This document shows, piece after piece, positions 1 to 58,662 of a stretch of DNA of 58,662 nt (its first letter is position 1; every line of letters begins with the position of its first letter). The DNA lies in assembly GCA_944380725.1 (NCBI GenBank), contig CALWIK010000022.1, positions 1 to 58,662 of the forward strand. The letters run 5' to 3'. This stretch comes from an uncultured Clostridia bacterium (GTDB taxonomy: Bacteria > Bacillota > Clostridia > Oscillospirales > Acutalibacteraceae). Made by a program: the position numbers and the translations under genes. The notes beneath the pieces are model-generated. The model was not told where the DNA came from. It did no database searches and saw only the letters and a list, made by a program, of their open reading frames with translations.

Positions 1-930
1 TTGCATACGGTTGTGGATTTAATTTTAAATTATAGAGAACTTTCTAAATTGAAAAGTACGTACTGTGATGGGATTCTTAAGGTTATTTCTTCAGATGGAA
101 GAATCCATTCTCGATTTAATCAGGTAGAAACGCGGACTGGAAGAATAAGTTCTTTAGAACCAAATTTGCAAAATATTCCTGTGAGAACTCAAAGAGGTAG
201 GGAGTTACGACGTTTTTTTTGTGCAGCAGAAGGCTGCGTATTAATTGATGCAGATTATTCTCAAATAGAGCTAAGAGTTTTAGCGCATTTGGCTAACGAC
301 AAAAACATGATAGATGCGTTTAAAAATAATTTGGACATCCATGCAATTACAGCTTCACAGGTTTTTGGGATTCCAGAAAATATGGTAACTCCAATTATGC
401 GTGTTCGTGCAAAAGCAGTAAATTTTGGAATAGTTTACGGTATAAGTGCGTTTTCCTTAGCAAAAGATATTAGTGTTTCTCGCAAGGAGGCACAGAATTA
501 TATAGATAACTATCTTATACATTATTCTGGTGTAGAAGAGTATATGCGTAATACTATAAAAAAAGCCAAAGATAATAAATTTGTGGAAACAATATTTGGC
601 AGAAGAAGATATTTGCCAGAACTCTCGTCTTCAAATTTTAACTTGAGATCTTTTGGAGAAAGAGTTGCTAGAAATATGCCGATACAAGGGTCTGCTGCAG
701 ACATAATAAAAATCGCAATGATTAATGTTAATAAAAAATTAAAAGAAAAAAATTTAAATGCAAAATTAATTTTACAAATACATGATGAACTTATAGTTGA
801 GGCTCCAAAGGACGAGGCTAATATTGCTTTAAAAATTCTGAAAACAGAAATGGAAAATGCAGCAAAATTAAAAGTACCGTTGGTGGTGGATGCTAATATA
901 GGAAAAACTTGGTATAAAGCAAAAGCATAA
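1..930 (+). CDS. polA: DNA polymerase I, C-terminal part (truncated by window edge)
   Basis: This is the polymerase domain of family A DNA polymerase I, which fills gaps during repair and Okazaki fragment maturation. The window opens inside the gene, so the 5'-nuclease and 3'-5' exonuclease regions lie to the left and the first codon here is not the start. All three polymerase motifs are intact: motif A DYSQIELR at residues 85-92, the O-helix motif B with R134, K138, F142 and NFGIVYG, and motif C QIHDE at 259-263. The enzyme should therefore be active. The phosphatase gene begins 25 bp after the stop and the run of same-strand genes to tsaD looks co-transcribed. Confidence 0.97.
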   Translation: MHTVVDLILNYRELSKLKSTYCDGILKVISSDGRIHSRFNQVETRTGRISSLEPNLQNIPVRTQRGRELRRFFCAAEGCVLIDADYSQIELRVLAHLANDKNMIDAFKNNLDIHAITASQVFGIPENMVTPIMRVRAKAVNFGIVYGISAFSLAKDISVSRKEAQNYIDNYLIHYSGVEEYMRNTIKKAKDNKFVETIFGRRRYLPELSSSNFNLRSFGERVARNMPIQGSAADIIKIAMINVNKKLKEKNLNAKLILQIHDELIVEAPKDEANIALKILKTEMENAAKLKVPLVVDANIGKTWYKAKA

Positions 931-955
931 CCTAAATGAGAGGACGTTTTTTGTT

Positions 956-1405
956 ATGAATATACTTTTTGTTTGTACGGGGAATACATGTAGGAGTCCA
1001 ATGGCTGCAGAAATTTTTAAGAAAATTATAGACGAAAAGAATTTAAAAAATATAAATATATCAAGTGCTGGAATTGCAGCGGATAATAATTCTAGAGCAA
1101 GCCAGAACGCTATGGAGGCTTGTAAAGAGCTGAATATTGATTTGAATGGACACATTTCTAAAAGCATTTTTGATGTAAACTTGAAAAATATTGATAAGTT
1201 TATTGTTATGACTCAGACTCATAAGGATTTTTTAATTGATTTGGGTGTGAAAGGTGAAAAAATTCTTGTTTTAGGTAATCAGATTTCAGACCCATTTGGT
1301 GGCAATATAGAAACATATAAGAATTGTAGAGATCAAATCTATAAGGCTCTATGTAAGCTAATTGATGATATATTTTTGGATAAAAATTACAATGAACAAA
1401 ATTAA
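956..1405 (+). CDS. ywlE: Low-molecular-weight phosphatase, probable protein arginine phosphatase
   Basis: Small cytosolic phosphatase of the LMW-PTP fold, 149 aa. The P-loop CTGNTCRS occupies residues 7-14 with nucleophile C7 and R13, and the general-acid loop has the DP pair (ISDPFGG). Residue 11 is Thr. In this family Thr here marks YwlE-type protein arginine phosphatases, which reverse McsB arginine phosphorylation, whereas tyrosine phosphatases usually have Ile. The specificity is inferred from this one position, and no mcsB is visible in the window. The ATG at 956 follows a GAGGA ribosome binding site. The gene ends inside the start region of rimI. Confidence 0.88.
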   Translation: MNILFVCTGNTCRSPMAAEIFKKIIDEKNLKNINISSAGIAADNNSRASQNAMEACKELNIDLNGHISKSIFDVNLKNIDKFIVMTQTHKDFLIDLGVKGEKILVLGNQISDPFGGNIETYKNCRDQIYKALCKLIDDIFLDKNYNEQN

Positions 1406-1847
1406 GATCAAAATAGAACTATTTTCAGAAAAGCATATAGATGATATTGCGAGCTTAGAAAAAATATGTTTTTCGAATCCTTGGTCAAAAAATTTACTTG
1501 CGTCAGAAATATATAATAATAATTCTAATTTTCTGGTTGCTGTGGATGAATTTAATAAAGTTTTAGGCTATGTGGGTTTAAAGTTTATTTTAGATGAAGG
1601 GTATGTTACTAATATTGCAGTTTTTCCTCAGTATAGAAATAACGGTGTGGCAAGTGAATTATTAAAAAGAACTATTGAGTTTGGATATGCCAAGAATTTA
1701 AAATTTATTTCTCTAGAAGTTAGAAAATCTAATGTTTATGCAATTTCTATTTATAAAAATTTAGGCTTTGCACTTATGGGAGAAAGAAAAAATTTTTATA
1801 TTGATCCACAAGAAAACGCTTTTATTATGACTAAATATTTAAAATAG
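1392..1847 (+). CDS. rimI: Ribosomal protein S18 alanine N-acetyltransferase
   Basis: GNAT-fold acetyltransferase of the RimI family (151 aa), which acetylates the N-terminal alanine of ribosomal protein S18. The acetyl-CoA binding segment is RNNGVASELL, followed by the family signature LEVRKSNVYAISIYKNLGF. The reading frame is open from 1362, but the ATG at 1392 gives the usual RimI length, with only a weak GGA ribosome binding site. It overlaps the end of the phosphatase gene by 14 nt, which suggests translational coupling. Its position next to tsaD is common in Bacillota (rimI-tsaD, often with tsaB). Confidence 0.9.
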   Translation: MNKIKIKIELFSEKHIDDIASLEKICFSNPWSKNLLASEIYNNNSNFLVAVDEFNKVLGYVGLKFILDEGYVTNIAVFPQYRNNGVASELLKRTIEFGYAKNLKFISLEVRKSNVYAISIYKNLGFALMGERKNFYIDPQENAFIMTKYLK

Positions 1848-1894
1848 TTGTCGTATCTTTTACTTTAACTTTTAAATTTTAGGAGAGAGAAATA

Positions 1895-2395
1895 ATGAAA
1901 TACAAATTTAAAAAACTAGATTTTTCGGATGCAAAAGCAATAACAGAATCTGCAAACAATAAAAATGTGGCCAAATATCTAAGGGATGCCTTTCCACAGC
2001 CGTATACCTTAAAAGATGCAAACGAATATATTAATTATGCAGTTAACAGCAAAAATGATATAATTTATGGAATTGTTATTGAAAATTTTGTAAATGGATG
2101 CATAAGTGCAAATTTTAGAAATGACGTATATAAAAAGTCATGTGAGCTTGGATACTGGCTAGCAGAAAAATATTGGGGCAAGGGAATTATGACGTTGGCA
2201 ACCAAAAATTTTTGTGATTTTATATTTCAAAATTATGATATAAATAGAATAGATGCAGAAATTTTTGCAGAAAATATAGCCTCACAAAAAGTGCTTGAAA
2301 AAGTTGGCTTTGAGTTTGAAGGCTTACATAAGAAAAAAATATATAAATATAAAAAATTTATGGATGCAAAAACATATGCTTTAATAAGAAATTAA
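1895..2395 (+). CDS. GNAT acetyltransferase, RimJ/RimL-like
   Basis: 166-aa GNAT acetyltransferase. The central segment ELGYWLAEKYWGKGIMT and the later NIASQKVLEKVGFEFEG match the RimJ/RimL type, which acetylates protein N-termini or small amines. The substrate cannot be read from the sequence. The ATG follows AGGAGAGAG. It lies between rimI and tsaD on the same strand, with 47 bp upstream and 36 bp downstream. Confidence 0.85.
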   Translation: MKYKFKKLDFSDAKAITESANNKNVAKYLRDAFPQPYTLKDANEYINYAVNSKNDIIYGIVIENFVNGCISANFRNDVYKKSCELGYWLAEKYWGKGIMTLATKNFCDFIFQNYDINRIDAEIFAENIASQKVLEKVGFEFEGLHKKKIYKYKKFMDAKTYALIRN

Positions 2396-2431
2396 TTTTT
2401 ATAAAATATAATATTAAGAAGGAAAACATAA

Positions 2432-3445
2432 ATGAAAATATTAGCAATAGAAACTTCGTGCGACGAAACTGCAGCTGCGGTAGTGGAGGATGGAAGGTAT
2501 ATTTTATCTTCAGCAGTAGCGTCGCAAATAGAAAGGCATAAAATATATGGAGGCGTTGTACCAGAAATAGCATCTAGATGTCATATAGAAGCTATTTCGT
2601 ATGTAACAAGTAAAGCTTTAAATGATTCAGGTTGTACTTTAAAAAGTATAGATGCAATTGCGGTGACATATGCTCCTGGTTTAATTGGATCTTTGCTTGT
2701 AGGAGTAAATTTTGCCAAGGGGCTAGCTCTTGCGAATAATTTACCGTTGATATCAGTTCATCATTTAAGAGCACACGTAGCAGCAAATTATATAACTTAT
2801 CAGGATTTAGTTCCGCCATTTTTATGTTTGATTGTTTCGGGAGGACATAGCCATATAGTTGAAGTTAAAGGATATACCGACCTAAAAGTTATTGGACAAA
2901 CAAGGGATGATGCAGCCGGAGAAGCGTTGGATAAAGTTGCTAGAGTTATGGGAATGCCATACCCTGGAGGGGCAAATCTTGATAAACAGGCTGAAAAAGG
3001 CAATGAAAAAGCTTACAAGCTGCCAAGGCCATTTTTAAAGGATTCAGAATATGATTTTAGTTTTTCTGGACTTAAAACTGCGGTTATAAATCTAGTCCAT
3101 AACTCAAAACAAAAAGGAGAAATAGTCGATGAAAAAGATATGTCAGCCTCTTTTAGAGCAGCAGTAGTTGATTGCTTAATGAATAATTTTATCAAAGCTG
3201 CTAAAAATTTAGGCTACAATAAATTAGTGCTAGCAGGAGGTGTTGCGGCAAACACATTGTTGCGCCGTAGATTGAATGAAGAGTGCAAAAGAAAGAATTG
3301 GAAGGCGTACATACCTGACATATCGCTTTGTGGAGATAATGCAGCAATGGTAGGCGCACAGGCTTATTATGAATATGAATGTGGAAACGTGGCAACAATG
3401 GATTTGAATGCGTATGCAACTTTAAGTATTGATAATTTAATTTAG
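2432..3445 (+). CDS. tsaD: tRNA t6A37 threonylcarbamoyltransferase TsaD
   Basis: TsaD (337 aa) transfers the threonylcarbamoyl group to A37 of ANN-decoding tRNAs, working with TsaB and TsaE. The ASKHA nucleotide-binding start (LAIETSCDETAAAV), the metal-binding pair H111 and H115 (HHLRAH), the VSGGHSH strand and the late DNAAMVG segment are all present at normal length. AAGAAGGA precedes the ATG. tsaB and tsaE are not in the window. It is the last gene of the polA-rimI group; no clear terminator hairpin separates it from pckG. Confidence 0.97.
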   Translation: MKILAIETSCDETAAAVVEDGRYILSSAVASQIERHKIYGGVVPEIASRCHIEAISYVTSKALNDSGCTLKSIDAIAVTYAPGLIGSLLVGVNFAKGLALANNLPLISVHHLRAHVAANYITYQDLVPPFLCLIVSGGHSHIVEVKGYTDLKVIGQTRDDAAGEALDKVARVMGMPYPGGANLDKQAEKGNEKAYKLPRPFLKDSEYDFSFSGLKTAVINLVHNSKQKGEIVDEKDMSASFRAAVVDCLMNNFIKAAKNLGYNKLVLAGGVAANTLLRRRLNEECKRKNWKAYIPDISLCGDNAAMVGAQAYYEYECGNVATMDLNAYATLSIDNLI

Positions 3446-3516
3446 AAGTTTATATGGCAAAAATTAATTTTTATAATAATATTACTTGAATATTTATTCT
3501 AGAGGTGTATGTTTTT

Positions 3517-5289
3517 ATGACAAAAAATAAATCTGTTCTAAAATGGATATCTAATATGAAAAATCTTTTAAATCCTGCACAGGTATTATTCATTGATGGT
3601 ACAGAAGAACAATTGGAAAAGTTGAGAAAAGAAGCTTGTAAAACTGGTGAAATTATAAAGTTAAATGAAGAAAAGTTACCTGGCTGTTATCTACATAGAA
3701 CAGCAATAAACGATGTTGCAAGAGTAGAAGATAGAACTTTTATTTGTACATCAACAAGACATGAAGCAGGGCCAACAAATAATTGGAGAAGTCCAAATGA
3801 AATGTATAAGTTGCTATATGATATTGCTAGAAATAGCTATAATAACAAAACAATGTATGTGATTCCTTATTCTATGGGGCCAATCGGGTCACCGTTTTCT
3901 AAAATAGGTGTAGAGTTAACAGACTCGATATATGTTGTTTTAAATATGGCTATTATGACGCGCGTTGGAGACAACGTTTGGAGTGCATTGGGAGAAAGTG
4001 AAGATTGGGTGAGAGGTCTTCACGCAAAATGTAATTTGGACGCAGAAAAACGTTATATTTGTCACTTTCCTCAAGATAAAACTATTATATCGGTAAATTC
4101 TGCCTATGGCGGAAATGTATTATTAGGGAAAAAATGTTTTGCGCTAAGAATAGCCTCATATCTAGGGAAGAAAGAAGGCTGGCTTGCAGAACACATGTTA
4201 ATTTTGGGTATAAAAAATCCAAAAGGAGAAGTGAAATATATTGCAGCAGCATTTCCCTCAGCTTGTGGAAAAACAAATTTATCGATGTTAATTCCACCAA
4301 AAGAATATCTAAAAAGAGGATATGAAGTATACTGTGTAGGGGATGATATTGCTTGGCTACATATAGGTAAAGACGGAATGTTGCGAGCCATTAATCCAGA
4401 AAATGGATTTTTTGGCGTTGCGCCAGGTACAAATGAAAAATCCAACCCAAATGCTTTAAAAACAACTAAATCTAAAACCATTTTTACAAATGTTGTTCAC
4501 AACCTAGATGATAATACGGTTTGGTGGGAAGGGTTGGACAAAAATCCGCCAGAAAATGCACTAGATTGGAAAGGTACTCCATGGAATGGAAAGACCTCTG
4601 ATCAAAAGGGAGCTCATCCTAATAGTAGGTTTACTTCTCCAGCGCAAAATTGTCCATGCATAAGCCCAGAATTTGATAATCCTGCTGGAGTGCCGATTTC
4701 TGCAATTATTTTTGGCGGCAGACGAGCCAACACGATGCCACTTGTCTACCAGGCAAAAGATTGGAACAATGGTGTTTTTGTTGGGACTATTATGTCTTCA
4801 GAAACTACAGCTGCAGCTGTTGGAAAAGTAGGTGTGGTAAGACACGATCCAATGGCAATGCTTCCTTTTTGTGGATACAATATGGGGGAATACTTTGAGC
4901 ATTGGATTAATATTGGGAAAAAATTAGGCGATAAAGCTCCTCAGATATTTAATGTCAATTGGTTTAGAACTGATGAGTTCGGAAATTTTATTTGGCCAGG
5001 TTTTGGAGACAATTTTAGAGTGCTTGAATGGATTCTTAAACGATGTGAAAGTAAAATTGCAGCTCAAGAAACTCCTATTGGTGCTGTTCCTAATGCTAAA
5101 GATATTAATTTAGCTGGTCTTGATATTAATGAAGACCTTCTAAAAAAGATACTTGATGTTGATTTTAAACTATGGGCAACAGAACTAGAAGATATAAAGG
5201 CTTTTTATAAAAAATTTGGAGATGATTTGCCAATAGAACTAAAAAAAGAGCTAAATAATCTAGAAAACAGACTAATAAAATCTATATAA
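3517..5289 (+). CDS. pckG: Phosphoenolpyruvate carboxykinase (GTP)
   Basis: GTP-type PEP carboxykinase (590 aa) interconverts oxaloacetate and PEP with GTP/GDP. It can run gluconeogenically or anaplerotically and conserve energy in fermenters. The hyper-reactive-Cys P-loop is FPSACGKTN at residues 246-254 and the second nucleotide/metal motif is GDDIAWL. The frame is open from a GTG at 3505, but that GTG lies inside the ribosome binding site AGAGGTG (3501-3507). The ATG at 3517, nine bases downstream, is the credible start. The gene is closed by a strong GC-rich terminator. Confidence 0.96.
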   Translation: MTKNKSVLKWISNMKNLLNPAQVLFIDGTEEQLEKLRKEACKTGEIIKLNEEKLPGCYLHRTAINDVARVEDRTFICTSTRHEAGPTNNWRSPNEMYKLLYDIARNSYNNKTMYVIPYSMGPIGSPFSKIGVELTDSIYVVLNMAIMTRVGDNVWSALGESEDWVRGLHAKCNLDAEKRYICHFPQDKTIISVNSAYGGNVLLGKKCFALRIASYLGKKEGWLAEHMLILGIKNPKGEVKYIAAAFPSACGKTNLSMLIPPKEYLKRGYEVYCVGDDIAWLHIGKDGMLRAINPENGFFGVAPGTNEKSNPNALKTTKSKTIFTNVVHNLDDNTVWWEGLDKNPPENALDWKGTPWNGKTSDQKGAHPNSRFTSPAQNCPCISPEFDNPAGVPISAIIFGGRRANTMPLVYQAKDWNNGVFVGTIMSSETTAAAVGKVGVVRHDPMAMLPFCGYNMGEYFEHWINIGKKLGDKAPQIFNVNWFRTDEFGNFIWPGFGDNFRVLEWILKRCESKIAAQETPIGAVPNAKDINLAGLDINEDLLKKILDVDFKLWATELEDIKAFYKKFGDDLPIELKKELNNLENRLIKSI

Positions 5290-5295
5290 AAACTT

Positions 5296-5330
5296 GGCGC
5301 CGCACTATACCGCGCGGCGCTATTGTTTTA
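5296..5330. terminator. Bidirectional terminator between pckG and cdaR
   Basis: Perfect 7-bp GC stem (arms 5297-5303 and 5314-5320, loop 10 nt) in very AT-rich surroundings. It is followed by a T-rich tract on the plus strand and by TTTTTA on the minus strand. The flanking genes converge, so it can serve both. Confidence 0.85.
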
Positions 5331-6599
5331 CTTTTTGTTTATTGTAGCGTTTATCTTATAAGAACCAAAAGCCCAACATTTATTTGAATAATTATTAAAA
5401 ACGATTTTAGCAGGAAGTTCCGTCCGACCAATAAAATCTTTTTTTTCGGATAAATCAACTTCTGCATAAATATTGTCATCTGTTAACGTCCTCAATTGAG
5501 AAATAGGTCCAATTATCTGCACTGAAAGACTTGTTGTGTGCGAAGCAGCTACTTTATCTTCGATAACATTTTTAAATTTAATATTTTTTATATTTATTGT
5601 ACGTGTTTGAAAACCGATTAAATTCAATTTAACTATTGCATTATAATTGTTAGAAAGATTCCTGCAATCGCTTGGGATTTTGAGAGATTTTTCAAATTGA
5701 TAATTTTCAAGATTAATCTGAGAAAAATCAATAGGTTCAGTAGATACATTATTTAAATTATTGATAATCTCACTTGGAGCAGCGATTTCGACTCTATTAG
5801 GATTAATTTGAGCTGACAGTGCTGAAATATTAAGACCAGAAGGAACGGAAGTAAATTCTGGAGTAACACTTACAAACTTACGTTGAAGAATAGGGATAGT
5901 AGCGGTAACTTTTGTGATACTCAATGTCAAATTTTTAGTATTAATTTTGTTTCCGTTTTTATCAAATAAATTTATCTGAAGATCATTTAAATCGATTGTT
6001 TTATTTAATATACCATTAATACTTGCTTCTACAGTAACACTTTCAATACTAGATATAAGTGATTCAGGCCCAGATACAGTAAGTTGAGGATCAGATAAAG
6101 TTATCGGAGCCACAAAATAATTTGTATCTGCATTAAATTTTATATTAGGTGTGATGTCAAAAGTCTGACTTTTGTATCTATCCACAACAACAGTCACGAA
6201 TTTAGGTGATACACTAGATGCAAATTCATAATCTGTTAAAATACTGTTTTTTTTAGCGGATAACTCTAATGTATATTTACCAGTAGAATTTATCATGTTA
6301 GCAGATTGTTGAGCTGTAATTTGGATATCATTCTTTGAAAGTTGGCCAAGAATTAATCGGTTTCCGGTAACAGAAACTTCGGCTTTAATATCGTCTGCAC
6401 CAAAAACGGTAAGGCCGGTTTCTTTTGCACTTTCAGACAACGCAACGGTTATTGGAATATCAGTAATAAGCTTAGTGGTCGATTCTGAAGCGCTTGTAGA
6501 AAGTATTACCCAAAAAATAAAGGAAATTAAAGCAGAAAAAAGCATTACAATCTTGTTATTATAAAATAGTCGTCCTAAATTAAATCTTTTTATTTTCAT
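5328..6599 (-). CDS. cdaR: YbbR-domain regulator of diadenylate cyclase
   Basis: CdaR (423 aa) is a membrane-anchored protein with repeated extracytoplasmic YbbR domains that modulates the c-di-AMP synthase CdaA. One N-terminal transmembrane segment spans about residues 17-37. The rest is beta-rich and repetitive, with recurring VxVTG, VxVSGP and VQIIGP elements that fit several YbbR repeats. Its start overlaps the end of cdaA by 20 bp, so the two are co-expressed. The usual third partner, glmM, is not adjacent. Confidence 0.9.
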   Translation of the reverse strand: MKIKRFNLGRLFYNNKIVMLFSALISFIFWVILSTSASESTTKLITDIPITVALSESAKETGLTVFGADDIKAEVSVTGNRLILGQLSKNDIQITAQQSANMINSTGKYTLELSAKKNSILTDYEFASSVSPKFVTVVVDRYKSQTFDITPNIKFNADTNYFVAPITLSDPQLTVSGPESLISSIESVTVEASINGILNKTIDLNDLQINLFDKNGNKINTKNLTLSITKVTATIPILQRKFVSVTPEFTSVPSGLNISALSAQINPNRVEIAAPSEIINNLNNVSTEPIDFSQINLENYQFEKSLKIPSDCRNLSNNYNAIVKLNLIGFQTRTINIKNIKFKNVIEDKVAASHTTSLSVQIIGPISQLRTLTDDNIYAEVDLSEKKDFIGRTELPAKIVFNNYSNKCWAFGSYKINATINKK

Positions 6600-7470
6600 T
6601 TTTCTTCCCCATTATAGAACCTATAATTTGACTTTTTACTTTTGGTTCTTCAAAGTCTAAAAGTGTATTTTTTTCTAAAAATTTAATTAATGCATCTTTT
6701 TTATAATTTCGTGTTAATATTCCATTTTTTGCAACAGAAACAGTACCGTTTTCTTCTGAAACAACTATAGCAATAGCGTCAGAAATTTCGCTTATTCCAA
6801 GAGCAGCACGATGTCGAGTTCCAATGTCCAGATCAATATTTTCATTTTTAGTCAGAGGCAATATACAACCAGCCGCATATATTACAGATCCGCGAATAAT
6901 CATCGCACCATCATGAAGAGGAGCCTTATTGAAAAAGATGTTCCCAATAATTGGTGCGGATGGTTTAGCACGCAAAATTGTGCCAGTGTCAATAATATCA
7001 CCAAGTTTAGTTTGCCCTTCAAAGACAACCAAAGCGCCAGTTTTAGTTTGTTGCAATAAAAATATTGCATCCACAACAGTGTGTATACATTTTTGTTGCA
7101 GCTTATAAGAAGATACATTAAGCTTATATGGAGAACTTGATATCCAATAGCGACTTATCTTGCTTCTACCAATTTGTTCAAGCGCTCTGCGCAATTCTGG
7201 CTGAAATACAACAAGAAGCGCAATAATTCCAAATTCAAAAAATTTATTCAATAAATAACTCAGCATCCTAAAATGGAACTGAAACGAAGCAATGTATGCA
7301 ATAATTAAAATTAGCATGCCCTTTACAAGTTGACTAGCCCGAGTTTCTCTTATTAATTTAATAAAATTATAAATTATAAATGACATTATAGATATATCGA
7401 GAAAATCAGAAATAGTAAAAGTTTTCATCAAAGTAAAGAAAGCATTTAAACTATTTGATATAAAATCCAT
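6580..7470 (-). CDS. cdaA: Diadenylate cyclase CdaA
   Basis: CdaA makes the second messenger c-di-AMP from two ATP and controls potassium, osmotic and wall homeostasis. The 296-aa protein has three N-terminal membrane helices (about residues 22-40, 50-64 and 68-90) followed by the DAC domain. The catalytic DGA motif is at 177-179 and the GTRHR motif at 207-211. The ATG is preceded by GAAGGAAG. It forms an operon with cdaR downstream. No c-di-AMP riboswitch was recognised nearby. Confidence 0.96.
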   Translation of the reverse strand: MDFISNSLNAFFTLMKTFTISDFLDISIMSFIIYNFIKLIRETRASQLVKGMLILIIAYIASFQFHFRMLSYLLNKFFEFGIIALLVVFQPELRRALEQIGRSKISRYWISSSPYKLNVSSYKLQQKCIHTVVDAIFLLQQTKTGALVVFEGQTKLGDIIDTGTILRAKPSAPIIGNIFFNKAPLHDGAMIIRGSVIYAAGCILPLTKNENIDLDIGTRHRAALGISEISDAIAIVVSEENGTVSVAKNGILTRNYKKDALIKFLEKNTLLDFEEPKVKSQIIGSIMGKKNENKKI

Positions 7471-7568
7471 TATTTACTTCCTTCTTAGAGAAAAATCTCG
7501 AATAAAAAAATGAACTTCTAAAATTAATTTTAACATATTTAATCAACTATTAAAAGTATTTATTTTAT

Positions 7569-8702
7569 CTAGATTTTATTGATAACATTTATAAGTGTAT
7601 CAACATCTTGTTTTCTAGTAAAAGCAGAAGGACAAACTCGAACAGCGCCACGCTCAAGAGTATTGCAAAATTTATGAGCAGCAGGAGCACAATGCAAGCC
7701 GGCTCTAACATATATCTGATGTTTATTCAAAAATTCACCAACAGTCTCGCTGTGCATGCCGACAATATTAAATGAAATCAATGGTACAAAATATTTAGGA
7801 TCTGGTCTGCTCATATATAATTCAACATTTTTAATTTCACTTAATCTATCATATAAGTAGTTTATTAGATTATGCTCATGTTTAGTTATTTTTTCAATTT
7901 TTGATTTATTTAAAAATTTTATTCCTGCATGTAGACCAGCTATACCGATTAAATTTTGAGTACCACTTTCAAATTTTTCAGGAACAACATCAGTTTGAAA
8001 ATATGATTCGGAATTTATGCCTGTGCCACCTTGAATTATTGTAGAGAGTGATTCTCCGTGAGGAGTTATTAAAACACCGGTTCCCATAGGGCCATATAAC
8101 CCCTTATGACCTGCTAGACATAGATAATCAATTTTTGCCTCATTCAGATTTATTGGAACATGACCTGCACTTTGCGCTGCGTCAACAAGCATTGGGATAC
8201 CATATTCATGCGCCATTGCACATATTCTAGAAATAGGAAGGCGAATTCCCCAAACATTTGATGCATGTGTGCATGCAATAAGTGTTGTTTTGGAATTTAT
8301 TGCATTTCTAAACGAATCGAGTGTAGCTTCGTTGTCTTTAGGATAAACTTTTGCCTCAGAGAAGGTTATTCCAAGTTCTTCAAGTGCTTTTAATGGGCGT
8401 GTTATAGCATTATGCTCAATAGACGATGTAATAACGTGATCTCCTGGTTTTAAAAGCCCTTTAAAAACAAAATTTATAGCATGAGTACAGTTTAATGTAA
8501 AAATTACACATTCTGGTCCGGGTGCGTTAAAAAATTTTGCAATAGATTTTCTGCATTCATAAATCTCTAGTGAAGATTTTATAGACATATTATGGCCGCT
8601 TCTTCCGGGATTTGCACCTAACCTGTTTATAGCATAATTTGTTGCAGCGACTACGCTTTTTGGTTTAGGATAAGATGTTGCTGCATTATCTAAATATATC
8701 AT
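7569..8702 (-). CDS. Cysteine desulfurase-like PLP aminotransferase (class V)
   Basis: Fold-type I PLP enzyme of the NifS/SufS superfamily, 377 aa. The PLP lysine is K200 in AGHKGLYGP, and the putative persulfide cysteine is C338 in AGLHCAP. It belongs to the stand-alone desulfurase subgroup often paired with a DUF3343 protein, and is translationally coupled to such a gene here (4-bp ATGA overlap). Members of this pair have been linked to sulfur or selenium handling, but substrate and acceptor are not evident from sequence. No iscU or sufU is next to it. The leader before cdaA lacks a hairpin, so read-through is possible. Confidence 0.9.
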   Translation of the reverse strand: MIYLDNAATSYPKPKSVVAATNYAINRLGANPGRSGHNMSIKSSLEIYECRKSIAKFFNAPGPECVIFTLNCTHAINFVFKGLLKPGDHVITSSIEHNAITRPLKALEELGITFSEAKVYPKDNEATLDSFRNAINSKTTLIACTHASNVWGIRLPISRICAMAHEYGIPMLVDAAQSAGHVPINLNEAKIDYLCLAGHKGLYGPMGTGVLITPHGESLSTIIQGGTGINSESYFQTDVVPEKFESGTQNLIGIAGLHAGIKFLNKSKIEKITKHEHNLINYLYDRLSEIKNVELYMSRPDPKYFVPLISFNIVGMHSETVGEFLNKHQIYVRAGLHCAPAAHKFCNTLERGAVRVCPSAFTRKQDVDTLINVINKI

Positions 8703-8935
8703 AATTTTGCCTCCATGATTTTTTTCCCTAGTATTTTAATTTTTGAATTTTTCAGTATTTTTTCGGCTTCATCAATTTTTTCGTGTATCAGTATGCCGTA
8801 TCCGCAACCAGCTAAAACCTCACTATTTGACACACGAATTGTTTCACATTTTATTCCTTTTGTATTCAATAAGTCTTTTGCCTTCATAACATAAGTTATT
8901 GAGCTTAATATAAACACTTCTTTTCTTTTTTCCAA
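8699..8935 (-). CDS. DUF3343 family small protein
   Basis: 78-aa protein of the DUF3343 family (putative Se/S carrier-like). A conserved CGYG lies near the middle (NSEVLAGCGYGI) and the protein is mixed alpha/beta. The start is a TTG, with GGAG 10 nt upstream and no better candidate. It overlaps the following PLP enzyme by 4 bp, so the two probably act together, with the small protein presenting or receiving the chalcogen. That role is inferred from genomic pairing only. Confidence 0.8.
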   Translation of the reverse strand: MEKRKEVFILSSITYVMKAKDLLNTKGIKCETIRVSNSEVLAGCGYGILIHEKIDEAEKILKNSKIKILGKKIMEAKL

Positions 8936-9074
8936 AAATAATCAACTCCATGCAAATTTTTTGCCGTTAACATAATATGAGAATAATTTTTATTTTGTGT
9001 CATAGGGTATAAAAATACAGGGTTGCACTACGTATAAAGGTTTTACAAAGCTTTATAATTTACCCTTGATACAG
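8936..9074 (-). other. Structured leader upstream of the DUF3343-desulfurase pair
   Basis: 139 bp between ispF and the DUF3343 gene. A 7-bp inner stem (TATAAAG/CTTTATA, 11-nt loop, about 9031-9057) lies inside an outer GGGTA/TACCC pairing (about 9004-9065). On the minus strand this would fall in the 5' leader of the DUF3343 transcript. I do not recognise it as a known riboswitch and no strong promoter is evident. Confidence 0.35.
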
Positions 9075-9103
9075 TTAAGGCATCGGTTAACCCGATGCCT
9101 TAA
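9075..9103. terminator. Perfect 12-bp hairpin downstream of ispDF
   Basis: Arms 9075-9086 and 9092-9103 are perfectly complementary with a 5-nt loop. It lies 48 bp after the ispF stop and most likely ends the ispD-ispF transcript. However, neither side carries a real T-tract, so it could instead protect a 3' end or bind a regulator. Confidence 0.5.
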
Positions 9104-9150
9104 CAAAATAATATTAAGTATTTTGTGGTGACGCTCTGATTGGATCAAAA

Positions 9151-9618
9151 TTAAATTAAAAGGCAAACCGCGTGAGCAGCTATCCCCTCCAAACGTCCAG
9201 TAAAACCAAGGCATTCTTCGGTTGTTGCTTTTACATTTACTTGCGATTTACATATCTTACAGGTGTTAGAAATATTATTTTGAATAATAGGTAAAAAATT
9301 TGTAAGCTTAGGTGCTTGCGCAATGATTGTACTATCAATGTTAGATATTTTATATCCAGAAAAATAAATTTTTTTGCAGACTACATCAAGTAAGTTAAGA
9401 CTATTTGCGTTTTTAAATTTACTGTCGGTATCAGGAAACATTTTGCCGATATCTCCCATAGCTGCTGCGCCCAATAAAGCATCTATGATTGCATGGACCA
9501 ATACATCGGCATCAGAATGGCCAAGCAAACCGCATTTATGAGGAATTTTACAGCCTCCAAGGATAAGCTCTCTTCCTGCAACTAATTTATGCACATCATA
9601 TCCGTGACCAATTCTCAT
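9151..9618 (-). CDS. ispF: 2-C-methyl-D-erythritol 2,4-cyclodiphosphate synthase
   Basis: IspF (155 aa) forms MEcPP in the MEP pathway for isoprenoids. The zinc ligands D8, H10 and H42 and the signature HSDADVL at 34-40 are present, as is the later [12 protein letters not shown] segment. It overlaps ispD by 4 bp (ATGA), the usual ispD-ispF arrangement, so both enzymes are made from one transcript. Confidence 0.97.
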
Positions 9619-10316
9619 AAAGAAACACCTCTTGCTTTTAATATATCTTCAAATACGGGGATGTCGTCGACTGTAGTTAATTTTAAATTAGAATATTCTC
9701 CTCTAATAACATGAACAGGCTTATTCAAATTTTCAACTAATTGGCAATCATCCGTATAATTTAATCTATTTTTTAAAGCAATTGACATTGATTTAATATA
9801 CAAGTCTTTTTCAAAAACCTGTGGAGTTTGGATTTGCCATAAGGTGTCACGATTAGGTGTGTTTATAACAAAGCTTTGTTCATTTAAAATTTTTATTGTG
9901 TCCTTACAAGGCACGCCAAGAACACTGGAACCATAAATGAATGCATCATTAACGACCTTATCAATTTCATCGCAAGAAATAAGGCACCTTGCTGCATCAT
10001 GAATTGCAAAATGTGTTGTGTTACAATTTTTGCAGTAGTCTATACCCGAAAATACAGATTCTTGGCGCGTTTTGCCACCGGGAGCAAAGTCTTTAAATTT
10101 ATCTATAGAGTATTTATTTAAAATTTTATTTAGAGGGTCTTTTTGATTTTCTTTACACACAATAATTATTTCATCTATAAATTCACTTCTTTGAAAAGCT
10201 GCTAATGTATAAACTATTGAGGGAATTTTATTTAATGTTAAAAATATTTTATCTGATCCCATACGAGAAGAATTGCCTGCAGCTACAATCACTGCAGAGA
10301 TAAAGTTTTTGGACAT
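9615..10316 (-). CDS. ispD: 2-C-methyl-D-erythritol 4-phosphate cytidylyltransferase
   Basis: IspD (233 aa from this start) couples MEP with CTP. The nucleotide-binding [12 protein letters not shown] loop is near the N-terminus, followed by HDAARCL and the DTIK segment. An upstream GTG at 10367 keeps the frame open but has no ribosome binding site. The ATG at 10316, with AAGGA 13 nt upstream, gives normal family length. First gene of the ispD-ispF pair. Confidence 0.94.
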
Positions 10317-10476
10317 ACTTCTGGATATTTCCTTTCTAATTTTTAAACTAATTTTACACAAAGACACAAATAATTTAATTTAATTATATCCAATTAGATT
10401 GTTTTTTCAATTATAAAATCAAGAGGAGATTTGAAAAACAAGTTAGATTGGAACTCCCTTAAAAAGTCGCTTTATG

Positions 10477-10505
10477 TTGACTTGAAAGAAAAATGAAGAT
10501 ATACT
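10477..10505 (+). promoter_or_regulatory. Sigma-A type promoter for the sugar transferase
   Basis: TTGACT (10477-10482) and TATACT (10500-10505) are separated by 17 bp. They lie about 45 bp upstream of the TTG start at 10552. Confidence 0.75.
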
Positions 10506-10551
10506 AAAAATAAAATAATTTTTGTGAATGTGATGAGAAAGGAAGAAAAAA

Positions 10552-11226
10552 TTGGAGGAAAATAAAATTAGTCTTGAGAAAATGCATTCGCAGTTTTTTT
10601 GTGCGGATAAAGTTATATATAAATTTACAAAATCTCAAAAAGTATATTTTATTTTTAAAAGGTTTTTTGATGTTTTATTTTCTCTTATAGCTGTGATTTT
10701 TTTGTCTCCTCTTTTTCTATTTTTATCTATTATGATAAAAATCACATCTAGGGGTCCTATTATTTTTTCTCAAGAAAGAATCGGTCAGTTTGGCAAGAGT
10801 ATAAACATCTATAAATTTAGAACAATGAAATTGAAAGCGCCAAAAAGCAAAGCTACTAATGACTTTAATAATGCGGATGAATATATTACTAAATTTGGTA
10901 AATTCCTTAGAGCTACAAGCCTAGACGAAATGCCACAATTATTTAATGTTATAAAAGGAGATATGAGTATTGTTGGCCCGAGACCCTTGATTTTAGATGA
11001 AATCTTTATACACAAATTGCGTGAGAAAAATGACGTATATTTGATAAAACCAGGAATTACAGGGCTGGCACAAGTTAATGGCAGAGACTTTCTTGACGCT
11101 AAAGATAAGGTGGATTTTGATACTAAATATTTGCACAATATGTCACTAAAATTAGACTTAGCTATATTTATTAAGTCTATAATAGTTGTATTTAAACAAG
11201 AAAATTCACTAGATACAGATAGGTAA
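10552..11226 (+). CDS. Monotopic phosphoglycosyl transferase (bacterial sugar transferase)
   Basis: 224-aa member of the PglC/WcaJ-type family, which moves a sugar-1-phosphate from a nucleotide sugar to undecaprenyl phosphate at the inner membrane as the first step of a surface glycan. One re-entrant hydrophobic segment lies near residues 40-62. The family motifs follow in order: KFRTMK, the catalytic Asp-Glu in SLDEMPQLFNV, GDMSIVGPRPL, and PGITGLAQVNGRD. The start is a TTG with AAGGA 8 nt upstream. No other glycan genes are adjacent, so the sugar and final product are unknown. It has its own promoter and terminator. Confidence 0.9.
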   Translation: MEENKISLEKMHSQFFCADKVIYKFTKSQKVYFIFKRFFDVLFSLIAVIFLSPLFLFLSIMIKITSRGPIIFSQERIGQFGKSINIYKFRTMKLKAPKSKATNDFNNADEYITKFGKFLRATSLDEMPQLFNVIKGDMSIVGPRPLILDEIFIHKLREKNDVYLIKPGITGLAQVNGRDFLDAKDKVDFDTKYLHNMSLKLDLAIFIKSIIVVFKQENSLDTDR

Positions 11227-11252
11227 CAGTTAAAAAAGACTGTTATTTTTAT
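11224..11252 (+). terminator. Terminator of the sugar transferase gene
   Basis: 7-bp stem (11224-11230 with 11239-11245, 8-nt loop) beginning at the stop codon and followed by an A/T tract rich in T. Confidence 0.8.
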
Positions 11253-11324
11253 TTTTTTGAAAATATTTATGCAAAAATAACAAAAATTTAAAACTATTAT
11301 ATGAATAATTGTGATGCTGTCGAC

Positions 11325-11353
11325 TTGATAAACTAACAAAAAAATGTTAAAAT
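11325..11353 (+). promoter_or_regulatory. Promoter for the AAA+ ATPase gene
   Basis: TTGATA (11325-11330), a 17-bp spacer and TAAAAT (11348-11353), about 31 bp upstream of the ATG. Confidence 0.7.
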
Positions 11354-11384
11354 TATTAGTAGTTATTTTGTTGGAGGATTTATT

Positions 11385-13040
11385 ATGAGAAATAAAATGA
11401 AAAAGGTACTAGCGGCTATTTTAGCAGTGTCTCTGTTAATGTCTTCAGCGCATTGTACATCTGCATGGGCTCTTTTTGGACGAGACATCCTAGGGGATAA
11501 TCTAAATATGACGGGGACTGTGTGCATAGGTAAAAATAATATAGAAAAATGTTTTACTGATAAAGGTTTTTCAAAACAAGCAGCAAGGGTTTTAGTGAAC
11601 TTAGTTAAAAACGCTGAGGTAAAAGACCTAATTATCGCAGCAACTAATGGTCTTGTGACAGAGATACCGCGTTTAAACGGTGGAGGGGTATGGTCTGCCT
11701 TAAAATCCCTTTTTAATAGTGGTGGTGGAGTTTTTGCATTCTTTATGGTATCCATTTTTGTTAATAAAATTACCCAGATGTATAAAACTTTAAAGGCAAA
11801 AATTGAGGCCGGTAAAGTAGAAAAACCTGTTGACCCAATTGCAACAATGCAAATGTTAGATATGCTGATGTTTAGTATTAAAGGCCAGGAAGGAGCTAAG
11901 CGCCAAATTAGAAGTACTGTGCTAAATATTGTTGATAAAAATGCACAATTTATGGCAAACAAAAACAGTAAAAAAGCTGGTCCTGGTGCTAATGTAATAT
12001 ATATGGTTGGGCCTTCTGGAGTTGGTAAATCTTTTTCTGCTGAGATCATTAGAAAAGTTTTAAGTGGCTTTTCGGCAGATCCCTTTGTTATTGAGGCATC
12101 AGATATAGATAAACAATCTAAAGCTAGTGCGGTTGATCAGTTGGTTGGTATGCGAATAAAACGAATAAACAATTCAGAATATTATGAATATTCTCCTTTG
12201 ATAATTAGACTAAAGGCTATTCCTAATACTACTGTTGTTATAAATGAGTACGATAAAATGCATAGCAAAGAACTTGATGAAAAACTTAGAACTATTATGG
12301 ATCAAGGCTACATAAATGTTAACGGAGAAAAAATTGATTGCTCTGCTGCTACATTTATTATTACCTCTAATGAAAGTTATGGATCAGTTCATAAAAACAA
12401 TAATGAGGTCGATAATGTTGATGACGGAACAGGCTCACGTACTTTTATTGACCATGATAAGGCCTTTTTAAACCGTATTAAATTGATAGAGTTCGATAAC
12501 TTATCTGCTCCAGAATATAGAGAGATTGCTTTTGAACCATTTATAAAATTGGCTATTAGATACAAAGCGCAATATGGTATTGATATTGACCTTAATGGAA
12601 CCGTAGATACTGTTGCAAAAAGAACGGAACAGCTTAATAAAGGCGCTAGACCAATATTTGCTTATCTTGAAGATTTAAATGACAAACTTTTGAATGAAGT
12701 GGTGCTGTGCAACTTGAAAAAGGGTCACAGCCAAACTTTAAAATATAAAGTTTATTTTGATGAAAACAACGACAGTTTTACTTTAGAAAAGATTGTCCAA
12801 AAGATGAGTACACATCATAGAGATAATGATTTTACTGCGGAAGAAAATGAGAATATTAGAAACCCTGAAAATGCTACTAATAATGCTGAACAAGAAAATT
12901 CTAAAAATGAACGAAATCCTTCATCAGATTTTGACCAAGAAGAAGGAGCCCAAACTTATGATGCTCTTGGCAAAAAAACGGTAGAGAGAAATACAGAAAA
13001 TATTGAATTTTCTGGTAGTGCAATTAACCATGTAGCATAG
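11385..13040 (+). CDS. Membrane-anchored AAA+ ATPase, Clp/Hsp100-like domain
   Basis: 551-aa protein of unknown function. Residues 5-25 form a signal-like hydrophobic helix, residues 30-110 an intervening segment, and residues 113-127 a second hydrophobic helix. The AAA+ module is Walker A GPSGVGKS (209-216), Walker B VVINEYD (284-290, Asn where Asp is usual), sensor 1 N329, arginine finger R364 and GARP sensor 2 (420-423). This order resembles the second ATPase domain of ClpB/ClpA and torsins. If both helices span the membrane, the ATPase faces the cytosol. The C-terminal 70 residues are acidic and low-complexity. GGAGG precedes the ATG. The gene is monocistronic and its partners are unknown. 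Confidence 0.8.
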   Translation: MRNKMKKVLAAILAVSLLMSSAHCTSAWALFGRDILGDNLNMTGTVCIGKNNIEKCFTDKGFSKQAARVLVNLVKNAEVKDLIIAATNGLVTEIPRLNGGGVWSALKSLFNSGGGVFAFFMVSIFVNKITQMYKTLKAKIEAGKVEKPVDPIATMQMLDMLMFSIKGQEGAKRQIRSTVLNIVDKNAQFMANKNSKKAGPGANVIYMVGPSGVGKSFSAEIIRKVLSGFSADPFVIEASDIDKQSKASAVDQLVGMRIKRINNSEYYEYSPLIIRLKAIPNTTVVINEYDKMHSKELDEKLRTIMDQGYINVNGEKIDCSAATFIITSNESYGSVHKNNNEVDNVDDGTGSRTFIDHDKAFLNRIKLIEFDNLSAPEYREIAFEPFIKLAIRYKAQYGIDIDLNGTVDTVAKRTEQLNKGARPIFAYLEDLNDKLLNEVVLCNLKKGHSQTLKYKVYFDENNDSFTLEKIVQKMSTHHRDNDFTAEENENIRNPENATNNAEQENSKNERNPSSDFDQEEGAQTYDALGKKTVERNTENIEFSGSAINHVA

Positions 13041-13122
13041 TAACACTATAAAAAATAACAGTATTTTTTGCTGGGCCTTGTTTAAGAAAAAACTAGCAAT
13101 TAATTTTTGTAGCAAATTAAGA

Positions 13123-13150
13123 AGGAGCCACATAAAAATGGCTCCTATTT
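13123..13150. terminator. Terminator between AAA+ gene and yfcC
   Basis: Perfect 8-bp stem (13123-13130 with 13139-13146, 8-nt loop) between convergent genes, followed by ATTTGATTTATT on the plus strand. The minus side has a poorer T-tract. Confidence 0.75.
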
Positions 13151-13160
13151 GATTTATTAA

Positions 13161-14579
13161 TTAGATAATTATCATTGCGATTGATAGGATAACTATATTT
13201 GCAACTAAAATTGTTGCTACCACTTTTAAAGAAAATTTAATCCAACTGGAAAATTCTACTTTAGAAATAGCTAAACCACCCATTACTACACCACTTGTTG
13301 GGGTTATTAAATTTATAAGACCACAAGCAGCAGAGAAAATCATTATCATTACCTCGGGACTTAAATTTAAGCTTTGTGCAAGTGGAGCAAAAATTCCAAT
13401 AGAACCAGTTGCTAAACCAGATGTGGATGGAATAAGAAAAGAAAGACCTAGGTAGATTATATATGACATGATAGTAAACGGAATAGCATGCATACCGTTG
13501 AGTGCATTTGCGGAGTGAGTTAGAATATAATTATTTAAATTAGTATCGCCCATTATTACGTATATTCCTCGAGAGACAGCTATAACAAGTGCTACACCGA
13601 TCATATCTCCTGCACCGGCTATAAATGAATCTACAATTTCTTTTTCTTTTAGTTTATATACAAGGCCACAAATTATTGCGATTATAAAAAACCATGCGGC
13701 AAGTTCTCTAAAATACCAATTTCCAAAAGTTTTTCCTGTTAGCCAATCTGTCCAAGAATTAAAAAATGTTATGCCGAAGTTTTCCCATGGAATCAAACTA
13801 ATTATCATGATTATAAAAGAAAATGCGAACAAAGATAAAACAATTTTTCCTTTAGAAGAAAGTGTAGTATCAACTTCTTTTTGAGAAGATTTAAAAGATT
13901 CTTGAGCATCGGACAATTCTTGATTAGATAGCAGTGAACCGCTAAGATTATAGTGAACTTTTTTGGCATATGACATCACAAACCATATGCAAATTGATAG
14001 GGTTGTAATCCAAAGAACTGTGCCGAGAATTATTATTGTTCCTTGATTTACAGAAATTCCTGCAGCTTTTGCAGTATCTACTGCCACTGAGATTGCAAAG
14101 GGATTTATTGTGGATCCGAGGACTCCAGCTCCAGCTCCTAAAAGTATTACTGCGGCTCCAACTAGTGAATCAAATCCTGCCGCAATCATAGTTGCAACTA
14201 TCAAGCTGTAAAATGCAATTGTTTCTTCGGCCATTCCATATGTTGTGCCTCCGATTGAAAAAATAATCATTAGAATAGGTATTAGTAAAAGTTCCTTTCC
14301 GTTTAATTTTTTTACAACGCTTGCAATGCCTTTATATAGGACTCCAGTTTTGTTTATTACACCTAGAAAACCACCAAGAACCAAAACAAATAAAGAGACG
14401 TCTATTGCTTCAATAAAACCAAGAATAGGAGCCATTACTACATTTGGTATTGTAGCTTTTTTTATCATTGGATCAGCCATAATTAAGCTTACTGCGGCAA
14501 TAACTAAAATTATAAGTATGAGAACAGTAAATGCAGAGGGCATTTTAAAACGACGTTTTTCTTTTTGAGTGGATGTCAT
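13161..14579 (-). CDS. yfcC: YfcC-family transporter, probable arginine/ornithine exchanger
   Basis: 472-aa polytopic membrane protein of the YfcC/C4-dicarboxylate carrier family, with about a dozen hydrophobic helices and the repeated conserved loops GGTTYGMAEET and GSTINPFA. Members encoded in arginine deiminase operons are thought to exchange arginine for ornithine in place of ArcD. Here it is translationally coupled to arcC (ATGA overlap), which supports that role. Substrate specificity is inferred from context only. Confidence 0.85.
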   Translation of the reverse strand: MTSTQKEKRRFKMPSAFTVLILIILVIAAVSLIMADPMIKKATIPNVVMAPILGFIEAIDVSLFVLVLGGFLGVINKTGVLYKGIASVVKKLNGKELLLIPILMIIFSIGGTTYGMAEETIAFYSLIVATMIAAGFDSLVGAAVILLGAGAGVLGSTINPFAISVAVDTAKAAGISVNQGTIIILGTVLWITTLSICIWFVMSYAKKVHYNLSGSLLSNQELSDAQESFKSSQKEVDTTLSSKGKIVLSLFAFSFIIMIISLIPWENFGITFFNSWTDWLTGKTFGNWYFRELAAWFFIIAIICGLVYKLKEKEIVDSFIAGAGDMIGVALVIAVSRGIYVIMGDTNLNNYILTHSANALNGMHAIPFTIMSYIIYLGLSFLIPSTSGLATGSIGIFAPLAQSLNLSPEVMIMIFSAACGLINLITPTSGVVMGGLAISKVEFSSWIKFSLKVVATILVANIVILSIAMIII

Positions 14580-15532
14580 AGTGTCACCTCATTTTTATTG
14601 TAAATAATTGTTCCAACTGAGCCATTTAGTGCATCTTTGGCTTTTTCTAAAGAAGTAATAATTGCTAATCCATTTGGCTGCTGGGTTAAAAAGTCAATAC
14701 AAGCATCAATTTTTGGCAACATACTACCTTTTGCAAAATGTCCGGTATTTTTATATTTTAGAGCCTCTTCAACCTTTATTTTTGAAAGTGCTTGTTGATT
14801 TTTAGTATTAAAATTAATATAAACAAAATCTACGGCAGTTAAAATTAGCAAAATATCTGCCTTTAATGAAGTTGCTAAAAGTGAGCACGATTTATCTTTG
14901 TCTATAACAGCTGAAACGCCACTTAGTTTTGAATCTATTTCTATAACGGGAATGCCTCCGCCTCCGGCAGTTACAACTATGTCTCCAGAATTAACCAAAT
15001 CATTAATCGTTCCGATTTCTACAATTTTTTGCGGAGATGGAGATGGAACAACTCTGCGATATCCTCTTCCAGCATCTTCAACAAATGTAAATCCTTTTTC
15101 TTTTGCAATAATTTCAGCTTGCTCTTTGGTATAGAAACTTCCTACAGGTTTAGTGGGATGATCAAAAGCAGTGTCGTGTTTGTCTACTATTGTTTGAGTA
15201 ATTAAAGAAACAACATTTTTTTTAATATTTCGATTTATTAATTCATTTTTAATGGCTTGTTGCAGGTGATATCCTATATAACCCTGAGACATAGCACCAC
15301 ATTCAGGAAATGGCATATTTGGGATATTACTGTGATTACTTGAGAATTCATCTAAGGCAAGATTAATCATGCCAACTTGAGGACCGTTCCCGTGGCCAAC
15401 GATTACATTGTAATTCTTTTCAACAAGGTCTACAATGGTGTGGGCAGTTTTTTTTACAAGATTTAATTGTTCTTGTGCACTGTTGCCTAAAGCATTGCCA
15501 CCCAACGCAACTACAATACGTTTTTTATTCAT
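14576..15532 (-). CDS. arcC: Carbamate kinase
   Basis: 318-aa amino-acid-kinase-fold enzyme that makes ATP from carbamoyl phosphate and ADP, the energy-yielding step of arginine fermentation. Diagnostic segments are VVALGGNAL at the N-terminus, VGHGNGPQVG, the TAGGGGIPV turn and the FAKGSMLPKI region. It lies between arcB (15 bp gap) and yfcC (4-bp overlap) in one operon. Confidence 0.96.
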   Translation of the reverse strand: MNKKRIVVALGGNALGNSAQEQLNLVKKTAHTIVDLVEKNYNVIVGHGNGPQVGMINLALDEFSSNHSNIPNMPFPECGAMSQGYIGYHLQQAIKNELINRNIKKNVVSLITQTIVDKHDTAFDHPTKPVGSFYTKEQAEIIAKEKGFTFVEDAGRGYRRVVPSPSPQKIVEIGTINDLVNSGDIVVTAGGGGIPVIEIDSKLSGVSAVIDKDKSCSLLATSLKADILLILTAVDFVYINFNTKNQQALSKIKVEEALKYKNTGHFAKGSMLPKIDACIDFLTQQPNGLAIITSLEKAKDALNGSVGTIIYNKNEVTL

Positions 15533-15547
15533 AAAAATTACCTCATT

Positions 15548-16540
15548 TTACATTAAAGTAGCGTACATTATAGCTTTAATGGTATGCATCCGGTTTTCGG
15601 CTTCATCAAAAACTACCGACTGTTTAGATTCAAAAACTTCGTCTGAGACTTCCATTTCGTTTAGATTGAATTTTTGACTTATATCTTTTCCAATAGTAGT
15701 TTTAGTATCGTGAAAAGACGGTAAACAGTGCATGAAAATAGCATTATTGCTGGCCAAATTCATAATATTTTTGTTAACCTGAAAAGGTTTAAGTAGCTTG
15801 ATACGTTTTTCCCACATATCATCTGGTTCTCCCATAGATAGCCAGATGTCAGTATATATAACGTCTGCATTTTTAGCACTAGTTTTAACATCGTCTGTTA
15901 GTGTTATAGAAGAATTATTTTCTGCGGCAATTTTTTTACAAATCTCTACGAGTTTTTCGTCTGGAAAGAGCTCTTTTGGCGCACAGGCAGTAAAATTTAA
16001 TCCCATTTTAGCACAAGCAACCATCAAAGAATTGCCCATATTATTTCGCGCATCTCCAAAGTAAGTAAAATTTAATCCTTTGAGGCAACCCAATTTTTCT
16101 TCAATAGTTAATAAGTCAGCGATCATTTGAGTAGGATGAAATTCATCGGTTAACCCGTTCCAGACGGGGACTCCGGCAAATCTAGCCATTTCTTCTACAA
16201 TTTTTTGAGAAAATCCTCTATATTCTATTCCATCATAGAGTCGGCCTAAAACCCTAGCTGTGTCTGCAATGCTTTCTTTTTTGCCCATCTGGGAGCTGCC
16301 AGGGTCAAGATAAGTAACTCCCATGCCCAAATCTCTTCCGGCTACTTCAAAAGAACATCTGGTTCTAGTCGATGTTTTTTCGAAAAGTAGGACAATATTT
16401 TTACCATCCAAATATCGGTGGGGAGTTCCAGTCAGTTTTAGTTTTTTGAATTGCTTTGATAGGTCTATAATATAACGTATTTCTTGAGATGAAAAATCTA
16501 ATAATTTTAAAAAACTTTTTCCTCGTAAATTAATAGCCAT
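15548..16540 (-). CDS. arcB: Ornithine carbamoyltransferase (catabolic context)
   Basis: 330-aa OTCase; in this operon it would run phosphorolytically, splitting citrulline into ornithine and carbamoyl phosphate. The carbamoyl phosphate loop STRTR is at 57-61, followed by HPTQ and HCLP. GAAGGAG precedes the ATG. Anabolic argF and catabolic arcB proteins are hard to separate by sequence; its place between arcA and arcC decides the name. Confidence 0.94.
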
Positions 16541-16579
16541 AATTTTTACTCCTTCAATTGTAGTTATATTTTTATAAAA

Positions 16580-17809
16580 TTAAATATCGTCGCGATAAAT
16601 TGGCATAGACATACACCGAGGCCCTCCACGCCCGCGAGATAGTTCTGAACTAGGTATTTCAAGGACAGTGAGACCATTTTCTCTTAAAATAGTGTTAGTA
16701 ACTTCGTTTCTGTCGTAAACAACAACTTTGCCAGGACTTATGCACAAGGTATTTGATCCATCATTCCATTGTTCCCGTTCACCAACAATTTTATCAGTGC
16801 CACCGCATGGAATTAGTTGTATTTTATCTTTTTTTAATGCTTCAGACAAAATATTTTCAAGACTTTGATCTATTTCGCAGATTTCTAGCTTGTCTTTTTT
16901 TTGCCCGATAGTGATCTTGTAAACTTTAAGAAGCTTTGCCAGACCATTATGAACAGTAAATTTATCGTAATCCACTTGAGTAAATACAGTATCAAGATGC
17001 ATCATTGCGCGATTGTTTGGGATGTCAAAAGCCAAAATTTGATTAATAGATGTGTTTTTGTTGTTAAAGATATTTTTTGCTAGAGTTTCTATTGCTTCTG
17101 GTTTAGTACGTTGAGAAATTCCTATAGCTAAAATTTCAGAATTTAAATTTAAAATATCGCCCCCCTCAATATAAAATGGCTCATACCGATTGTAGTAGAT
17201 ATCAGTTTTGTCTTTAAATTTAGGATGATATTTAAATATATACTCTCCATAAATAGTTTCTCTGCGCCTTGTTAAATAATGCATTTTGTTTATACTAACG
17301 CCATTGCCTATGCAAGCAAAAGCGTCTCGAGTAAAGTATAGGTTTGGCATGGGGTTGCAAATAAATGCAGATTGCTTTTCCATATATTCAACTAAAGATT
17401 TATACTCTCTAGGATGGCATGTAAGTTCGTCACGCTTAACACCTTGCATAGTTTTTAATACTAGTTCTTTTGTATCTTTAATTTGATTTAAAAATTCATA
17501 CAATAGTTTTTGATATTTTTCTGAATATATTCCAGCCTCGCGGATAAATTGGTTTAAAAATAAGTCACGTATATGTTCTTCTTTTAATGTTTCTGAAACC
17601 AAATCTTCAAGATAAATTACCTGGACACCGTTTTCTGTTAAGACTTTTGCAAATCTGTCATGTTCTTCTACAGCAATTTTTAAATATGGAATATCATCAA
17701 ATAGCAATTCTTCTAGAGTATCTGGAGTTAAATTTAAAAGTTCTGCACCAGGCCGATGCAAAAGAACTTTTTTTAATGGACCAATTTCACTTTTTACATT
17801 TATAATCAA
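16580..17809 (-). CDS. arcA: Arginine deiminase
   Basis: Arginine deiminase converts arginine to citrulline and ammonia, the first step of the pathway. Motifs visible: VKSEIGPLKKVLLHRPG at the N-terminus, FTRDAFACIG, HLDTVF and the catalytic cysteine near the end in GGPRCMSMP. The frame is open to a GTG at 17821, but that codon sits on the ribosome binding site AGAAGG (17822-17827). The TTG at 17809 gives proper spacing and a usual 409-aa protein. First gene of arcA-arcB-arcC-yfcC. A TATAAT box lies upstream with a poor -35, which may mean an activator is needed. Confidence 0.95.
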   Translation of the reverse strand: MIINVKSEIGPLKKVLLHRPGAELLNLTPDTLEELLFDDIPYLKIAVEEHDRFAKVLTENGVQVIYLEDLVSETLKEEHIRDLFLNQFIREAGIYSEKYQKLLYEFLNQIKDTKELVLKTMQGVKRDELTCHPREYKSLVEYMEKQSAFICNPMPNLYFTRDAFACIGNGVSINKMHYLTRRRETIYGEYIFKYHPKFKDKTDIYYNRYEPFYIEGGDILNLNSEILAIGISQRTKPEAIETLAKNIFNNKNTSINQILAFDIPNNRAMMHLDTVFTQVDYDKFTVHNGLAKLLKVYKITIGQKKDKLEICEIDQSLENILSEALKKDKIQLIPCGGTDKIVGEREQWNDGSNTLCISPGKVVVYDRNEVTNTILRENGLTVLEIPSSELSRGRGGPRCMSMPIYRDDI

Positions 17810-17923
17810 AAAATTCAACACCCTTCTAAAAATATAATTTTATTTTTACAAATTATTATACTCGATTTTTATGATTTTAAAATAAAAATATTATAATATT
17901 TTTCGGACATTATGTATAAAAAG

Positions 17924-17965
17924 CAAAAAAATGGAAAAGGAGGATGTTTAAAAATGAATCCTCCT
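17924..17965 (-). terminator. Terminator of the ord gene
   Basis: 8-bp stem (17938-17945 with 17958-17965, 12-nt loop), followed on the minus strand by a T-rich run ending in seven T. It separates ord from arcA. Confidence 0.85.
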
Positions 17966-17977
17966 AATTTTTATAGG

Positions 17978-19051
17978 CTAAACATACTCATTAAGCGCTT
18001 TGATTTTATATTTATTTGTCATCATTTTATCTGTAGTAATATATCCAGCTGGAGCTTTTATAAGTTCAGGGAGCCTGTTTACAACAGTTGCACATGTTAA
18101 CTCGACGGTGCTAGGTCGATTAATTATAACTTGAGTATTAGGTTCACCAAAAATTGTCCAATCATTTTTGTCAAATTCATCTTCAGCATAAACTTTGCCA
18201 ATGCACTCACTCTCGATATTAATACCCTCTTCAGTTTCGGTAACTACAACTGCAGACATTCCCGTAGCATTGCCTGCAGGGATATCCATATTTAAAGTAT
18301 TAGAATGAATATCTTTTTCATGTGTGCATGGCACGCACTTCTGTATTTGTGATTTAACAGTTAACCCAAGCTTATCGCAGAGCCACCCGTTAACGTTCCA
18401 CATATAAGATGGAGAAAACTCACCTTTATTTATTAATTCATTTCGCTCAGCTTCAGAAACATTATCTGTAGCAGCCATTTTTTGTTGAAATGTTTCAAGA
18501 TCCAACCCTGCTCCATGAGCTTTGGCAAGTGCAATACCGTAATCTTCAACGTTATAACTTGAAGATCCCTTTATTTTATTAATAGTATGAGTGGCTCCTG
18601 CTATGGTTGCAATCAAATTGCCCCAAAATACATCTTGGTATCCTGAACCACATAACGTACAATTATTTTCTTTGGCTATCTTGTCGAGCTCTGTTGTAAC
18701 TTGAGGAGATGAGTTCCAAGGATAAAATGCTTCTTCACAGGTACTAATAGCGTTGATTCCATTTTGAGCACATATCATAAATATATCGTTTACCTCATTT
18801 ATTAGGCTAAAAGTCGTAATTATACATACGTCTGGTTTTAGTGCGGACAAGATTTTTTCTGCATTTTTAGAATCTTTTATGATAATGCCATAAGGGTTCT
18901 CTCCTGTTATCTCCCCGATATCTTTTCCAACTATATTGTGGTTAATGTCAAAAGCAGCTACGATTTCGGCTCCTTTCTCTTTAATATACCTCATAATATA
19001 CTTAGACATTTTTCCGCAACCATATTGAGCTACAGATATTTTTTTATCCAT
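17978..19051 (-). CDS. ord: 2,4-diaminopentanoate dehydrogenase
   Basis: 357-aa NAD(P)-dependent dehydrogenase of oxidative ornithine fermentation, converting 2,4-diaminopentanoate to 2-amino-4-oxopentanoate. The Rossmann start QYGCGKMSKYIMRY and the segments STCEEAFYPWNSSP, SGYQDVFWGN and NVEDYGIALAKAHGAGL are hallmarks of this clostridial family. The frame is open to a TTG at 19066, but that lies on the GGAGGG ribosome binding site; the ATG at 19051 is the start. The aminomutase and thiolase genes of the pathway are not here. The neighbouring arc operon would supply ornithine. Confidence 0.88.
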   Translation of the reverse strand: MDKKISVAQYGCGKMSKYIMRYIKEKGAEIVAAFDINHNIVGKDIGEITGENPYGIIIKDSKNAEKILSALKPDVCIITTFSLINEVNDIFMICAQNGINAISTCEEAFYPWNSSPQVTTELDKIAKENNCTLCGSGYQDVFWGNLIATIAGATHTINKIKGSSSYNVEDYGIALAKAHGAGLDLETFQQKMAATDNVSEAERNELINKGEFSPSYMWNVNGWLCDKLGLTVKSQIQKCVPCTHEKDIHSNTLNMDIPAGNATGMSAVVVTETEEGINIESECIGKVYAEDEFDKNDWTIFGEPNTQVIINRPSTVELTCATVVNRLPELIKAPAGYITTDKMMTNKYKIKALNEYV

Positions 19052-19182
19052 AATAATTCCCTCCAAAATAAAAATGTTTTTGAAATATAATACATTATTT
19101 TTAAATAAAAATCAATATTTTTATTTAAATAGCCCTAAACTTAAGAAAATATAAATTAATAGACTCGTACATTATATGAGAA

Positions 19183-19211
19183 ATTTTATGCAGTTGTGGC
19201 TAAAATGTCAA
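19183..19211 (-). promoter_or_regulatory. Promoter for ord
   Basis: On the minus strand TTGACA (19206-19211), 17 bp, TAAAAT (19183-19188). A second possible promoter, TTGATT-17-TATTAT, lies about 85 bp closer to the gene, next to a 10-bp AT-only inverted repeat. The leader from the upstream promoter would be about 125 nt. Confidence 0.75.
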
Positions 19212-19238
19212 AAAATTAGATTTAAGAATTTATATAAA

Positions 19239-19982
19239 TTAAATGTTCAACCCACCATCAACTTTTATTATTTCGCCAGTGATATAATCTGAATCAGAGC
19301 TTGCTAAAAATACAGCAAGATTTGCGACATCCTCGGGTGAACCAAATTTTTTTACAGGAATAGAATCTTTAGTAGAATCTTTAACATTTGCAGTCATATC
19401 TGTTTCTATAAATCCTGGAGCAATAGCATTACATGTTATGCCACGAGAAGCTAATTCTTTTGCAATAGACTGAGAAAAAGCGATTATTCCAGCTTTGGAT
19501 GCGGAGTAAATCGCTTGTCCAGCCATGCCACTTATTCCAGCTACTGATGCAATGTTAATTATTTTCCCTGTATGATTTTTTACAAATATAGGATAAACAT
19601 GTCGGCACATGTTAAAAGTTCCCTTTAAATTTGTATTTATAACAGCGTCAAAATCGTCAGAATTTAATAAGAAAGCGAGAGAAACTTTGCCTGTTATTCC
19701 TGCATTATTTATTAAAATATCTATAGTGCCAAACTCTTTAATTACACCATCTATAACCTTTTTTGTGTCATCAAAATCTGCAACGTTGCAACAGAAAGCT
19801 TTACATTTTCTATTTAATTTTTTAATTTCGTTGCAAACATTCATAGCTTTTTTCTCGCTTCCTAAATAGGTTATAGCAACATGGGCGCCGTTTTGAGCCA
19901 ATTTTAAAGAGATAGCTTTTCCGATTCCTCTAGAACCTCCAGTTACAATAGCAACTTTGTTATTTAAGTTAAACATAATCAT
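19239..19982 (-). CDS. fabG: 3-oxoacyl-ACP reductase FabG
   Basis: 247-aa short-chain dehydrogenase that reduces beta-ketoacyl-ACP with NADPH. The TGGSRGIG cofactor loop, the NNAG motif and the Ser-Tyr-Lys active site (YSASKAG) are intact, and the C-terminal TGEIIKVDGG is typical. Its ATG overlaps the fabD stop by 4 bp. Last gene of accD-accA-fabD-fabG; no terminator hairpin follows before the ord promoter, so read-through into ord is possible. Confidence 0.95.
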   Translation of the reverse strand: MIMFNLNNKVAIVTGGSRGIGKAISLKLAQNGAHVAITYLGSEKKAMNVCNEIKKLNRKCKAFCCNVADFDDTKKVIDGVIKEFGTIDILINNAGITGKVSLAFLLNSDDFDAVINTNLKGTFNMCRHVYPIFVKNHTGKIINIASVAGISGMAGQAIYSASKAGIIAFSQSIAKELASRGITCNAIAPGFIETDMTANVKDSTKDSIPVKKFGSPEDVANLAVFLASSDSDYITGEIIKVDGGLNI

Positions 19983-20896
19983 TCACAGTTGAGCGCAGAA
20001 ATAGCAACGCCCAAGCTCTCCTTATCTTCGATATTTAAGATTTTTTTGGTATGGTCTATTTTTTTTATAAGATTACTTAGAGTTTTTCCTACACCGATTT
20101 CTATAAAAGTGTCAACACCGCAATTTATCATATTTTCGACAATTTTTTGCCATAAAACAGGATGGTCAATTTGATTTACAATTAGGTCAGTAAAATTATC
20201 TTCATGAATTTTAGCGGTTGCATTAAAGAAAATGGGAATTTTAGGCTTATTGAATTTTAGACTAGGTATATATTCTCTGATAGATTTACTTGCAGAGCTC
20301 ATAAATGGAGAATGGAATGCACCACTTACAGATAATTTTATTGTAATAGCGCCTAGTTTTTTGATATCTGCAGAGAAGTCTTCGACAAGTGCCTTCTTTA
20401 TAGATACAACAGTTTGTCCGGGGCAATTGTAGTTAGCAGGAAATGCATATTTGAATTTTCTACAGATTAATTCAACATCCTCAGGTTTAGCCTTTAAAAC
20501 AGCCAACATAGCTCCTTCGTTTTCGGTTTCAGCGTTATACATAAATTCAGCTCTCTTACAAACTAATTTAAAAGCATCCTCAAAGTTTAAAATTCCAGAA
20601 AAGTAAAGTGCACATAATTCTCCTAAAGAAAAACCAGCGATATAATCTGGTTGTATGTTATTTTCGCTGGCAGCTATAGAAGCAGCAATATTTGCACAAA
20701 ATAGACACGGTTGAGTATTTATTGTTCTGTTTAATTCTTCTGTTGTTCCGTAAAAACACTGTTCAGTGGTTCTAGGACGAATAGAATCAGCTACAGCAAA
20801 CATTTTTCTCACAGCAGAAAAATTATCATATAAATCCTTAGCCATGCCAACTCTTTGGGATCCCTGTCCAGAAAATACGAAAGCAAGTTTATTCAT
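19979..20896 (-). CDS. fabD: Malonyl-CoA:ACP transacylase
   Basis: 305-aa acyltransferase that loads malonate onto ACP. FSGQGSQRVGM at the N-terminus, the nucleophile S90 in GFSLGE and the GAFHSPFM histidine segment are present. It sits 19 bp after accA and overlaps fabG, so malonyl-CoA formation and use are encoded together. Confidence 0.96.
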   Translation of the reverse strand: MNKLAFVFSGQGSQRVGMAKDLYDNFSAVRKMFAVADSIRPRTTEQCFYGTTEELNRTINTQPCLFCANIAASIAASENNIQPDYIAGFSLGELCALYFSGILNFEDAFKLVCKRAEFMYNAETENEGAMLAVLKAKPEDVELICRKFKYAFPANYNCPGQTVVSIKKALVEDFSADIKKLGAITIKLSVSGAFHSPFMSSASKSIREYIPSLKFNKPKIPIFFNATAKIHEDNFTDLIVNQIDHPVLWQKIVENMINCGVDTFIEIGVGKTLSNLIKKIDHTKKILNIEDKESLGVAISALNCE

Positions 20897-20915
20897 AATT
20901 TCACCCTAAATTTGA

Positions 20916-21701
20916 CTAAAATTTTCGATATTTTTTATAGCGTTCTTCAACTAATTTTTGTGAAAGAACATTTTTGTAACTAGTTAAAGTATTAAAAATA
21001 TATTCTTTGAGATTTTTATAAACAAAGTCTTGACAGTTATGTGCGCCGCTGTCGGGTTCTCTAATAATTTTATCTACGATTCCAAGGTCAAACAAAACGT
21101 CAGAAGTCATTTTTAATATTTTTGCCGCTTCTTGCTCTTTAGAAGAGTCTTTAAATATAATATTTGCGCCAGCTTTTGGAGAAATAACACTCAGAATAGA
21201 ATTTTCGAGCGCACAAACTTTATTTGCAATACAAAAAGCCAAAGCACCACCGCTGCCACCATTTCCGATTAATACACTAATTGTGGGAACCTTCAAAAAC
21301 ATAAATTCCATAAGATTGTGGGATATTGCCGAATGTTGTCCATTTTTTTCGGATTCTATGTCTGGAGATGCACCTACTGTATCAACGAAAAATATGATTG
21401 GTCGTCTGAATTTTTCTGCTTGTTTAGCAATTCTTAGAGCCTTCCTAAAGCCTTCAGGATGTGCCATAGAAAAATTATACTTTAAATTTTCTTGAGTATT
21501 TCTGCTTCGAACCTGACCAATAATAGTAACAGGTTTATCGTTTATAGTGGCAATGCCACCAATAACTGCTGGATCGTCGCCGTGGAGTCTGTCTCCGTGC
21601 ATTTCTATGAAATTTTTAAAAACATGATTAATATAATCAATTACGTTTGGTCTTTTTGGATGTTTTATAATCTTCAAGCATTCTATTGCGGATTTTTCCA
21701 T
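20916..21701 (-). CDS. accA: Acetyl-CoA carboxylase carboxyltransferase subunit alpha
   Basis: 261-aa alpha subunit of the carboxyltransferase, which transfers CO2 from carboxybiotin to acetyl-CoA. The crotonase-fold core is recognisable from PVTIIGQVRSR and the following HPEGFRKALR, FVDTVGA and GGSGGALAF. It is on the short side for AccA. It lies 23 bp after accD. The biotin carrier and carboxylase genes (accB, accC) are not in the window. Confidence 0.94.
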   Translation of the reverse strand: MEKSAIECLKIIKHPKRPNVIDYINHVFKNFIEMHGDRLHGDDPAVIGGIATINDKPVTIIGQVRSRNTQENLKYNFSMAHPEGFRKALRIAKQAEKFRRPIIFFVDTVGASPDIESEKNGQHSAISHNLMEFMFLKVPTISVLIGNGGSGGALAFCIANKVCALENSILSVISPKAGANIIFKDSSKEQEAAKILKMTSDVLFDLGIVDKIIREPDSGAHNCQDFVYKNLKEYIFNTLTSYKNVLSQKLVEERYKKYRKF

Positions 21702-21724
21702 CTACTCACCTACTTTTTATTTCT

Positions 21725-22348
21725 TTACAGATTATGCAAGTATAATAAGTTGCCAACTTGATCTCGCATATTTTTTCTATCAACTATCATATCAACCATG
21801 CCATTTTTTCTAGCGAACCACGCATTTTGAAAGTCTTTTGGAAGAGGCTTTCCGATAGTTTCTGCAACGATTCTTTTTCCGGTGAACCCATAAGTTGCAT
21901 CCGGTTCTGCAATTATAATGTCTGCCAAACTTGCAAAACTTGCCGAAACTCCACCCAATGTGGGGTCTGCTACTATTGATATATATAGTAGGCCCGCATC
22001 GTTATGTTTCTTTACAACAGCAGAGGTTTTTGCCATTTGCATCAACGCACTAACACCGTCATGAACTCGTGCGCCGCCAGATACGGTGACGCAAACAACA
22101 GGCAATTTATAAGTTATAGCTTTTTCAAATGATAGTGTAATATTTTCGCCGCATTCATAACCCATTGTGCCAATTTTAAAATCTTTGTTCATGACGATCA
22201 ATACGCATGGCAAATTAGTTATAGTACAAATTCCACCCAAAATAGAAAAATCTTTAGAATCTTCATTAATATCAAAAAAACTATAAAAAGTATTTTTATC
22301 AGAGAGTAATTTTACATAATTCTTAGAAAAATTTTTAGTTATACCCAT
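21725..22348 (-). CDS. accD: Acetyl-CoA carboxylase carboxyltransferase subunit beta, lacking the zinc ribbon
   Basis: Beta subunit of the carboxyltransferase. The crotonase-fold core is clear (VSGGARVHDGVSALMQMAKT, PTLGGVSASFA, GFTGKRI). At 207 aa it is well short of the roughly 285 aa usual for AccD. The missing part is the N-terminal zinc ribbon with its two CxxC pairs. AAAGGAG precedes the ATG and no ribbon is encoded upstream in frame, so the short form is the encoded product. First gene of the leftward operon. Confidence 0.9.
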   Translation of the reverse strand: MGITKNFSKNYVKLLSDKNTFYSFFDINEDSKDFSILGGICTITNLPCVLIVMNKDFKIGTMGYECGENITLSFEKAITYKLPVVCVTVSGGARVHDGVSALMQMAKTSAVVKKHNDAGLLYISIVADPTLGGVSASFASLADIIIAEPDATYGFTGKRIVAETIGKPLPKDFQNAWFARKNGMVDMIVDRKNMRDQVGNLLYLHNL

Positions 22349-22374
22349 AATTTTATAGCTCTCCTTTAAAAATA

Positions 22375-22403
22375 TTGCACAAATTTAAAGAGTGATGTAT
22401 AAT
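22375..22403 (+). promoter_or_regulatory. Promoter of the rightward fab operon
   Basis: TTGCAC (22375-22380), 17 bp, TATAAT (22398-22403), a near-consensus sigma-A promoter. It overlaps the opposing promoter for accD. Confidence 0.8.
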
Positions 22404-22430
22404 AATAACATATTTATTGAAAAAAGTCAC
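22402..22430 (-). promoter_or_regulatory. Promoter of the leftward acc-fab operon
   Basis: On the minus strand GTGACT (22425-22430), 17 bp, TATTAT (22402-22407). The two -10 boxes share 22402-22403, so the divergent operons compete for the same DNA. Confidence 0.55.
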
Positions 22431-22474
22431 GATATTTTTAAAATATGATATGATTGTTTAAGCAAAAAGAGGTG

Positions 22475-23377
22475 ATGATTATTATTTCGATAAAAGAATT
22501 AGATTATGCAGACTCGGATGTCTATAAAAAATTTTTGATAGATAAAAGAAATAAAATAGGAAGTAAAAATGTTTTTGCATATGGAGCTAGTTACAATAAT
22601 GTTCCGTGTGGTGCAATTTTAGCAAATGTAGTCCAATGTTCTAATACGAATCTAGAAGTTGATATCACTAGTTTTTTTGTTTTACCTTTTTTTAGAAAAA
22701 AAGGTGTTGGAAGTTTGTTGTTAAATTCTTTAATATACAAAATTAATGAGTTGGGGATAAAAAAAATAAAAGTTACCGCTATAACATCTAAAAAAAATAT
22801 TGATTTATTAGAACATTTTCTTTTAAAAAAAGGCTTTTCAAAAGCAAAATTAATATCGGTAGTGTACTTTTTTGATCCAATTTTATTGCTTAAAGAAAAT
22901 GAACTTATACGACGAATCGCGAGGAGTGATTTAAAACTACCAGAAAAAATAAAATTTTTGCAAGAATATGATGTGAGTTTAGACTTGATAAAAAAAGTAA
23001 AAAATAAAGAAGGAATTGATTATCCGGATGTACTTTCTCCATTTGCAAATGAGTTTGGTCTAGAACGAGAATATATAGATTTTGCATTATACGATGATAA
23101 AGAAATAGTAGGGTGGATTACAGCTTTAAGAGCTAATGTTAATGCAATTTTATACCGAACTTTTTTTATAAGAGAAGATTTTAGAAAGAAAAGTTTAGGT
23201 TACTTCTTATTTAATAATTGTATAAAAAAACATGTTGAAAAATATATAGAAAAGACAGGCTTGTTTGCAGTTGATTTGAAAAATACAGAGGCAAGAAAAT
23301 TATTTTCACTGTACTTTAAAGGTTTATGTAGTGAACCTAAGTATGAGTTCAAAATAGACATGAACATAGAAAAGTAA
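22475..23377 (+). CDS. Two-domain GNAT acetyltransferase
   Basis: About 300 aa with two GNAT-like halves. The first has VDITSFFVLPFFRKKGVGSLL near residue 70, a good acetyl-CoA loop. The second, FFIREDFRKKSLGYFLF near residue 235, is more degenerate. The substrate is unknown; leading a fatty-acid operon suggests an acyl or protein target. The start is uncertain: the only ATG (22475) lies inside the strong ribosome binding site GAGGTGAT (22469-22476), while three ATT codons follow at 22478, 22481 and 22484 at more normal distances. The upstream TTG at 22454 has no ribosome binding site. Confidence 0.75.
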   Translation: MIIISIKELDYADSDVYKKFLIDKRNKIGSKNVFAYGASYNNVPCGAILANVVQCSNTNLEVDITSFFVLPFFRKKGVGSLLLNSLIYKINELGIKKIKVTAITSKKNIDLLEHFLLKKGFSKAKLISVVYFFDPILLLKENELIRRIARSDLKLPEKIKFLQEYDVSLDLIKKVKNKEGIDYPDVLSPFANEFGLEREYIDFALYDDKEIVGWITALRANVNAILYRTFFIREDFRKKSLGYFLFNNCIKKHVEKYIEKTGLFAVDLKNTEARKLFSLYFKGLCSEPKYEFKIDMNIEK

Positions 23378-23394
23378 AAGAAAGGATTATTTTT

Positions 23395-24621
23395 ATGAGT
23401 CAAGTAGTTGTTACTGGTTTAGGAATAATTGTGCCAGGAAGCATTGGGAAACAAGAATTGTGGAGTAATATGTCTCAAGGAAAAGTTTTTACAGGCAAGG
23501 CCGAGAACTTAAATTGCGGAAACTTAAGAGTTCAAATAGTGGGAGAAGTAAAAAATTTCAACAAAGAAGATTATTTGCAAGATCAAAATAGCGTAAAAAT
23601 ACAAAATCTTGGAAGAGCAGAAAGTTTAGCTTTAGCAGCAATAAAAATGGCAATAGAAGACAGTCGTTTAGATCCCTCTAAAGAAGAGGATATTTCTTTG
23701 GCGGCAGGGATGACAATGACTAACCTTATGAAAATAGAAAATCAAGAAACGAAAATTAGAGATATCTTGTCTCGAAGGAATGAACAAGATATTAGAGAAA
23801 TAGAACAAATTGCTCCAGTATCGATTTTGTCTTTAATGTGTAGATATTTTAACTTAAAGATGCCCATACCGAGAATATTTACAAATGCATGTGCGGCAAG
23901 CAATTATGCGATAGCCTGGGGTTATGAAAAAATAAAAAAAGGGATATCTAAAATAGCTATAGTTGGAGGCGTAGAAGCACTTTCTTTAGTGGCTTTAATG
24001 GGCTTTAATAGACTTCTATCGCTAACACCGGATGTTTGCAGGCCTTTTTCTAAAAATAGAAAAGGCTTAGTAGTGAGTGAAGGATCGGTGTTTTTAATTT
24101 TGGAAGAAAAAGAAAGAGCACAAAAAAGAGGTGCCCACATATACGGAGAAGTAAAAGGTTACGGCCTAGGTGTTGATGCATATCACATAACGGCACCAAG
24201 AGCTGATGCAGCTGGAGCTATAACGAGCATAAAGGATGCGCTAAAAATGGCTAATTTAAAACCAAACGAGATAGATTATGTTTCGGCTCACGGAACAGGA
24301 ACGGCATTAAATGATAAAACAGAAGTAGTAGCATTAAAAACGATTTTTGGAGAAAATGTCCCGCCAACAAGTTCAGTAAAATCCATGATAGGTCATACCT
24401 TAGGTGTGGCAGGAGCAGTAGGTGCTGCTTGTAGTTTATTAATGCTAGAAAACAATGAAATTATACCAACAGCTAATTTTGAACAAAAGGATGAAAACTG
24501 CAACATAGACTGTGTCCCAAATAAAAGCAGAAAAATGAAGTTAAAAAATATTATATCAAATGCATTTGCCTTTGGAGGCAATAACTCATGCATTGTATTT
24601 TCTAAAGCAGAGGAGGCATAA
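23395..24621 (+). CDS. fabF: 3-oxoacyl-ACP synthase II (FabF)
   Basis: 408-aa condensing enzyme that extends acyl-ACP by two carbons. The catalytic triad is complete: C166 in NACAAS, H299 in SAHGTGT and H334 in MIGHTLG. It starts 17 bp after the GNAT and is followed after 3 bp by a KS-like protein, a KS plus partner pairing reminiscent of heterodimeric ketosynthases. Confidence 0.95.
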   Translation: MSQVVVTGLGIIVPGSIGKQELWSNMSQGKVFTGKAENLNCGNLRVQIVGEVKNFNKEDYLQDQNSVKIQNLGRAESLALAAIKMAIEDSRLDPSKEEDISLAAGMTMTNLMKIENQETKIRDILSRRNEQDIREIEQIAPVSILSLMCRYFNLKMPIPRIFTNACAASNYAIAWGYEKIKKGISKIAIVGGVEALSLVALMGFNRLLSLTPDVCRPFSKNRKGLVVSEGSVFLILEEKERAQKRGAHIYGEVKGYGLGVDAYHITAPRADAAGAITSIKDALKMANLKPNEIDYVSAHGTGTALNDKTEVVALKTIFGENVPPTSSVKSMIGHTLGVAGAVGAACSLLMLENNEIIPTANFEQKDENCNIDCVPNKSRKMKLKNIISNAFAFGGNNSCIVFSKAEEA

Positions 24622-24624
24622 AAG

Positions 24625-25458
24625 ATGAATAAAGTTGCAGTGTTTTCACTTAAATACTATTTAAATAATAAACAATTAGACTTTACACAGATAGACAATA
24701 TAGAAAAAAAAGCGAGTGATATAGAAATTCTAGAAAAATGTTTAGAAGGTGTTAATACGCGGCTTATAGATAGACAATCGATGGCGTTGGGAGCCGCAAT
24801 TAGATCTATTGAAAATGAAGAGTTTTATAAAAAAATTGATAAATCTAAAATAAGTGTAGTTGTAGGAAGTTTATCTGCCGCAGTTTATCCAATATTTGAT
24901 TATGCTTTATCGGCAATAGAAAATGGACTAAATTTTGTTAATCCAACTTTCTTCCCAAACACGGTGGCCAACGCTCCGGCAAGCCGATTATGTATATGGA
25001 ATCAATTTAAAAATCAAGTTGTATGTCTTTCGGAGGGGAAAAGTTCTGGTATTGATGCAGTTATGCTGGCAAGTGAACAGATATCTGAAGGAGACTCTAA
25101 GTATGCATGGGCTGGAGCTAGCGAAGAAAATGGTGCAGCTTTGATGCTTTTAGGCAAAGAACAGAATTTGAATATTAAACCACTTGCATATATAAAAAAT
25201 TATGAATCGAGATATGTTGGAAATCTGTTGGAAGAACAAAAAGAAAGTTTTATTAAGAAAAAGCTTTTTGAGTGGAACATAGATGAAAAGAAAGACAAAA
25301 TAATAATGAGCCAAAATTCTGCTTTGTTTTCTCTAGAACCTATGATAGACATCGGAAAATCGCTTATAGAAATTTCACAAAACAAAATTTATTCATTTGT
25401 AATTATTTCTATTGACAACATGGGCATACTTTCAATTCTTGAATTGGGGAGGAGTTGA
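24625..25458 (+). CDS. Beta-ketoacyl-synthase-like protein without catalytic Cys
   Basis: 277-aa protein with a thiolase-fold N-terminal half like ketosynthases. The region that should carry the nucleophile reads LSEGKSSGIDAVMLASEQI, which aligns with NACAASNYAIAWGYEKI of FabF but has Lys in place of Cys. The HGTGT histidine segment is also missing. It is therefore probably non-catalytic, like the chain-length-factor partners of type II polyketide synthases, or a structural partner of FabF. GAGGAGG lies before the ATG, within the end of fabF. Confidence 0.7.
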   Translation: MNKVAVFSLKYYLNNKQLDFTQIDNIEKKASDIEILEKCLEGVNTRLIDRQSMALGAAIRSIENEEFYKKIDKSKISVVVGSLSAAVYPIFDYALSAIENGLNFVNPTFFPNTVANAPASRLCIWNQFKNQVVCLSEGKSSGIDAVMLASEQISEGDSKYAWAGASEENGAALMLLGKEQNLNIKPLAYIKNYESRYVGNLLEEQKESFIKKKLFEWNIDEKKDKIIMSQNSALFSLEPMIDIGKSLIEISQNKIYSFVIISIDNMGILSILELGRS

Positions 25459-25460
25459 TC

Positions 25461-25889
25461 ATGAATAAAGCTGAAATTATGCAATGTATTCCACACAGAA
25501 AAGATATGCTAATACTTGACGAAGTAACATACCTAGATGAAAAATCTGCAAGAGGCAAATATTTAATAAAAGGTACAGAATTTTTTTTGAACGAACATTA
25601 TCCAAAAAAGAAAATAGTTCCAGGAACAACCTTGTGTGAGATAATGGCTCAACTTTTAGCAGTTTACTGCTCTCAACGCAGCAAAGGCCTACCTGTTTTA
25701 GTAGAAATTAGTAATGCTTCTTTCAAAAAAATGGTTCAACCAAAAGATAATTTAAATGTATCCATAGATGTTATAAAAGCTTCGGCCAGACTAGTAAAAG
25801 CTCACGGAAAAATTCACCTGAATGAAGATTTATGCGCTTGTGCTGATTTTACTGTTGCGTCACTTTTTGATAAAGATTTTATGAACTAG
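25461..25889 (+). CDS. fabZ: FabZ-like 3-hydroxyacyl-ACP dehydratase
   Basis: 142-aa hotdog-fold dehydratase. It has IPHRKDMLILDEV at the N-terminus and the catalytic His and Glu in EHYPKKKIVPG and LCEIMAQ, with HYP in place of the usual HFP. The frame is open from a TTG at 25455, but GGAGGAG at 25447-25453 points to the ATG at 25461, 2 bp after the preceding stop. Confidence 0.88.
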   Translation: MNKAEIMQCIPHRKDMLILDEVTYLDEKSARGKYLIKGTEFFLNEHYPKKKIVPGTTLCEIMAQLLAVYCSQRSKGLPVLVEISNASFKKMVQPKDNLNVSIDVIKASARLVKAHGKIHLNEDLCACADFTVASLFDKDFMN

Positions 25890-25928
25890 CCATAAGTAAA
25901 AAAAATTAAATAATTGGAGGTATATAAA

Positions 25929-26162
25929 ATGAATGATATTGAAAAAGCTGTTAGAGAAGAGTTAGGAAAGATAATAAAGGTGGACATTATGAATATTTCG
26001 GGGGACGATATTATTTCTGAAGTGGCAGAGCTAGATTCTCTAAGTATATTGGAGCTTTTTGGGATGTTAGAAGAAAGATTCAAAGTTACTCTTCCACCAG
26101 AAAAAGTTGCCGAAATGAAAACAATAAATGATATAGTCAAGATTATAGAAGGATGTAAGTAG
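25929..26162 (+). CDS. acpP: Acyl carrier protein
   Basis: 77-aa acidic four-helix carrier protein. The phosphopantetheine attachment serine is in the ELDSLS motif, followed by the typical helix LELFGMLEERF. The start is the ATG at 25929 with GGAGG upstream; the open TTG at 25914 is on the ribosome binding site. Last gene of the rightward fab operon, closed by a terminator. Confidence 0.93.
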   Translation: MNDIEKAVREELGKIIKVDIMNISGDDIISEVAELDSLSILELFGMLEERFKVTLPPEKVAEMKTINDIVKIIEGCK

Positions 26163-26184
26163 ACTAAATATATTATAATAAAAA

Positions 26185-26218
26185 CCTTCACATAAAAGTG
26201 TGGAGGTAATTTTTTTAT
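26185..26218. terminator. Bidirectional terminator between acpP and pduL
   Basis: 8-bp stem with one wobble (26185-26192 with 26199-26206, 6-nt loop). A seven-T run follows on the plus strand and TTTTTATTAT on the minus strand. Confidence 0.85.
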
Positions 26219-26228
26219 TATCAGCTTT

Positions 26229-26798
26229 TTAAATAATGATATCGCCGTACAAAACACTTTTAATTCCCGCGGCATTTGCCTCATCAGTATCAATATGCAT
26301 AGCAGGAGAAAAATTCTTATCTATCCGTATTGTTACATCATCAAAAGCTAATGAGCGAAATTCTGTCTTAACATTAACTTTAACATTTTGATTATTTTTT
26401 AGGTTGAATTTTTGGGCCGTCTCTAAATCAAGATGAATATGTCTCTTTGCGACAATTACGCCATTTGACAAATTTATTTTGCCTTTTGGACCAACTAAAG
26501 TGCATCCAGGAGTATTTGAAATATTACCAGAAAGTCTAATAGGAGCATATATACCTAATTTTATTGAGTCGGTGAGAGATATTTCGACCTGAGTTCGATC
26601 TCGAAAAGGTCCCAATATAGAAACATTTGATATTTCACTTTTAGCGCTAATAACATTAACACGTTCAAAACAAGCAAATTGACCCGGTTGAGATAGATTT
26701 TTCTTTAATGTAAGTTTAGCATTTTTACCAAATAAAGTTTCAAAATCATTCAAAGATAAATGAACATGCCTAGCAGAAGTTTCAATAAGTATTTTCAT
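26229..26798 (-). CDS. pduL: PduL-type phosphotransacylase
   Basis: 189-aa phosphate acyltransferase of the PduL family, interconverting acetyl- or propionyl-CoA with the acyl phosphate. It has two related halves with zinc-binding histidine motifs, SARHVHLS near residue 8 and AKRHIHLD near residue 117. No microcompartment shell genes are nearby and there is no N-terminal encapsulation extension, so it is probably the housekeeping phosphotransacetylase feeding acetate kinase. Confidence 0.92.
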   Translation of the reverse strand: MKILIETSARHVHLSLNDFETLFGKNAKLTLKKNLSQPGQFACFERVNVISAKSEISNVSILGPFRDRTQVEISLTDSIKLGIYAPIRLSGNISNTPGCTLVGPKGKINLSNGVIVAKRHIHLDLETAQKFNLKNNQNVKVNVKTEFRSLAFDDVTIRIDKNFSPAMHIDTDEANAAGIKSVLYGDIII

Positions 26799-26841
26799 AA
26801 TAAATCACCTAAAATATTGTATGCCAAGATTCAATAAATAT

Positions 26842-26869
26842 AAAAATATCAGCTTAATAAAAGCTGATA
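26842..26869 (-). terminator. Terminator of the tRNA-Met/tRNA-Glu transcript
   Basis: Perfect 9-bp stem (26847-26855 with 26861-26869, 5-nt loop) followed on the minus strand by TTTTTATATTT, just beyond the tRNA-Glu 3' end. Confidence 0.85.
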
Positions 26870-26881
26870 AAAACAATTTTA

Positions 26882-26956
26882 TGGTGACCCGGACGGGAAT
26901 CGAACCCGTGTTACCGCCGTGAAAGGGCGGTGTCTTAACCGCTTGACCACCGGGCC
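26882..26956 (-). tRNA. tRNA-Glu (TTC)
   Basis: Complete cloverleaf: 7-bp acceptor (GGCCCGG with CCGGGTC), anticodon stem CCGCC/GGCGG with loop CTTTCAC giving anticodon TTC, T-loop TTCGATT. The 3' CCA is encoded (26882-26884). Confidence 0.97.
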
Positions 26957-27090
26957 ATAAATTATATAATAAAACACATATTAAAAAAAATAAAAATAAT
27001 AAACTGCTTTAGCAATCATACCAAATTAAACGACAGAATTATATAAAATAAATTTAACTTAAATTTTAAGTTTCTTAAAGCTGTTGCCTA

Positions 27091-27167
27091 TGGTAGCGGT
27101 AATTGGACTTGAACCAATGACGCTTCGGGTATGAACCGAATGCTCTAGCCACCTGAGCTATACCGCC
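27091..27167 (-). tRNA. tRNA-Met (CAT), elongator type
   Basis: Complete cloverleaf with anticodon stem TTCGG/CCGAA, loop TTCATAC (anticodon CAT) and encoded CCA. The anticodon stem lacks the three G-C pairs of initiator tRNA and position 1 is paired (G-U), so this is the elongator. An Ile-CAT identity cannot be excluded from sequence alone but the acceptor resembles elongator Met. Confidence 0.95.
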
Positions 27168-27198
27168 ATATAGATTTTAAAAATGATGAACAGAAAAT

Positions 27199-27227
27199 AT
27201 TATATTATAAAAAGACATAAATGTCAA
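27199..27227 (-). promoter_or_regulatory. Promoter of the tRNA-Met/tRNA-Glu operon
   Basis: On the minus strand TTGACA (27222-27227), 17 bp, TATAAT (27199-27204): perfect consensus, 31 bp upstream of the tRNA-Met 5' end. Confidence 0.9.
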
Positions 27228-27257
27228 TCGTTTTTCCTATATATTTTTAGAAGAAAA

Positions 27258-27974
27258 TTAGTTTTTCCAGCCGTCGATATTTGATCTAGAGATGGCTCCT
27301 ATAATTTTTAATCTAAGGTTTGGATATTTTTTTTCCAATTTTAATATGAGTTCTTTAGTGGTTTGCCTGTTTGTATTAAAGTTAGCCGGACAATGGCTTT
27401 TTACAACTGGCAAATTTTTTTGTTTTATAAAGGCATCTATTTTTGCTTCATTACAAAAAATTAAAGGACGAATCATATATAAATTTTTTCGAGATAAATA
27501 TGTTACAGGAGAAAAACAACCAATTTTGCCACAATCAAATAAATTCATAAAAAAAGTTTCTACACTGTCTTCTAGATTATGACCAAGTGCTATTTTATTA
27601 CAGCCTAATTTTTTAGCCAGATCGTGTAGCATGCCCCTGCGCATTCGGGCGCAAAGACTGCAAGGATTCTTTTCTTTTCTCTCATTAAAAATTAGCTCTC
27701 CCAACCGAGATTTTTTAATTTTATATTTAATATTTAGCTTTGAACATAAGGTCTTTATTTTAGAGTAGTTAGTACTTTGCCCATTAAAACAAGGATCAAT
27801 AGTTATAGCAACTATTTCAAAAGTTTTAGGGTAATAAAATTTAATTTGGTTCATTGCATATAAAAGAAATAAAGAGTCTTTTCCTCCAGAAAGACATACC
27901 GCAATTTTATCGTTTTGATCAATCATTTTGTATTTATCAATAGCAGCACGAACTTTACCTATTATTTTATTCAT
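27258..27974 (-). CDS. TtcA-type PP-loop tRNA thiolation family protein
   Basis: 238-aa ATP pyrophosphatase. The PP-loop SGGKDS is at residues 29-34, the cysteine pair CSLC near residue 105 and a third cysteine in SHCPAN near residue 198. Together they match the iron-sulfur cluster ligands of TtcA-like tRNA thiolases. TtcA makes 2-thiocytidine in proteobacteria; the exact target of clostridial members is not certain. It is upstream of the tRNA operon on the same strand but is separated from it by the tRNA promoter. Confidence 0.8.
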   Translation of the reverse strand: MNKIIGKVRAAIDKYKMIDQNDKIAVCLSGGKDSLFLLYAMNQIKFYYPKTFEIVAITIDPCFNGQSTNYSKIKTLCSKLNIKYKIKKSRLGELIFNERKEKNPCSLCARMRRGMLHDLAKKLGCNKIALGHNLEDSVETFFMNLFDCGKIGCFSPVTYLSRKNLYMIRPLIFCNEAKIDAFIKQKNLPVVKSHCPANFNTNRQTTKELILKLEKKYPNLRLKIIGAISRSNIDGWKN

Positions 27975-28210
27975 TATAATATCATCCTAAATTTATATTT
28001 TCTAATAAATTATAGCATAACTTTTAAAGACCGTAATTTAAATTATTTTTATCATTTGCACTAATATTTTATAAAAATATTAACATTATATTGCAAAATA
28101 ATAACGATAAACACAAAATAAAGTCAAGTATTTTATAAAATATTAATTAAAGACAATAAACATAATACACAATAAATTCTTTTTTGTGCAAAAAAAAATT
28201 ACAATAATTG
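27975..28210. other. AT-rich intergenic region between ttcA-like gene and mraZ
   Basis: Divergent intergenic DNA, almost pure A/T, with no open frame. The right end carries the mraZ promoter and operator, listed separately. I see no conserved RNA structure in the rest. Confidence 0.6.
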
Positions 28211-28239
28211 TTGCTTTTTTTGAGGAAATGATTTATAAT
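28211..28239 (+). promoter_or_regulatory. Promoter of the division and wall cluster
   Basis: TTGCTT (28211-28216), 17 bp, TATAAT (28234-28239). The presumed start site falls within or just before the MraZ-type repeats. Confidence 0.8.
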
Positions 28240-28249
28240 AACTTTATTA

Positions 28250-28285
28250 GTGGTGAAAAGTGGTGTAAAGTAGTGTTAAGTGGAA
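28250..28285 (+). promoter_or_regulatory. MraZ-type operator: four boxes at 10-bp spacing
   Basis: Four hexamers GTGGTG, GTGGTG, GTAGTG and GTGGAA begin at 28250, 28260, 28270 and 28280, separated by 4-nt A/T spacers. MraZ is known to bind tandem GTGG(A/T)G boxes separated by 4 nt upstream of its own gene. The boxes directly follow the -10 box, a position suited to autorepression of the cluster. Confidence 0.85.
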
Positions 28286-28319
28286 CAGTGTTGGTTGTTC
28301 TTAATTTGGAGGGGCGCTT

Positions 28320-28739
28320 ATGTTGATAGGTGAATACCAACATAATATAGATTTAAAAGGAAGAGTTGCTGTTCCTGCAAAATTTCGAGACGATTTAGGA
28401 CTACTATTTTACATCACTAAAGGGCTTGACAACTGTTTGTTCGTTTTACCTAAAGAGGAGTGGAACAGATTAGTTGAAAAAATCAAGACATTGCCAATTT
28501 CTAAAGCAAGAGGGTTACAGAGGTTTTTCTTTTCTGGTGCAGCGGAGGTTATGCCAGATAAACAGGGAAGGATTTTGATTCCTCAGCAACTAAGAGAGCA
28601 CGCTAATCTTGATAAAGAAGTAACATTTATCGGGACATCAAGCCGGGTAGAAATTTGGGATAGCGCTAAATGGACAAAATTCAATTCTGAGTTAACCCAA
28701 GAAACTATTGCCGAAGCAATGGATATGCTTGATCTGTAG
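28320..28739 (+). CDS. mraZ: Transcriptional regulator MraZ
   Basis: 139-aa DNA-binding protein with two SpoVT/AbrB-like halves (LKGRVAVPAKFRDDLG near residue 13 and DKQGRILIPQQLREHA near residue 80). It represses or tunes the division and cell-wall cluster it heads by binding tandem boxes upstream; those boxes are present here. GGAGG precedes the ATG. rsmH follows 20 bp later. Confidence 0.96.
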   Translation: MLIGEYQHNIDLKGRVAVPAKFRDDLGLLFYITKGLDNCLFVLPKEEWNRLVEKIKTLPISKARGLQRFFFSGAAEVMPDKQGRILIPQQLREHANLDKEVTFIGTSSRVEIWDSAKWTKFNSELTQETIAEAMDMLDL

Positions 28740-28759
28740 GCAAGGAGTGATTATGGCAG

Positions 28760-29686
28760 ATGACTTTTTTGCACACACCAGTTTTGCTTGAAGAAGCAAT
28801 TGAAGGCCTTGCAATAAAAAAATCCGGAACTTACATAGATGGTACTGCAGGTGGAGGAAGTCATTCGGAAGCTATTTTAAAAAGATTAAAATCTGGCAAA
28901 TTGATTTCTATTGATCAAGACCCTGACGCAATAGATTTTTTGCAAGAAAAATTTTCTAAACATAAAAACTTAATCTTAGTTAAAGATAATTTTTCTCATA
29001 TGGCTCAAATCATGAGAGACATTTCTATTGAAGGTGTAGATGGGGTGCTCTTGGACATCGGAGTTTCTTCTTATCAATTTGATGCACCTGAGAGGGGTTT
29101 TTCTTATAGATACGATTATCCCTTAGATATGAGGATGAGCAAAACAGGAGTTAATGCAGCAGATTTAGTTAATAAGTTACCTTTAGCAGATCTTGAAAAG
29201 ATTATAAAAGACTATGGTGAAGAAGTTTTTTATAAAAGGATTGCATCTGCAATAGTTAAAGAAAGAGAAATGTTAGCGATTAAAACAACAGGCCATTTGG
29301 TTAATGTGATAAAATCAGCGATCCCTGCTAAATTTAAGCGAAATGGTGGACATCCCGCTAAAAAAACTTTTCAGGCACTTAGAATTGCTGTAAATAAAGA
29401 GCTAGACGTTTTGCAAAAAGGTTTAGATGCTGCATTTTCAATATTAAATCCTGGTGGAAGGTTGGCTGTTATTACTTTTCATTCTTTAGAAGACAGAATC
29501 GTAAAAAAAAACATGGCAAGTTGGTGTGAGGGCTGTACATGTCCACCTGAATTTCCTGTTTGTATATGTAACAAAACGCCTAGTGCAAAACTAGTTAACA
29601 AAAAAGCAATAAGACCTTCACAACATGAAATAAATGTAAATCCGAGAAGTAGAAGCGCAAAGCTTAGAATATGTGTAAAGCTATAG
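28760..29686 (+). CDS. rsmH: 16S rRNA (cytosine-1402-N4) methyltransferase RsmH
   Basis: 308-aa SAM-dependent methyltransferase acting on C1402 of 16S rRNA. HTPVLLEEA at the start, the SAM loop DGTAGGGSHS and the segment GVLLDIGVSS are typical. The chosen ATG lies 12 nt from AAGGAG. An ATG at 28753 is better spaced but in another frame and opens only a 12-codon frame. A T6 tract at 28765-28770 would join the two frames if one T were lost. Either a mini-cistron or a small assembly error is possible. Confidence 0.93.
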   Translation: MTFLHTPVLLEEAIEGLAIKKSGTYIDGTAGGGSHSEAILKRLKSGKLISIDQDPDAIDFLQEKFSKHKNLILVKDNFSHMAQIMRDISIEGVDGVLLDIGVSSYQFDAPERGFSYRYDYPLDMRMSKTGVNAADLVNKLPLADLEKIIKDYGEEVFYKRIASAIVKEREMLAIKTTGHLVNVIKSAIPAKFKRNGGHPAKKTFQALRIAVNKELDVLQKGLDAAFSILNPGGRLAVITFHSLEDRIVKKNMASWCEGCTCPPEFPVCICNKTPSAKLVNKKAIRPSQHEINVNPRSRSAKLRICVKL

Positions 29687-29708
29687 CTTTTTGATGGGAG
29701 TTGATAAA

Positions 29709-30185
29709 ATGTCGGTAAAAGAAAAAAATTTGGCTTATGATATTTCTTTGTTTGAAGAACGCAAATATATCGACAAGAAAAAAGATAATATTTTAATTTT
29801 GCCAAAGAAAGAAGTTAAAATAAATAAAAAAAATAAATTAAGGACGATGTTTGTCGCGATAGTAGCTTTTTCATTTAGTGTTGCTATTATGGGGGCAATT
29901 CTATTTAACCAAGCTCAACTTGCAGAATACACAGATAAAACAAATCAACTCTCTAAACAGCTAGAAGAATGTAAAAGTGAAAACACACAGCTGCAAATGA
30001 AAATAAAGGAAAGATTTTCTCCAGAAGAAGTAGAAAATTATGCAACAAGTAATTTATACATGAAGAAAACATCACCATCACAAGTTGAGTATTTTAGTTT
30101 ATCTTCTGGCGATAAGGCAGAACTAACTCAAAGTGGACGAAGCACATTTATAGACAAAATTTTAGCAATAGTGGGAATAAGATAA
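29709..30185 (+). CDS. ftsL: FtsL-like divisome protein
   Basis: 158-aa bitopic membrane protein: about 45 basic cytoplasmic residues, one transmembrane helix near residues 46-68, then an extracytoplasmic coiled coil (QLAEYTDKTNQLSKQLEEC) typical of FtsL/DivIC proteins that recruit and activate the septal synthase. Identification rests on topology and position between rsmH and the PBP. The frame is open from 29691, but GGGAG points to the ATG at 29709. Confidence 0.85.
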   Translation: MSVKEKNLAYDISLFEERKYIDKKKDNILILPKKEVKINKKNKLRTMFVAIVAFSFSVAIMGAILFNQAQLAEYTDKTNQLSKQLEECKSENTQLQMKIKERFSPEEVENYATSNLYMKKTSPSQVEYFSLSSGDKAELTQSGRSTFIDKILAIVGIR

Positions 30186-30267
30186 ATTTTAACTAAATAA
30201 ATATTTATTGTATGGGAGTTAAGGTAAAGTATCTTGACTCTCGTGATGTTTATGGGGGAGCTAAATT

Positions 30268-32496
30268 ATGGCAAGAGGAACCACTATTAGAATGTGGCGC
30301 AGATCGATTTTTGTGTTGGCTGCACTTATTATTGTAGGTTTCGGTGTAATTATTTTTAGACTGATAAAGCTGCAATTATTTCAGGGAGAAAGTTTACAGC
30401 AAATGGCGCTAGAACAGCAACTTAAAGATACAAAAATAAATGCTCAAAGGGGTACAATTTATGACCGTAATATGAAACCTTTAGCGCAGAGTGCCACCGT
30501 GTGGACTGTAGTTTTAGAATCAGCATATTTAAAGGATGATAAAGTCAAAGAGAAAATTGCAGATGGCTTATCACAAATACTTGATGAGGATAAAAATGAA
30601 ATTTTAGAAAAATCTAAAAAGAAATCATTTTATACAATTGTAAAAAGAAAAGTAGAAAGCGATGTAAAAGATAAAATTATAGAATTTCAAAAAGAAAACA
30701 AAATAACCACAGGCATTAGATTGGTTGAAGATTATAAAAGATATTATACATATGGAGATTTTGCATCTTGTGTATTGGGTTTTACCGGAACAGATAGTCA
30801 AGGACTGGCGGGGCTAGAGAGCTACTATAACGAGTACTTAACAGGTCAGTCGGGCAGATTAGTGACAGCACGAAATGCAGTGGGAACAGACATGCCTTTT
30901 GATTATGAAAAAATGATTCCGGCCCAAAATGGAAACAACTTGGTTTTGTGTATAGATGAGGTTATCCAGCACTTTCTTGAAAAAGGACTCGAAGAGGGAA
31001 TTATAAATAATAAAGTCATGAACAGAGCCGGCGCAATAATGATGGACGTAAATACCGGAGAAATACTCGGAATGGCAGTAAAAGGTGGGTTTGATCCGAA
31101 TAAGCCTTTTGAGATCGCAGACCAAACAGTAAAAGAGCAAATAGAATTACTGCCAGAAGAAGATCGAGCCAAAATTAAAGCAGAAGCACTTGAAGCACAG
31201 TGGAGAAATAAACTAGTAAGTGATACTTATATGCCAGGGTCTGTTTATAAACAGATTACAACAGCTATGGCTTTTGAAGAAAATTTAATCAATGAGAAAA
31301 CTGCTTTTAATTGTACTGGAAGCTTTGTCCCATTTCAGGGGGCCAGACCTATAAAATGTCATAAACACGGCGGACATGGTTTGCAAGTTTTTGCCAGAGC
31401 TTTCTGCAATTCTTGCAACCCTTCATTTATCCAAATAGGTCAAAAAATAGGAGCAGAGAGGTTCTATAAATATTATCAAGCTTTTGGATTTACTGAAAAA
31501 ACAGGAATAGACCTGCCCGGAGAAGCTAACGGGATATTTTTTAGTAAAGATGGTAGCATGGGTCCAATGGATTTAGCAGTTGCATCGTTTGGGCAAAATT
31601 TTAGTATTACGCCAATACAAATGATAACTGCATGTGCTGCAGTTGCTAATGGAGGACATTTAGTGCAGCCACATATAGTAAAACAAATAACAGATAATGA
31701 AGGCAATATAGTAAAAAATTTTGATAAAATAGAAAAAAGACAAGTAATCTCAGAACAAACATCCAAAAGAATTTGCGACTTGCTTATGCAAAATGCAATT
31801 GATGGCGGTGCAAAAAATGGATATATAGCAGGCTATAGAATAGGAGGAAAAACAGGAACAACTCAAAAAATTGGTAATAGTGGCCCAGGAGGAATGGATT
31901 ATATATCCTCTTTTTGTGGTATAGCTCCGGCAGATAACCCAAGATATATCTTGCTTATTTATTATGATACACCTAAAGGCCCAAGTTACTATGGTGCAGC
32001 AGTTGCCGCGCCAACTTTTGCAAAAATTATGCAAGATGCTCTGCCATATTTGGGTGTGGAACGAAAATATACAGATGAAGAGATTGCGAAACTCGATATA
32101 CAAGTTCCATTTTTAGTTGGATCATCGGTAGATCAAGCTAAAAATCAGGCAATAAACTTGCAGCTTAATCCGGTGGTTTATGGTTCGGGAGAAACTGTTA
32201 TATCACAAATCCCGGATTTTTCAACAAAAATGCCAAAAGGAGGCACTATCGTTTTATATACAGATAAAGAAAGTGCGGATAAAAAGGTTATTGTTCCTAA
32301 ATTTATTGGTTTAAATTTGGCAACAGCAAATAGAGAGGCTTCTGCAGCAAAATTAAATATTATTATAAAAGGTTCATCTTTATCTAGTAGTAGTTCTGTG
32401 TGTGCAAGCCAAAGTATTGCAGAAGGAGCCGAAGTAAAGCCCGGAACGGTAATAAATTTGGTGTTTGCACAAAGTAAAACGGAACATAAGGATTAA
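30268..32496 (+). CDS. ftsI: Class B penicillin-binding protein with two PASTA domains
   Basis: 742-aa transpeptidase cross-linking peptidoglycan at the septum. It has one N-terminal membrane anchor (about residues 13-33), a PBP dimerisation domain starting RGTIYDRN, the active-site S325xxK328, the SxN motif S382-C-N384 and the KTG triad at 528-530. Two PASTA domains follow at the C-terminus (about 610-670 and 675-738). Sequence alone does not settle whether it is the vegetative septal PBP or sporulation-specific SpoVD. A 10-bp hairpin with G-U pairs (30214-30242) without a T-tract precedes the GGGGGAG site. Confidence 0.93.
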   Translation: MARGTTIRMWRRSIFVLAALIIVGFGVIIFRLIKLQLFQGESLQQMALEQQLKDTKINAQRGTIYDRNMKPLAQSATVWTVVLESAYLKDDKVKEKIADGLSQILDEDKNEILEKSKKKSFYTIVKRKVESDVKDKIIEFQKENKITTGIRLVEDYKRYYTYGDFASCVLGFTGTDSQGLAGLESYYNEYLTGQSGRLVTARNAVGTDMPFDYEKMIPAQNGNNLVLCIDEVIQHFLEKGLEEGIINNKVMNRAGAIMMDVNTGEILGMAVKGGFDPNKPFEIADQTVKEQIELLPEEDRAKIKAEALEAQWRNKLVSDTYMPGSVYKQITTAMAFEENLINEKTAFNCTGSFVPFQGARPIKCHKHGGHGLQVFARAFCNSCNPSFIQIGQKIGAERFYKYYQAFGFTEKTGIDLPGEANGIFFSKDGSMGPMDLAVASFGQNFSITPIQMITACAAVANGGHLVQPHIVKQITDNEGNIVKNFDKIEKRQVISEQTSKRICDLLMQNAIDGGAKNGYIAGYRIGGKTGTTQKIGNSGPGGMDYISSFCGIAPADNPRYILLIYYDTPKGPSYYGAAVAAPTFAKIMQDALPYLGVERKYTDEEIAKLDIQVPFLVGSSVDQAKNQAINLQLNPVVYGSGETVISQIPDFSTKMPKGGTIVLYTDKESADKKVIVPKFIGLNLATANREASAAKLNIIIKGSSLSSSSSVCASQSIAEGAEVKPGTVINLVFAQSKTEHKD

Positions 32497-32509
32497 ACAG
32501 GATTTTTTA

Positions 32510-32539
32510 TTGTGTAAAATTATTTTGCTATGTTATAAT
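32510..32539 (+). promoter_or_regulatory. Internal promoter upstream of mraY
   Basis: TTGTGT (32510-32515), 18 bp, TATAAT (32534-32539), between the PBP and mraY genes. Confidence 0.5.
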
Positions 32540-32582
32540 ATTAATGTCTCTGTAAAAAAATTTAAGAAGGGTGGAGGAGATT

Positions 32583-33620
32583 ATGTCAAGTATTTGGGTA
32601 TTGATAGTAACTTTTTTTTCGTTTTTTATCACTTACTTTTGTGCTAAGAAAATTATACCATATCTTCATAAATTAAAATATGGCCAAACTATATTAGAAA
32701 TTGGCCCGTCTTGGCATAAAAAAAAGCAAGGGACGCCTACAATGGGAGGAATAATCTTTATTGCAGGTATAATCTTATCAATTATTATTGTTATACCTAT
32801 TTACTATTTCTTTTCAGTAAGAAATAATTTGCGTTTACAAGAACCTCCGCTTATGATGCTAAAAATTATTTCTGGAGTCTTAATGGCCTTAGCATACGGA
32901 GCAATAGGATTTTTAGATGATTATGTTAAAGTTGTAAAAAAACGCAATCTCGGGTTAACTGCTATGCAAAAACTAATTATGCAGTTTTTAGTTGCAGGTA
33001 TATATTTATTGTTGTTATATTTGGCAGAGTCAATGCAAAAAGGAAGCAGCGTAACCTCAACTATAATCCCTTTTTTTGGCCGCATAAATTTAGGAGCTTT
33101 TTATTGGCCGATAGCTGTCGTGTTGATAGTAGGGATGGTTAATGCTGTTAATTTAACAGACGGAATAGATGGGCTATGCACATCTATAACTTTTTTTGTA
33201 TCTATATTTTTTATGCTTATATCTGGATTTTTGGGTATGATAAATTCAAGTATAGTTGCAGGAGCATTGCTTGGGGGTTGTTTTGGATTTTTAGTGTTTA
33301 ACATTTACCCGGCTCAAGTTTTTATGGGAGATACAGGATCTTTGTTTTTGGGCGGATTAATTTGTGCCATGGCATTTACTATAAATATGCCAATTTTATT
33401 GCCGATAATAGGGGTAATGTATGTTTTAGAAATGTTTTCGGTTATTTTGCAGGTAATTTATTTTAAAGCAACAAAAGGAAAACGCTTATTTAAAATGAGC
33501 CCACTGCATCATCATTTTGAAATGTGTGGCTGGAGTGAAACAAAAATTTGCATCGTATTTGATCTGATTACAATTATTTTTGGAGTAATCGCGGTTGCTT
33601 CTATTATCATTAGCATTTAA
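32583..33620 (+). CDS. mraY: Phospho-N-acetylmuramoyl-pentapeptide transferase
   Basis: MraY (345 aa) makes lipid I on the inner membrane face. About ten transmembrane helices are visible, with the conserved cytoplasmic motifs TMGG, FLDDYVKV, NLTDGIDGL, FMGDTGSL and PLHHHFE. The frame is open from a GTG at 32571 that lies on the ribosome binding site; GGAGGAG directs the ATG at 32583. murD, often next, is absent from this cluster, as are murE and murF. Confidence 0.97.
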   Translation: MSSIWVLIVTFFSFFITYFCAKKIIPYLHKLKYGQTILEIGPSWHKKKQGTPTMGGIIFIAGIILSIIIVIPIYYFFSVRNNLRLQEPPLMMLKIISGVLMALAYGAIGFLDDYVKVVKKRNLGLTAMQKLIMQFLVAGIYLLLLYLAESMQKGSSVTSTIIPFFGRINLGAFYWPIAVVLIVGMVNAVNLTDGIDGLCTSITFFVSIFFMLISGFLGMINSSIVAGALLGGCFGFLVFNIYPAQVFMGDTGSLFLGGLICAMAFTINMPILLPIIGVMYVLEMFSVILQVIYFKATKGKRLFKMSPLHHHFEMCGWSETKICIVFDLITIIFGVIAVASIIISI

Positions 33621-33650
33621 TTTTATAAATTTTGAAAGAGAGGTGCAAGG

Positions 33651-34916
33651 TTGGTCAGAAATTATAATAAATTTGTAGCAGAAGTTAAAAATAGTGGAGA
33701 AAGACGTAACAAAAGAACCTCGAAATCAAAAAAAAGTATAGGTTCTAAAAAGTTATTATCGGTTTCTAAAAGATTAACTCCTATTCGAAAAAAATTTAAA
33801 ATCTTTTCTATAAGGTCTGGACTTGATATGCCATTTTTCTTTATAAATATGGCTATACTTGTAATAGGACTTATAATGCTATTTTCGGCTTCTTACCCTA
33901 ATGCTTATTATTATAAGCACGGAGATAGCTATTATTTTATAAGAAGTCAGCTCATATGGGCAGTGATTGGTGTTGTTGCGATGATCGCAATTTCTTATTT
34001 TGATTATCATCATCTGCACAAATTAGCAGTTCCGATTCTGGGGTTGTCTTTTGTACTTTTGATTGTAGTTTTATTTATGCCTATGGTAAATGGTGTTCAC
34101 AGATGGATTCCGTTAGGACCAATTGGCTTTCAGGCGTCAGAGATAACAAAGTTTGCAATAGTTTTGTCGTTTGCACATTTTATATCGATAAACTTTAAAA
34201 GAATGGGCACGTTTAGATATGGAGTTTTGCCTTACGGAATAATATTAGTGCTTACTGCTTTTTTGCTGTATCTTGAACCGCATATTTCTTGTCTAATAAT
34301 AGTTGTACTGCTTGCAGGAGGAATGTTATATATAGGCGGAGTAAAGTTGCGATGGTTTGGATTAGTTTTAGCTGTCGCATTAGCTGCGGTTGGATATGTG
34401 GTTTTATTTACAGACAAATTAGGATATGCAAATGGCCGAGTTCAAGGCTGGCTGGACCCTTTTACAACAAATCCAAATGTTGACACATGGCAAACAAAAC
34501 AGGGACTTTATGCAATAGGTTCTGGAGGTTTGTGGGGCTTAGGATTAGGACAATCTAGACAAAAATATTTATATATTCCAGAACCGCAAAATGACTTTAT
34601 ATTTTCAGTAGTTTGTGAAGAATTAGGTTTTATTGGGGCGCTAATAATATTAATTTTGTTTGCTATGCTTATTTGGAGAGGAATCATTATATCTATGCGA
34701 GCCAAAGATAAATTTGGAGCGCTGTTAGGAATAGGTCTTACAGCTCAAGTTGGGCTACAGGTGATTTTAAATATTTTTGTTGTTACTAACACAATTCCAA
34801 ACACGGGCATAAGTTTGCCATTTTTTAGTTATGGAGGAACCTCTCTTGTTATGCTTTTAGCTCAGATGGGAATCGTTTTGTCAATCTCTAGAACTTCAAA
34901 AATAGAAAAAACTTAA
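33651..34916 (+). CDS. ftsW: SEDS-family peptidoglycan polymerase FtsW/SpoVE
   Basis: 421-aa lipid II polymerase of the shape-elongation-division-sporulation family, with about ten membrane helices. The N-terminal 60 residues form a strongly basic cytoplasmic extension. Motifs include GLIMLFSAS, the EPH segment with GG, and the C-terminal NTGISLPFFSYGGTSL. The start is TTG with AGAGAGG 7 nt upstream. Partner of the class B PBP encoded upstream. Confidence 0.94.
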   Translation: MVRNYNKFVAEVKNSGERRNKRTSKSKKSIGSKKLLSVSKRLTPIRKKFKIFSIRSGLDMPFFFINMAILVIGLIMLFSASYPNAYYYKHGDSYYFIRSQLIWAVIGVVAMIAISYFDYHHLHKLAVPILGLSFVLLIVVLFMPMVNGVHRWIPLGPIGFQASEITKFAIVLSFAHFISINFKRMGTFRYGVLPYGIILVLTAFLLYLEPHISCLIIVVLLAGGMLYIGGVKLRWFGLVLAVALAAVGYVVLFTDKLGYANGRVQGWLDPFTTNPNVDTWQTKQGLYAIGSGGLWGLGLGQSRQKYLYIPEPQNDFIFSVVCEELGFIGALIILILFAMLIWRGIIISMRAKDKFGALLGIGLTAQVGLQVILNIFVVTNTIPNTGISLPFFSYGGTSLVMLLAQMGIVLSISRTSKIEKT

Positions 34917-34937
34917 AAAGGAGTGATCTGGAAGTTT

Positions 34938-36053
34938 ATGAGAATTATTTTTGCCGGAGGTGGCACAGCTGGTCATATAAATCCGGCACTGGCAATCGCT
35001 GGATATTTAAAGGAAAAAATTAAAGATCCAGAAATTTTGTATGTTGGTGCTGTTAATGGGATGGAGGAAACTTTAGTAAAGCAGGCTGGGATTAATTTTT
35101 GTGGAATAAAAATTTCTGGTTTTAGTAGAAAAATTAATTTTGTAAGCTTAAAGAAAAATGTTATAACTTTAAAAAGAATATTAACGGCAAGCTATGAATC
35201 AAAAAAAATTATTAAAACTTTTAAACCAGACATATGTGTGGGCACGGGTGGATATGTTAGTGGACCAATTTTGAGAAAAGCGGCACAGATGGGAGTTCCA
35301 ATAATAATTCATGAACAAAATGCATTTCCTGGAATTACAACTAAAATGCTTGTGCACAGGGCTAAATTTGTGATGCTGGCAATGGAACAAGCAAAAAAAT
35401 TTTTTGATGGTAGATGTAATGTTGTTGTTACCGGAAATCCGGTCAGAAAAGAGATTATGTCTATTGGCTATAAGGAGGCAAGAACAAAGTTAAAGCTTGA
35501 TGATAGACCGGTAATATTGTCTTTTGGAGGAAGTTTAGGGGCTAGAAAAATTAATGAAGCTATAATAGATTTGCTTGCAGATACAGCTAAAGATGATAAA
35601 TTTCAGCATATTCATGCATATGGAAAATACGGCCAATGGTTTTTGCCAACTTTAGAAGAAAAAGGTGTAAAACTCGCGGAACATAAAAATTTGGATATAA
35701 GAGAGTACATAAATAATATGCCTGTTTGTTTGGCTGCTGCTGATTTAGTTATTTGTAGAGCAGGAGCAATAACTTTGAGTGAATTACAAGTAAAGGGCAA
35801 AGCTTCAATTTTGATTCCTTCACCAAATGTGGCAGAAAATCACCAGTATCATAATGCGATGGCACTCGTTAATAATGAAGCGGCAAGCATTATAGAAGAA
35901 AGTGATTTAACAGGGGAAGTGCTTATAAAGAAAACAAAAAATTTGTTGTCACAACCGGAATTATTAAAAAAACACCAAGAAAATATAAAAAAAATGGCTA
36001 TATGTGATGCAAATGAAAGAATTTTTTCTATAATTCAGAAAGTTGTAAACTAA
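34938..36053 (+). CDS. murG: UDP-GlcNAc:lipid I GlcNAc transferase MurG
   Basis: 371-aa GT-B glycosyltransferase that converts lipid I to lipid II. GGGTAGHINPALAIA, HEQNAFPG, SFGGSLGA and CRAGAITLSEL are present. The frame is open from a GTG at 34923 on the ribosome binding site; the ATG at 34938, just before RIIFAGGGTAGH, is the likely start. Confidence 0.96.
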   Translation: MRIIFAGGGTAGHINPALAIAGYLKEKIKDPEILYVGAVNGMEETLVKQAGINFCGIKISGFSRKINFVSLKKNVITLKRILTASYESKKIIKTFKPDICVGTGGYVSGPILRKAAQMGVPIIIHEQNAFPGITTKMLVHRAKFVMLAMEQAKKFFDGRCNVVVTGNPVRKEIMSIGYKEARTKLKLDDRPVILSFGGSLGARKINEAIIDLLADTAKDDKFQHIHAYGKYGQWFLPTLEEKGVKLAEHKNLDIREYINNMPVCLAAADLVICRAGAITLSELQVKGKASILIPSPNVAENHQYHNAMALVNNEAASIIEESDLTGEVLIKKTKNLLSQPELLKKHQENIKKMAICDANERIFSIIQKVVN

Positions 36054-36147
36054 ATTAATAAAAAGCTGAACTCACAAGATCATTTCGAAAAGCATAGTAT
36101 ATCATAATTAAAACGCTGAAGAATATATGCCAAAAAGAGGTGAAAAA

Positions 36148-37404
36148 GTGAGCAGGCTTTTAATTGAACACACTGAAGGATTATATGGTAGAGTTTCTAT
36201 TCAGGGAGCTAAAAATAGCGCTTTGCCAATATTAACAGCTACTCTTCTTTGTGATGATGTTTGCGTGATAGATAATTGTCCAAACTTGTCTGATGTAGAT
36301 GTTACACTTGATATTTTATCAAACCTTGGTGCAAAAGTTTTTAAAGAAAAAAATAGTGTGACTATAGATTCGTCTGGAGCTAAAAATCATAGAATTGCTA
36401 AAAATATGATGGCAAAGATGAGAGCTTCGATACTTTTTTTGAGCGCAGTTACATCAAAAATAGGAAGAGCAGAGCTATGTTTTCCTGGTGGATGTAGGCT
36501 AGGTCCAAGGCCAATAGATTGGCATATAAAGGCATTATCTAAAATGGGGCTAAATGTTAGGTGTAATTGTAACGGCAAGCTATTTTGCAAAGTCGAAAAA
36601 AATTTTAATGGAGCGGAAATAAATTTGCCGTTACCAAGTGTTGGAGCTACAGAAAATATTATTTTAGCGGCAGTTTTAGCTAAAGGCAAGACAATTATTA
36701 ATAATGCGGCAAAAGAGCCAGAAATTTGTGATTTGTGCGATTTTCTATCGAAGTGCGGAGCCAAAATTACTGGAGCTGGGCAAAATCAGATAGAAATAGT
36801 TGGAGTGGATAAATTATGCGGAGCAAAGCACAGGGTAATTTCTGATAGAATAGTTGCAACAACTTTTTTGGCAGCAACAGCTATGCTTAGTGGCGATGTT
36901 AAAATTGAAAATATTGTTTTTGATGATATGAAAGTTATAATAGACATTTTAAGGCGAATAGGTTGCACAGTTAATGCAAAATGCGACACAGTCCAGATTA
37001 TATCGAATAAAAAATTAAAAGCTCCAGGAGAGATTATAACTGAACCTTATCCGGGCTTTCCAACAGATGCACAAGCTTTATTTATGGCAATATCGACTAT
37101 ATCTCAAGGTGTTTCGATTTTTGTTGAAAATATTTTTAAAAATAGATATAAACATGTTGATGAGCTTTTAAACCTAGGAGCAAATATAAAAGCGTTTGAC
37201 AAAATAGCCGTAGTAACAGGTGTAAGAGAGTTGCACGGTAACTGCTTGTATGCTAAAGATTTAAGAGGTGCAGCAGCGTTGGCAATTGCAGCAATGGCTG
37301 CTAAGGGAAGTTCTATTTTAACTGGAGCTGAATATCTCGACAGAGGCTACGAAAATTTTGAGATTAATTTTAAAAAATTGGGTGCAAAAATAAGAAGGGT
37401 TTAA
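36148..37404 (+). CDS. murA: UDP-N-acetylglucosamine 1-carboxyvinyltransferase
   Basis: 418-aa first enzyme of peptidoglycan precursor synthesis, transferring enolpyruvate from PEP to UDP-GlcNAc. The QGAKNSALP segment carries the conserved Lys-Asn. The fosfomycin-target cysteine is present in PGGCRLGPRPID. The frame opens at 36127, but AGAGGTG at 36138-36144 points to the GTG at 36148. ftsQ follows 6 bp downstream. Confidence 0.94.
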   Translation: MSRLLIEHTEGLYGRVSIQGAKNSALPILTATLLCDDVCVIDNCPNLSDVDVTLDILSNLGAKVFKEKNSVTIDSSGAKNHRIAKNMMAKMRASILFLSAVTSKIGRAELCFPGGCRLGPRPIDWHIKALSKMGLNVRCNCNGKLFCKVEKNFNGAEINLPLPSVGATENIILAAVLAKGKTIINNAAKEPEICDLCDFLSKCGAKITGAGQNQIEIVGVDKLCGAKHRVISDRIVATTFLAATAMLSGDVKIENIVFDDMKVIIDILRRIGCTVNAKCDTVQIISNKKLKAPGEIITEPYPGFPTDAQALFMAISTISQGVSIFVENIFKNRYKHVDELLNLGANIKAFDKIAVVTGVRELHGNCLYAKDLRGAAALAIAAMAAKGSSILTGAEYLDRGYENFEINFKKLGAKIRRV

Positions 37405-37410
37405 AGATTT

Positions 37411-38220
37411 ATGAAGAAATATCAAAAAAATAAAAAAAAGTCTTTAAAAATAAGAAAAGATAAAAATAGAAAGAAAAAAATTATTTTTGGGCACTATAGA
37501 ATTAAGTTAATAATGACTTATTTTATCATTTTTTGCTTAATTTCTAGCATATGTATTTTTTTGTCTTCAGCGGTTTTGTTGAAGATAAACGAAATAGATG
37601 TTTTAGGTGACGAAATTTGTGATTCAAATTTTTTAATAGAAAAGTCTGGAATAAAAATTGGAGACAACCTTTTGTTTATAAATTCAAAATATGTTAAGAA
37701 TAAATTAGAAAGAGAAGTTCCAGAAATAGATACAGTTGAGATTATAAAAAGATTTCCAAATAAATTTGTTATAAACGTTAGAAGTGCTAAGAAAACATTT
37801 GCTATAAAATCAAACGAAAAATATATTTTTATAAGTGAAAAAGGCAAGGTGTTAGAAATATCTGATATTGTAGATGATGTAGTTATCTTGAATGGAGCTC
37901 CTTTAGAATCTTTTGAGATTGGAAAGGAAATTGTGTTTAAAGATAAATCTTTTATGAGGAATTTACTAGAGTTTACCGAAAAAATGAAGAACAATAATCT
38001 TTCTAAAATAACTGAAATAAATTTTAATAATGGTTGTTATATCTATATAAATTATGATAATCGTATAAAAATAAACTTTGGGTATTATGAAAATATCGAT
38101 TATAAAATAAAAACAGCAGCAGAAATTATAAATAACAAGCTAGGGGTAGCAGAATCAGGAAAACTCGATGTTTCCGAAGTTTTTAAAGAAAATAGATCCT
38201 ATTTTACTCCAAGTTATTAA
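37411..38220 (+). CDS. ftsQ: FtsQ/DivIB-type cell division protein
   Basis: 269 aa: a very basic cytoplasmic tail of about 33 residues, a single membrane helix (about 34-55), then a POTRA domain (INEIDVLGDEICDSNFLIEKSG) and FtsQ domain. It assembles with FtsL and DivIC at the septum. Identification rests on topology, the POTRA start and the position between murA and ftsZ. Confidence 0.9.
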   Translation: MKKYQKNKKKSLKIRKDKNRKKKIIFGHYRIKLIMTYFIIFCLISSICIFLSSAVLLKINEIDVLGDEICDSNFLIEKSGIKIGDNLLFINSKYVKNKLEREVPEIDTVEIIKRFPNKFVINVRSAKKTFAIKSNEKYIFISEKGKVLEISDIVDDVVILNGAPLESFEIGKEIVFKDKSFMRNLLEFTEKMKNNNLSKITEINFNNGCYIYINYDNRIKINFGYYENIDYKIKTAAEIINNKLGVAESGKLDVSEVFKENRSYFTPSY

Positions 38221-38320
38221 TTAAACTTCAAGATATACATATCAAAAACATGATTGTTTGCGAAATAATATATAAAAGTCATTTTTTGTGCGAAAAAAGA
38301 AATAAATTTTATCAAATACC

Positions 38321-38349
38321 TTGAAATTTTTAGATTAATGTGTTAAATT
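38321..38349 (+). promoter_or_regulatory. Promoter of ftsZ
   Basis: TTGAAA (38321-38326), 17 bp, TAAATT (38344-38349), in the 190-bp gap before ftsZ, which lacks other obvious structure. Confidence 0.65.
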
Positions 38350-38410
38350 AAAATGAGAGTTTTATATAAAAAGGCTTAAATAAAAAGGTTAGATAAACGG
38401 AGGTATAATA

Positions 38411-39589
38411 ATGCCATTTGATTTGGAAAACGATTTTGATAATATAGTTAAAATTAAAGTTATAGGAGTAGGCGGAGGAGGGGGCAATGCCCTTGATAGA
38501 ATGGTCTCTTCTGGTGTTAAATGTGTGGAATTTGTTTCTGTTAATACGGACAAGCAGGCACTACAGAGGTCAAAGGCTACTCAAAAAATTCAAATTGGAG
38601 ATAAAATTACACATGGTAAAGGTGCAGGCTCTAAACCAGAAATAGGCCAAAAGGCTGCCGAAGAAAATCGTGAGGAAATAGCCCAGGCAATAAAAGGTAC
38701 TGATATGGTGTTTATTACAGCTGGAATGGGTGGAGGTACAGGGACTGGTGCAGCGCCGATTGTAGCTCAAATAGCAAGAGAAATGGGCGTATTAACTATA
38801 GGAATTGTTACAAAACCATTTGCTTTTGAGGGCAAAAGACGAATGGAACAAGCAGAAAGTGGAATAGCAAATTTGAGAGAACATGTGGATTCGTTGGTGA
38901 TTATACCAAATGAAAGGTTAAAGTATGCAAGTGAGCATAGAATTACTTTGCTTAATGCTTTTTCTGTTGCGGATGATGTTTTAAGACAAGGTGTGCAGAG
39001 TATTTCAGATTTGATCCTATTACCAGGGCTTGTTAACCTAGATTTTGCAGATGTTACTTCGGTGATGAAGGATGCAGGATATGCACATATGGGAGTTGGT
39101 CGAGCTTCGGGAAAGGACAAGGCGGAAGTTGCTGCCAATATGGCAATTTCAAGTCCTCTTCTTGAGACTGCAATCAGCGGTGCAAAAGGTGTTATAATAA
39201 ATATTACATCTTCTCCAGATATTGGGCTGGACGAAATAGAAATTGCTTCGACAATGATAGCTGAACAAGCTGATCCAGAAGCAAACATCATTTGGGGTGC
39301 AGCTTTTGATGAAAGTATGGATGACGAAATGAGTGTTACAGTGATTGCAACAGGTTTTTCAGATTTGCAAGGTTCTGGGTTTGATCCGAAGTTGGCCTAT
39401 GCAGGGAAATTTATTAACAATAAAAAAGAAAAACATCCGATACGCTCTAGCTTAAATGTTAATAATTCTAGAACCAAAGATGAGAAAGCTGCGTCTTATC
39501 ACAAAGAAAGTAGACCAGGTCAAGCGGTAAATTTTGATGATGACGATGATACTTTTTTTGATATAATGTCTATTTTTAATAAAAAATAA
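38411..39589 (+). CDS. ftsZ: Cell division protein FtsZ
   Basis: 392-aa tubulin-like GTPase that forms the Z-ring. The [11 protein letters not shown] start of the nucleotide fold, the tubulin signature [10 protein letters not shown] and the T7 region [11 protein letters not shown] are intact. The C-terminal tail ends in an acidic stretch followed by [16 protein letters not shown] precedes the ATG. ftsA is not next to it. Confidence 0.98.
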
Positions 39590-39590
39590 A

Positions 39591-39641
39591 AAAAGGCTTC
39601 TAAGTACAGGTTGAAAACAGGCTTAGAAGCTTTTCTTTTCA
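39591..39641. terminator. Bidirectional terminator between ftsZ and spoVS
   Basis: 9-bp perfect stem (39596-39604 with 39622-39630, 17-nt loop). TTTTCTTTTC follows on plus and a CCTTTTTTTATTTTTT tract on minus. Confidence 0.88.
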
Positions 39642-39701
39642 TATTTTATAAATCTAATTTATAGTTTTCGTGATATAGAGGAGGTGCAAGGTTAAATAGA
39701 T

Positions 39702-39962
39702 TTATTTTGTCTCAACAACAAGCTTTACTGCAGTACGATCTTCGCCATCGATGGTAATATTTACAAAAGCAGGAATGCAAATTAGTTCTACACCAGTTGG
39801 AGCTAGATAGCCTCTTGCAATGGCAATGGCTTTGATAGCCTGGTTAACAGCGCTTGCGCCAACGGCTTGAATTTCCACTGAACCATGTTCACGAATAACG
39901 CCAGAAATGGCGCCAGCAACAGAATTTGGAGCCGACTTTGAAGAAACTTTTAAAATTTCCAT
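39702..39962 (-). CDS. spoVS: Stage V sporulation protein S
   Basis: 86-aa Alba-like protein needed for normal spore coat and cortex development; highly conserved in spore formers. The sequence EILKVSSKSAPNSVAGAI and the IKAIAIARGYLAP core are diagnostic. GGAGG lies upstream of the ATG. It stands alone, opposite to ftsZ. Confidence 0.96.
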   Translation of the reverse strand: MEILKVSSKSAPNSVAGAISGVIREHGSVEIQAVGASAVNQAIKAIAIARGYLAPTGVELICIPAFVNITIDGEDRTAVKLVVETK

Positions 39963-39988
39963 ATTAAATCCTCCGTTTTAATTAATAT

Positions 39989-40017
39989 ATAATATTATAT
40001 AATGTCGGTACTTACAA
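39989..40017 (-). promoter_or_regulatory. Candidate promoter of spoVS
   Basis: On the minus strand TTGTAA (40012-40017), 17 bp, TATTAT (39989-39994). A sigma-H type promoter, as in Bacillus, is not evident. Confidence 0.5.
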
Positions 40018-40188
40018 TAATATATGCAATTTTTATATTTTGCAATAGTTTTTTATTTTTTTTTTATATTATTTTTTATTTTCGTTAATATTTTATTAAA
40101 AGAGATGTTGTTTTCTTGCTTTTTGCTAGATTTTTTGGCAATATTACTGCTTAAAATTACTATAATTTATATAAAATTAACAGATCGA

Positions 40189-40965
40189 TTATCCAGTAAT
40201 TGTCAATCTTTTTATATTTTGAGTTGTTTTAGTTTTTTCATTGATATCAAAAATGACACAATCCATTTTGCATTTGCCAGTAGCATTTTCAAATTTGACC
40301 GGCATTTTAGTTTTTATTTTTTTTATAACTAGATCAAACTTAACCCCAAGAGCAGAATTTATTACGCCAGTCATGCCAACATCTGTAATATATCCGGTCC
40401 CATTAGGAAAGATGCATTCGTCTGCGGTAGGCACATGAGTATGTGTACCAAAAAAGGCAGAAATTTTTCCATCCAGATAAAACCCCAAGGCCCGCTTTTC
40501 TGATGTGGCTTCAGCATGAAAGTCGACAATGATAATTGCATTATTATCTATTTTTTTTAAGATATTATCTATTGTTTTAAATGGACAATCAATACTTTCC
40601 ATAAATATTGTGCCCATAAGGTTTATAATAATTACTTTATTTTTTAATATATCTAAAGAGCAGATTCCGTTACCTGGAGTGTGTTTAGAAGGAAAGTTGG
40701 CAGGACGGATTAATTTTGGTTCATCTTTGAATTTTTGATAGATCTCTCTTCTTCTAAAAGAATGGTTCCCAGATGTTATCACGTCCACGCCACTTTTAAA
40801 AAGATAATTAGCCGAAAAAGGAGTGATTCCATTGCCATCTGCAGAATTTTCTCCGTTTGCGATAACTAGATCAATTGTGTATAATTTTTTTATTTTTGTA
40901 AGATTATCTCTCAAAAATTCACAACCAATGCTTCCGACGACATCACCTATTGCAAGTATTTTCAT
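40189..40965 (-). CDS. ymdB: YmdB family metallophosphoesterase
   Basis: 258-aa TIGR00282-type calcineurin-like enzyme; YmdB of Bacillus hydrolyses 2',3'-cyclic nucleotides and affects development. Metal ligands are visible in GDVVG, NGENSADG, TSGNHSFRR, VDFHAEATSEK and GTHTHVPTADE. The GNH motif is followed by SFRR rather than the usual TWDN. The ATG at 40965 (GAGGA upstream) is preferred over 40980. It follows dpaB by 85 bp on the same strand. Confidence 0.92.
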   Translation of the reverse strand: MKILAIGDVVGSIGCEFLRDNLTKIKKLYTIDLVIANGENSADGNGITPFSANYLFKSGVDVITSGNHSFRRREIYQKFKDEPKLIRPANFPSKHTPGNGICSLDILKNKVIIINLMGTIFMESIDCPFKTIDNILKKIDNNAIIIVDFHAEATSEKRALGFYLDGKISAFFGTHTHVPTADECIFPNGTGYITDVGMTGVINSALGVKFDLVIKKIKTKMPVKFENATGKCKMDCVIFDINEKTKTTQNIKRLTITG

Positions 40966-41050
40966 ATTATCAGTCCTCATATTGCATTATTTACAAAATT
41001 ATATCATAAAAAAAGCAAAAAAGCGACAATATAGCCTTTTAAAATTATAA

Positions 41051-41629
41051 TCATCTAAATATAGGCTGTATCTGATATCCAATTATAGCAGCCTCCATTG
41101 CAGGAACAATAAGTTCAAAATGTGAAACTAAAGAAGTAGGCTTTTTAATTGGGTCATCTTGAGACATAGGCACAAAATAGACATTTTTTCTGTTTAACAT
41201 AGTACCAATATTTTTGGCCGAGCCAGAAAGACCATCATTTGTTGCAAGAGCAATTAAGAGAGGTTTTTGACTCCTAAGGTGAGATTTTGCAGCCATGGTC
41301 ACAGAAGTATCTATAGAAGAATTTGCAAGCTTACTCAAAGTATTTCCTGTGCAGGGAGCAATAATCATAATATCTGTTAAATTTTTAGGGCCTATTGGCT
41401 CTACTTTTTCTATGGTGTGCAAAATCTCTTTGCAACATATATTTTTTATTTTGTTACGAATCTCTTCAGCTCTGCCGAATCTAGTATCAGTGCTGTAAGC
41501 TGTTTCAGACATAATTGGCAAAACGTCGTAGCCCGATTCAACAAGTAATTTCATCTGAGTAATTGCATCTGCAATAGTACAGAATGAGCCACACATTGCA
41601 AAACCTACTCTTATATCAATATCACTCAT
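41051..41629 (-). CDS. dpaB: Dipicolinate synthase subunit B
   Basis: 192-aa flavoprotein-fold subunit (SpoVFB) of dipicolinate synthase, which makes the calcium chelator of spore cores. FAMCGSFCT at the start, MSETAYSTDTRFG and the PCTGNTLSKLA and LATNDGLSGSA segments are characteristic. It follows dpaA by 3 bp. Its presence indicates an endospore former that uses the SpoVF route rather than Isf/EtfA. Confidence 0.95.
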   Translation of the reverse strand: MSDIDIRVGFAMCGSFCTIADAITQMKLLVESGYDVLPIMSETAYSTDTRFGRAEEIRNKIKNICCKEILHTIEKVEPIGPKNLTDIMIIAPCTGNTLSKLANSSIDTSVTMAAKSHLRSQKPLLIALATNDGLSGSAKNIGTMLNRKNVYFVPMSQDDPIKKPTSLVSHFELIVPAMEAAIIGYQIQPIFR

Positions 41630-41632
41630 AAA

Positions 41633-42499
41633 TTATCCCTCCTTAATTAATCTATATATAATCTTTTTTATAATTTCTCCAGCTGTTTTAGGAGCAACTT
41701 TTCCTGGTAATGCTAGAGCTCTTATGGTTTTGATATTAAGCAGTGCTGCTGATTCAAAATCCACGCCACCTGGCATAGAAGCAAGGTCTATTATTATTGA
41801 TTTTTGACCGATTTTAGATAATATGTGTTCGTCAAAAATTAGAGCTGGGATCGTATTAAAAATAATATCGAATTTTTTTTTAATAAAAGGCAATTCTTTA
41901 ATTGAAATTGCGTTGTAACCTAATAAATTTATCCAAGATAAATCATTGATATTTCTGGCACTTACAGTTACTTTTGCACCGATGCCATACAGCATTTTGC
42001 TTAATATTTTTCCGATTCTTCCAAATCCAGTTACCAAGCATTGTGAATTATTTATTGTAAATTCACATTCACGCATAGCTATTTCTATTGCACCTTCAGC
42101 AGTTGGTACAGCATTATTAATTGCAAATTCTTCTTTTTTTGAGTAGTCATATAGCTTTATCTTATTCCAAATTTTACTAGTTGGTATTAATTTTTCTGTA
42201 TTTCCACAGAAAACTTTTTTATCAAACATATTTCGTGCAAAATTATCATCGAGGTTTATCTGCAAATTAGAGTATGGCGCATTCAAGTAATTATTTTTTA
42301 GTACGGTTGGCAATGGCAAGATTATATAATTACTTTTTTTTATTGCGTCGGTTATTGTCGTTTTTACAATTTCTTTTTTTAGTTCTAATTTTTCAAATCC
42401 GGCTACATAAACCTTATAACCGTCGTCCAAAATACTTTCTGCAGTTGCTAACTGTCTTTTATCTCCGCCAATTATTGCAAAGGCATTTACATCAAGCAT
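41633..42499 (-). CDS. dpaA: Dipicolinate synthase subunit A
   Basis: 288-aa NAD(P)-binding subunit (SpoVFA). FAIIGGDKRQLATAESI at the N-terminus and the second Rossmann segment VTGFGRIGKILSKML are typical. The ATG at 42499 is chosen because GGAGGT lies just upstream; 42514 would place the start on that site. A CATATTAT box upstream vaguely resembles a sporulation -10 but no matching -35 is convincing. Confidence 0.94.
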   Translation of the reverse strand: MLDVNAFAIIGGDKRQLATAESILDDGYKVYVAGFEKLELKKEIVKTTITDAIKKSNYIILPLPTVLKNNYLNAPYSNLQINLDDNFARNMFDKKVFCGNTEKLIPTSKIWNKIKLYDYSKKEEFAINNAVPTAEGAIEIAMRECEFTINNSQCLVTGFGRIGKILSKMLYGIGAKVTVSARNINDLSWINLLGYNAISIKELPFIKKKFDIIFNTIPALIFDEHILSKIGQKSIIIDLASMPGGVDFESAALLNIKTIRALALPGKVAPKTAGEIIKKIIYRLIKEG

Positions 42500-42659
42500 T
42501 TTTGTTACCTCCATTGTTCATCATCATAATATGGCACAGGAGATTTTTTGATACATTTACAGTTTTTATAAAAATAAGAAAAACTATTTATTATCAACCA
42601 AATTAGCGGTATAATATTTATGTATTAAAGGTGAAAATGAATTAAGAGGTGCTTAAAAC

Positions 42660-44039
42660 TTGAAAAATGCGTTTGAAAATATTTTAGATAGAATAAAAAA
42701 TATACATTTTATTGGAATCGGTGGATCTGGAATGTGTCCTATAGCAGAAATTTTGCATCAAAAAGGATATAAAATAACAGGTTCAGACAATTATGTGTCG
42801 GACACTTTGCAAAGGCTTATTGCACAAGGGCTAAAAGTTTATACAGAACACAACGCTAAAAATATAGAAAATGCAGAACTTGTAGTATATTCTGCAGCAA
42901 TAAAAGAAGATAATGAGGAGAGATTAGCTGCATTAAAAAAAGGAATTCCATGCATTGAGCGCTCAGTAATGTTGGGACTTTTGTGTGCCAAGTATAAAAA
43001 TGCGATTGCAATTGCAGGTACACACGGTAAAACAACTACTACAGCTATGATCACCCAAATTTTAACTATGTCTAAAAAAGATCCTTCTGCAATAATTGGT
43101 GGAAAGTTACCTTTTATAAATGGAAATAGCCGCGTAGGCAAATCGGCTACAATTATTTGCGAAGCCTGCGAATATGTGGACTCTTTTTTACAGATAACTC
43201 CATCCATTGCTGTAGTAACAAATATTGAAGAAGACCATTTGGATTACTTTAAAAATCTTGAAAATATTATAAAATCTTTTAATAAATTCGTTTTAAAAGC
43301 TACAAATACTATCTTTGTAAATGGTGATGATAAAAATTCTATTTTAGCGTTAAAAGATGTTCAGGTTCCTATTGTAACATTCGGCATGTCCCAAAATAAT
43401 AATTATTATGCAGAGAATATTTCTGAGAGAGACATGGCGTTTCCAAGTTTTTCTTTAATGAAGGACGGACAAAAACTTATCGATATTAATTTGTCTATTC
43501 CGGGCATATATAATGTTTATAATGCATTGGCTGCAAGTGCAGTTGCACATTATTTAGATGTTTCAATAGACGAAATAAAAAATGCCTTACATGATTTTAC
43601 TGGCGTTCATAGACGTTTTGAAATTTTGGGAAGACAAAATGGAATAACTGTAGCAGATGATTTTGCACATCATCCAACAGAAATAAAATCGGTGTTAACT
43701 GCAGCAACAAAAATGGGTTTTAAAAGAGTAATTGCAGTATTTCAGCCGCATACTTATTCTCGTACAGCAGATTTTTTTGATGATTTTGCGAAAGTATTAT
43801 CTATTGCAGACATAACGGTTTTATCAGAAATTTTAGCAGTTCGTGAGGTGAATAAGTATAACATAAAGTCTGAAGATTTGGCCGCAAAGATAAGTTCTTG
43901 CATATGTTTGCGTACTTTTGAAGAAATTGCCGACTGTATAAAAAAAATAGCCAAGCCCGGAGACTTAGTATTAACTATGGGTGGTGGCAATGTTTATGTA
44001 TGTGCAAATTTGATCGTAGACAAGCTAAAAAAGAAATAA
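42660..44039 (+). CDS. murC: UDP-N-acetylmuramate-L-alanine ligase
   Basis: 459-aa Mur ligase adding L-Ala to UDP-MurNAc. HFIGIGGSGMCPIAEIL at the N-terminus, the ATP loop AGTHGKTTTTAM and the late DDFAHHPTEIK are present. The start is TTG with AAGAGGTG upstream. A TATAAT (42610-42615) precedes it with a weak -35. It lies away from the main cluster. Confidence 0.96.
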   Translation: MKNAFENILDRIKNIHFIGIGGSGMCPIAEILHQKGYKITGSDNYVSDTLQRLIAQGLKVYTEHNAKNIENAELVVYSAAIKEDNEERLAALKKGIPCIERSVMLGLLCAKYKNAIAIAGTHGKTTTTAMITQILTMSKKDPSAIIGGKLPFINGNSRVGKSATIICEACEYVDSFLQITPSIAVVTNIEEDHLDYFKNLENIIKSFNKFVLKATNTIFVNGDDKNSILALKDVQVPIVTFGMSQNNNYYAENISERDMAFPSFSLMKDGQKLIDINLSIPGIYNVYNALAASAVAHYLDVSIDEIKNALHDFTGVHRRFEILGRQNGITVADDFAHHPTEIKSVLTAATKMGFKRVIAVFQPHTYSRTADFFDDFAKVLSIADITVLSEILAVREVNKYNIKSEDLAAKISSCICLRTFEEIADCIKKIAKPGDLVLTMGGGNVYVCANLIVDKLKKK

Positions 44040-44295
44040 TTTAAAAAATTAAAAGTAGATTTTAAAAGTTTCTGTAGTCAAATGTTTTGATATAAATAGA
44101 TCTTTAAAAGTTAGTGAAAATATCTAAAACATTACCCCAATATACAACAGATAATTGCACATGTTAAAATATAGATATTAGAAAGTAGTTTAAGGTCTTT
44201 AGTCTTTTATTACCATTTATAATAAGTCAGTTATTTTTTTATGAGATTGTTTTTTTGATAATATTAACTATTTTTTGATGTGTTTTTTATTAACG
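44040..44295. other. AT-rich intergenic DNA after murC
   Basis: About 255 bp before the next promoter, with no credible open frame on either strand and no obvious terminator after murC. I see only scattered short A/T repeats. Confidence 0.5.
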
Positions 44296-44324
44296 TTGAA
44301 AATTTTGCGTTTTTATGTTAAAAT
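44296..44324 (+). promoter_or_regulatory. Promoter of the 286-aa membrane protein gene
   Basis: TTGAAA (44296-44301), 17 bp, TAAAAT (44319-44324), 30 bp upstream of the ATG. Confidence 0.75.
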
Positions 44325-44354
44325 AATAAATATGAATATTTAGGAGAGGTTTTT

Positions 44355-45215
44355 ATGAAAAAGCTGATATCAATTTTATTATCTTTATCTATAATTTTTT
44401 CGCCTTTTTATTGCTTTGCTGAAGGTGATGATATAGATGATAAAAGTCTATCTTTGCCAAACCAAGTAGAAAAAAGTGAAATTAATAATAATTTAGATGA
44501 AGATTCATTTCAAAATTTAGGAGAAGAAGCATTTTTAAAAAAGGTAAATAGAAATATAAAAGAAATTCTTGAAGAAACATTGAAAAAAACGAAAAATGCA
44601 TCTAAGAATACCTCTGATAAAGCTAAAAAAATCGCAATGATCATAATTGAAAAAATTAAAAAAAATTCACAAAAAAGCTATAAGCTTTTATATAATAACA
44701 AAAAAGATTTTATGGTTGTCGCGTTAACAATACTGACAATTTTATTTACAGTAAAAATTTTAAATAAGGTTGATTTTTTGTACATAACAAATTCCGTTCA
44801 CGAAAGTTTAGAATCATTATCTGAAAAATTTAGGCCATCTCATAAAAATACAATCCATAAAGGAAATGAAAAAAAAGTCGATCAACAATTTTGGCCACTC
44901 TTAATTGCCATTTTTAAGATATTATGGGGAAAATCTACTGAATTAATTGATGGTGCGGCTATTTTAATATTAAGAATTATGAAAGGCATTTTTAATTTTT
45001 ATTTTTCTATAGCAAAAACAGGATTCAATATATTAAAGTTTCCTACTTATTTTTTGTTGAACGTAATAAAAAGGTTCCCTTCTTGTTTTTTGGACTTAAT
45101 TACGGGATATAAGTCGGAGGAGATTGATTTTTTAGAACAAGAATTAAACCTTTGCAAAAATGATGATCAATGCCGTAAAATAATGGAAGAGCTGAAAGAA
45201 AAATCTAAAATTTAG
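44355..45215 (+). CDS. Unknown secreted/membrane protein
   Basis: 286 aa, not recognised. Residues 1-22 are a signal peptide or anchor ending FCFAEG. Residues 25-60 are acidic and polar, and 60-115 form a Lys-rich helical region. A transmembrane helix lies near 122-140 and further hydrophobic or amphipathic helices at about 182-192, 200-212 and 215-245. The end is a charged helix with two cysteines (LCKNDDQCRK). AGGAGAGG precedes the ATG. It is monocistronic with its own promoter and terminator. The layout (signal helix, loop, second helix) recalls the AAA+ protein, without similarity. Confidence 0.7.
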   Translation: MKKLISILLSLSIIFSPFYCFAEGDDIDDKSLSLPNQVEKSEINNNLDEDSFQNLGEEAFLKKVNRNIKEILEETLKKTKNASKNTSDKAKKIAMIIIEKIKKNSQKSYKLLYNNKKDFMVVALTILTILFTVKILNKVDFLYITNSVHESLESLSEKFRPSHKNTIHKGNEKKVDQQFWPLLIAIFKILWGKSTELIDGAAILILRIMKGIFNFYFSIAKTGFNILKFPTYFLLNVIKRFPSCFLDLITGYKSEEIDFLEQELNLCKNDDQCRKIMEELKEKSKI

Positions 45216-45275
45216 GCTCAAGTATAATTCGCTTTAGAACATAAAATTGTATTACGCATATAATATTAAGTATCG

Positions 45276-45310
45276 AGACGTCACAAAATAATATTGTGGC
45301 GTCTTTTTTT
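45276..45310 (+). terminator. Terminator in the asnB leader
   Basis: 11-bp stem with one wobble (45276-45286 with 45294-45304, 7-nt loop) followed by seven T. It ends the preceding gene, yet only 16 bp separate the T-tract from the asnB ATG. Confidence 0.88.
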
Positions 45311-45326
45311 GGGAGGAATAATTATT

Positions 45327-47165
45327 ATGTGCGGAATTGCGGGTTGGATCGATTACGAAACTGATGTAGGTGAAAATGCGTCTATTTTGAATAGGATGTC
45401 TAATAGCTTGGCAAGAAGAGGGCCAGATACTAAAGGCTTTCACAAGGAGCGTCATGCATGCTTATTGCACCGTAGGCTAATCGTTATTGATCCTAAGAAC
45501 GGTAATCAACCGATGAGAATTGCTTATAATGACGAGGACTATACATTAGTTTACAATGGAGAGTTGTATAACACAGATGAGATAAGAAAAGAACTGTTGT
45601 CTTTGGGATATACATTCAAGGGGCACTCAGATACAGAAGTTTTGCTGGTGTCTTTTATACATTGGAGAGAGAAATGTGTAGAGAAATTTAACGGAATTTT
45701 TGCATTTGCAGTTTGGGATACTAAAGAACAAACATTATTTTTTGCTAGAGATAGAATAGGAGTAAAACCTCTGTTTTTCTATAATTATGAAAAAGGCTTA
45801 ATATTTGCATCCGAGATAAAAACCTTACTATGTAATCCAAAAGTTACACCAGGAATTGACGAAGAAGGGTTAATGGAAATATTCTTTATTGGCCCTGGCA
45901 GAACTCCTGGAAATGGAATTATAAAAGGAATAAAAGAACTTCTTCCTGGAGAATATGCATATTTTTCTAAAGATAATGGATTGGTTAGAAAGAAATATTG
46001 GGCACTTAAAGCAAGACCTTTTGAGGATAATTTTAATGTTGCGGTGGAAAAAACTCGATATTTAGTGATTGACGCAGTTAAAAGACAATTAGTTTCGGAT
46101 GTTCCGCTGTGTTGCTTTTTATCTGGAGGACTTGATTCAAGTATAATTTCAAAAATTGCTGCAGATTATTATGTATACAACAACAAAGGACAGCTATCAA
46201 CATATTCTGTAGATTATGTTGATAATGAAAAATATTTCCAAAAGAGTCTTTTTCAGCCAAATTCTGACAGCGAATATATAGAAATAATGATTAATGCAAT
46301 AAAATCTAAACATCATTATGTGCTTTTGAAAAACGAATCGTTAGTTAAATCGCTATATGAAGCTACACTTGCACGTGATTTACCTGGAATGGCGGATATT
46401 GATTCCTCGCTTTTGCTGCTTTGTAAAGAAATAAAAAATGAATTTACAGTAGCGCTTTCTGGAGAATGTTCTGACGAAATTTTTGGTGGATATCCTTGGT
46501 ATCACAACAAAGAAATTTTATTTAGCAATATTTTTCCTTGGTCACGATCTCTAGATATTAGAAAAAGAATATTGAAAAAAGGTCTTTTAAAAAATGCGGA
46601 TGAGTACGTGCGGCAAAAATATTTAGACACTATAAAACATACCGATAAATTATTAAATGAAAGCAAAATTAATTCTCGTATGAGAGAGATGTTTATGCTG
46701 AATATAAATTGGTTTATGCAGACATTACTTGATAGAAAAGATCGTATGAGTATGTATAACGGGTTAGAAGTTAGAGTTCCGTTTTGTGACTATAGAATAG
46801 TAGAATATGCTTATAATATGCCATGGGAAATAAAATCTTTTAAAGGCAGAGAAAAAGGAATTCTAAGAGAAGCTATGAAAGGAATTTTACCAGATTCAAT
46901 TGTCTTTAGAAAGAAAAGCCCATATCCCAAAACACATAATCCAATATATTTTGACTTAGTAAAAAAAGAAATTATGAAAATTTTAAAAAATAAAAATTCT
47001 ATATTGAGTCAAATTTTAGATTATGATAATATCTATGAAATCGTAGAACACCCCGAATCGATGAAATCTCTATGGTACGGGCAATTGATGGGTGTAGAAC
47101 AGGTTCTGGCATATATTATTCAAATAAACTATTGGTTAAATGAGTATAAAATTGATATAACATGA
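45327..47165 (+). CDS. asnB: Asparagine synthase (glutamine-hydrolysing)
   Basis: 612-aa AsnB: an N-terminal class II glutamine amidotransferase with the nucleophile Cys2 (MCGIAGW) and a C-terminal ATP-PP synthase domain with SGGLDSS near residue 268. The frame is open from 45294, but only the ATG at 45327 places Cys at position 2, and GGGAGG precedes it. Because a terminator ends just upstream, expression needs read-through or a promoter overlapping the hairpin; a TATAAT at 45260-45265 with a poor -35 is the only candidate. Related amidotransferases can amidate wall peptides, so asparagine is the default but not the only product. Confidence 0.92.
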   Translation: MCGIAGWIDYETDVGENASILNRMSNSLARRGPDTKGFHKERHACLLHRRLIVIDPKNGNQPMRIAYNDEDYTLVYNGELYNTDEIRKELLSLGYTFKGHSDTEVLLVSFIHWREKCVEKFNGIFAFAVWDTKEQTLFFARDRIGVKPLFFYNYEKGLIFASEIKTLLCNPKVTPGIDEEGLMEIFFIGPGRTPGNGIIKGIKELLPGEYAYFSKDNGLVRKKYWALKARPFEDNFNVAVEKTRYLVIDAVKRQLVSDVPLCCFLSGGLDSSIISKIAADYYVYNNKGQLSTYSVDYVDNEKYFQKSLFQPNSDSEYIEIMINAIKSKHHYVLLKNESLVKSLYEATLARDLPGMADIDSSLLLLCKEIKNEFTVALSGECSDEIFGGYPWYHNKEILFSNIFPWSRSLDIRKRILKKGLLKNADEYVRQKYLDTIKHTDKLLNESKINSRMREMFMLNINWFMQTLLDRKDRMSMYNGLEVRVPFCDYRIVEYAYNMPWEIKSFKGREKGILREAMKGILPDSIVFRKKSPYPKTHNPIYFDLVKKEIMKILKNKNSILSQILDYDNIYEIVEHPESMKSLWYGQLMGVEQVLAYIIQINYWLNEYKIDIT

Positions 47166-47168
47166 AAA

Positions 47169-47197
47169 AAGAGCTCAAAACTGAGCTCTTAATTTTT
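47169..47197 (+). terminator. Terminator of asnB
   Basis: Perfect 9-bp stem (47169-47177 with 47182-47190, 4-nt loop) followed by AATTTTT. Confidence 0.88.
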
Positions 47198-47205
47198 AAA
47201 AGTAC

Positions 47206-47234
47206 TTGATTTTTGGAAAGATATAAATTAAAAT
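47206..47234 (+). promoter_or_regulatory. Promoter of tRNA-Leu
   Basis: TTGATT (47206-47211), 17 bp, TAAAAT (47229-47234), 11 bp upstream of the tRNA. Confidence 0.7.
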
Positions 47235-47245
47235 AATAAAAATAA

Positions 47246-47330
47246 GCGGGTGTGGCGGAATTGGCAGACGCGCTAGATTTAGGTTCTAGTGGCAAACACC
47301 GTGCAGGTTCAAGTCCTGTCACCCGCACCA
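47246..47330 (+). tRNA. tRNA-Leu (TAG)
   Basis: 85-nt class II tRNA with 7-bp acceptor stem (GCGGGTG/CACCCGC), anticodon loop TTTAGGT (anticodon TAG), a long variable arm and encoded CCA. Confidence 0.96.
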
Positions 47331-47335
47331 GCGTG

Positions 47336-47376
47336 AGTAGTTATAAGGGACTTGAGAATTTCTTATAACTACTTTT
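47336..47376 (+). terminator. Hairpin terminator after tRNA-Leu
   Basis: Perfect 12-bp stem (47336-47347 with 47362-47373, 14-nt loop) followed by TTTTAATATTT. Its sequence is shared, in inverted orientation, with the hairpin at 47457-47491. Confidence 0.8.
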
Positions 47377-47456
47377 AATATTTAGCCTCCAAGAATTAGA
47401 TTGTTTAAACTAAATCAAACTCTTCAAAAACAAAGTTTTTATTTTTAATCGATTAT

Positions 47457-47491
47457 GGGTAGTTATAAAACCAAGTCCCTCATAACTACCC
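47457..47491 (-). terminator. Hairpin after the tRNA-Pro fragment
   Basis: Perfect 10-bp stem (47457-47466 with 47482-47491, 15-nt loop). It lies directly after the CCA of the tRNA-Pro fragment on the minus strand. It repeats the GTAGTTAT...GGGACTTG...ATAACTAC pattern of the tRNA-Leu hairpin but lacks a strong T-tract. Confidence 0.65.
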
Positions 47492-47495
47492 GGTA

Positions 47496-47540
47496 TGGTC
47501 GAGGTGACAGGGCTCGAACCTGCGGCATCTTGGTCCCAAA
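47496..47540 (-). other. attL-like 3' fragment of tRNA-Pro (TGG)
   Basis: The minus strand carries the 3' half of a tRNA: anticodon loop TTTGGGA, 3' anticodon strand CCAAG, variable loop, a complete T-arm with TTCGAGC, the acceptor 3' strand CACCTCG, discriminator A and CCA. The 5' half is absent: the base-pairing partner strand and D-arm are replaced by unrelated DNA beyond 47540. This is the expected footprint of an element integrated in a tRNA-Pro gene, with the restored tRNA at the other end, outside the window. Confidence 0.82.
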
Positions 47541-47682
47541 CGGCGCTTTGTATTTTTTAATTAGGTTTAAATAAAATTAATTAGTAGCAAACAACCCCTA
47601 CTGGGAAGCGACATTTAAGCATGTAAAAATTAAAAAGTCGATAAAATTCAATTTTTATAAGCAAAAAAATTTTGAACCATTT

Positions 47683-47710
47683 GTTAGAATTTTGTTAGAC
47701 ATATGTTAGA
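47683..47710. repeat. Three GTTAGA direct repeats at 11-bp spacing
   Basis: GTTAGA occurs at 47683-47688, 47694-47699 and 47705-47710, each exactly 11 bp apart, so on one face of the helix. Their place 145-215 bp inside the junction fits arm-type binding sites of a tyrosine recombinase, or an operator. Confidence 0.65.
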
Positions 47711-47747
47711 TTTTTAAAATTCTATTTAAGAAAATATATATCAAAGA

Positions 47748-47774
47748 AGCTCAGGAAGTTCCTGGGCTTTTATT
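47748..47774 (+). terminator. Terminator-like hairpin near the element's left end
   Basis: 8-bp stem with one wobble (47748-47755 with 47761-47768, 5-nt loop) followed by TTTTATTAT. No gene lies before it in the element, so it may end a small RNA or attenuate the following operon. Confidence 0.65.
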
Positions 47775-47821
47775 ATGTAAAAAAACAATTAGTAAAAAAT
47801 AATTAAAGGAGGTGGGCAGGC

Positions 47822-48022
47822 ATGGAATTAACTGTCATAGTGGCAGTCGTGGTGTTAGTTTTAATAATCATAATCCAGCAAAATTACATAAACAAAATGG
47901 AAGACAGAGTATTTCATTCGCTCAAAATTACCTGCGAGACGCTGGATTTGATAAAGAAAGATTGCAAGCTTGAAGACATTTTAGAAATGAGTAAAAAAGG
48001 GCCAAAACCAAAAATGAAATAA
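47822..48022 (+). CDS. Small single-span membrane protein (prophage)
   Basis: 66 aa: a hydrophobic N-terminal helix (residues 3-22), then a charged helical tail. Not recognised. GGAGGTGGG lies upstream. It shares its plan (short N-terminal membrane helix, then a polar helix with an LDxxKxxCK-like stretch) with the next gene, 17 bp downstream, and the two may be diverged copies. Confidence 0.6.
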   Translation: MELTVIVAVVVLVLIIIIQQNYINKMEDRVFHSLKITCETLDLIKKDCKLEDILEMSKKGPKPKMK

Positions 48023-48039
48023 AAAGGAGACATTAAACC

Positions 48040-48195
48040 ATGGAACTATTTTTAATTATTGTTACAATTATTTTAGCAAATATAATTATTTATCAAGCAA
48101 TAAAATTAAAAAATTTGGAGCAAAAAACGTTAGACTCGTTTCGAGTAATATGCAAAAAACTGAAATCTGGTGACAATGATGCTGGAAAATGCTGA
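48040..48195 (+). CDS. Small single-span membrane protein (51 aa)
   Basis: ATG at 48040 with AAAGGAG upstream. N-terminal hydrophobic helix (residues 2-20), then a charged helix with VICKKLKSGDN. Similar in layout to the preceding 66-aa protein. It overlaps the next gene by 20 nt. Function unknown. Confidence 0.55.
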   Translation: MELFLIIVTIILANIIIYQAIKLKNLEQKTLDSFRVICKKLKSGDNDAGKC

Positions 48196-48400
48196 GAAGA
48201 TATACTTAACACTGCCAGACAGCGAAAAAGTCGTAGTTTGCAGATGTGATTTTTGTGATGAAAATATTTTTCAGGGAGAAATATACTATAAATTTAATGG
48301 AAAAAAGTGCTGCGAAGATTGCCTAAGTTATTGCCGAGAAATCGCAGAACCTTTGGATTTAGAAGCCGAAAAAGCCGATTTAGAACATCAAGACTTGTAA
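48176..48400 (+). CDS. Small cysteine-rich, zinc-ribbon-like protein
   Basis: 74 aa. Two Cys pairs (CRCDFC and CCEDCLSYC) flank a GEIYYKFNGKKC hairpin, a plan common in small phage proteins of unknown function. The start is ATG 48176 or 48179; the ribosome binding site is weak (GGTGA), consistent with coupling to the overlapping upstream gene. Confidence 0.6.
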   Translation: MMLENAEKIYLTLPDSEKVVVCRCDFCDENIFQGEIYYKFNGKKCCEDCLSYCREIAEPLDLEAEKADLEHQDL

Positions 48401-48469
48401 AACTAGAAGCTAAAATAGAACTAGATTATTGCTAAAAATTGATTTATAATAAAAAGATAGAGGTGAAAA

Positions 48470-48955
48470 ATGGAAAATATGGAAGAACAACAAAAATTGG
48501 CAGAGTTAATGATGTCAAATATTTTGAGCCTTGGGAAATTTTCATACAGCCTTCAGGAAAAAAGAGAGGAAAGCTTAATAAATCAGTCAGGGAGAATGCT
48601 TACAGCATGTTCTGTAACAGATGCGTTGTTGCCTTTGTCAATTTCTAAAGTTCCTGATGTGGGACTAATGGTCTTGTTTGCGGGGATATTAGTAAGTTTC
48701 GTTTTTGCAGTAATAGCAGGCTGGAGGTTTAAAGCAAGGCCTATGCCAAGCATCGACGTATTTTATGATGAAGTTTACAAGCGTTGGGAAGAGTTTAAAT
48801 CTCAACCCGTATTTGACATGCAGTGGAAATATCATCTTTCAGCAATACACAAAAGAAAAAAAGAAAACAACGATAAACGGGCAAGATGTATTTTAATTTC
48901 TATGATTTCATTTGTGATCTCTATAGTAATCGCAACGATTTTAATATGGTTTTAG
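48470..48955 (+). CDS. Two-span membrane protein (prophage)
   Basis: 161 aa, not recognised. A polar N-terminus (QEKREESLINQSGRMLTA) is followed by two hydrophobic segments (about 62-86 and 138-160) enclosing a charged loop with FKARPMPSIDVFYDEVYKRW. AGAGGTG precedes the ATG. It could act at the membrane during infection or exclusion; there is no direct evidence. Confidence 0.6.
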   Translation: MENMEEQQKLAELMMSNILSLGKFSYSLQEKREESLINQSGRMLTACSVTDALLPLSISKVPDVGLMVLFAGILVSFVFAVIAGWRFKARPMPSIDVFYDEVYKRWEEFKSQPVFDMQWKYHLSAIHKRKKENNDKRARCILISMISFVISIVIATILIWF

Positions 48956-48964
48956 GAGGGGAAA

Positions 48965-49089
48965 ATGGAAGATAAAAAAATAGAACAAACAGCCACTCCA
49001 CAATCCACAAGCCAGAAATATCTAATCCTCTTGCCCCATGGAAAAATATTGAGCCAATTCCTCTTGCGAAAGAAGAAAGGGCAAAATAA
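48965..49089 (+). pseudogene. Small phage gene interrupted by a frameshift
   Basis: AGGAGGGG lies before the ATG at 48965, which encodes MEDKKIEQTATPQSTSQ. The natural C-terminus appears to lie two frames over (NPLAPWKNIEPIPLAKEERAK) and ends at TAA 49087-49089, nine bases before a strong terminator. As written, the first frame continues past the terminator into sak. The simplest reading is a frameshift near 49010-49025 in a 40-codon gene. Confidence 0.5.
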
Positions 49090-49097
49090 TAATTTAA

Positions 49098-49128
49098 AAA
49101 TCTTCACAAAAAATGTGGAGATTTTTTT
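49098..49128 (+). terminator. Terminator upstream of sak
   Basis: 11-bp stem with one wobble (49098-49108 with 49114-49124, 5-nt loop) running into a seven-T tract. Its core resembles the acpP terminator. Confidence 0.88.
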
Positions 49129-49153
49129 ATTTGAATTTTGGAAGGAGAAAAAG

Positions 49154-49852
49154 ATTGGAAACAAAACAGTTTTTGAGTCTTTGTTTGAGGTCAATGTAAA
49201 CGAGCACATAGAGAAAAAAGATGGATTAAGCTATCTGTCTTGGCCGTATGCTTGGGCTGAAGTTAAGAAAAAGTTTCCAAATGCAACATATAAAATTCGG
49301 TTATTTGGCGAAAATCAGCTCCCCTATATTTTTGATGAAAACGTCGGATATATGGTGTTTACAGAAGTCACAATTGAAGGATTAACTCATATGATGTGGC
49401 TTCCAGTCCTTAACGGGGGCAACAAGACAATGAAATCCGAAAGTTACACTTATGATACCAGGTTCAAAAAAGGGATTCAAGTGGAAGCAGCGACGATGTT
49501 CGACATCAATAAAGCGATTATGAGGTGTTTGGTAAAAAATTTAGCCATGTTCGGGCTTGGACTGTATATTTATAGTGGCGAAGATTTGCCAGAGGTTGAG
49601 GTTGAAAAAATAAGTGCCAAAGATGCAACAATTTTGAAAAACGTTGTGAAGCACTTTGATGAGTCGGACAAATTGTATGCGATGCTGCTGAAAAAGTACA
49701 ATGTGAGCAGTTTTAAGGAGTTGACCGTCAAGCAGCGGACTGACATCTTGGAAGGCTTAAATCAGCTGGAAAGGAACCATGAGATAAAAAGTGACGATGG
49801 AATTTACGATCCCCGGAGTACCGAAAGGCAAGCAGAGACCGAGATTTTGTAG
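49154..49852 (+). CDS. Sak-type single-strand annealing protein (DUF1071)
   Basis: 232 aa from this start. Rad52-like phage recombinase that anneals complementary single strands during replication. The family core FEVNVNEHIEKKDGLSYLSWPYAWAEV is followed by GYMVFTEVTI, EAATMFDINKAIMRCL and NLAMFGLGLYIYSGEDLP. No ATG, GTG or TTG lies suitably before the core. ATT at 49154 stands six bases after GAAGGAG and is the likely initiator. The open frame further upstream runs through a terminator and is not part of the protein. Confidence 0.8.
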   Translation: MGNKTVFESLFEVNVNEHIEKKDGLSYLSWPYAWAEVKKKFPNATYKIRLFGENQLPYIFDENVGYMVFTEVTIEGLTHMMWLPVLNGGNKTMKSESYTYDTRFKKGIQVEAATMFDINKAIMRCLVKNLAMFGLGLYIYSGEDLPEVEVEKISAKDATILKNVVKHFDESDKLYAMLLKKYNVSSFKELTVKQRTDILEGLNQLERNHEIKSDDGIYDPRSTERQAETEIL

Positions 49853-50216
49853 AGTTGGAGGAGGAGCTGTGGCCTACACACCCCGCCAGACACAGGATTA
49901 TGAGCGGCAAATAAGAATGAGTTTCGCTGCGAAAAATACCGCAAAATTCGAGAAAAAACTGCCATTGGAAGTGCAAATTCTGGCCTGTTTCCCTGTCCCC
50001 CAAAATACAGGCAAAAAGCTAAAAGAAGCAATGTTAACCGGCGAAATTCTGCCAACCAAAAGGCCGGATTCGGACAACATAATCAAAATAATTTTAGATG
50101 CGCTAAACGGCTTCGCTTACCACGATGACGCACAAATCTGCAGGATCTGTTTTGCAAAAATGTACGCGGAAAAACCTGAAACAAAAGTTCTGATAAAAAA
50201 TATTGAAGGGACATAA
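49797..50216 (+). CDS. rusA: RusA-family Holliday junction resolvase
   Basis: 139-aa endonuclease resolving Holliday junctions in phage recombination. IPGVPKGKQRPRF at the N-terminus and the acidic catalytic block KRPDSDNIIKIILDALNG followed by YHDDAQI carry the essential aspartates. The start is ATG 49797 within the end of sak (56-bp overlap), so translation is probably coupled. Confidence 0.92.
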   Translation: MEFTIPGVPKGKQRPRFCRVGGGAVAYTPRQTQDYERQIRMSFAAKNTAKFEKKLPLEVQILACFPVPQNTGKKLKEAMLTGEILPTKRPDSDNIIKIILDALNGFAYHDDAQICRICFAKMYAEKPETKVLIKNIEGT

Positions 50217-50648
50217 ATTAGGAAAATTTTTAAGATTTTTGATGACGAAAAAGAAATTTATACTGGAAATTTAAGAGTAAACACAGTGTATTTTAAAGGG
50301 AAAATATACGGAGAGTTAAAAACAAAAAGCAAAGATGTAGTTTCATTTACAATTAAAATTAGCAATGGAAAAGATCCAGAAACTGGAGAATGGAGAAAAT
50401 CTACCTTTGCAAATTGCACAGCATTTGGGCTTAATGCACAAACATTAGTATCTAAATACAAAGAAAAAGATGACATTCAGTTGATTTGTAAATTTTATAC
50501 TAAGCAACTAGGTCTTGAAATTTACAAGGGGTTTACAGTTTTAGAAATAATTGAAAATTTCCAAAATAAAGAAAATTATGGAAGTGATTCAGACAACAAA
50601 AACGTTTTAAAATTCGAAAAATTAGAAGATGATTATTTGCCATTTTAA
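50217..50648 (+). CDS. ssb: Phage single-stranded DNA-binding protein
   Basis: 143 aa from an ATT at 50217 directly after the rusA stop. The OB-fold segment VSFTIKISNGKDPETGEWRK and FANCTAFGLNAQTL are typical of SSB-like proteins in clostridial phages. The acidic tail ends LEDDYLPF, matching the SSB C-terminal tip that recruits repair proteins. From 50217 to the GTG at 50286 the frame holds no ATG/GTG/TTG, yet its residues (KIFKIFDDEKEIYTGNLRVN) look like a genuine N-terminus. GAAGGG lies 7 nt before the ATT. A GTG start at 50286 would cut the first strand of the fold. Confidence 0.78.
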   Translation: MRKIFKIFDDEKEIYTGNLRVNTVYFKGKIYGELKTKSKDVVSFTIKISNGKDPETGEWRKSTFANCTAFGLNAQTLVSKYKEKDDIQLICKFYTKQLGLEIYKGFTVLEIIENFQNKENYGSDSDNKNVLKFEKLEDDYLPF

Positions 50649-50660
50649 AGGAGCAAAAAT

Positions 50661-50939
50661 ATGAAAATTTTAGAAAAAATTATGACAGATAAAAGAATAA
50701 GTGTATATTCAAAGCTGGTATTTTCCTATCTTTACAGCATTTCCGGGAAAAATTGGACATGTTCAAAGACAAGAAAAGAAATCGCAAAAGAAATAAATAT
50801 CAGCATTCGGACCCTAGACAAACATCTAAAAATTTTGGCAAATTGGGGCCACATCCGAATTTGTAAAAATCTTTTTCATTCGAATATTTACATTCTGGAT
50901 GCAGAAAGCCCTGAAAAAAGAACAAATTCATGGAGGTAA
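50661..50939 (+). CDS. Winged-helix DNA-binding protein
   Basis: 92 aa, one winged-helix domain with a helix-turn-helix around KEIAKEINISIRTLDKHLKIL. It resembles the N-terminal domain of phage replication initiators. AAAGGAG precedes the ATG. It is followed 9 bp later by a second protein of the same type. Confidence 0.75.
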   Translation: MKILEKIMTDKRISVYSKLVFSYLYSISGKNWTCSKTRKEIAKEINISIRTLDKHLKILANWGHIRICKNLFHSNIYILDAESPEKRTNSWR

Positions 50940-50948
50940 AATTTTAAT

Positions 50949-51806
50949 ATGGAAGTTAAAAAATCTTATTATGCGGTTATTCCAGCAAGTGTAAGATACG
51001 ATGATAAGTTAACTGCACATGCAAAATTGCTATATGGAGAAATTACAGCGCTATGTAACGAAAAAGGCTATTGTTGGGCAACTAACGATTATTTCAGTCG
51101 ACTTTATTCTGTTAGCAAACGGACAGTTTCAACTTGGATAAAAGCACTTTGCGAAGCTGGTTACATTTCTGCAGAACTTGTTTCCACTCCGGTTAATCCA
51201 AAAATCAAGATTAGATGCTTGAAAATAGAGGGAATTTTTCAAAATCTTATGATGAGGACATCTAATCCATCACAAAAAGAAATTAATAATTCTGTTGAAG
51301 AAGATGACATCAACCCCGTGAAGAAAACTTCCATACCCCATGAAGAAAACTTCTCCCCCCCATGAAGAAAACTTCGCACAGAATAATACAATAAATAATA
51401 CAATGAATATTAAAATAAATAAAATTAATAAAGAATTATATAAATATAATTCTTTGTCGCAGATTTTTCAAATGGAAAAAATGCAAAAAAAGAAGAGCAA
51501 AAAATCTGCAACGTTGGAGTTAAGGAAAAGAAAATTTTTGATTCAAAAAGTGATCCGTATCTGTTGGCTAAATTTTTAGAAAAGAACATCGCGGGGAACA
51601 ACTCAAAATTTCCAAAAAGCGAACAGCAGCGGCAGCGCTGGGCCCGCGACTTTGATTTGATGATACGGCGAGACAAGATCGATGCAGATAGTATTGCAGA
51701 AGTGATTGAGTGGAGTCAAAGAGACAGTTTTTGGAAGAGCAACATTCTGTCAGGGAAAAAAGTGAGAGAAAAATATCAGCAGCTGCTAATGCGTATGAAC
51801 AGCTGA
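50949..51806 (+). pseudogene. DnaD/initiator-type replication protein, split by frameshifts
   Basis: The N-terminal winged helix (YYAVIPASVRYDDKLTAHAKLLYGEI, then NDYFSRLYSVSKRTVSTWIKAL) is in frame from 50949. The frame breaks at 51363 in a C7 tract inside three tandem repeats encoding KKTS/HEENF. The next frame carries AQNNTINNT to about 51450. The original frame then resumes with SDPYLLAKFLEKNIAGNN to the stop at 51804-51806; its SFWKSNILSGKKVREKY end is typical of these proteins. Two compensating shifts are needed, so the gene is broken, slippage-controlled, or misread. Confidence 0.7.
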
Positions 51807-51834
51807 TAAAATCGGTGTAAAAGGAGGTCAAAAA

Positions 51835-53154
51835 GTGAACAATGAAGCAGTAAGAATCGCAGAACAATCGGTAATTGGAGCAATAATTTTAGATGAAAAA
51901 GTCTTGGTGCAAATCAACAGCTTAATAACTCCAGAGGATTTCTTGTTTGAGGACTTAAAAGCTTGCTATAAAGCCATTTTGGAGGTATCAGCGCAAGGCA
52001 AACCGATAGATTTTTTAACCGTTCTGAGTCAATTGGCATCATCTGGAGATTATCCGGAATCGCAATTAAAGAAGTTGCTTTTTGAGTGCGCTGAGTTGAC
52101 GCCATCTATTTGCAATGCAGAAAATTACGCAAAAATAATTCTAAATTCGAAAAAAGCGCGAAAAATTCAAGAGATCGCTTCAAATATCTTAGCTGATGGA
52201 ATAAATAGCGAAAACCCTGATGAAACCGCCAATCAGATGATTTTTGAGCTATTTGAAACGGTGAAAAAGAGGCAGCTTAAGGGTTTGCAGAATATCGGAG
52301 ACGTCGGCCTAAAGCTGTTTGAAAGTTACGGAAAACCCGCAGAACCTTACATAAACACCGGATTTTCGAGGCTGGATGAAAAATTAAAAGGCATGAGTGC
52401 CGGAAATTTGATAATTCTTGCCTCGCGGCCAAAGATCGGAAAAACAGCATTCGCCCTCTCAATTGCAGAAAATGTGGCAAAAACCGGTAAAATTGTTGCG
52501 TTTTATAGCCTAGAAATGAGCGGATTGGAAATTTATGAAAGAATGCTCTCGAAGGCAGCACAAATCTCCATGAATACGCTGATTGATCGAAAGTTTAAAG
52601 ATAAACGGAGGCCAGAAAATGTTCGAGCAAAGGAATTGGAGAAAATTTCCGAAATCATCGATAAAAATTATAAATTACCGATAAAAATCAGCGAAAATCC
52701 AGCTTGCACAGTGAATGACATTCGGCTCGAGGCAAAGCAAATAATTCTTAAAAACCGGCTAGAAAACAAGATGGAGCTGGGGCTAATCGTGATCGATTAT
52801 TTGCAGTTGATGCGTAGCAATAAAAGGTACGACAACCGAAATTTGGAAGTAGGAGCCATTTGTCGGGAACTAAAATGTTTGGCAGCAGAGCTTGAGATTC
52901 CGATTTTGTGTTTGTCGCAGCTAAATCGCGCAAGTGATGAGACCTCCCGACCAAGCCCCTCAGAACTGCGAGACAGCGGCTCAATTGAGCAGGACGCCAA
53001 TAAATTGATGCTAATGTGGTGCGTTGAAAAAAATCTAAACGAGATTGGAGTGGTTGAGTCAAAAACGGTCGGCGTGGACGTGGCCTTAAACCGGCGAGGA
53101 AACAACGGAGTAACCTTGTTCAATTTTGACGGGAAATATATGGAATTTTATTAA
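51835..53154 (+). CDS. dnaB: DnaB-type replicative helicase (phage)
   Basis: 439-aa hexameric helicase. The N-terminal DnaB domain begins EQSVIGAIILDEKVL. The RecA-like motor has Walker A ASRPKIGKTAFA near residue 200, the FYSLEMS motif and Walker B VIDYLQLM. The start is GTG with GGAGGTC upstream. A second, chromosomal dnaB is expected elsewhere; this copy belongs to the element, judging by position and its somewhat higher GC. Confidence 0.95.
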   Translation: MNNEAVRIAEQSVIGAIILDEKVLVQINSLITPEDFLFEDLKACYKAILEVSAQGKPIDFLTVLSQLASSGDYPESQLKKLLFECAELTPSICNAENYAKIILNSKKARKIQEIASNILADGINSENPDETANQMIFELFETVKKRQLKGLQNIGDVGLKLFESYGKPAEPYINTGFSRLDEKLKGMSAGNLIILASRPKIGKTAFALSIAENVAKTGKIVAFYSLEMSGLEIYERMLSKAAQISMNTLIDRKFKDKRRPENVRAKELEKISEIIDKNYKLPIKISENPACTVNDIRLEAKQIILKNRLENKMELGLIVIDYLQLMRSNKRYDNRNLEVGAICRELKCLAAELEIPILCLSQLNRASDETSRPSPSELRDSGSIEQDANKLMLMWCVEKNLNEIGVVESKTVGVDVALNRRGNNGVTLFNFDGKYMEFY

Positions 53155-53213
53155 TTAGACAGAGTTTATGAAGAGCAAAAAATAGAGAGAAAAAACGCTT
53201 GGAGGGCTTGAAA

Positions 53214-53441
53214 ATGGAGTTGTCACAAGTAAAAAAATATATGAATAAGCCAGTTTATTACGATACCGGGCAAATGAATTTTGAAGGTTGCAGCATAAAA
53301 GAATTTATTTTAACTGGTTGCATGTTGAGAAAACGCCGAAAAGATGGGCATTTTTATTACAAAGCAGAACTGCGAGAAGACAGCAGGGATTCGGTTATAA
53401 TCGTGGATTTAGCAAAAGTTCTTACAGAAGAAGATGTTTAA
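53214..53441 (+). CDS. Small unknown prophage protein
   Basis: 75 aa, probably beta-rich (KPVYYDTGQMNFEGCSIKEFILTG), not recognised. ATG at 53214 with GGAGGG upstream; the TTG at 53199 lies on the ribosome binding site. It overlaps the ribosome binding region of the next gene. Confidence 0.65.
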   Translation: MELSQVKKYMNKPVYYDTGQMNFEGCSIKEFILTGCMLRKRRKDGHFYYKAELREDSRDSVIIVDLAKVLTEEDV

Positions 53442-53454
53442 AGGAGAAATAAAA

Positions 53455-53646
53455 ATGGATTTTGAAGAAATAAAAAATAGCGAGAATGAATGGCTTTGGG
53501 ATAGGGATTTGCAAACATATTTTTGGATTTTAGAAGCAGACTCTAAAACTCAGATAATTAAAGCAAAAGGCCTTTCTGGGCGACAGACAGAGTTTATATT
53601 TTCCAAAAACAGATTTTTTAGAAATATGAAGCCTGCCAGGATATAA
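53455..53646 (+). CDS. Small unknown prophage protein
   Basis: 63 aa, rich in aromatic residues (ENEWLWDRDLQTYFWIL). AAAGGAG directs the ATG at 53455 rather than 53434. No function recognised. Confidence 0.6.
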   Translation: MDFEEIKNSENEWLWDRDLQTYFWILEADSKTQIIKAKGLSGRQTEFIFSKNRFFRNMKPARI

Positions 53647-53679
53647 AAGGAAATACTTTCAAAAAAAAGGAGGACATTT

Positions 53680-54093
53680 ATGACGAAGAGGGAATTATCT
53701 CAGTTGAGACATTTAAAGTTCGAAGCAAGAGAATTAATCGACAGGATAAAAGAGCTTGAAAGTACAGCAACGAGTGTGAGTTTGAGGACAAATTGCCTGC
53801 CGAGGGTGCAAACAGTTTCGGACAAAGTTGGAGGATACGCTGCAAAAATAGTAGACTTAAAAAAAGAGCTAGATAAAAAATTGTGTCAAATATACCGAGA
53901 GTATGTCCGCCTGAACCGGCATATAGCAAATATTGAAGACAGCCAAATGCGAGCAATCTTAGCCTTGAGGTACATAAAAGGATTCACCTGGCAAAAAATA
54001 GCATATATGATAGGAGAAAGTGATGAGCAGTATCCGCGTAAAAAACATAATGCTTTTTTAGAAAATAGTAGCGAGTTTGGAGCAGAAAAATGA
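53680..54093 (+). CDS. DUF1492-type phage regulator (sigma-like HTH)
   Basis: 137 aa: an N-terminal coiled-coil region, then a sigma-70 region-4-like helix-turn-helix (RAILALRYIKGFTWQKIAYMIG). Proteins of this type (ArpU/RinA-like) sit before the packaging genes and activate late transcription. AAAGGAGG precedes the ATG. The stop overlaps the next start (ATGA). Confidence 0.8.
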   Translation: MTKRELSQLRHLKFEARELIDRIKELESTATSVSLRTNCLPRVQTVSDKVGGYAAKIVDLKKELDKKLCQIYREYVRLNRHIANIEDSQMRAILALRYIKGFTWQKIAYMIGESDEQYPRKKHNAFLENSSEFGAEK

Positions 54094-54947
54094 GTATAAT
54101 TCTAAAACAAGCAACGCATCTATGTGTTGAAGAAATTCGGCTACAAGGCGCTTATTATACCAGTGAGGAAAACATTTTAAAATTGATTAACCCCTTCTTT
54201 CTTGAAGATTTGGAAAACGAGTTTGAAGCTGCGAAAGATGATTTGACAAAATTGCACAAATTACATAACAAAATCTCCAATCTGGAGTTTTTAGATCCGG
54301 CTTGTGGTGGAGAAATTTTTCTACTCATTACCTATATTTGCCTTTTAGAACTAAAAAATAAGATTATGATGTAGCTTAAAGAGCAGAACGAAAAAATCTG
54401 TTCAAAAGTAAGTACCAGACAATTCTACGGCATTGAAATTGACAAAAATGCTGTACTGCAAGCTTTAAACAGCATCAAAAAATTGACATCAGGCAAAAGT
54501 ATGCCCAAAATATTGGCAGCAAATGCCTTGCAGATAGATTGGAATCAGATAGTTTCTAAAAAAGAATTAAACTTTATCATCTGGAATCCACCATTTATCG
54601 GAACCTATAGCAAAAATACGGAGCAGAAGCATGATATGGATAAAGTTTTTGGTAAAAAGACAACGCATGGACTTCTAGATTATTTGTGCGTGGATGAAAA
54701 AGTCTGCTGAATTTATGGGAAATACAAAAAGTATGGCGATCTAAAAATAGGTGGGCAAGAAGAAATTATTGAAAAGCAGGAAAAAATGGAGTTACCGTGG
54801 GAGATGCGAATTTTATTTTCTGAAAAAGGAATAGAAAAAGTTCACGATATCAACGAAACATTAGGAAAATACGGAGAACTTTCTGCATGGAAACTTGTAG
54901 AGATAACACACAAAGAAGATACACCCTGGGCATATTCTTATAATTGA
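54090..54947 (+). pseudogene. Broken adenine methyltransferase fused to a DUF4065-like remnant
   Basis: The N-terminal part (GAYYTSEENILKLI, FLDPACGGEIFLL as SAM motif I) ends at an in-frame TAG (54372-54374). The same frame resumes with FYGIEIDKNA and the N6-adenine motif IIWNPPFIG. A frameshift near 54690 follows, since the neighbouring frame reads WMKKSAEFMGNTK, the expected continuation. From about 54715 to 54947 the frame encodes KYGDLKIGGQ and SAWKLVEITHKEDTPW, the C-terminal half of a DUF4065/Panacea-type protein. The gene is clearly decayed and deleted internally. Confidence 0.72.
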
Positions 54948-55016
54948 GAAAACTATCACGAAATTTCGGATAAGGCAATTTTAAAATGGCATTGTAACGA
55001 ATAAAAAATAAAAGCC

Positions 55017-55081
55017 TGTAGCGAGGGTAAGTCCGGGCAAAGTACGGTTTGTCACTCCTTTATATGGGGGTGATAATTTTT
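55017..55081 (+). promoter_or_regulatory. Toxin mRNA leader with sequestered Shine-Dalgarno (copy 1)
   Basis: From 55027 the leader aligns nearly base for base with 57797-57852. UCACUCC (55052-55058) pairs with GGGGUGA (55067-55073) over a loop of 8 nt, burying the ribosome binding site. A second CCG...CGG stem lies just upstream. A possible promoter, ACGAAA-18-TAAAAT, is at 54958-54987. Confidence 0.7.
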
Positions 55082-55171
55082 ATGACAATAGACTCGTTAA
55101 TGATTTTACTAATTTTTATATTATTTTTCTTAACTTTAAAGATTGGCATAAAAAATAACTGCCCCGTCTAA
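55082..55171 (+). CDS. Type I toxin-like hydrophobic peptide (29 aa)
   Basis: Encodes MTIDSLMILLIFILFFLTL followed by the basic tail KIGIKNNCPV: one membrane helix with a short polar end, the plan of TxpA/Bsr or 'putative holin-like' type I toxins. It has a strong but sequestered GGGGGTGAT ribosome binding site. The paralogue at 57853 has a premature stop. The downstream convergent antitoxin gene present at copy 2 is not intact here. Confidence 0.68.
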   Translation: MTIDSLMILLIFILFFLTLKIGIKNNCPV

Positions 55172-55234
55172 AAGTGCAGATATTTTTAGATGATCCCCTA
55201 AAGAAACCAGCAGAAAACCACGTTTTATGACATA

Positions 55235-55266
55235 AAAAACACCTTAAATATTAAAGGTGTTTTTTA
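55235..55266. terminator. Bidirectional terminator
   Basis: 12-bp stem (55235-55246 with 55255-55266, 8-nt loop) of the A-tract/T-tract type between the toxin and the minus-strand gene; it includes the latter's stop codon. Confidence 0.85.
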
Positions 55267-55595
55267 AAAACTTTTTTATGAGCTTCTAAATTGCCAACAT
55301 AGAGTATTCCTTTTAATAACCCGCAGTTACTATCTTTCATAATTTTTTTTATTGCTTCTTTCTTTCTGCCTTCTTGAAGTAACTTCTTTATTTCTTCATC
55401 ATTTACATTTTCAATTTTTTTACTTTTATTTTTTATGAACCAGCCCAGCTGAAATAGAAAAACAAAAACAAAATAAAAAATCTTAGCTATATCCAACCAT
55501 CTACTTTTTTCTTCAATAGTAAACGTCAAAATAAGAAGAATACCACCCATAATTAGCAAAAACATACACTGTATTAAATACATTCTTTTTTTCAT
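55251..55595 (-). CDS. Two-span membrane protein with bL12 C-terminal-like domain
   Basis: 114 aa. Two hydrophobic helices (about 5-25 and 35-55) are followed by a cytosolic NDEEIKKLLQEGRKKEAIKKIMKDSNCGLLKGI, like the C-terminal domain of ribosomal protein bL12 seen as a module in many small proteins. It follows the secreted protein gene by 6 bp, so the two form one unit; a partner or immunity role is possible but unproven. Confidence 0.65.
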   Translation of the reverse strand: MKKRMYLIQCMFLLIMGGILLILTFTIEEKSRWLDIAKIFYFVFVFLFQLGWFIKNKSKKIENVNDEEIKKLLQEGRKKEAIKKIMKDSNCGLLKGILYVGNLEAHKKVFKKHL

Positions 55596-55601
55596 ATTAC
55601 A

Positions 55602-56300
55602 TTACCCCGCACAATTTTTCATAATTCCATCTATACCTAGAATTGTAGTAAATGCCTGGACAACAATTGGACCAAACGCAATAGCAATCGTTGTTAAAGA
55701 ATGTGTGCCTACAATTAAACCGATAAGCATTTGAGCAAATACAGATAATCCTCCAACTATTTTAATAGCTTTTTTTATTTGTATTATTTTTGCCGCAGGA
55801 ACTACTAGAGAAGCTAATAACCCCGCAATCGAAGCAATACATACTGTAACCTGCCAAGCATTCGGATCAGCTGTAATTGGAAATGAACTATTACATGAAT
55901 GGTCTACTGTTTGAGTAAGTATATTTTCACTAACATTAAAATATGTAGGAACTTCATTTCCGCTTGAATCAATAGCCCACGGCTTATCTATAATTTGCTT
56001 AATTTTATTATAAGCATCTATCAAAAAAACTTCACCAGTATCAAAATCTTCTCCTAAGTAATCTCTTGCTGTTATAAGTGATTCACCTGGATTTAAATTG
56101 AACTTAAAATTATACAATTTACTTGCATTACAATTATTTATAGTGAAAACGCCTTTTGAATTTCCATTAGTTCGTGTGATAGTAACATCAGAATTTTTAT
56201 AATCAAAATTATATGGTTCAATATTACTTGCGCAAGTTAGATTATTTCCCATTTGCACAATTAATACAAAAGACAAAATACATCCGGTTATTTTTTTCAT
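55602..56300 (-). CDS. Secreted protein with ADP-motif and hydrophobic C-terminus
   Basis: 232 aa. Signal peptide at residues 1-24. A soluble domain follows, ending in NILTQTVDHSCNSSFPITADP, a motif seen in many secreted proteins of Gram-positive bacteria just before a variable C-terminal region. Residues 150-232 hold about three hydrophobic helices rich in Ala, Val and Ile. The layout resembles bacteriocin-like or membrane-active secreted proteins; function unknown. GAGG precedes the ATG. The small membrane protein downstream is co-transcribed. Confidence 0.65.
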   Translation of the reverse strand: MKKITGCILSFVLIVQMGNNLTCASNIEPYNFDYKNSDVTITRTNGNSKGVFTINNCNASKLYNFKFNLNPGESLITARDYLGEDFDTGEVFLIDAYNKIKQIIDKPWAIDSSGNEVPTYFNVSENILTQTVDHSCNSSFPITADPNAWQVTVCIASIAGLLASLVVPAAKIIQIKKAIKIVGGLSVFAQMLIGLIVGTHSLTTIAIAFGPIVVQAFTTILGIDGIMKNCAG

Positions 56301-56336
56301 TTCTATCTAAACCTCTTGATACAATTTTTTAAGTTC

Positions 56337-56345
56337 ATTATATCA
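56337..56345 (-). promoter_or_regulatory. Extended -10 promoter of the secreted protein gene
   Basis: On the minus strand TGATATAAT (TGn plus TATAAT), 37 bp upstream of the ATG; no clear -35. Confidence 0.55.
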
Positions 56346-56446
56346 CAAGAAGTTCTAAAAATAATATAATTTAGTATTTTCTACCTATTATATAAACTAT
56401 ATTTTATATTTTTTTGTTTTTTGTTATTTTTAAATTATATTTTTTA

Positions 56447-56506
56447 GGACAGACCACATTTTAAGCGACTGTCTTTTATTATGGCACTAAAGATAGAAAA
56501 TATCAA
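56447..56506 (-). ncRNA. Orphan antitoxin-like promoter and RNA start (copy 3)
   Basis: Matches the antitoxin end of copy 2: the GGACAGACC..TTTT.AGCG segment and the TTTTATTAT(A/G)GCACTAAA box recur. On the minus strand it gives TTGATA (56501-56506), 17 bp, CATAAT (56478-56483). The predicted RNA would start near 56471 and fold a GACAG/CTGTC stem. No toxin lies next to it. Confidence 0.5.
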
Positions 56507-56510
56507 TAAA

Positions 56511-56630
56511 AATTTTTTGACAAAATTATTTTTCTAAGAATATAAAAAATTCAATGTAAAGATATCTTTTTATTAGTAAATTTTAAGCAACTGCAAAAAA
56601 ATATTATTAATTTTTAAGTCTATGTAAGTA
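56511..56630. other. AT-rich spacer
   Basis: No open frame or structure recognised between the orphan antitoxin promoter and the zinc-ribbon remnant. Confidence 0.4.
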
Positions 56631-56875
56631 TTATTCAATATCCCAGCTGTTGCCGCAGCCCTGACAAAGAGCAACCTTCTTTGTCTTTATTTTTGTAGTC
56701 TCATTCCCTATTGATTTTTTCCAAAACAAATTAGAAAGCCCAAGAGTACATATAGCAACTAAAGATCTTGCCATGTTATTTGTAATGCCACCAATACCAT
56801 TTCCATGTTTGTTTTTGCTGAAAGCTGCTCAAGTTGAACACTTACATTTTTTCCTCCACATTTTGGACATACCAT
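56631..56875 (-). pseudogene. Frameshifted small zinc-ribbon protein
   Basis: Starts MVCPKCGGKNVSVQLEQL. After a one-base shift near 56815 it continues in another frame through a hydrophobic segment (SLVAICTLGLSNLFW) to KKVALCQGCGNSWDIE. Both zinc knuckles (CPKC and CQGC) are present. Such Zn-TM-Zn proteins of unknown function are common in mobile elements. Confidence 0.6.
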
Positions 56876-57267
56876 AATTTACCCCTTGTCTTTTAAAAAA
56901 CTTGTTTAAAAACATACCAATATTTTCGTTTTAGTTAATAATAAATTCTTATGAATTTGTCAATATTTTTTATCACAATAAGCCTATTATGACTTTAATA
57001 GCAGAAAAAACAAGAAAAAATTTTCCTGTATTGTACCATTCATGAAATTATATTCAGGTTTTAATAATTTAGCGTGTGAGAAATATAAAATTATTTACGG
57101 AGTACTAAGTAGAAATGTGCTTATTTTGTGAAAAAGGATAGATCGGTAAAAGCTCGGAAGAACTCGAAAGAGAAATTTTTACCTAATAAAAATAGTTAAA
57201 AGTAACCTTTGTATAGCGCTTATAGGCGAATTGATTAAAATATGCAAAAAACATTTAAATAAAAAAA
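56876..57267. other. Gene-free stretch
   Basis: About 390 bp without a credible gene. A GGTAAAA/TTTTACC pairing (57145-57151 with 57177-57183) encloses two CTCG(A/G)AAGA repeats, and an 8-codon frame after GGAG at 57113 looks like a remnant. Confidence 0.45.
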
Positions 57268-57298
57268 TACGAATAATACGAATAAAAAGTTGTATAAT
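57268..57298 (+). promoter_or_regulatory. TACGAA direct-repeat promoter, copy A
   Basis: TACGAA at 57268-57273 and 57277-57282 (9-bp period), and TATAAT at 57293-57298. From the end of ACGAAT to the -10 is 18 bp, identical in copies B, C and D. Confidence 0.6.
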
Positions 57299-57304
57299 AA
57301 AGAA

Positions 57305-57391
57305 GCTGTCAAATTTTTTATTTTTTCATTGTCTCCTAAGTTTTTAAATTTCGCAGAGATGCATACTAACAAGAGTGGTGTGCATCTTTTT
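57305..57391 (+). ncRNA. Predicted short RNA A
   Basis: From the start expected after copy A to a terminator with a 10-bp stem (57357-57366 with 57378-57387, 11-nt loop) and five T. About 85 nt, with no ribosome binding site or open frame inside. Confidence 0.5.
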
Positions 57392-57472
57392 ATATTAATT
57401 GGAATTGAAAAAAATTCAATAGCAATAGCCCAATTTAAAAATTAGATTGCTAAGTTAGAATGAGGTGATTTT

Positions 57473-57559
57473 GTGTTGCATGAAATTTTAGTCGTAGCTG
57501 CAGGAGTTTTATTAGCAGATTTAATTAAAACAATCAGCCAGAAAATAAAAATTTTCTAG
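57473..57559 (+). CDS. 28-aa peptide of the LVVAAGV family
   Basis: GTG start with GAGGTGAT upstream. The peptide has LVVAAGVLLADLIKTISQKI, an amphipathic or membrane helix with a basic end, and is closely related to the 41-aa peptide at 58071. Both are preceded by GGTGATTTT and followed by an ACGAA repeat promoter. Function unknown; a toxin or signal are possibilities. Confidence 0.55.
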   Translation: MLHEILVVAAGVLLADLIKTISQKIKIF

Positions 57560-57572
57560 GAAAAATAAATTT

Positions 57573-57603
57573 TACGAAAAATACGAAATAAGAATAGTAA
57601 AAT
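57573..57603 (+). promoter_or_regulatory. TACGAA direct-repeat promoter, copy B
   Basis: TACGAA at 57573-57578 and 57582-57587, TAAAAT at 57598-57603. Same spacing as copy A. Confidence 0.6.
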
Positions 57604-57608
57604 AAAAG

Positions 57609-57680
57609 TGTGAGCAATAAGCTCACCATTTTGCCTTAAAATGTGAGGACATCAAGATTGATGCCCTCAATTTTATTTTA
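57609..57680 (+). ncRNA. Predicted short RNA B
   Basis: About 70 nt: a 6-bp hairpin (57610-57615 with 57621-57626), a linker, then an 11-position terminator stem with one mismatch (57644-57654 with 57659-57669) and ATTTTATTTTA. Confidence 0.5.
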
Positions 57681-57691
57681 TAAAAAAGTTT

Positions 57692-57722
57692 TACGAAAAG
57701 TACGAAAATAAAATGATAAAAT
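57692..57722 (+). promoter_or_regulatory. TACGAA direct-repeat promoter, copy C
   Basis: TACGAA at 57692-57697 and 57701-57706, TAAAAT at 57717-57722; upstream of toxin copy 2. Confidence 0.6.
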
Positions 57723-57751
57723 ATAAAATGGAAAATATACTAAAGTAGACC

Positions 57752-57780
57752 TTGAAAATTTGTCGAAAATTCAGCATAAT
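57752..57780 (+). promoter_or_regulatory. Second promoter of toxin copy 2
   Basis: TTGAAA (57752-57757), 17 bp, CATAAT (57775-57780), just before the conserved leader. Confidence 0.6.
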
Positions 57781-57796
57781 GAAAACCATAACAAGA

Positions 57797-57852
57797 GTAA
57801 GTCCGAGCAAAGGGCGGCTTGTCACTCCTAAGTATAGGGGGTGATAACTTTT
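57797..57852 (+). promoter_or_regulatory. Toxin mRNA leader with sequestered Shine-Dalgarno (copy 2)
   Basis: Same leader as copy 1. UCACUCC (57822-57828) pairs with GGGGUGA (57838-57844) over 9 nt. Conservation of both arms while the loop varies supports the fold. Confidence 0.72.
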
Positions 57853-57930
57853 ATGACTATAGACTTAATAATTACTTTACTAACTTTTGTAACGTTTTTT
57901 TAAATTCTAAAAATAGACATAAAAAAATAA
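57853..57930 (+). pseudogene. Type I toxin-like peptide, copy 2, with premature stop
   Basis: Encodes MTIDLIITLLTFVTFF and then TAA at 57901-57903; after the stop the frame still reads ILKIDIKK to 57930, matching the tail of copy 1. Either an inactivated toxin or a 16-aa short form. Confidence 0.6.
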
Positions 57931-58011
57931 TCGCCCTGGCTAAAGGTTGCGATTATTTTCTATAAAAGCTTCAAATGGACAGACCGCCTTTTGAGCGGCC
58001 AACTCTTGTTA
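57921..58011 (-). ncRNA. Predicted antisense antitoxin RNA of copy 2
   Basis: Promoter on the minus strand at 58018-58046. The RNA of about 90 nt would run leftward through a CCGC/GCGG hairpin to a perfect 11-bp terminator (57924-57934 with 57949-57959, 14-nt loop) followed by seven T. It is complementary to the 3' end of the toxin mRNA, which uses the same hairpin as its own terminator: the convergent layout of TxpA/RatA-type modules. Confidence 0.68.
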
Positions 58012-58017
58012 CTTTTT

Positions 58018-58046
58018 ATTATAGCACTAAATTTTAGATTTAGCAA
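58018..58046 (-). promoter_or_regulatory. Antitoxin promoter, copy 2
   Basis: TTGCTA (58041-58046), 17 bp, TATAAT (58018-58023), with TG extension before the -10. Near-consensus and strong. Confidence 0.78.
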
Positions 58047-58070
58047 GATATTTTTTTACTAGGTGATTTT

Positions 58071-58196
58071 ATGTTGAACAAGGTTTTAGTTGTTGCCGCA
58101 GGTGTTATGTTAGCAGATATTCTTAAAAGTTTAGCCGATAAAATTGCGAAATTCATAAGCAAAAATTTGACGAAAAAGACGAATTTAAAATATTAG
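58071..58196 (+). CDS. 41-aa peptide of the LVVAAGV family
   Basis: ATG with AGGTGAT upstream. MLNKVLVVAAGVMLADILKSLADKI is followed by a Lys-rich tail. Paralogue of the 28-aa peptide at 57473. Its last codons overlap the ACGAA repeat promoter copy D. Confidence 0.55.
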   Translation: MLNKVLVVAAGVMLADILKSLADKIAKFISKNLTKKTNLKY

Positions 58197-58199
58197 AAT
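58169..58199 (+). promoter_or_regulatory. ACGAA direct-repeat promoter, copy D
   Basis: GACGAA at 58169-58174 and 58178-58183, TAGAAT at 58194-58199; same 9-bp period and -10 distance as copies A-C, but partly inside a reading frame. It would drive the HNH gene. Confidence 0.5.
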
Positions 58200-58270
58200 G
58201 ATATTATGTAATAATTTTCAATTAAGTTTTTCTTCTAGTGTGCCTGAAAAGGTGATTTATTTTTTGAAAA

Positions 58271-58662
58271 ATGGAGATGAACATAATTCAAAAGTCGTGT
58301 AAATACTGCGGGAAAATCCATGCTGAAGGGCACAGTTGCAGTAGGAAGCCGAAAAAGCGCAAGAGAATTGATGAAGCTGTAAAGTTTAGAAATTCTGCAG
58401 TCTGGCAAGCCAAGCGACAGCAAATCAAAACGCGGGACAATTATCTCTGCCAGGTGTGCATCAGGGATTTGTACAACACCTGGAGAAGATACAACCACCA
58501 AGGTTTGCAGGTTCACCATGCGATGCCTATTGGGGAAATCAAGAATTACGGCTTGAAAACAGCAATCTTATTACGCTTTGCCCAATGCATCATGCTATGT
58601 GCGACCGAGGCGAAATTCCTTATGACGAGGTCAAAAAAATAATTACTGAACAAGAAAGGACG
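58271..58662 (+). pseudogene. HNH endonuclease, frameshifted, runs off the window
   Basis: Phage HNH nuclease of the kind found before terminase genes. A zinc ribbon (CKYCGKIH) is followed by RQQIKTRDNYLCQVC and the catalytic VHHAMPIGE. Near 58549 the frame shifts by one: the neighbouring frame carries the expected LENSNLITLCPMHHAMCDRGEIPYDEV to the window end. The first ATG has no spaced ribosome binding site; GGAG at 58273-58276 fits an ATT at 58286 better. Confidence 0.72.

What the first reader, a model, noticed from the sequence alone, without database searches (positions are those of the whole stretch)
55017..58046. Type I toxin-antitoxin family with two toxin copies and a convergent antisense RNA gene
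Two leaders (55027-55081 and 57797-57852) align almost base for base, both bury GGGGUGA in a stem with UCACUCC, and both lead to a short membrane peptide starting MTID. At copy 2 a near-consensus minus-strand promoter (58018-58046) and a perfect terminator (57924-57959) define an RNA of about 90 nt antisense to the toxin 3' end. This is the TxpA/RatA-like architecture. The sequences were not recognised as a known family.
Basis: partly seen in the sequence, partly recalled or inferred. Interest (0 to 1): 0.8.

Follow-up and report, generated by a model that had tools for sequence, protein, structure and literature searches.

The report
Prophage toxin-antitoxin RNA pair, partly decayed
A prophage in a Clostridia-like bacterium carries two damaged copies of a tiny membrane-toxin gene controlled by an antisense RNA, a divergent relative of toxin-antitoxin modules already known from Bacillus and other Firmicutes.

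Summary
A leader model built without the window finds both copies (E 4e-15 and 1.3e-13), and complete leader-peptide-antisense units occur in relatives and two IMG/VR contigs. The type I, TxpA/RatA-like reading holds, with three corrections. (1) The family is not unknown: Rfam BsrG matches copy 2 full length (31.5 bits, E 5.4e-5, below its gathering score 55) and nine relative units (26.1-46.0 bits); a unit of the same layout encodes Pfam Hol_Tox above cutoff. (2) Neither window copy is intact. Copy 1 has no promoter match, 3' arm or antisense gene. Copy 2 keeps the antisense gene, but its toxin ORF stops at codon 17; relatives have intact 25-residue ORFs. If the toxin mRNA reads through the antisense terminator, its ends form a 26-pair helix with covariation (35 two-sided cells against 10.9 shuffled), as in BsrG. 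Verdict: new, divergent member of a known kind. Transcription, read-through and toxicity are not shown.

The parts
57752..57780 (+). Predicted toxin promoter of copy 2 (TTGAAA-17-CATAAT)
   Evidence: 10 of 12 letters; such patterns are at chance density in the region
57789..57845 (+). Copy 2 toxin leader: 5' arm of the inverted repeat, then SD-burying hairpin
   Evidence: R1 51.7 bits, E 4e-15; fold
57853..57903 (+). Copy 2 toxin ORF, stops after 16 residues (relatives 25)
   Evidence: relatives
57924..57959 (.). Hairpin after the family stop position; antisense-RNA terminator (longer U-run on the minus strand)
57978..58012 (-). Antisense-RNA leader, same sequence type as the toxin leader; read on the plus strand it is the 3' arm of the inverted repeat
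   Evidence: R1 15.0 bits, E 0.0011; arm test
58018..58046 (-). Antisense promoter (TTGCTA-17-TATAAT, TG)
   Evidence: spacing kept in 11 of 11 loci
57920..58011 (-). Predicted antisense RNA, about 90 nt
   Evidence: inferred from promoter and terminator; fold -27.0 kcal/mol, z -2.97
57787..58018 (+). Predicted read-through toxin RNA with 5'-3' helix
   Evidence: fold -74.2 kcal/mol, z -7.25, 0 of 200 shuffles as low; RF01412 match 57789-58014
55017..55074 (+). Copy 1 toxin leader
   Evidence: R1 46.8 bits, E 1.3e-13
55082..55171 (+). Copy 1 ORF, 29 residues, runs past the usual family stop
   Evidence: same frame as 55049-55171
55150..55187 (.). Copy 1 counterpart of the terminator hairpin, diverged
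   Evidence: 74% identical to 57922-57959 (D7)
56447..56506 (-). Orphan antisense leader and promoter relic without toxin gene
   Evidence: 74% and 70% identical pieces (D8 and D6); TTGATA-17-CATAAT

Best explanation
A prophage-borne type I toxin-antitoxin family of the BsrG/TxpA/Hol_Tox sort. In intact relatives a membrane peptide of about 25 residues, mostly with a lysine tail, is translated from an mRNA whose SD is buried in a leader hairpin. A convergent antisense RNA of about 90 nt is complementary to the 3' part of that mRNA and silences it, by duplex formation and cleavage and/or by blocking translation. The toxin mRNA most likely runs through the antisense terminator, and its two ends then close into a long 5'-3' helix that keeps the full-length message inert. 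Shown by sequence: homologous units, SD hairpin, inverted repeat, covariation, conserved antisense promoter. Inferred: transcript ends, pairing in cells, toxicity, the nuclease. In this window copy 1 is a relic, and copy 2 keeps its antisense gene beside a truncated toxin ORF, so local function is probably reduced or lost.
For: Leader model; units in relatives and viral contigs; RF01412 on copy 2 and nine relative units, with a 14-genome control ringing only in B. subtilis; antisense promoter in 11 of 11; own arms match better than permuted arms (mean 29.9 against 18.8, maximum 22.1 of 5000 permutations); 26-pair helix 94.7% paired against 86.6% shuffled, 35 two-sided cells against 10.9, at most 12 when slid; fold z -7.25; all six Hol_Tox loci fetched carry the same repeat; prophage genes around.
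Against: All RF01412 matches are under the gathering score (0 of 300 genomes over it). No Pfam or NCBIfam match for the subfamily peptides tested. 7 of 34 units fail the arm shuffle limit; G001 fails also when its arm is placed correctly (88 of 500). The strand test is weak: G.U 72 against A.C 20, but mismatched units give 293 against 155. L043 shows no gain of end pairing in the longer RNA (14 against 15 pairs). The helix was derived from the alignment on which it was counted, and the rows are related. Copy 2 itself has some U-run (TTTT) on the toxin side. No expression data.
Confidence: 0.78

Rival explanations
1. Fst/par-like ending: both RNAs stop at one bidirectional terminator, and the shared leader is only a duplicated promoter and first transcribed region whose two copies evolve in step.
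For: Copy 2 has TTTT after the hairpin on the toxin side, and some relatives have T-runs of 4-5 there. The G.U/A.C strand test did not clearly single out toxin-strand pairing.
Against: Mean longest T-run 3.1 on the toxin side against 5.5 on the antisense side over 34 units; two-sided changes that keep pairs; RF01412 matches across the read-through stretch.
Confidence: 0.25
2. In this genome the locus is only debris: both toxin ORFs are damaged and the antisense gene is a passenger with no present role.
For: Copy 1 has no promoter match, 3' arm or antisense gene; copy 2 stops at codon 17; there is an orphan antisense relic; no third copy at E below 1e-3 in the own genome (40 of 60 first-look candidates scored); the neighbouring methyltransferase-like gene is broken.
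Against: Copy 2 keeps promoter, SD hairpin, repeat and antisense gene in good order. An assembly error at a homopolymer cannot be excluded for copy 1.
Confidence: 0.5
3. The peptide is a phage holin-like or other small membrane protein, and the antisense RNA tunes lysis rather than acting as an antitoxin.
For: Prophage setting; the Pfam name 'Putative Holin-like Toxin'.
Against: Units stand in tandem fours in G099 and resemble BsrG, a studied type I toxin.
Confidence: 0.1

Closest known systems
BsrG/SR4 of B. subtilis (Rfam RF01412)
   Same: Full-length covariance match with SD hairpin, 5'-3' pairing in the Rfam consensus structure, convergent antisense RNA; [quoted passage not shown]
   Different: Scores under the gathering cutoff; peptide of about 25 residues instead of 38; antisense RNA about 90 nt instead of 180 (paper figures)
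Hol_Tox, putative holin-like toxin (PF16935)
   Same: Six fetched Hol_Tox loci have the same inverted repeat; L040, found with RF01412, is over the Pfam cutoff (35.2 bits against 23.3)
   Different: The subfamily peptides tested do not match PF16935
TxpA/RatA of B. subtilis
   Same: Convergent overlap at the 3' ends with two facing hairpins (passages); prophage-like setting
   Different: Sequence comparison with txpA itself was not made; TxpA has 59 residues (passage)
Fst RNA I/RNA II (par of pAD1)
   Same: Convergent RNAs that share a terminator hairpin (passage)
   Different: par uses direct repeats for pairing; here the repeat is inverted

Membership tests
RF01412 BsrG | Covariance score at or above the gathering score of 55 bits | tested here: not met
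   Copy 2 31.5 bits; relatives 26.1-46.0 bits
RF01412 BsrG | Significant full-length match with the consensus structure | tested here: met
   Copy 2 model 1-259, E 5.4e-5; nine relative units E 3.4e-8 to 0.0099, one of them over 1-231 only
PF16935 Hol_Tox | Peptide matches the profile | tested here: not met
   No match for copy 1 and copy 2 ORFs or three relative peptides of the subfamily; own genome none
Hol_Tox-type locus | Unit-bounding inverted repeat as in Hol_Tox loci | tested here: met
   6 of 6 Hol_Tox loci beat 500 shuffles; copy 2 0 of 500
Type I toxin-antitoxin (TxpA/RatA-like) | Convergent antisense gene overlapping the toxin 3' end | tested here: met
   By sequence only: promoter 11 of 11, terminator hairpin
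Type I toxin-antitoxin (TxpA/RatA-like) | Peptide toxic, antisense RNA neutralises it, RNase III cleavage | not testable with these tools
   Needs experiments
Fst/par | Direct repeats linking the 5' parts of the two genes | tested here: not met
   Leaders related in inverted orientation; no direct-repeat family among the 18 joins leader and 57977-58011

The most novel reading that the evidence does not exclude
Across BsrG/Hol_Tox modules the unit-bounding inverted repeat is one conserved RNA lock. The toxin leader can pair first with the hairpin arm at the stop codon (nascent message) and then with the 3' arm (full-length message), a two-step safety like that of hok or aapA in Gram-negative bacteria, while the antitoxin RNA starts with a copy of the same leader. 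The antisense genes kept beside broken toxins here might then serve as anti-addiction elements against incoming modules.
Probability: 0.3. Interest if true: 0.55.

Novelty: new member of a known kind. Interest (0 to 1): 0.38.

Why it matters
It adds a divergent branch, with peptides of about 25 residues, in uncultured Clostridia and their phages that the peptide models used here do not detect. It also suggests that the inverted repeat with covarying arms, rather than the peptide, may be the better signature for finding such modules, and it makes a long-range lock in Hol_Tox messages directly testable.

Tried and rejected
Phage records by blastn with the copy 2 unit gave none; an exact long leader pattern in IMG/VR gave none; a shorter pattern gave two viral contigs. 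Of the 6 genomes matched, the matches in G113 and G116 are short pieces without a full unit. L064 is a chance match inside a coding region. Of the 26 RF01412 loci printed, five were left out of the arm test: L041, L046, L052, L053 (no unit seen) and L055 (unit-like, left out by me). In one search, 7 of 34 units failed the limit of 5 in 500 shuffles: G001, L070, L040, L042, L044, L049, L056. I suspected a misplaced arm for G001, but the retest still failed (88 of 500). Of five further loci found with the leader model and tested, three passed (for one of these the script chose a doubtful ORF), one failed (L075, 306 of 500) and for one no ORF was chosen. The G.U/A.C strand test was not decisive. 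Alignment A1 held two units in the wrong orientation and is not used as evidence. The covariation alignment A2 used 16 of the 34 units, the closest ones. A3 placed the SD run badly, so R1 was built as sequence only. In one search the script picked another hairpin in at least three of 34 units. The B. subtilis sequences were not compared directly (AF020713 not held).
Full report
Observation. The window is one contig of a 1.08 Mb genome in 23 contigs. A sequence model made from 15 relatives without the window finds both leaders at E 4e-15 and 1.3e-13. The promoter pattern alone is at chance density (21 found, 23.1 expected), but the same pattern with the same 17-base spacer precedes 11 of 11 antisense leaders.

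Relatives. blastn of the copy 2 unit matched 6 of 198 genomes, the own one included. Full units were seen in the own genome, G001, G002 and G099; the other two matches are short pieces. G002 (same genus) has two units with 25-residue ORFs; G099 (same family) has four in tandem and two on other contigs; G001 has one. A pattern scan of genome contigs gave 9 stretches: 5 are those same genomes, 3 are further Clostridia contigs (L067, L068, L070), 1 is chance. Two IMG/VR viral contigs also carry units (L090, L091). Peptides that stop at the usual place have 21-25 residues and are hydrophobic, mostly ending in KK. Three ORFs run past that place: window copy 1 (29 residues), one G099 unit (36) and G001 (77). 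The leader model found matches at E 0.001 or better in 14 of 394 genomes of the order, the own one included, mostly partial.

State of the window copies. Copy 2 has leader, promoters, hairpin and antisense gene, but its ORF stops at codon 17, where relatives have 25 residues. Copy 1 has a leader and a diverged hairpin, an ORF that runs on, no promoter in the scan and no antisense gene. An orphan antisense leader and promoter lies at 56447-56506. No third unit in the own genome has a blastn E-value below 1e-3; the next best is 0.0031.

What it is. At gathering thresholds Rfam gives three tRNAs only. With E-values shown, RF01412 BsrG matches copy 2 over model 1-259 (31.5 bits, E 5.4e-5) and nine distinct relative units (26.1-46.0 bits, E 3.4e-8 to 0.0099; 13 rows, four of them repeats from overlapping loci). 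In 300 genomes of the family 23 have a match at E 0.01 or better and none is over the cutoff; of 14 control genomes only B. subtilis rings. Some of these loci look like chance. L040 encodes a Hol_Tox peptide over the Pfam cutoff, and three others score below it. Hol_Tox matches 33 of 291 genomes of the class, 31 over cutoff, not the own genome; controls ring in B. subtilis and L. lactis. I therefore file the locus as a divergent relative of BsrG/Hol_Tox modules, not as a strict member of either model.

Inverted repeat and long-range helix. The antisense RNA starts with the same leader as the toxin mRNA; the toxin-leader model finds it on the minus strand (57978-58012, 15.0 bits, E 0.0011). Over 34 units with the promoter masked, 27 have at most 5 of 500 shuffles as good, and own arms score 29.9 on average against 18.8 for permuted partners (maximum 22.1 in 5000). 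In 16 aligned units (of the 34) a 26-pair helix joins the two ends of the read-through RNA: 94.7% of 415 cells paired against 86.6% shuffled, 35 two-sided cells against 10.9 (0 of 500), 10 pairs with two-sided change against 5.9 (1 of 500), and at most 12 two-sided cells when slid by 1-3 columns. The structure came from the same alignment and the rows are related, so this is strong but not independent. The copy 2 RNA folds at -74.2 kcal/mol, z -7.25. In 11 of 12 units folded the longer RNA has more pairing between its ends than the RNA stopped at the first hairpin; L043 does not (14 against 15 pairs). The strand test leans towards the toxin strand (72 G.U, 20 A.C; 40 and 12 with one unit per cluster), but mismatched units lean the same way (293 and 155), so it is only suggestive. 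The antisense-side U-run is longer than the toxin-side one (5.5 against 3.1). All 6 Hol_Tox loci fetched have the repeat. In 16 of 16 units the leader core can pair both with the hairpin arm at the stop codon and with the 3' arm, with duplex energies from -9.9 to -23.9 kcal/mol; a switch between them is inference.

Mechanism. In txpA/RatA the two RNAs overlap by about 120 nt, txpA has its own terminator about 270 nt from its start, hairpin loops face each other and RNase III degrades the duplex; in bsrG/SR4 the antitoxin also tightens the SD stem, and it contacts the 3' part of helix P1 (passages of PMC3531473, PMC6562991, PMC7430163, PMC4147584; section 5 of PMC6563280). The units here fit that plan. 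A long helix in the toxin message is thus not new in kind. My searches listed no paper whose title or abstract start describes an inverted repeat bounding Hol_Tox loci; I read passages of six papers only, so this is not a claim that it is unpublished.

Setting. Around lie phage genes: Sak-like, RusA, SSB-like, replication initiator, DnaB, a DUF1492 transcription regulator and an HNH gene. The window shares 80-83% DNA identity stretches with L063 of G002, where units lie on both sides of methyltransferase-like genes (those genes named by me from their sequence, not by a call).

Noticed in passing
57473-57559 (+) and 58071-58196 (+): Two paralogous short peptides (28 and 41 residues, sharing LVVAAGVxLAD) beside copy 2, each after a GGTGATTTT ribosome-site-like stretch; the first is 86% identical in G002 next to its unit. 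No Pfam match; one NCBIfam match at E 0.066 is chance-like.
   Followed up: partly
57268-57300, 57573-57605, 57692-57724 (+); also contig C14:652-684 (-): Direct-repeat box TACGAANNNTACGAA about 12 bases before a -10-like TANNAT; six matches in the genome with up to 2 mismatches against three for the reversed pattern, three of them within 460 bases here. On C14 it lies before an HNH-like gene related to 58422-58660. Possibly a phage promoter with an operator.
   Followed up: partly
57606-57680 (+): Possible small RNA with two hairpins behind one of these boxes (sequence reading; the first hairpin is).
   Followed up: no
54090-54947 (+): Broken MmeI-like methyltransferase start (PF20473, E 3.9e-9) and fragments related to an ORF of G002 that lies next to its first unit.
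   Followed up: partly
55602-56300 (-): Predicted secreted or membrane protein with a weak match to phrog_25631 of unknown function (E 6.9e-7), between the two copies.
   Followed up: no
L071:5529-6777: Four head-to-tail units; the third keeps leader and antisense half but has a different peptide of the same kind, which suggests peptide exchange within a conserved RNA frame.
   Followed up: no
47246-47327 (+): tRNA gene at the edge of the prophage-like genes; a possible integration site, not tested.
   Followed up: no
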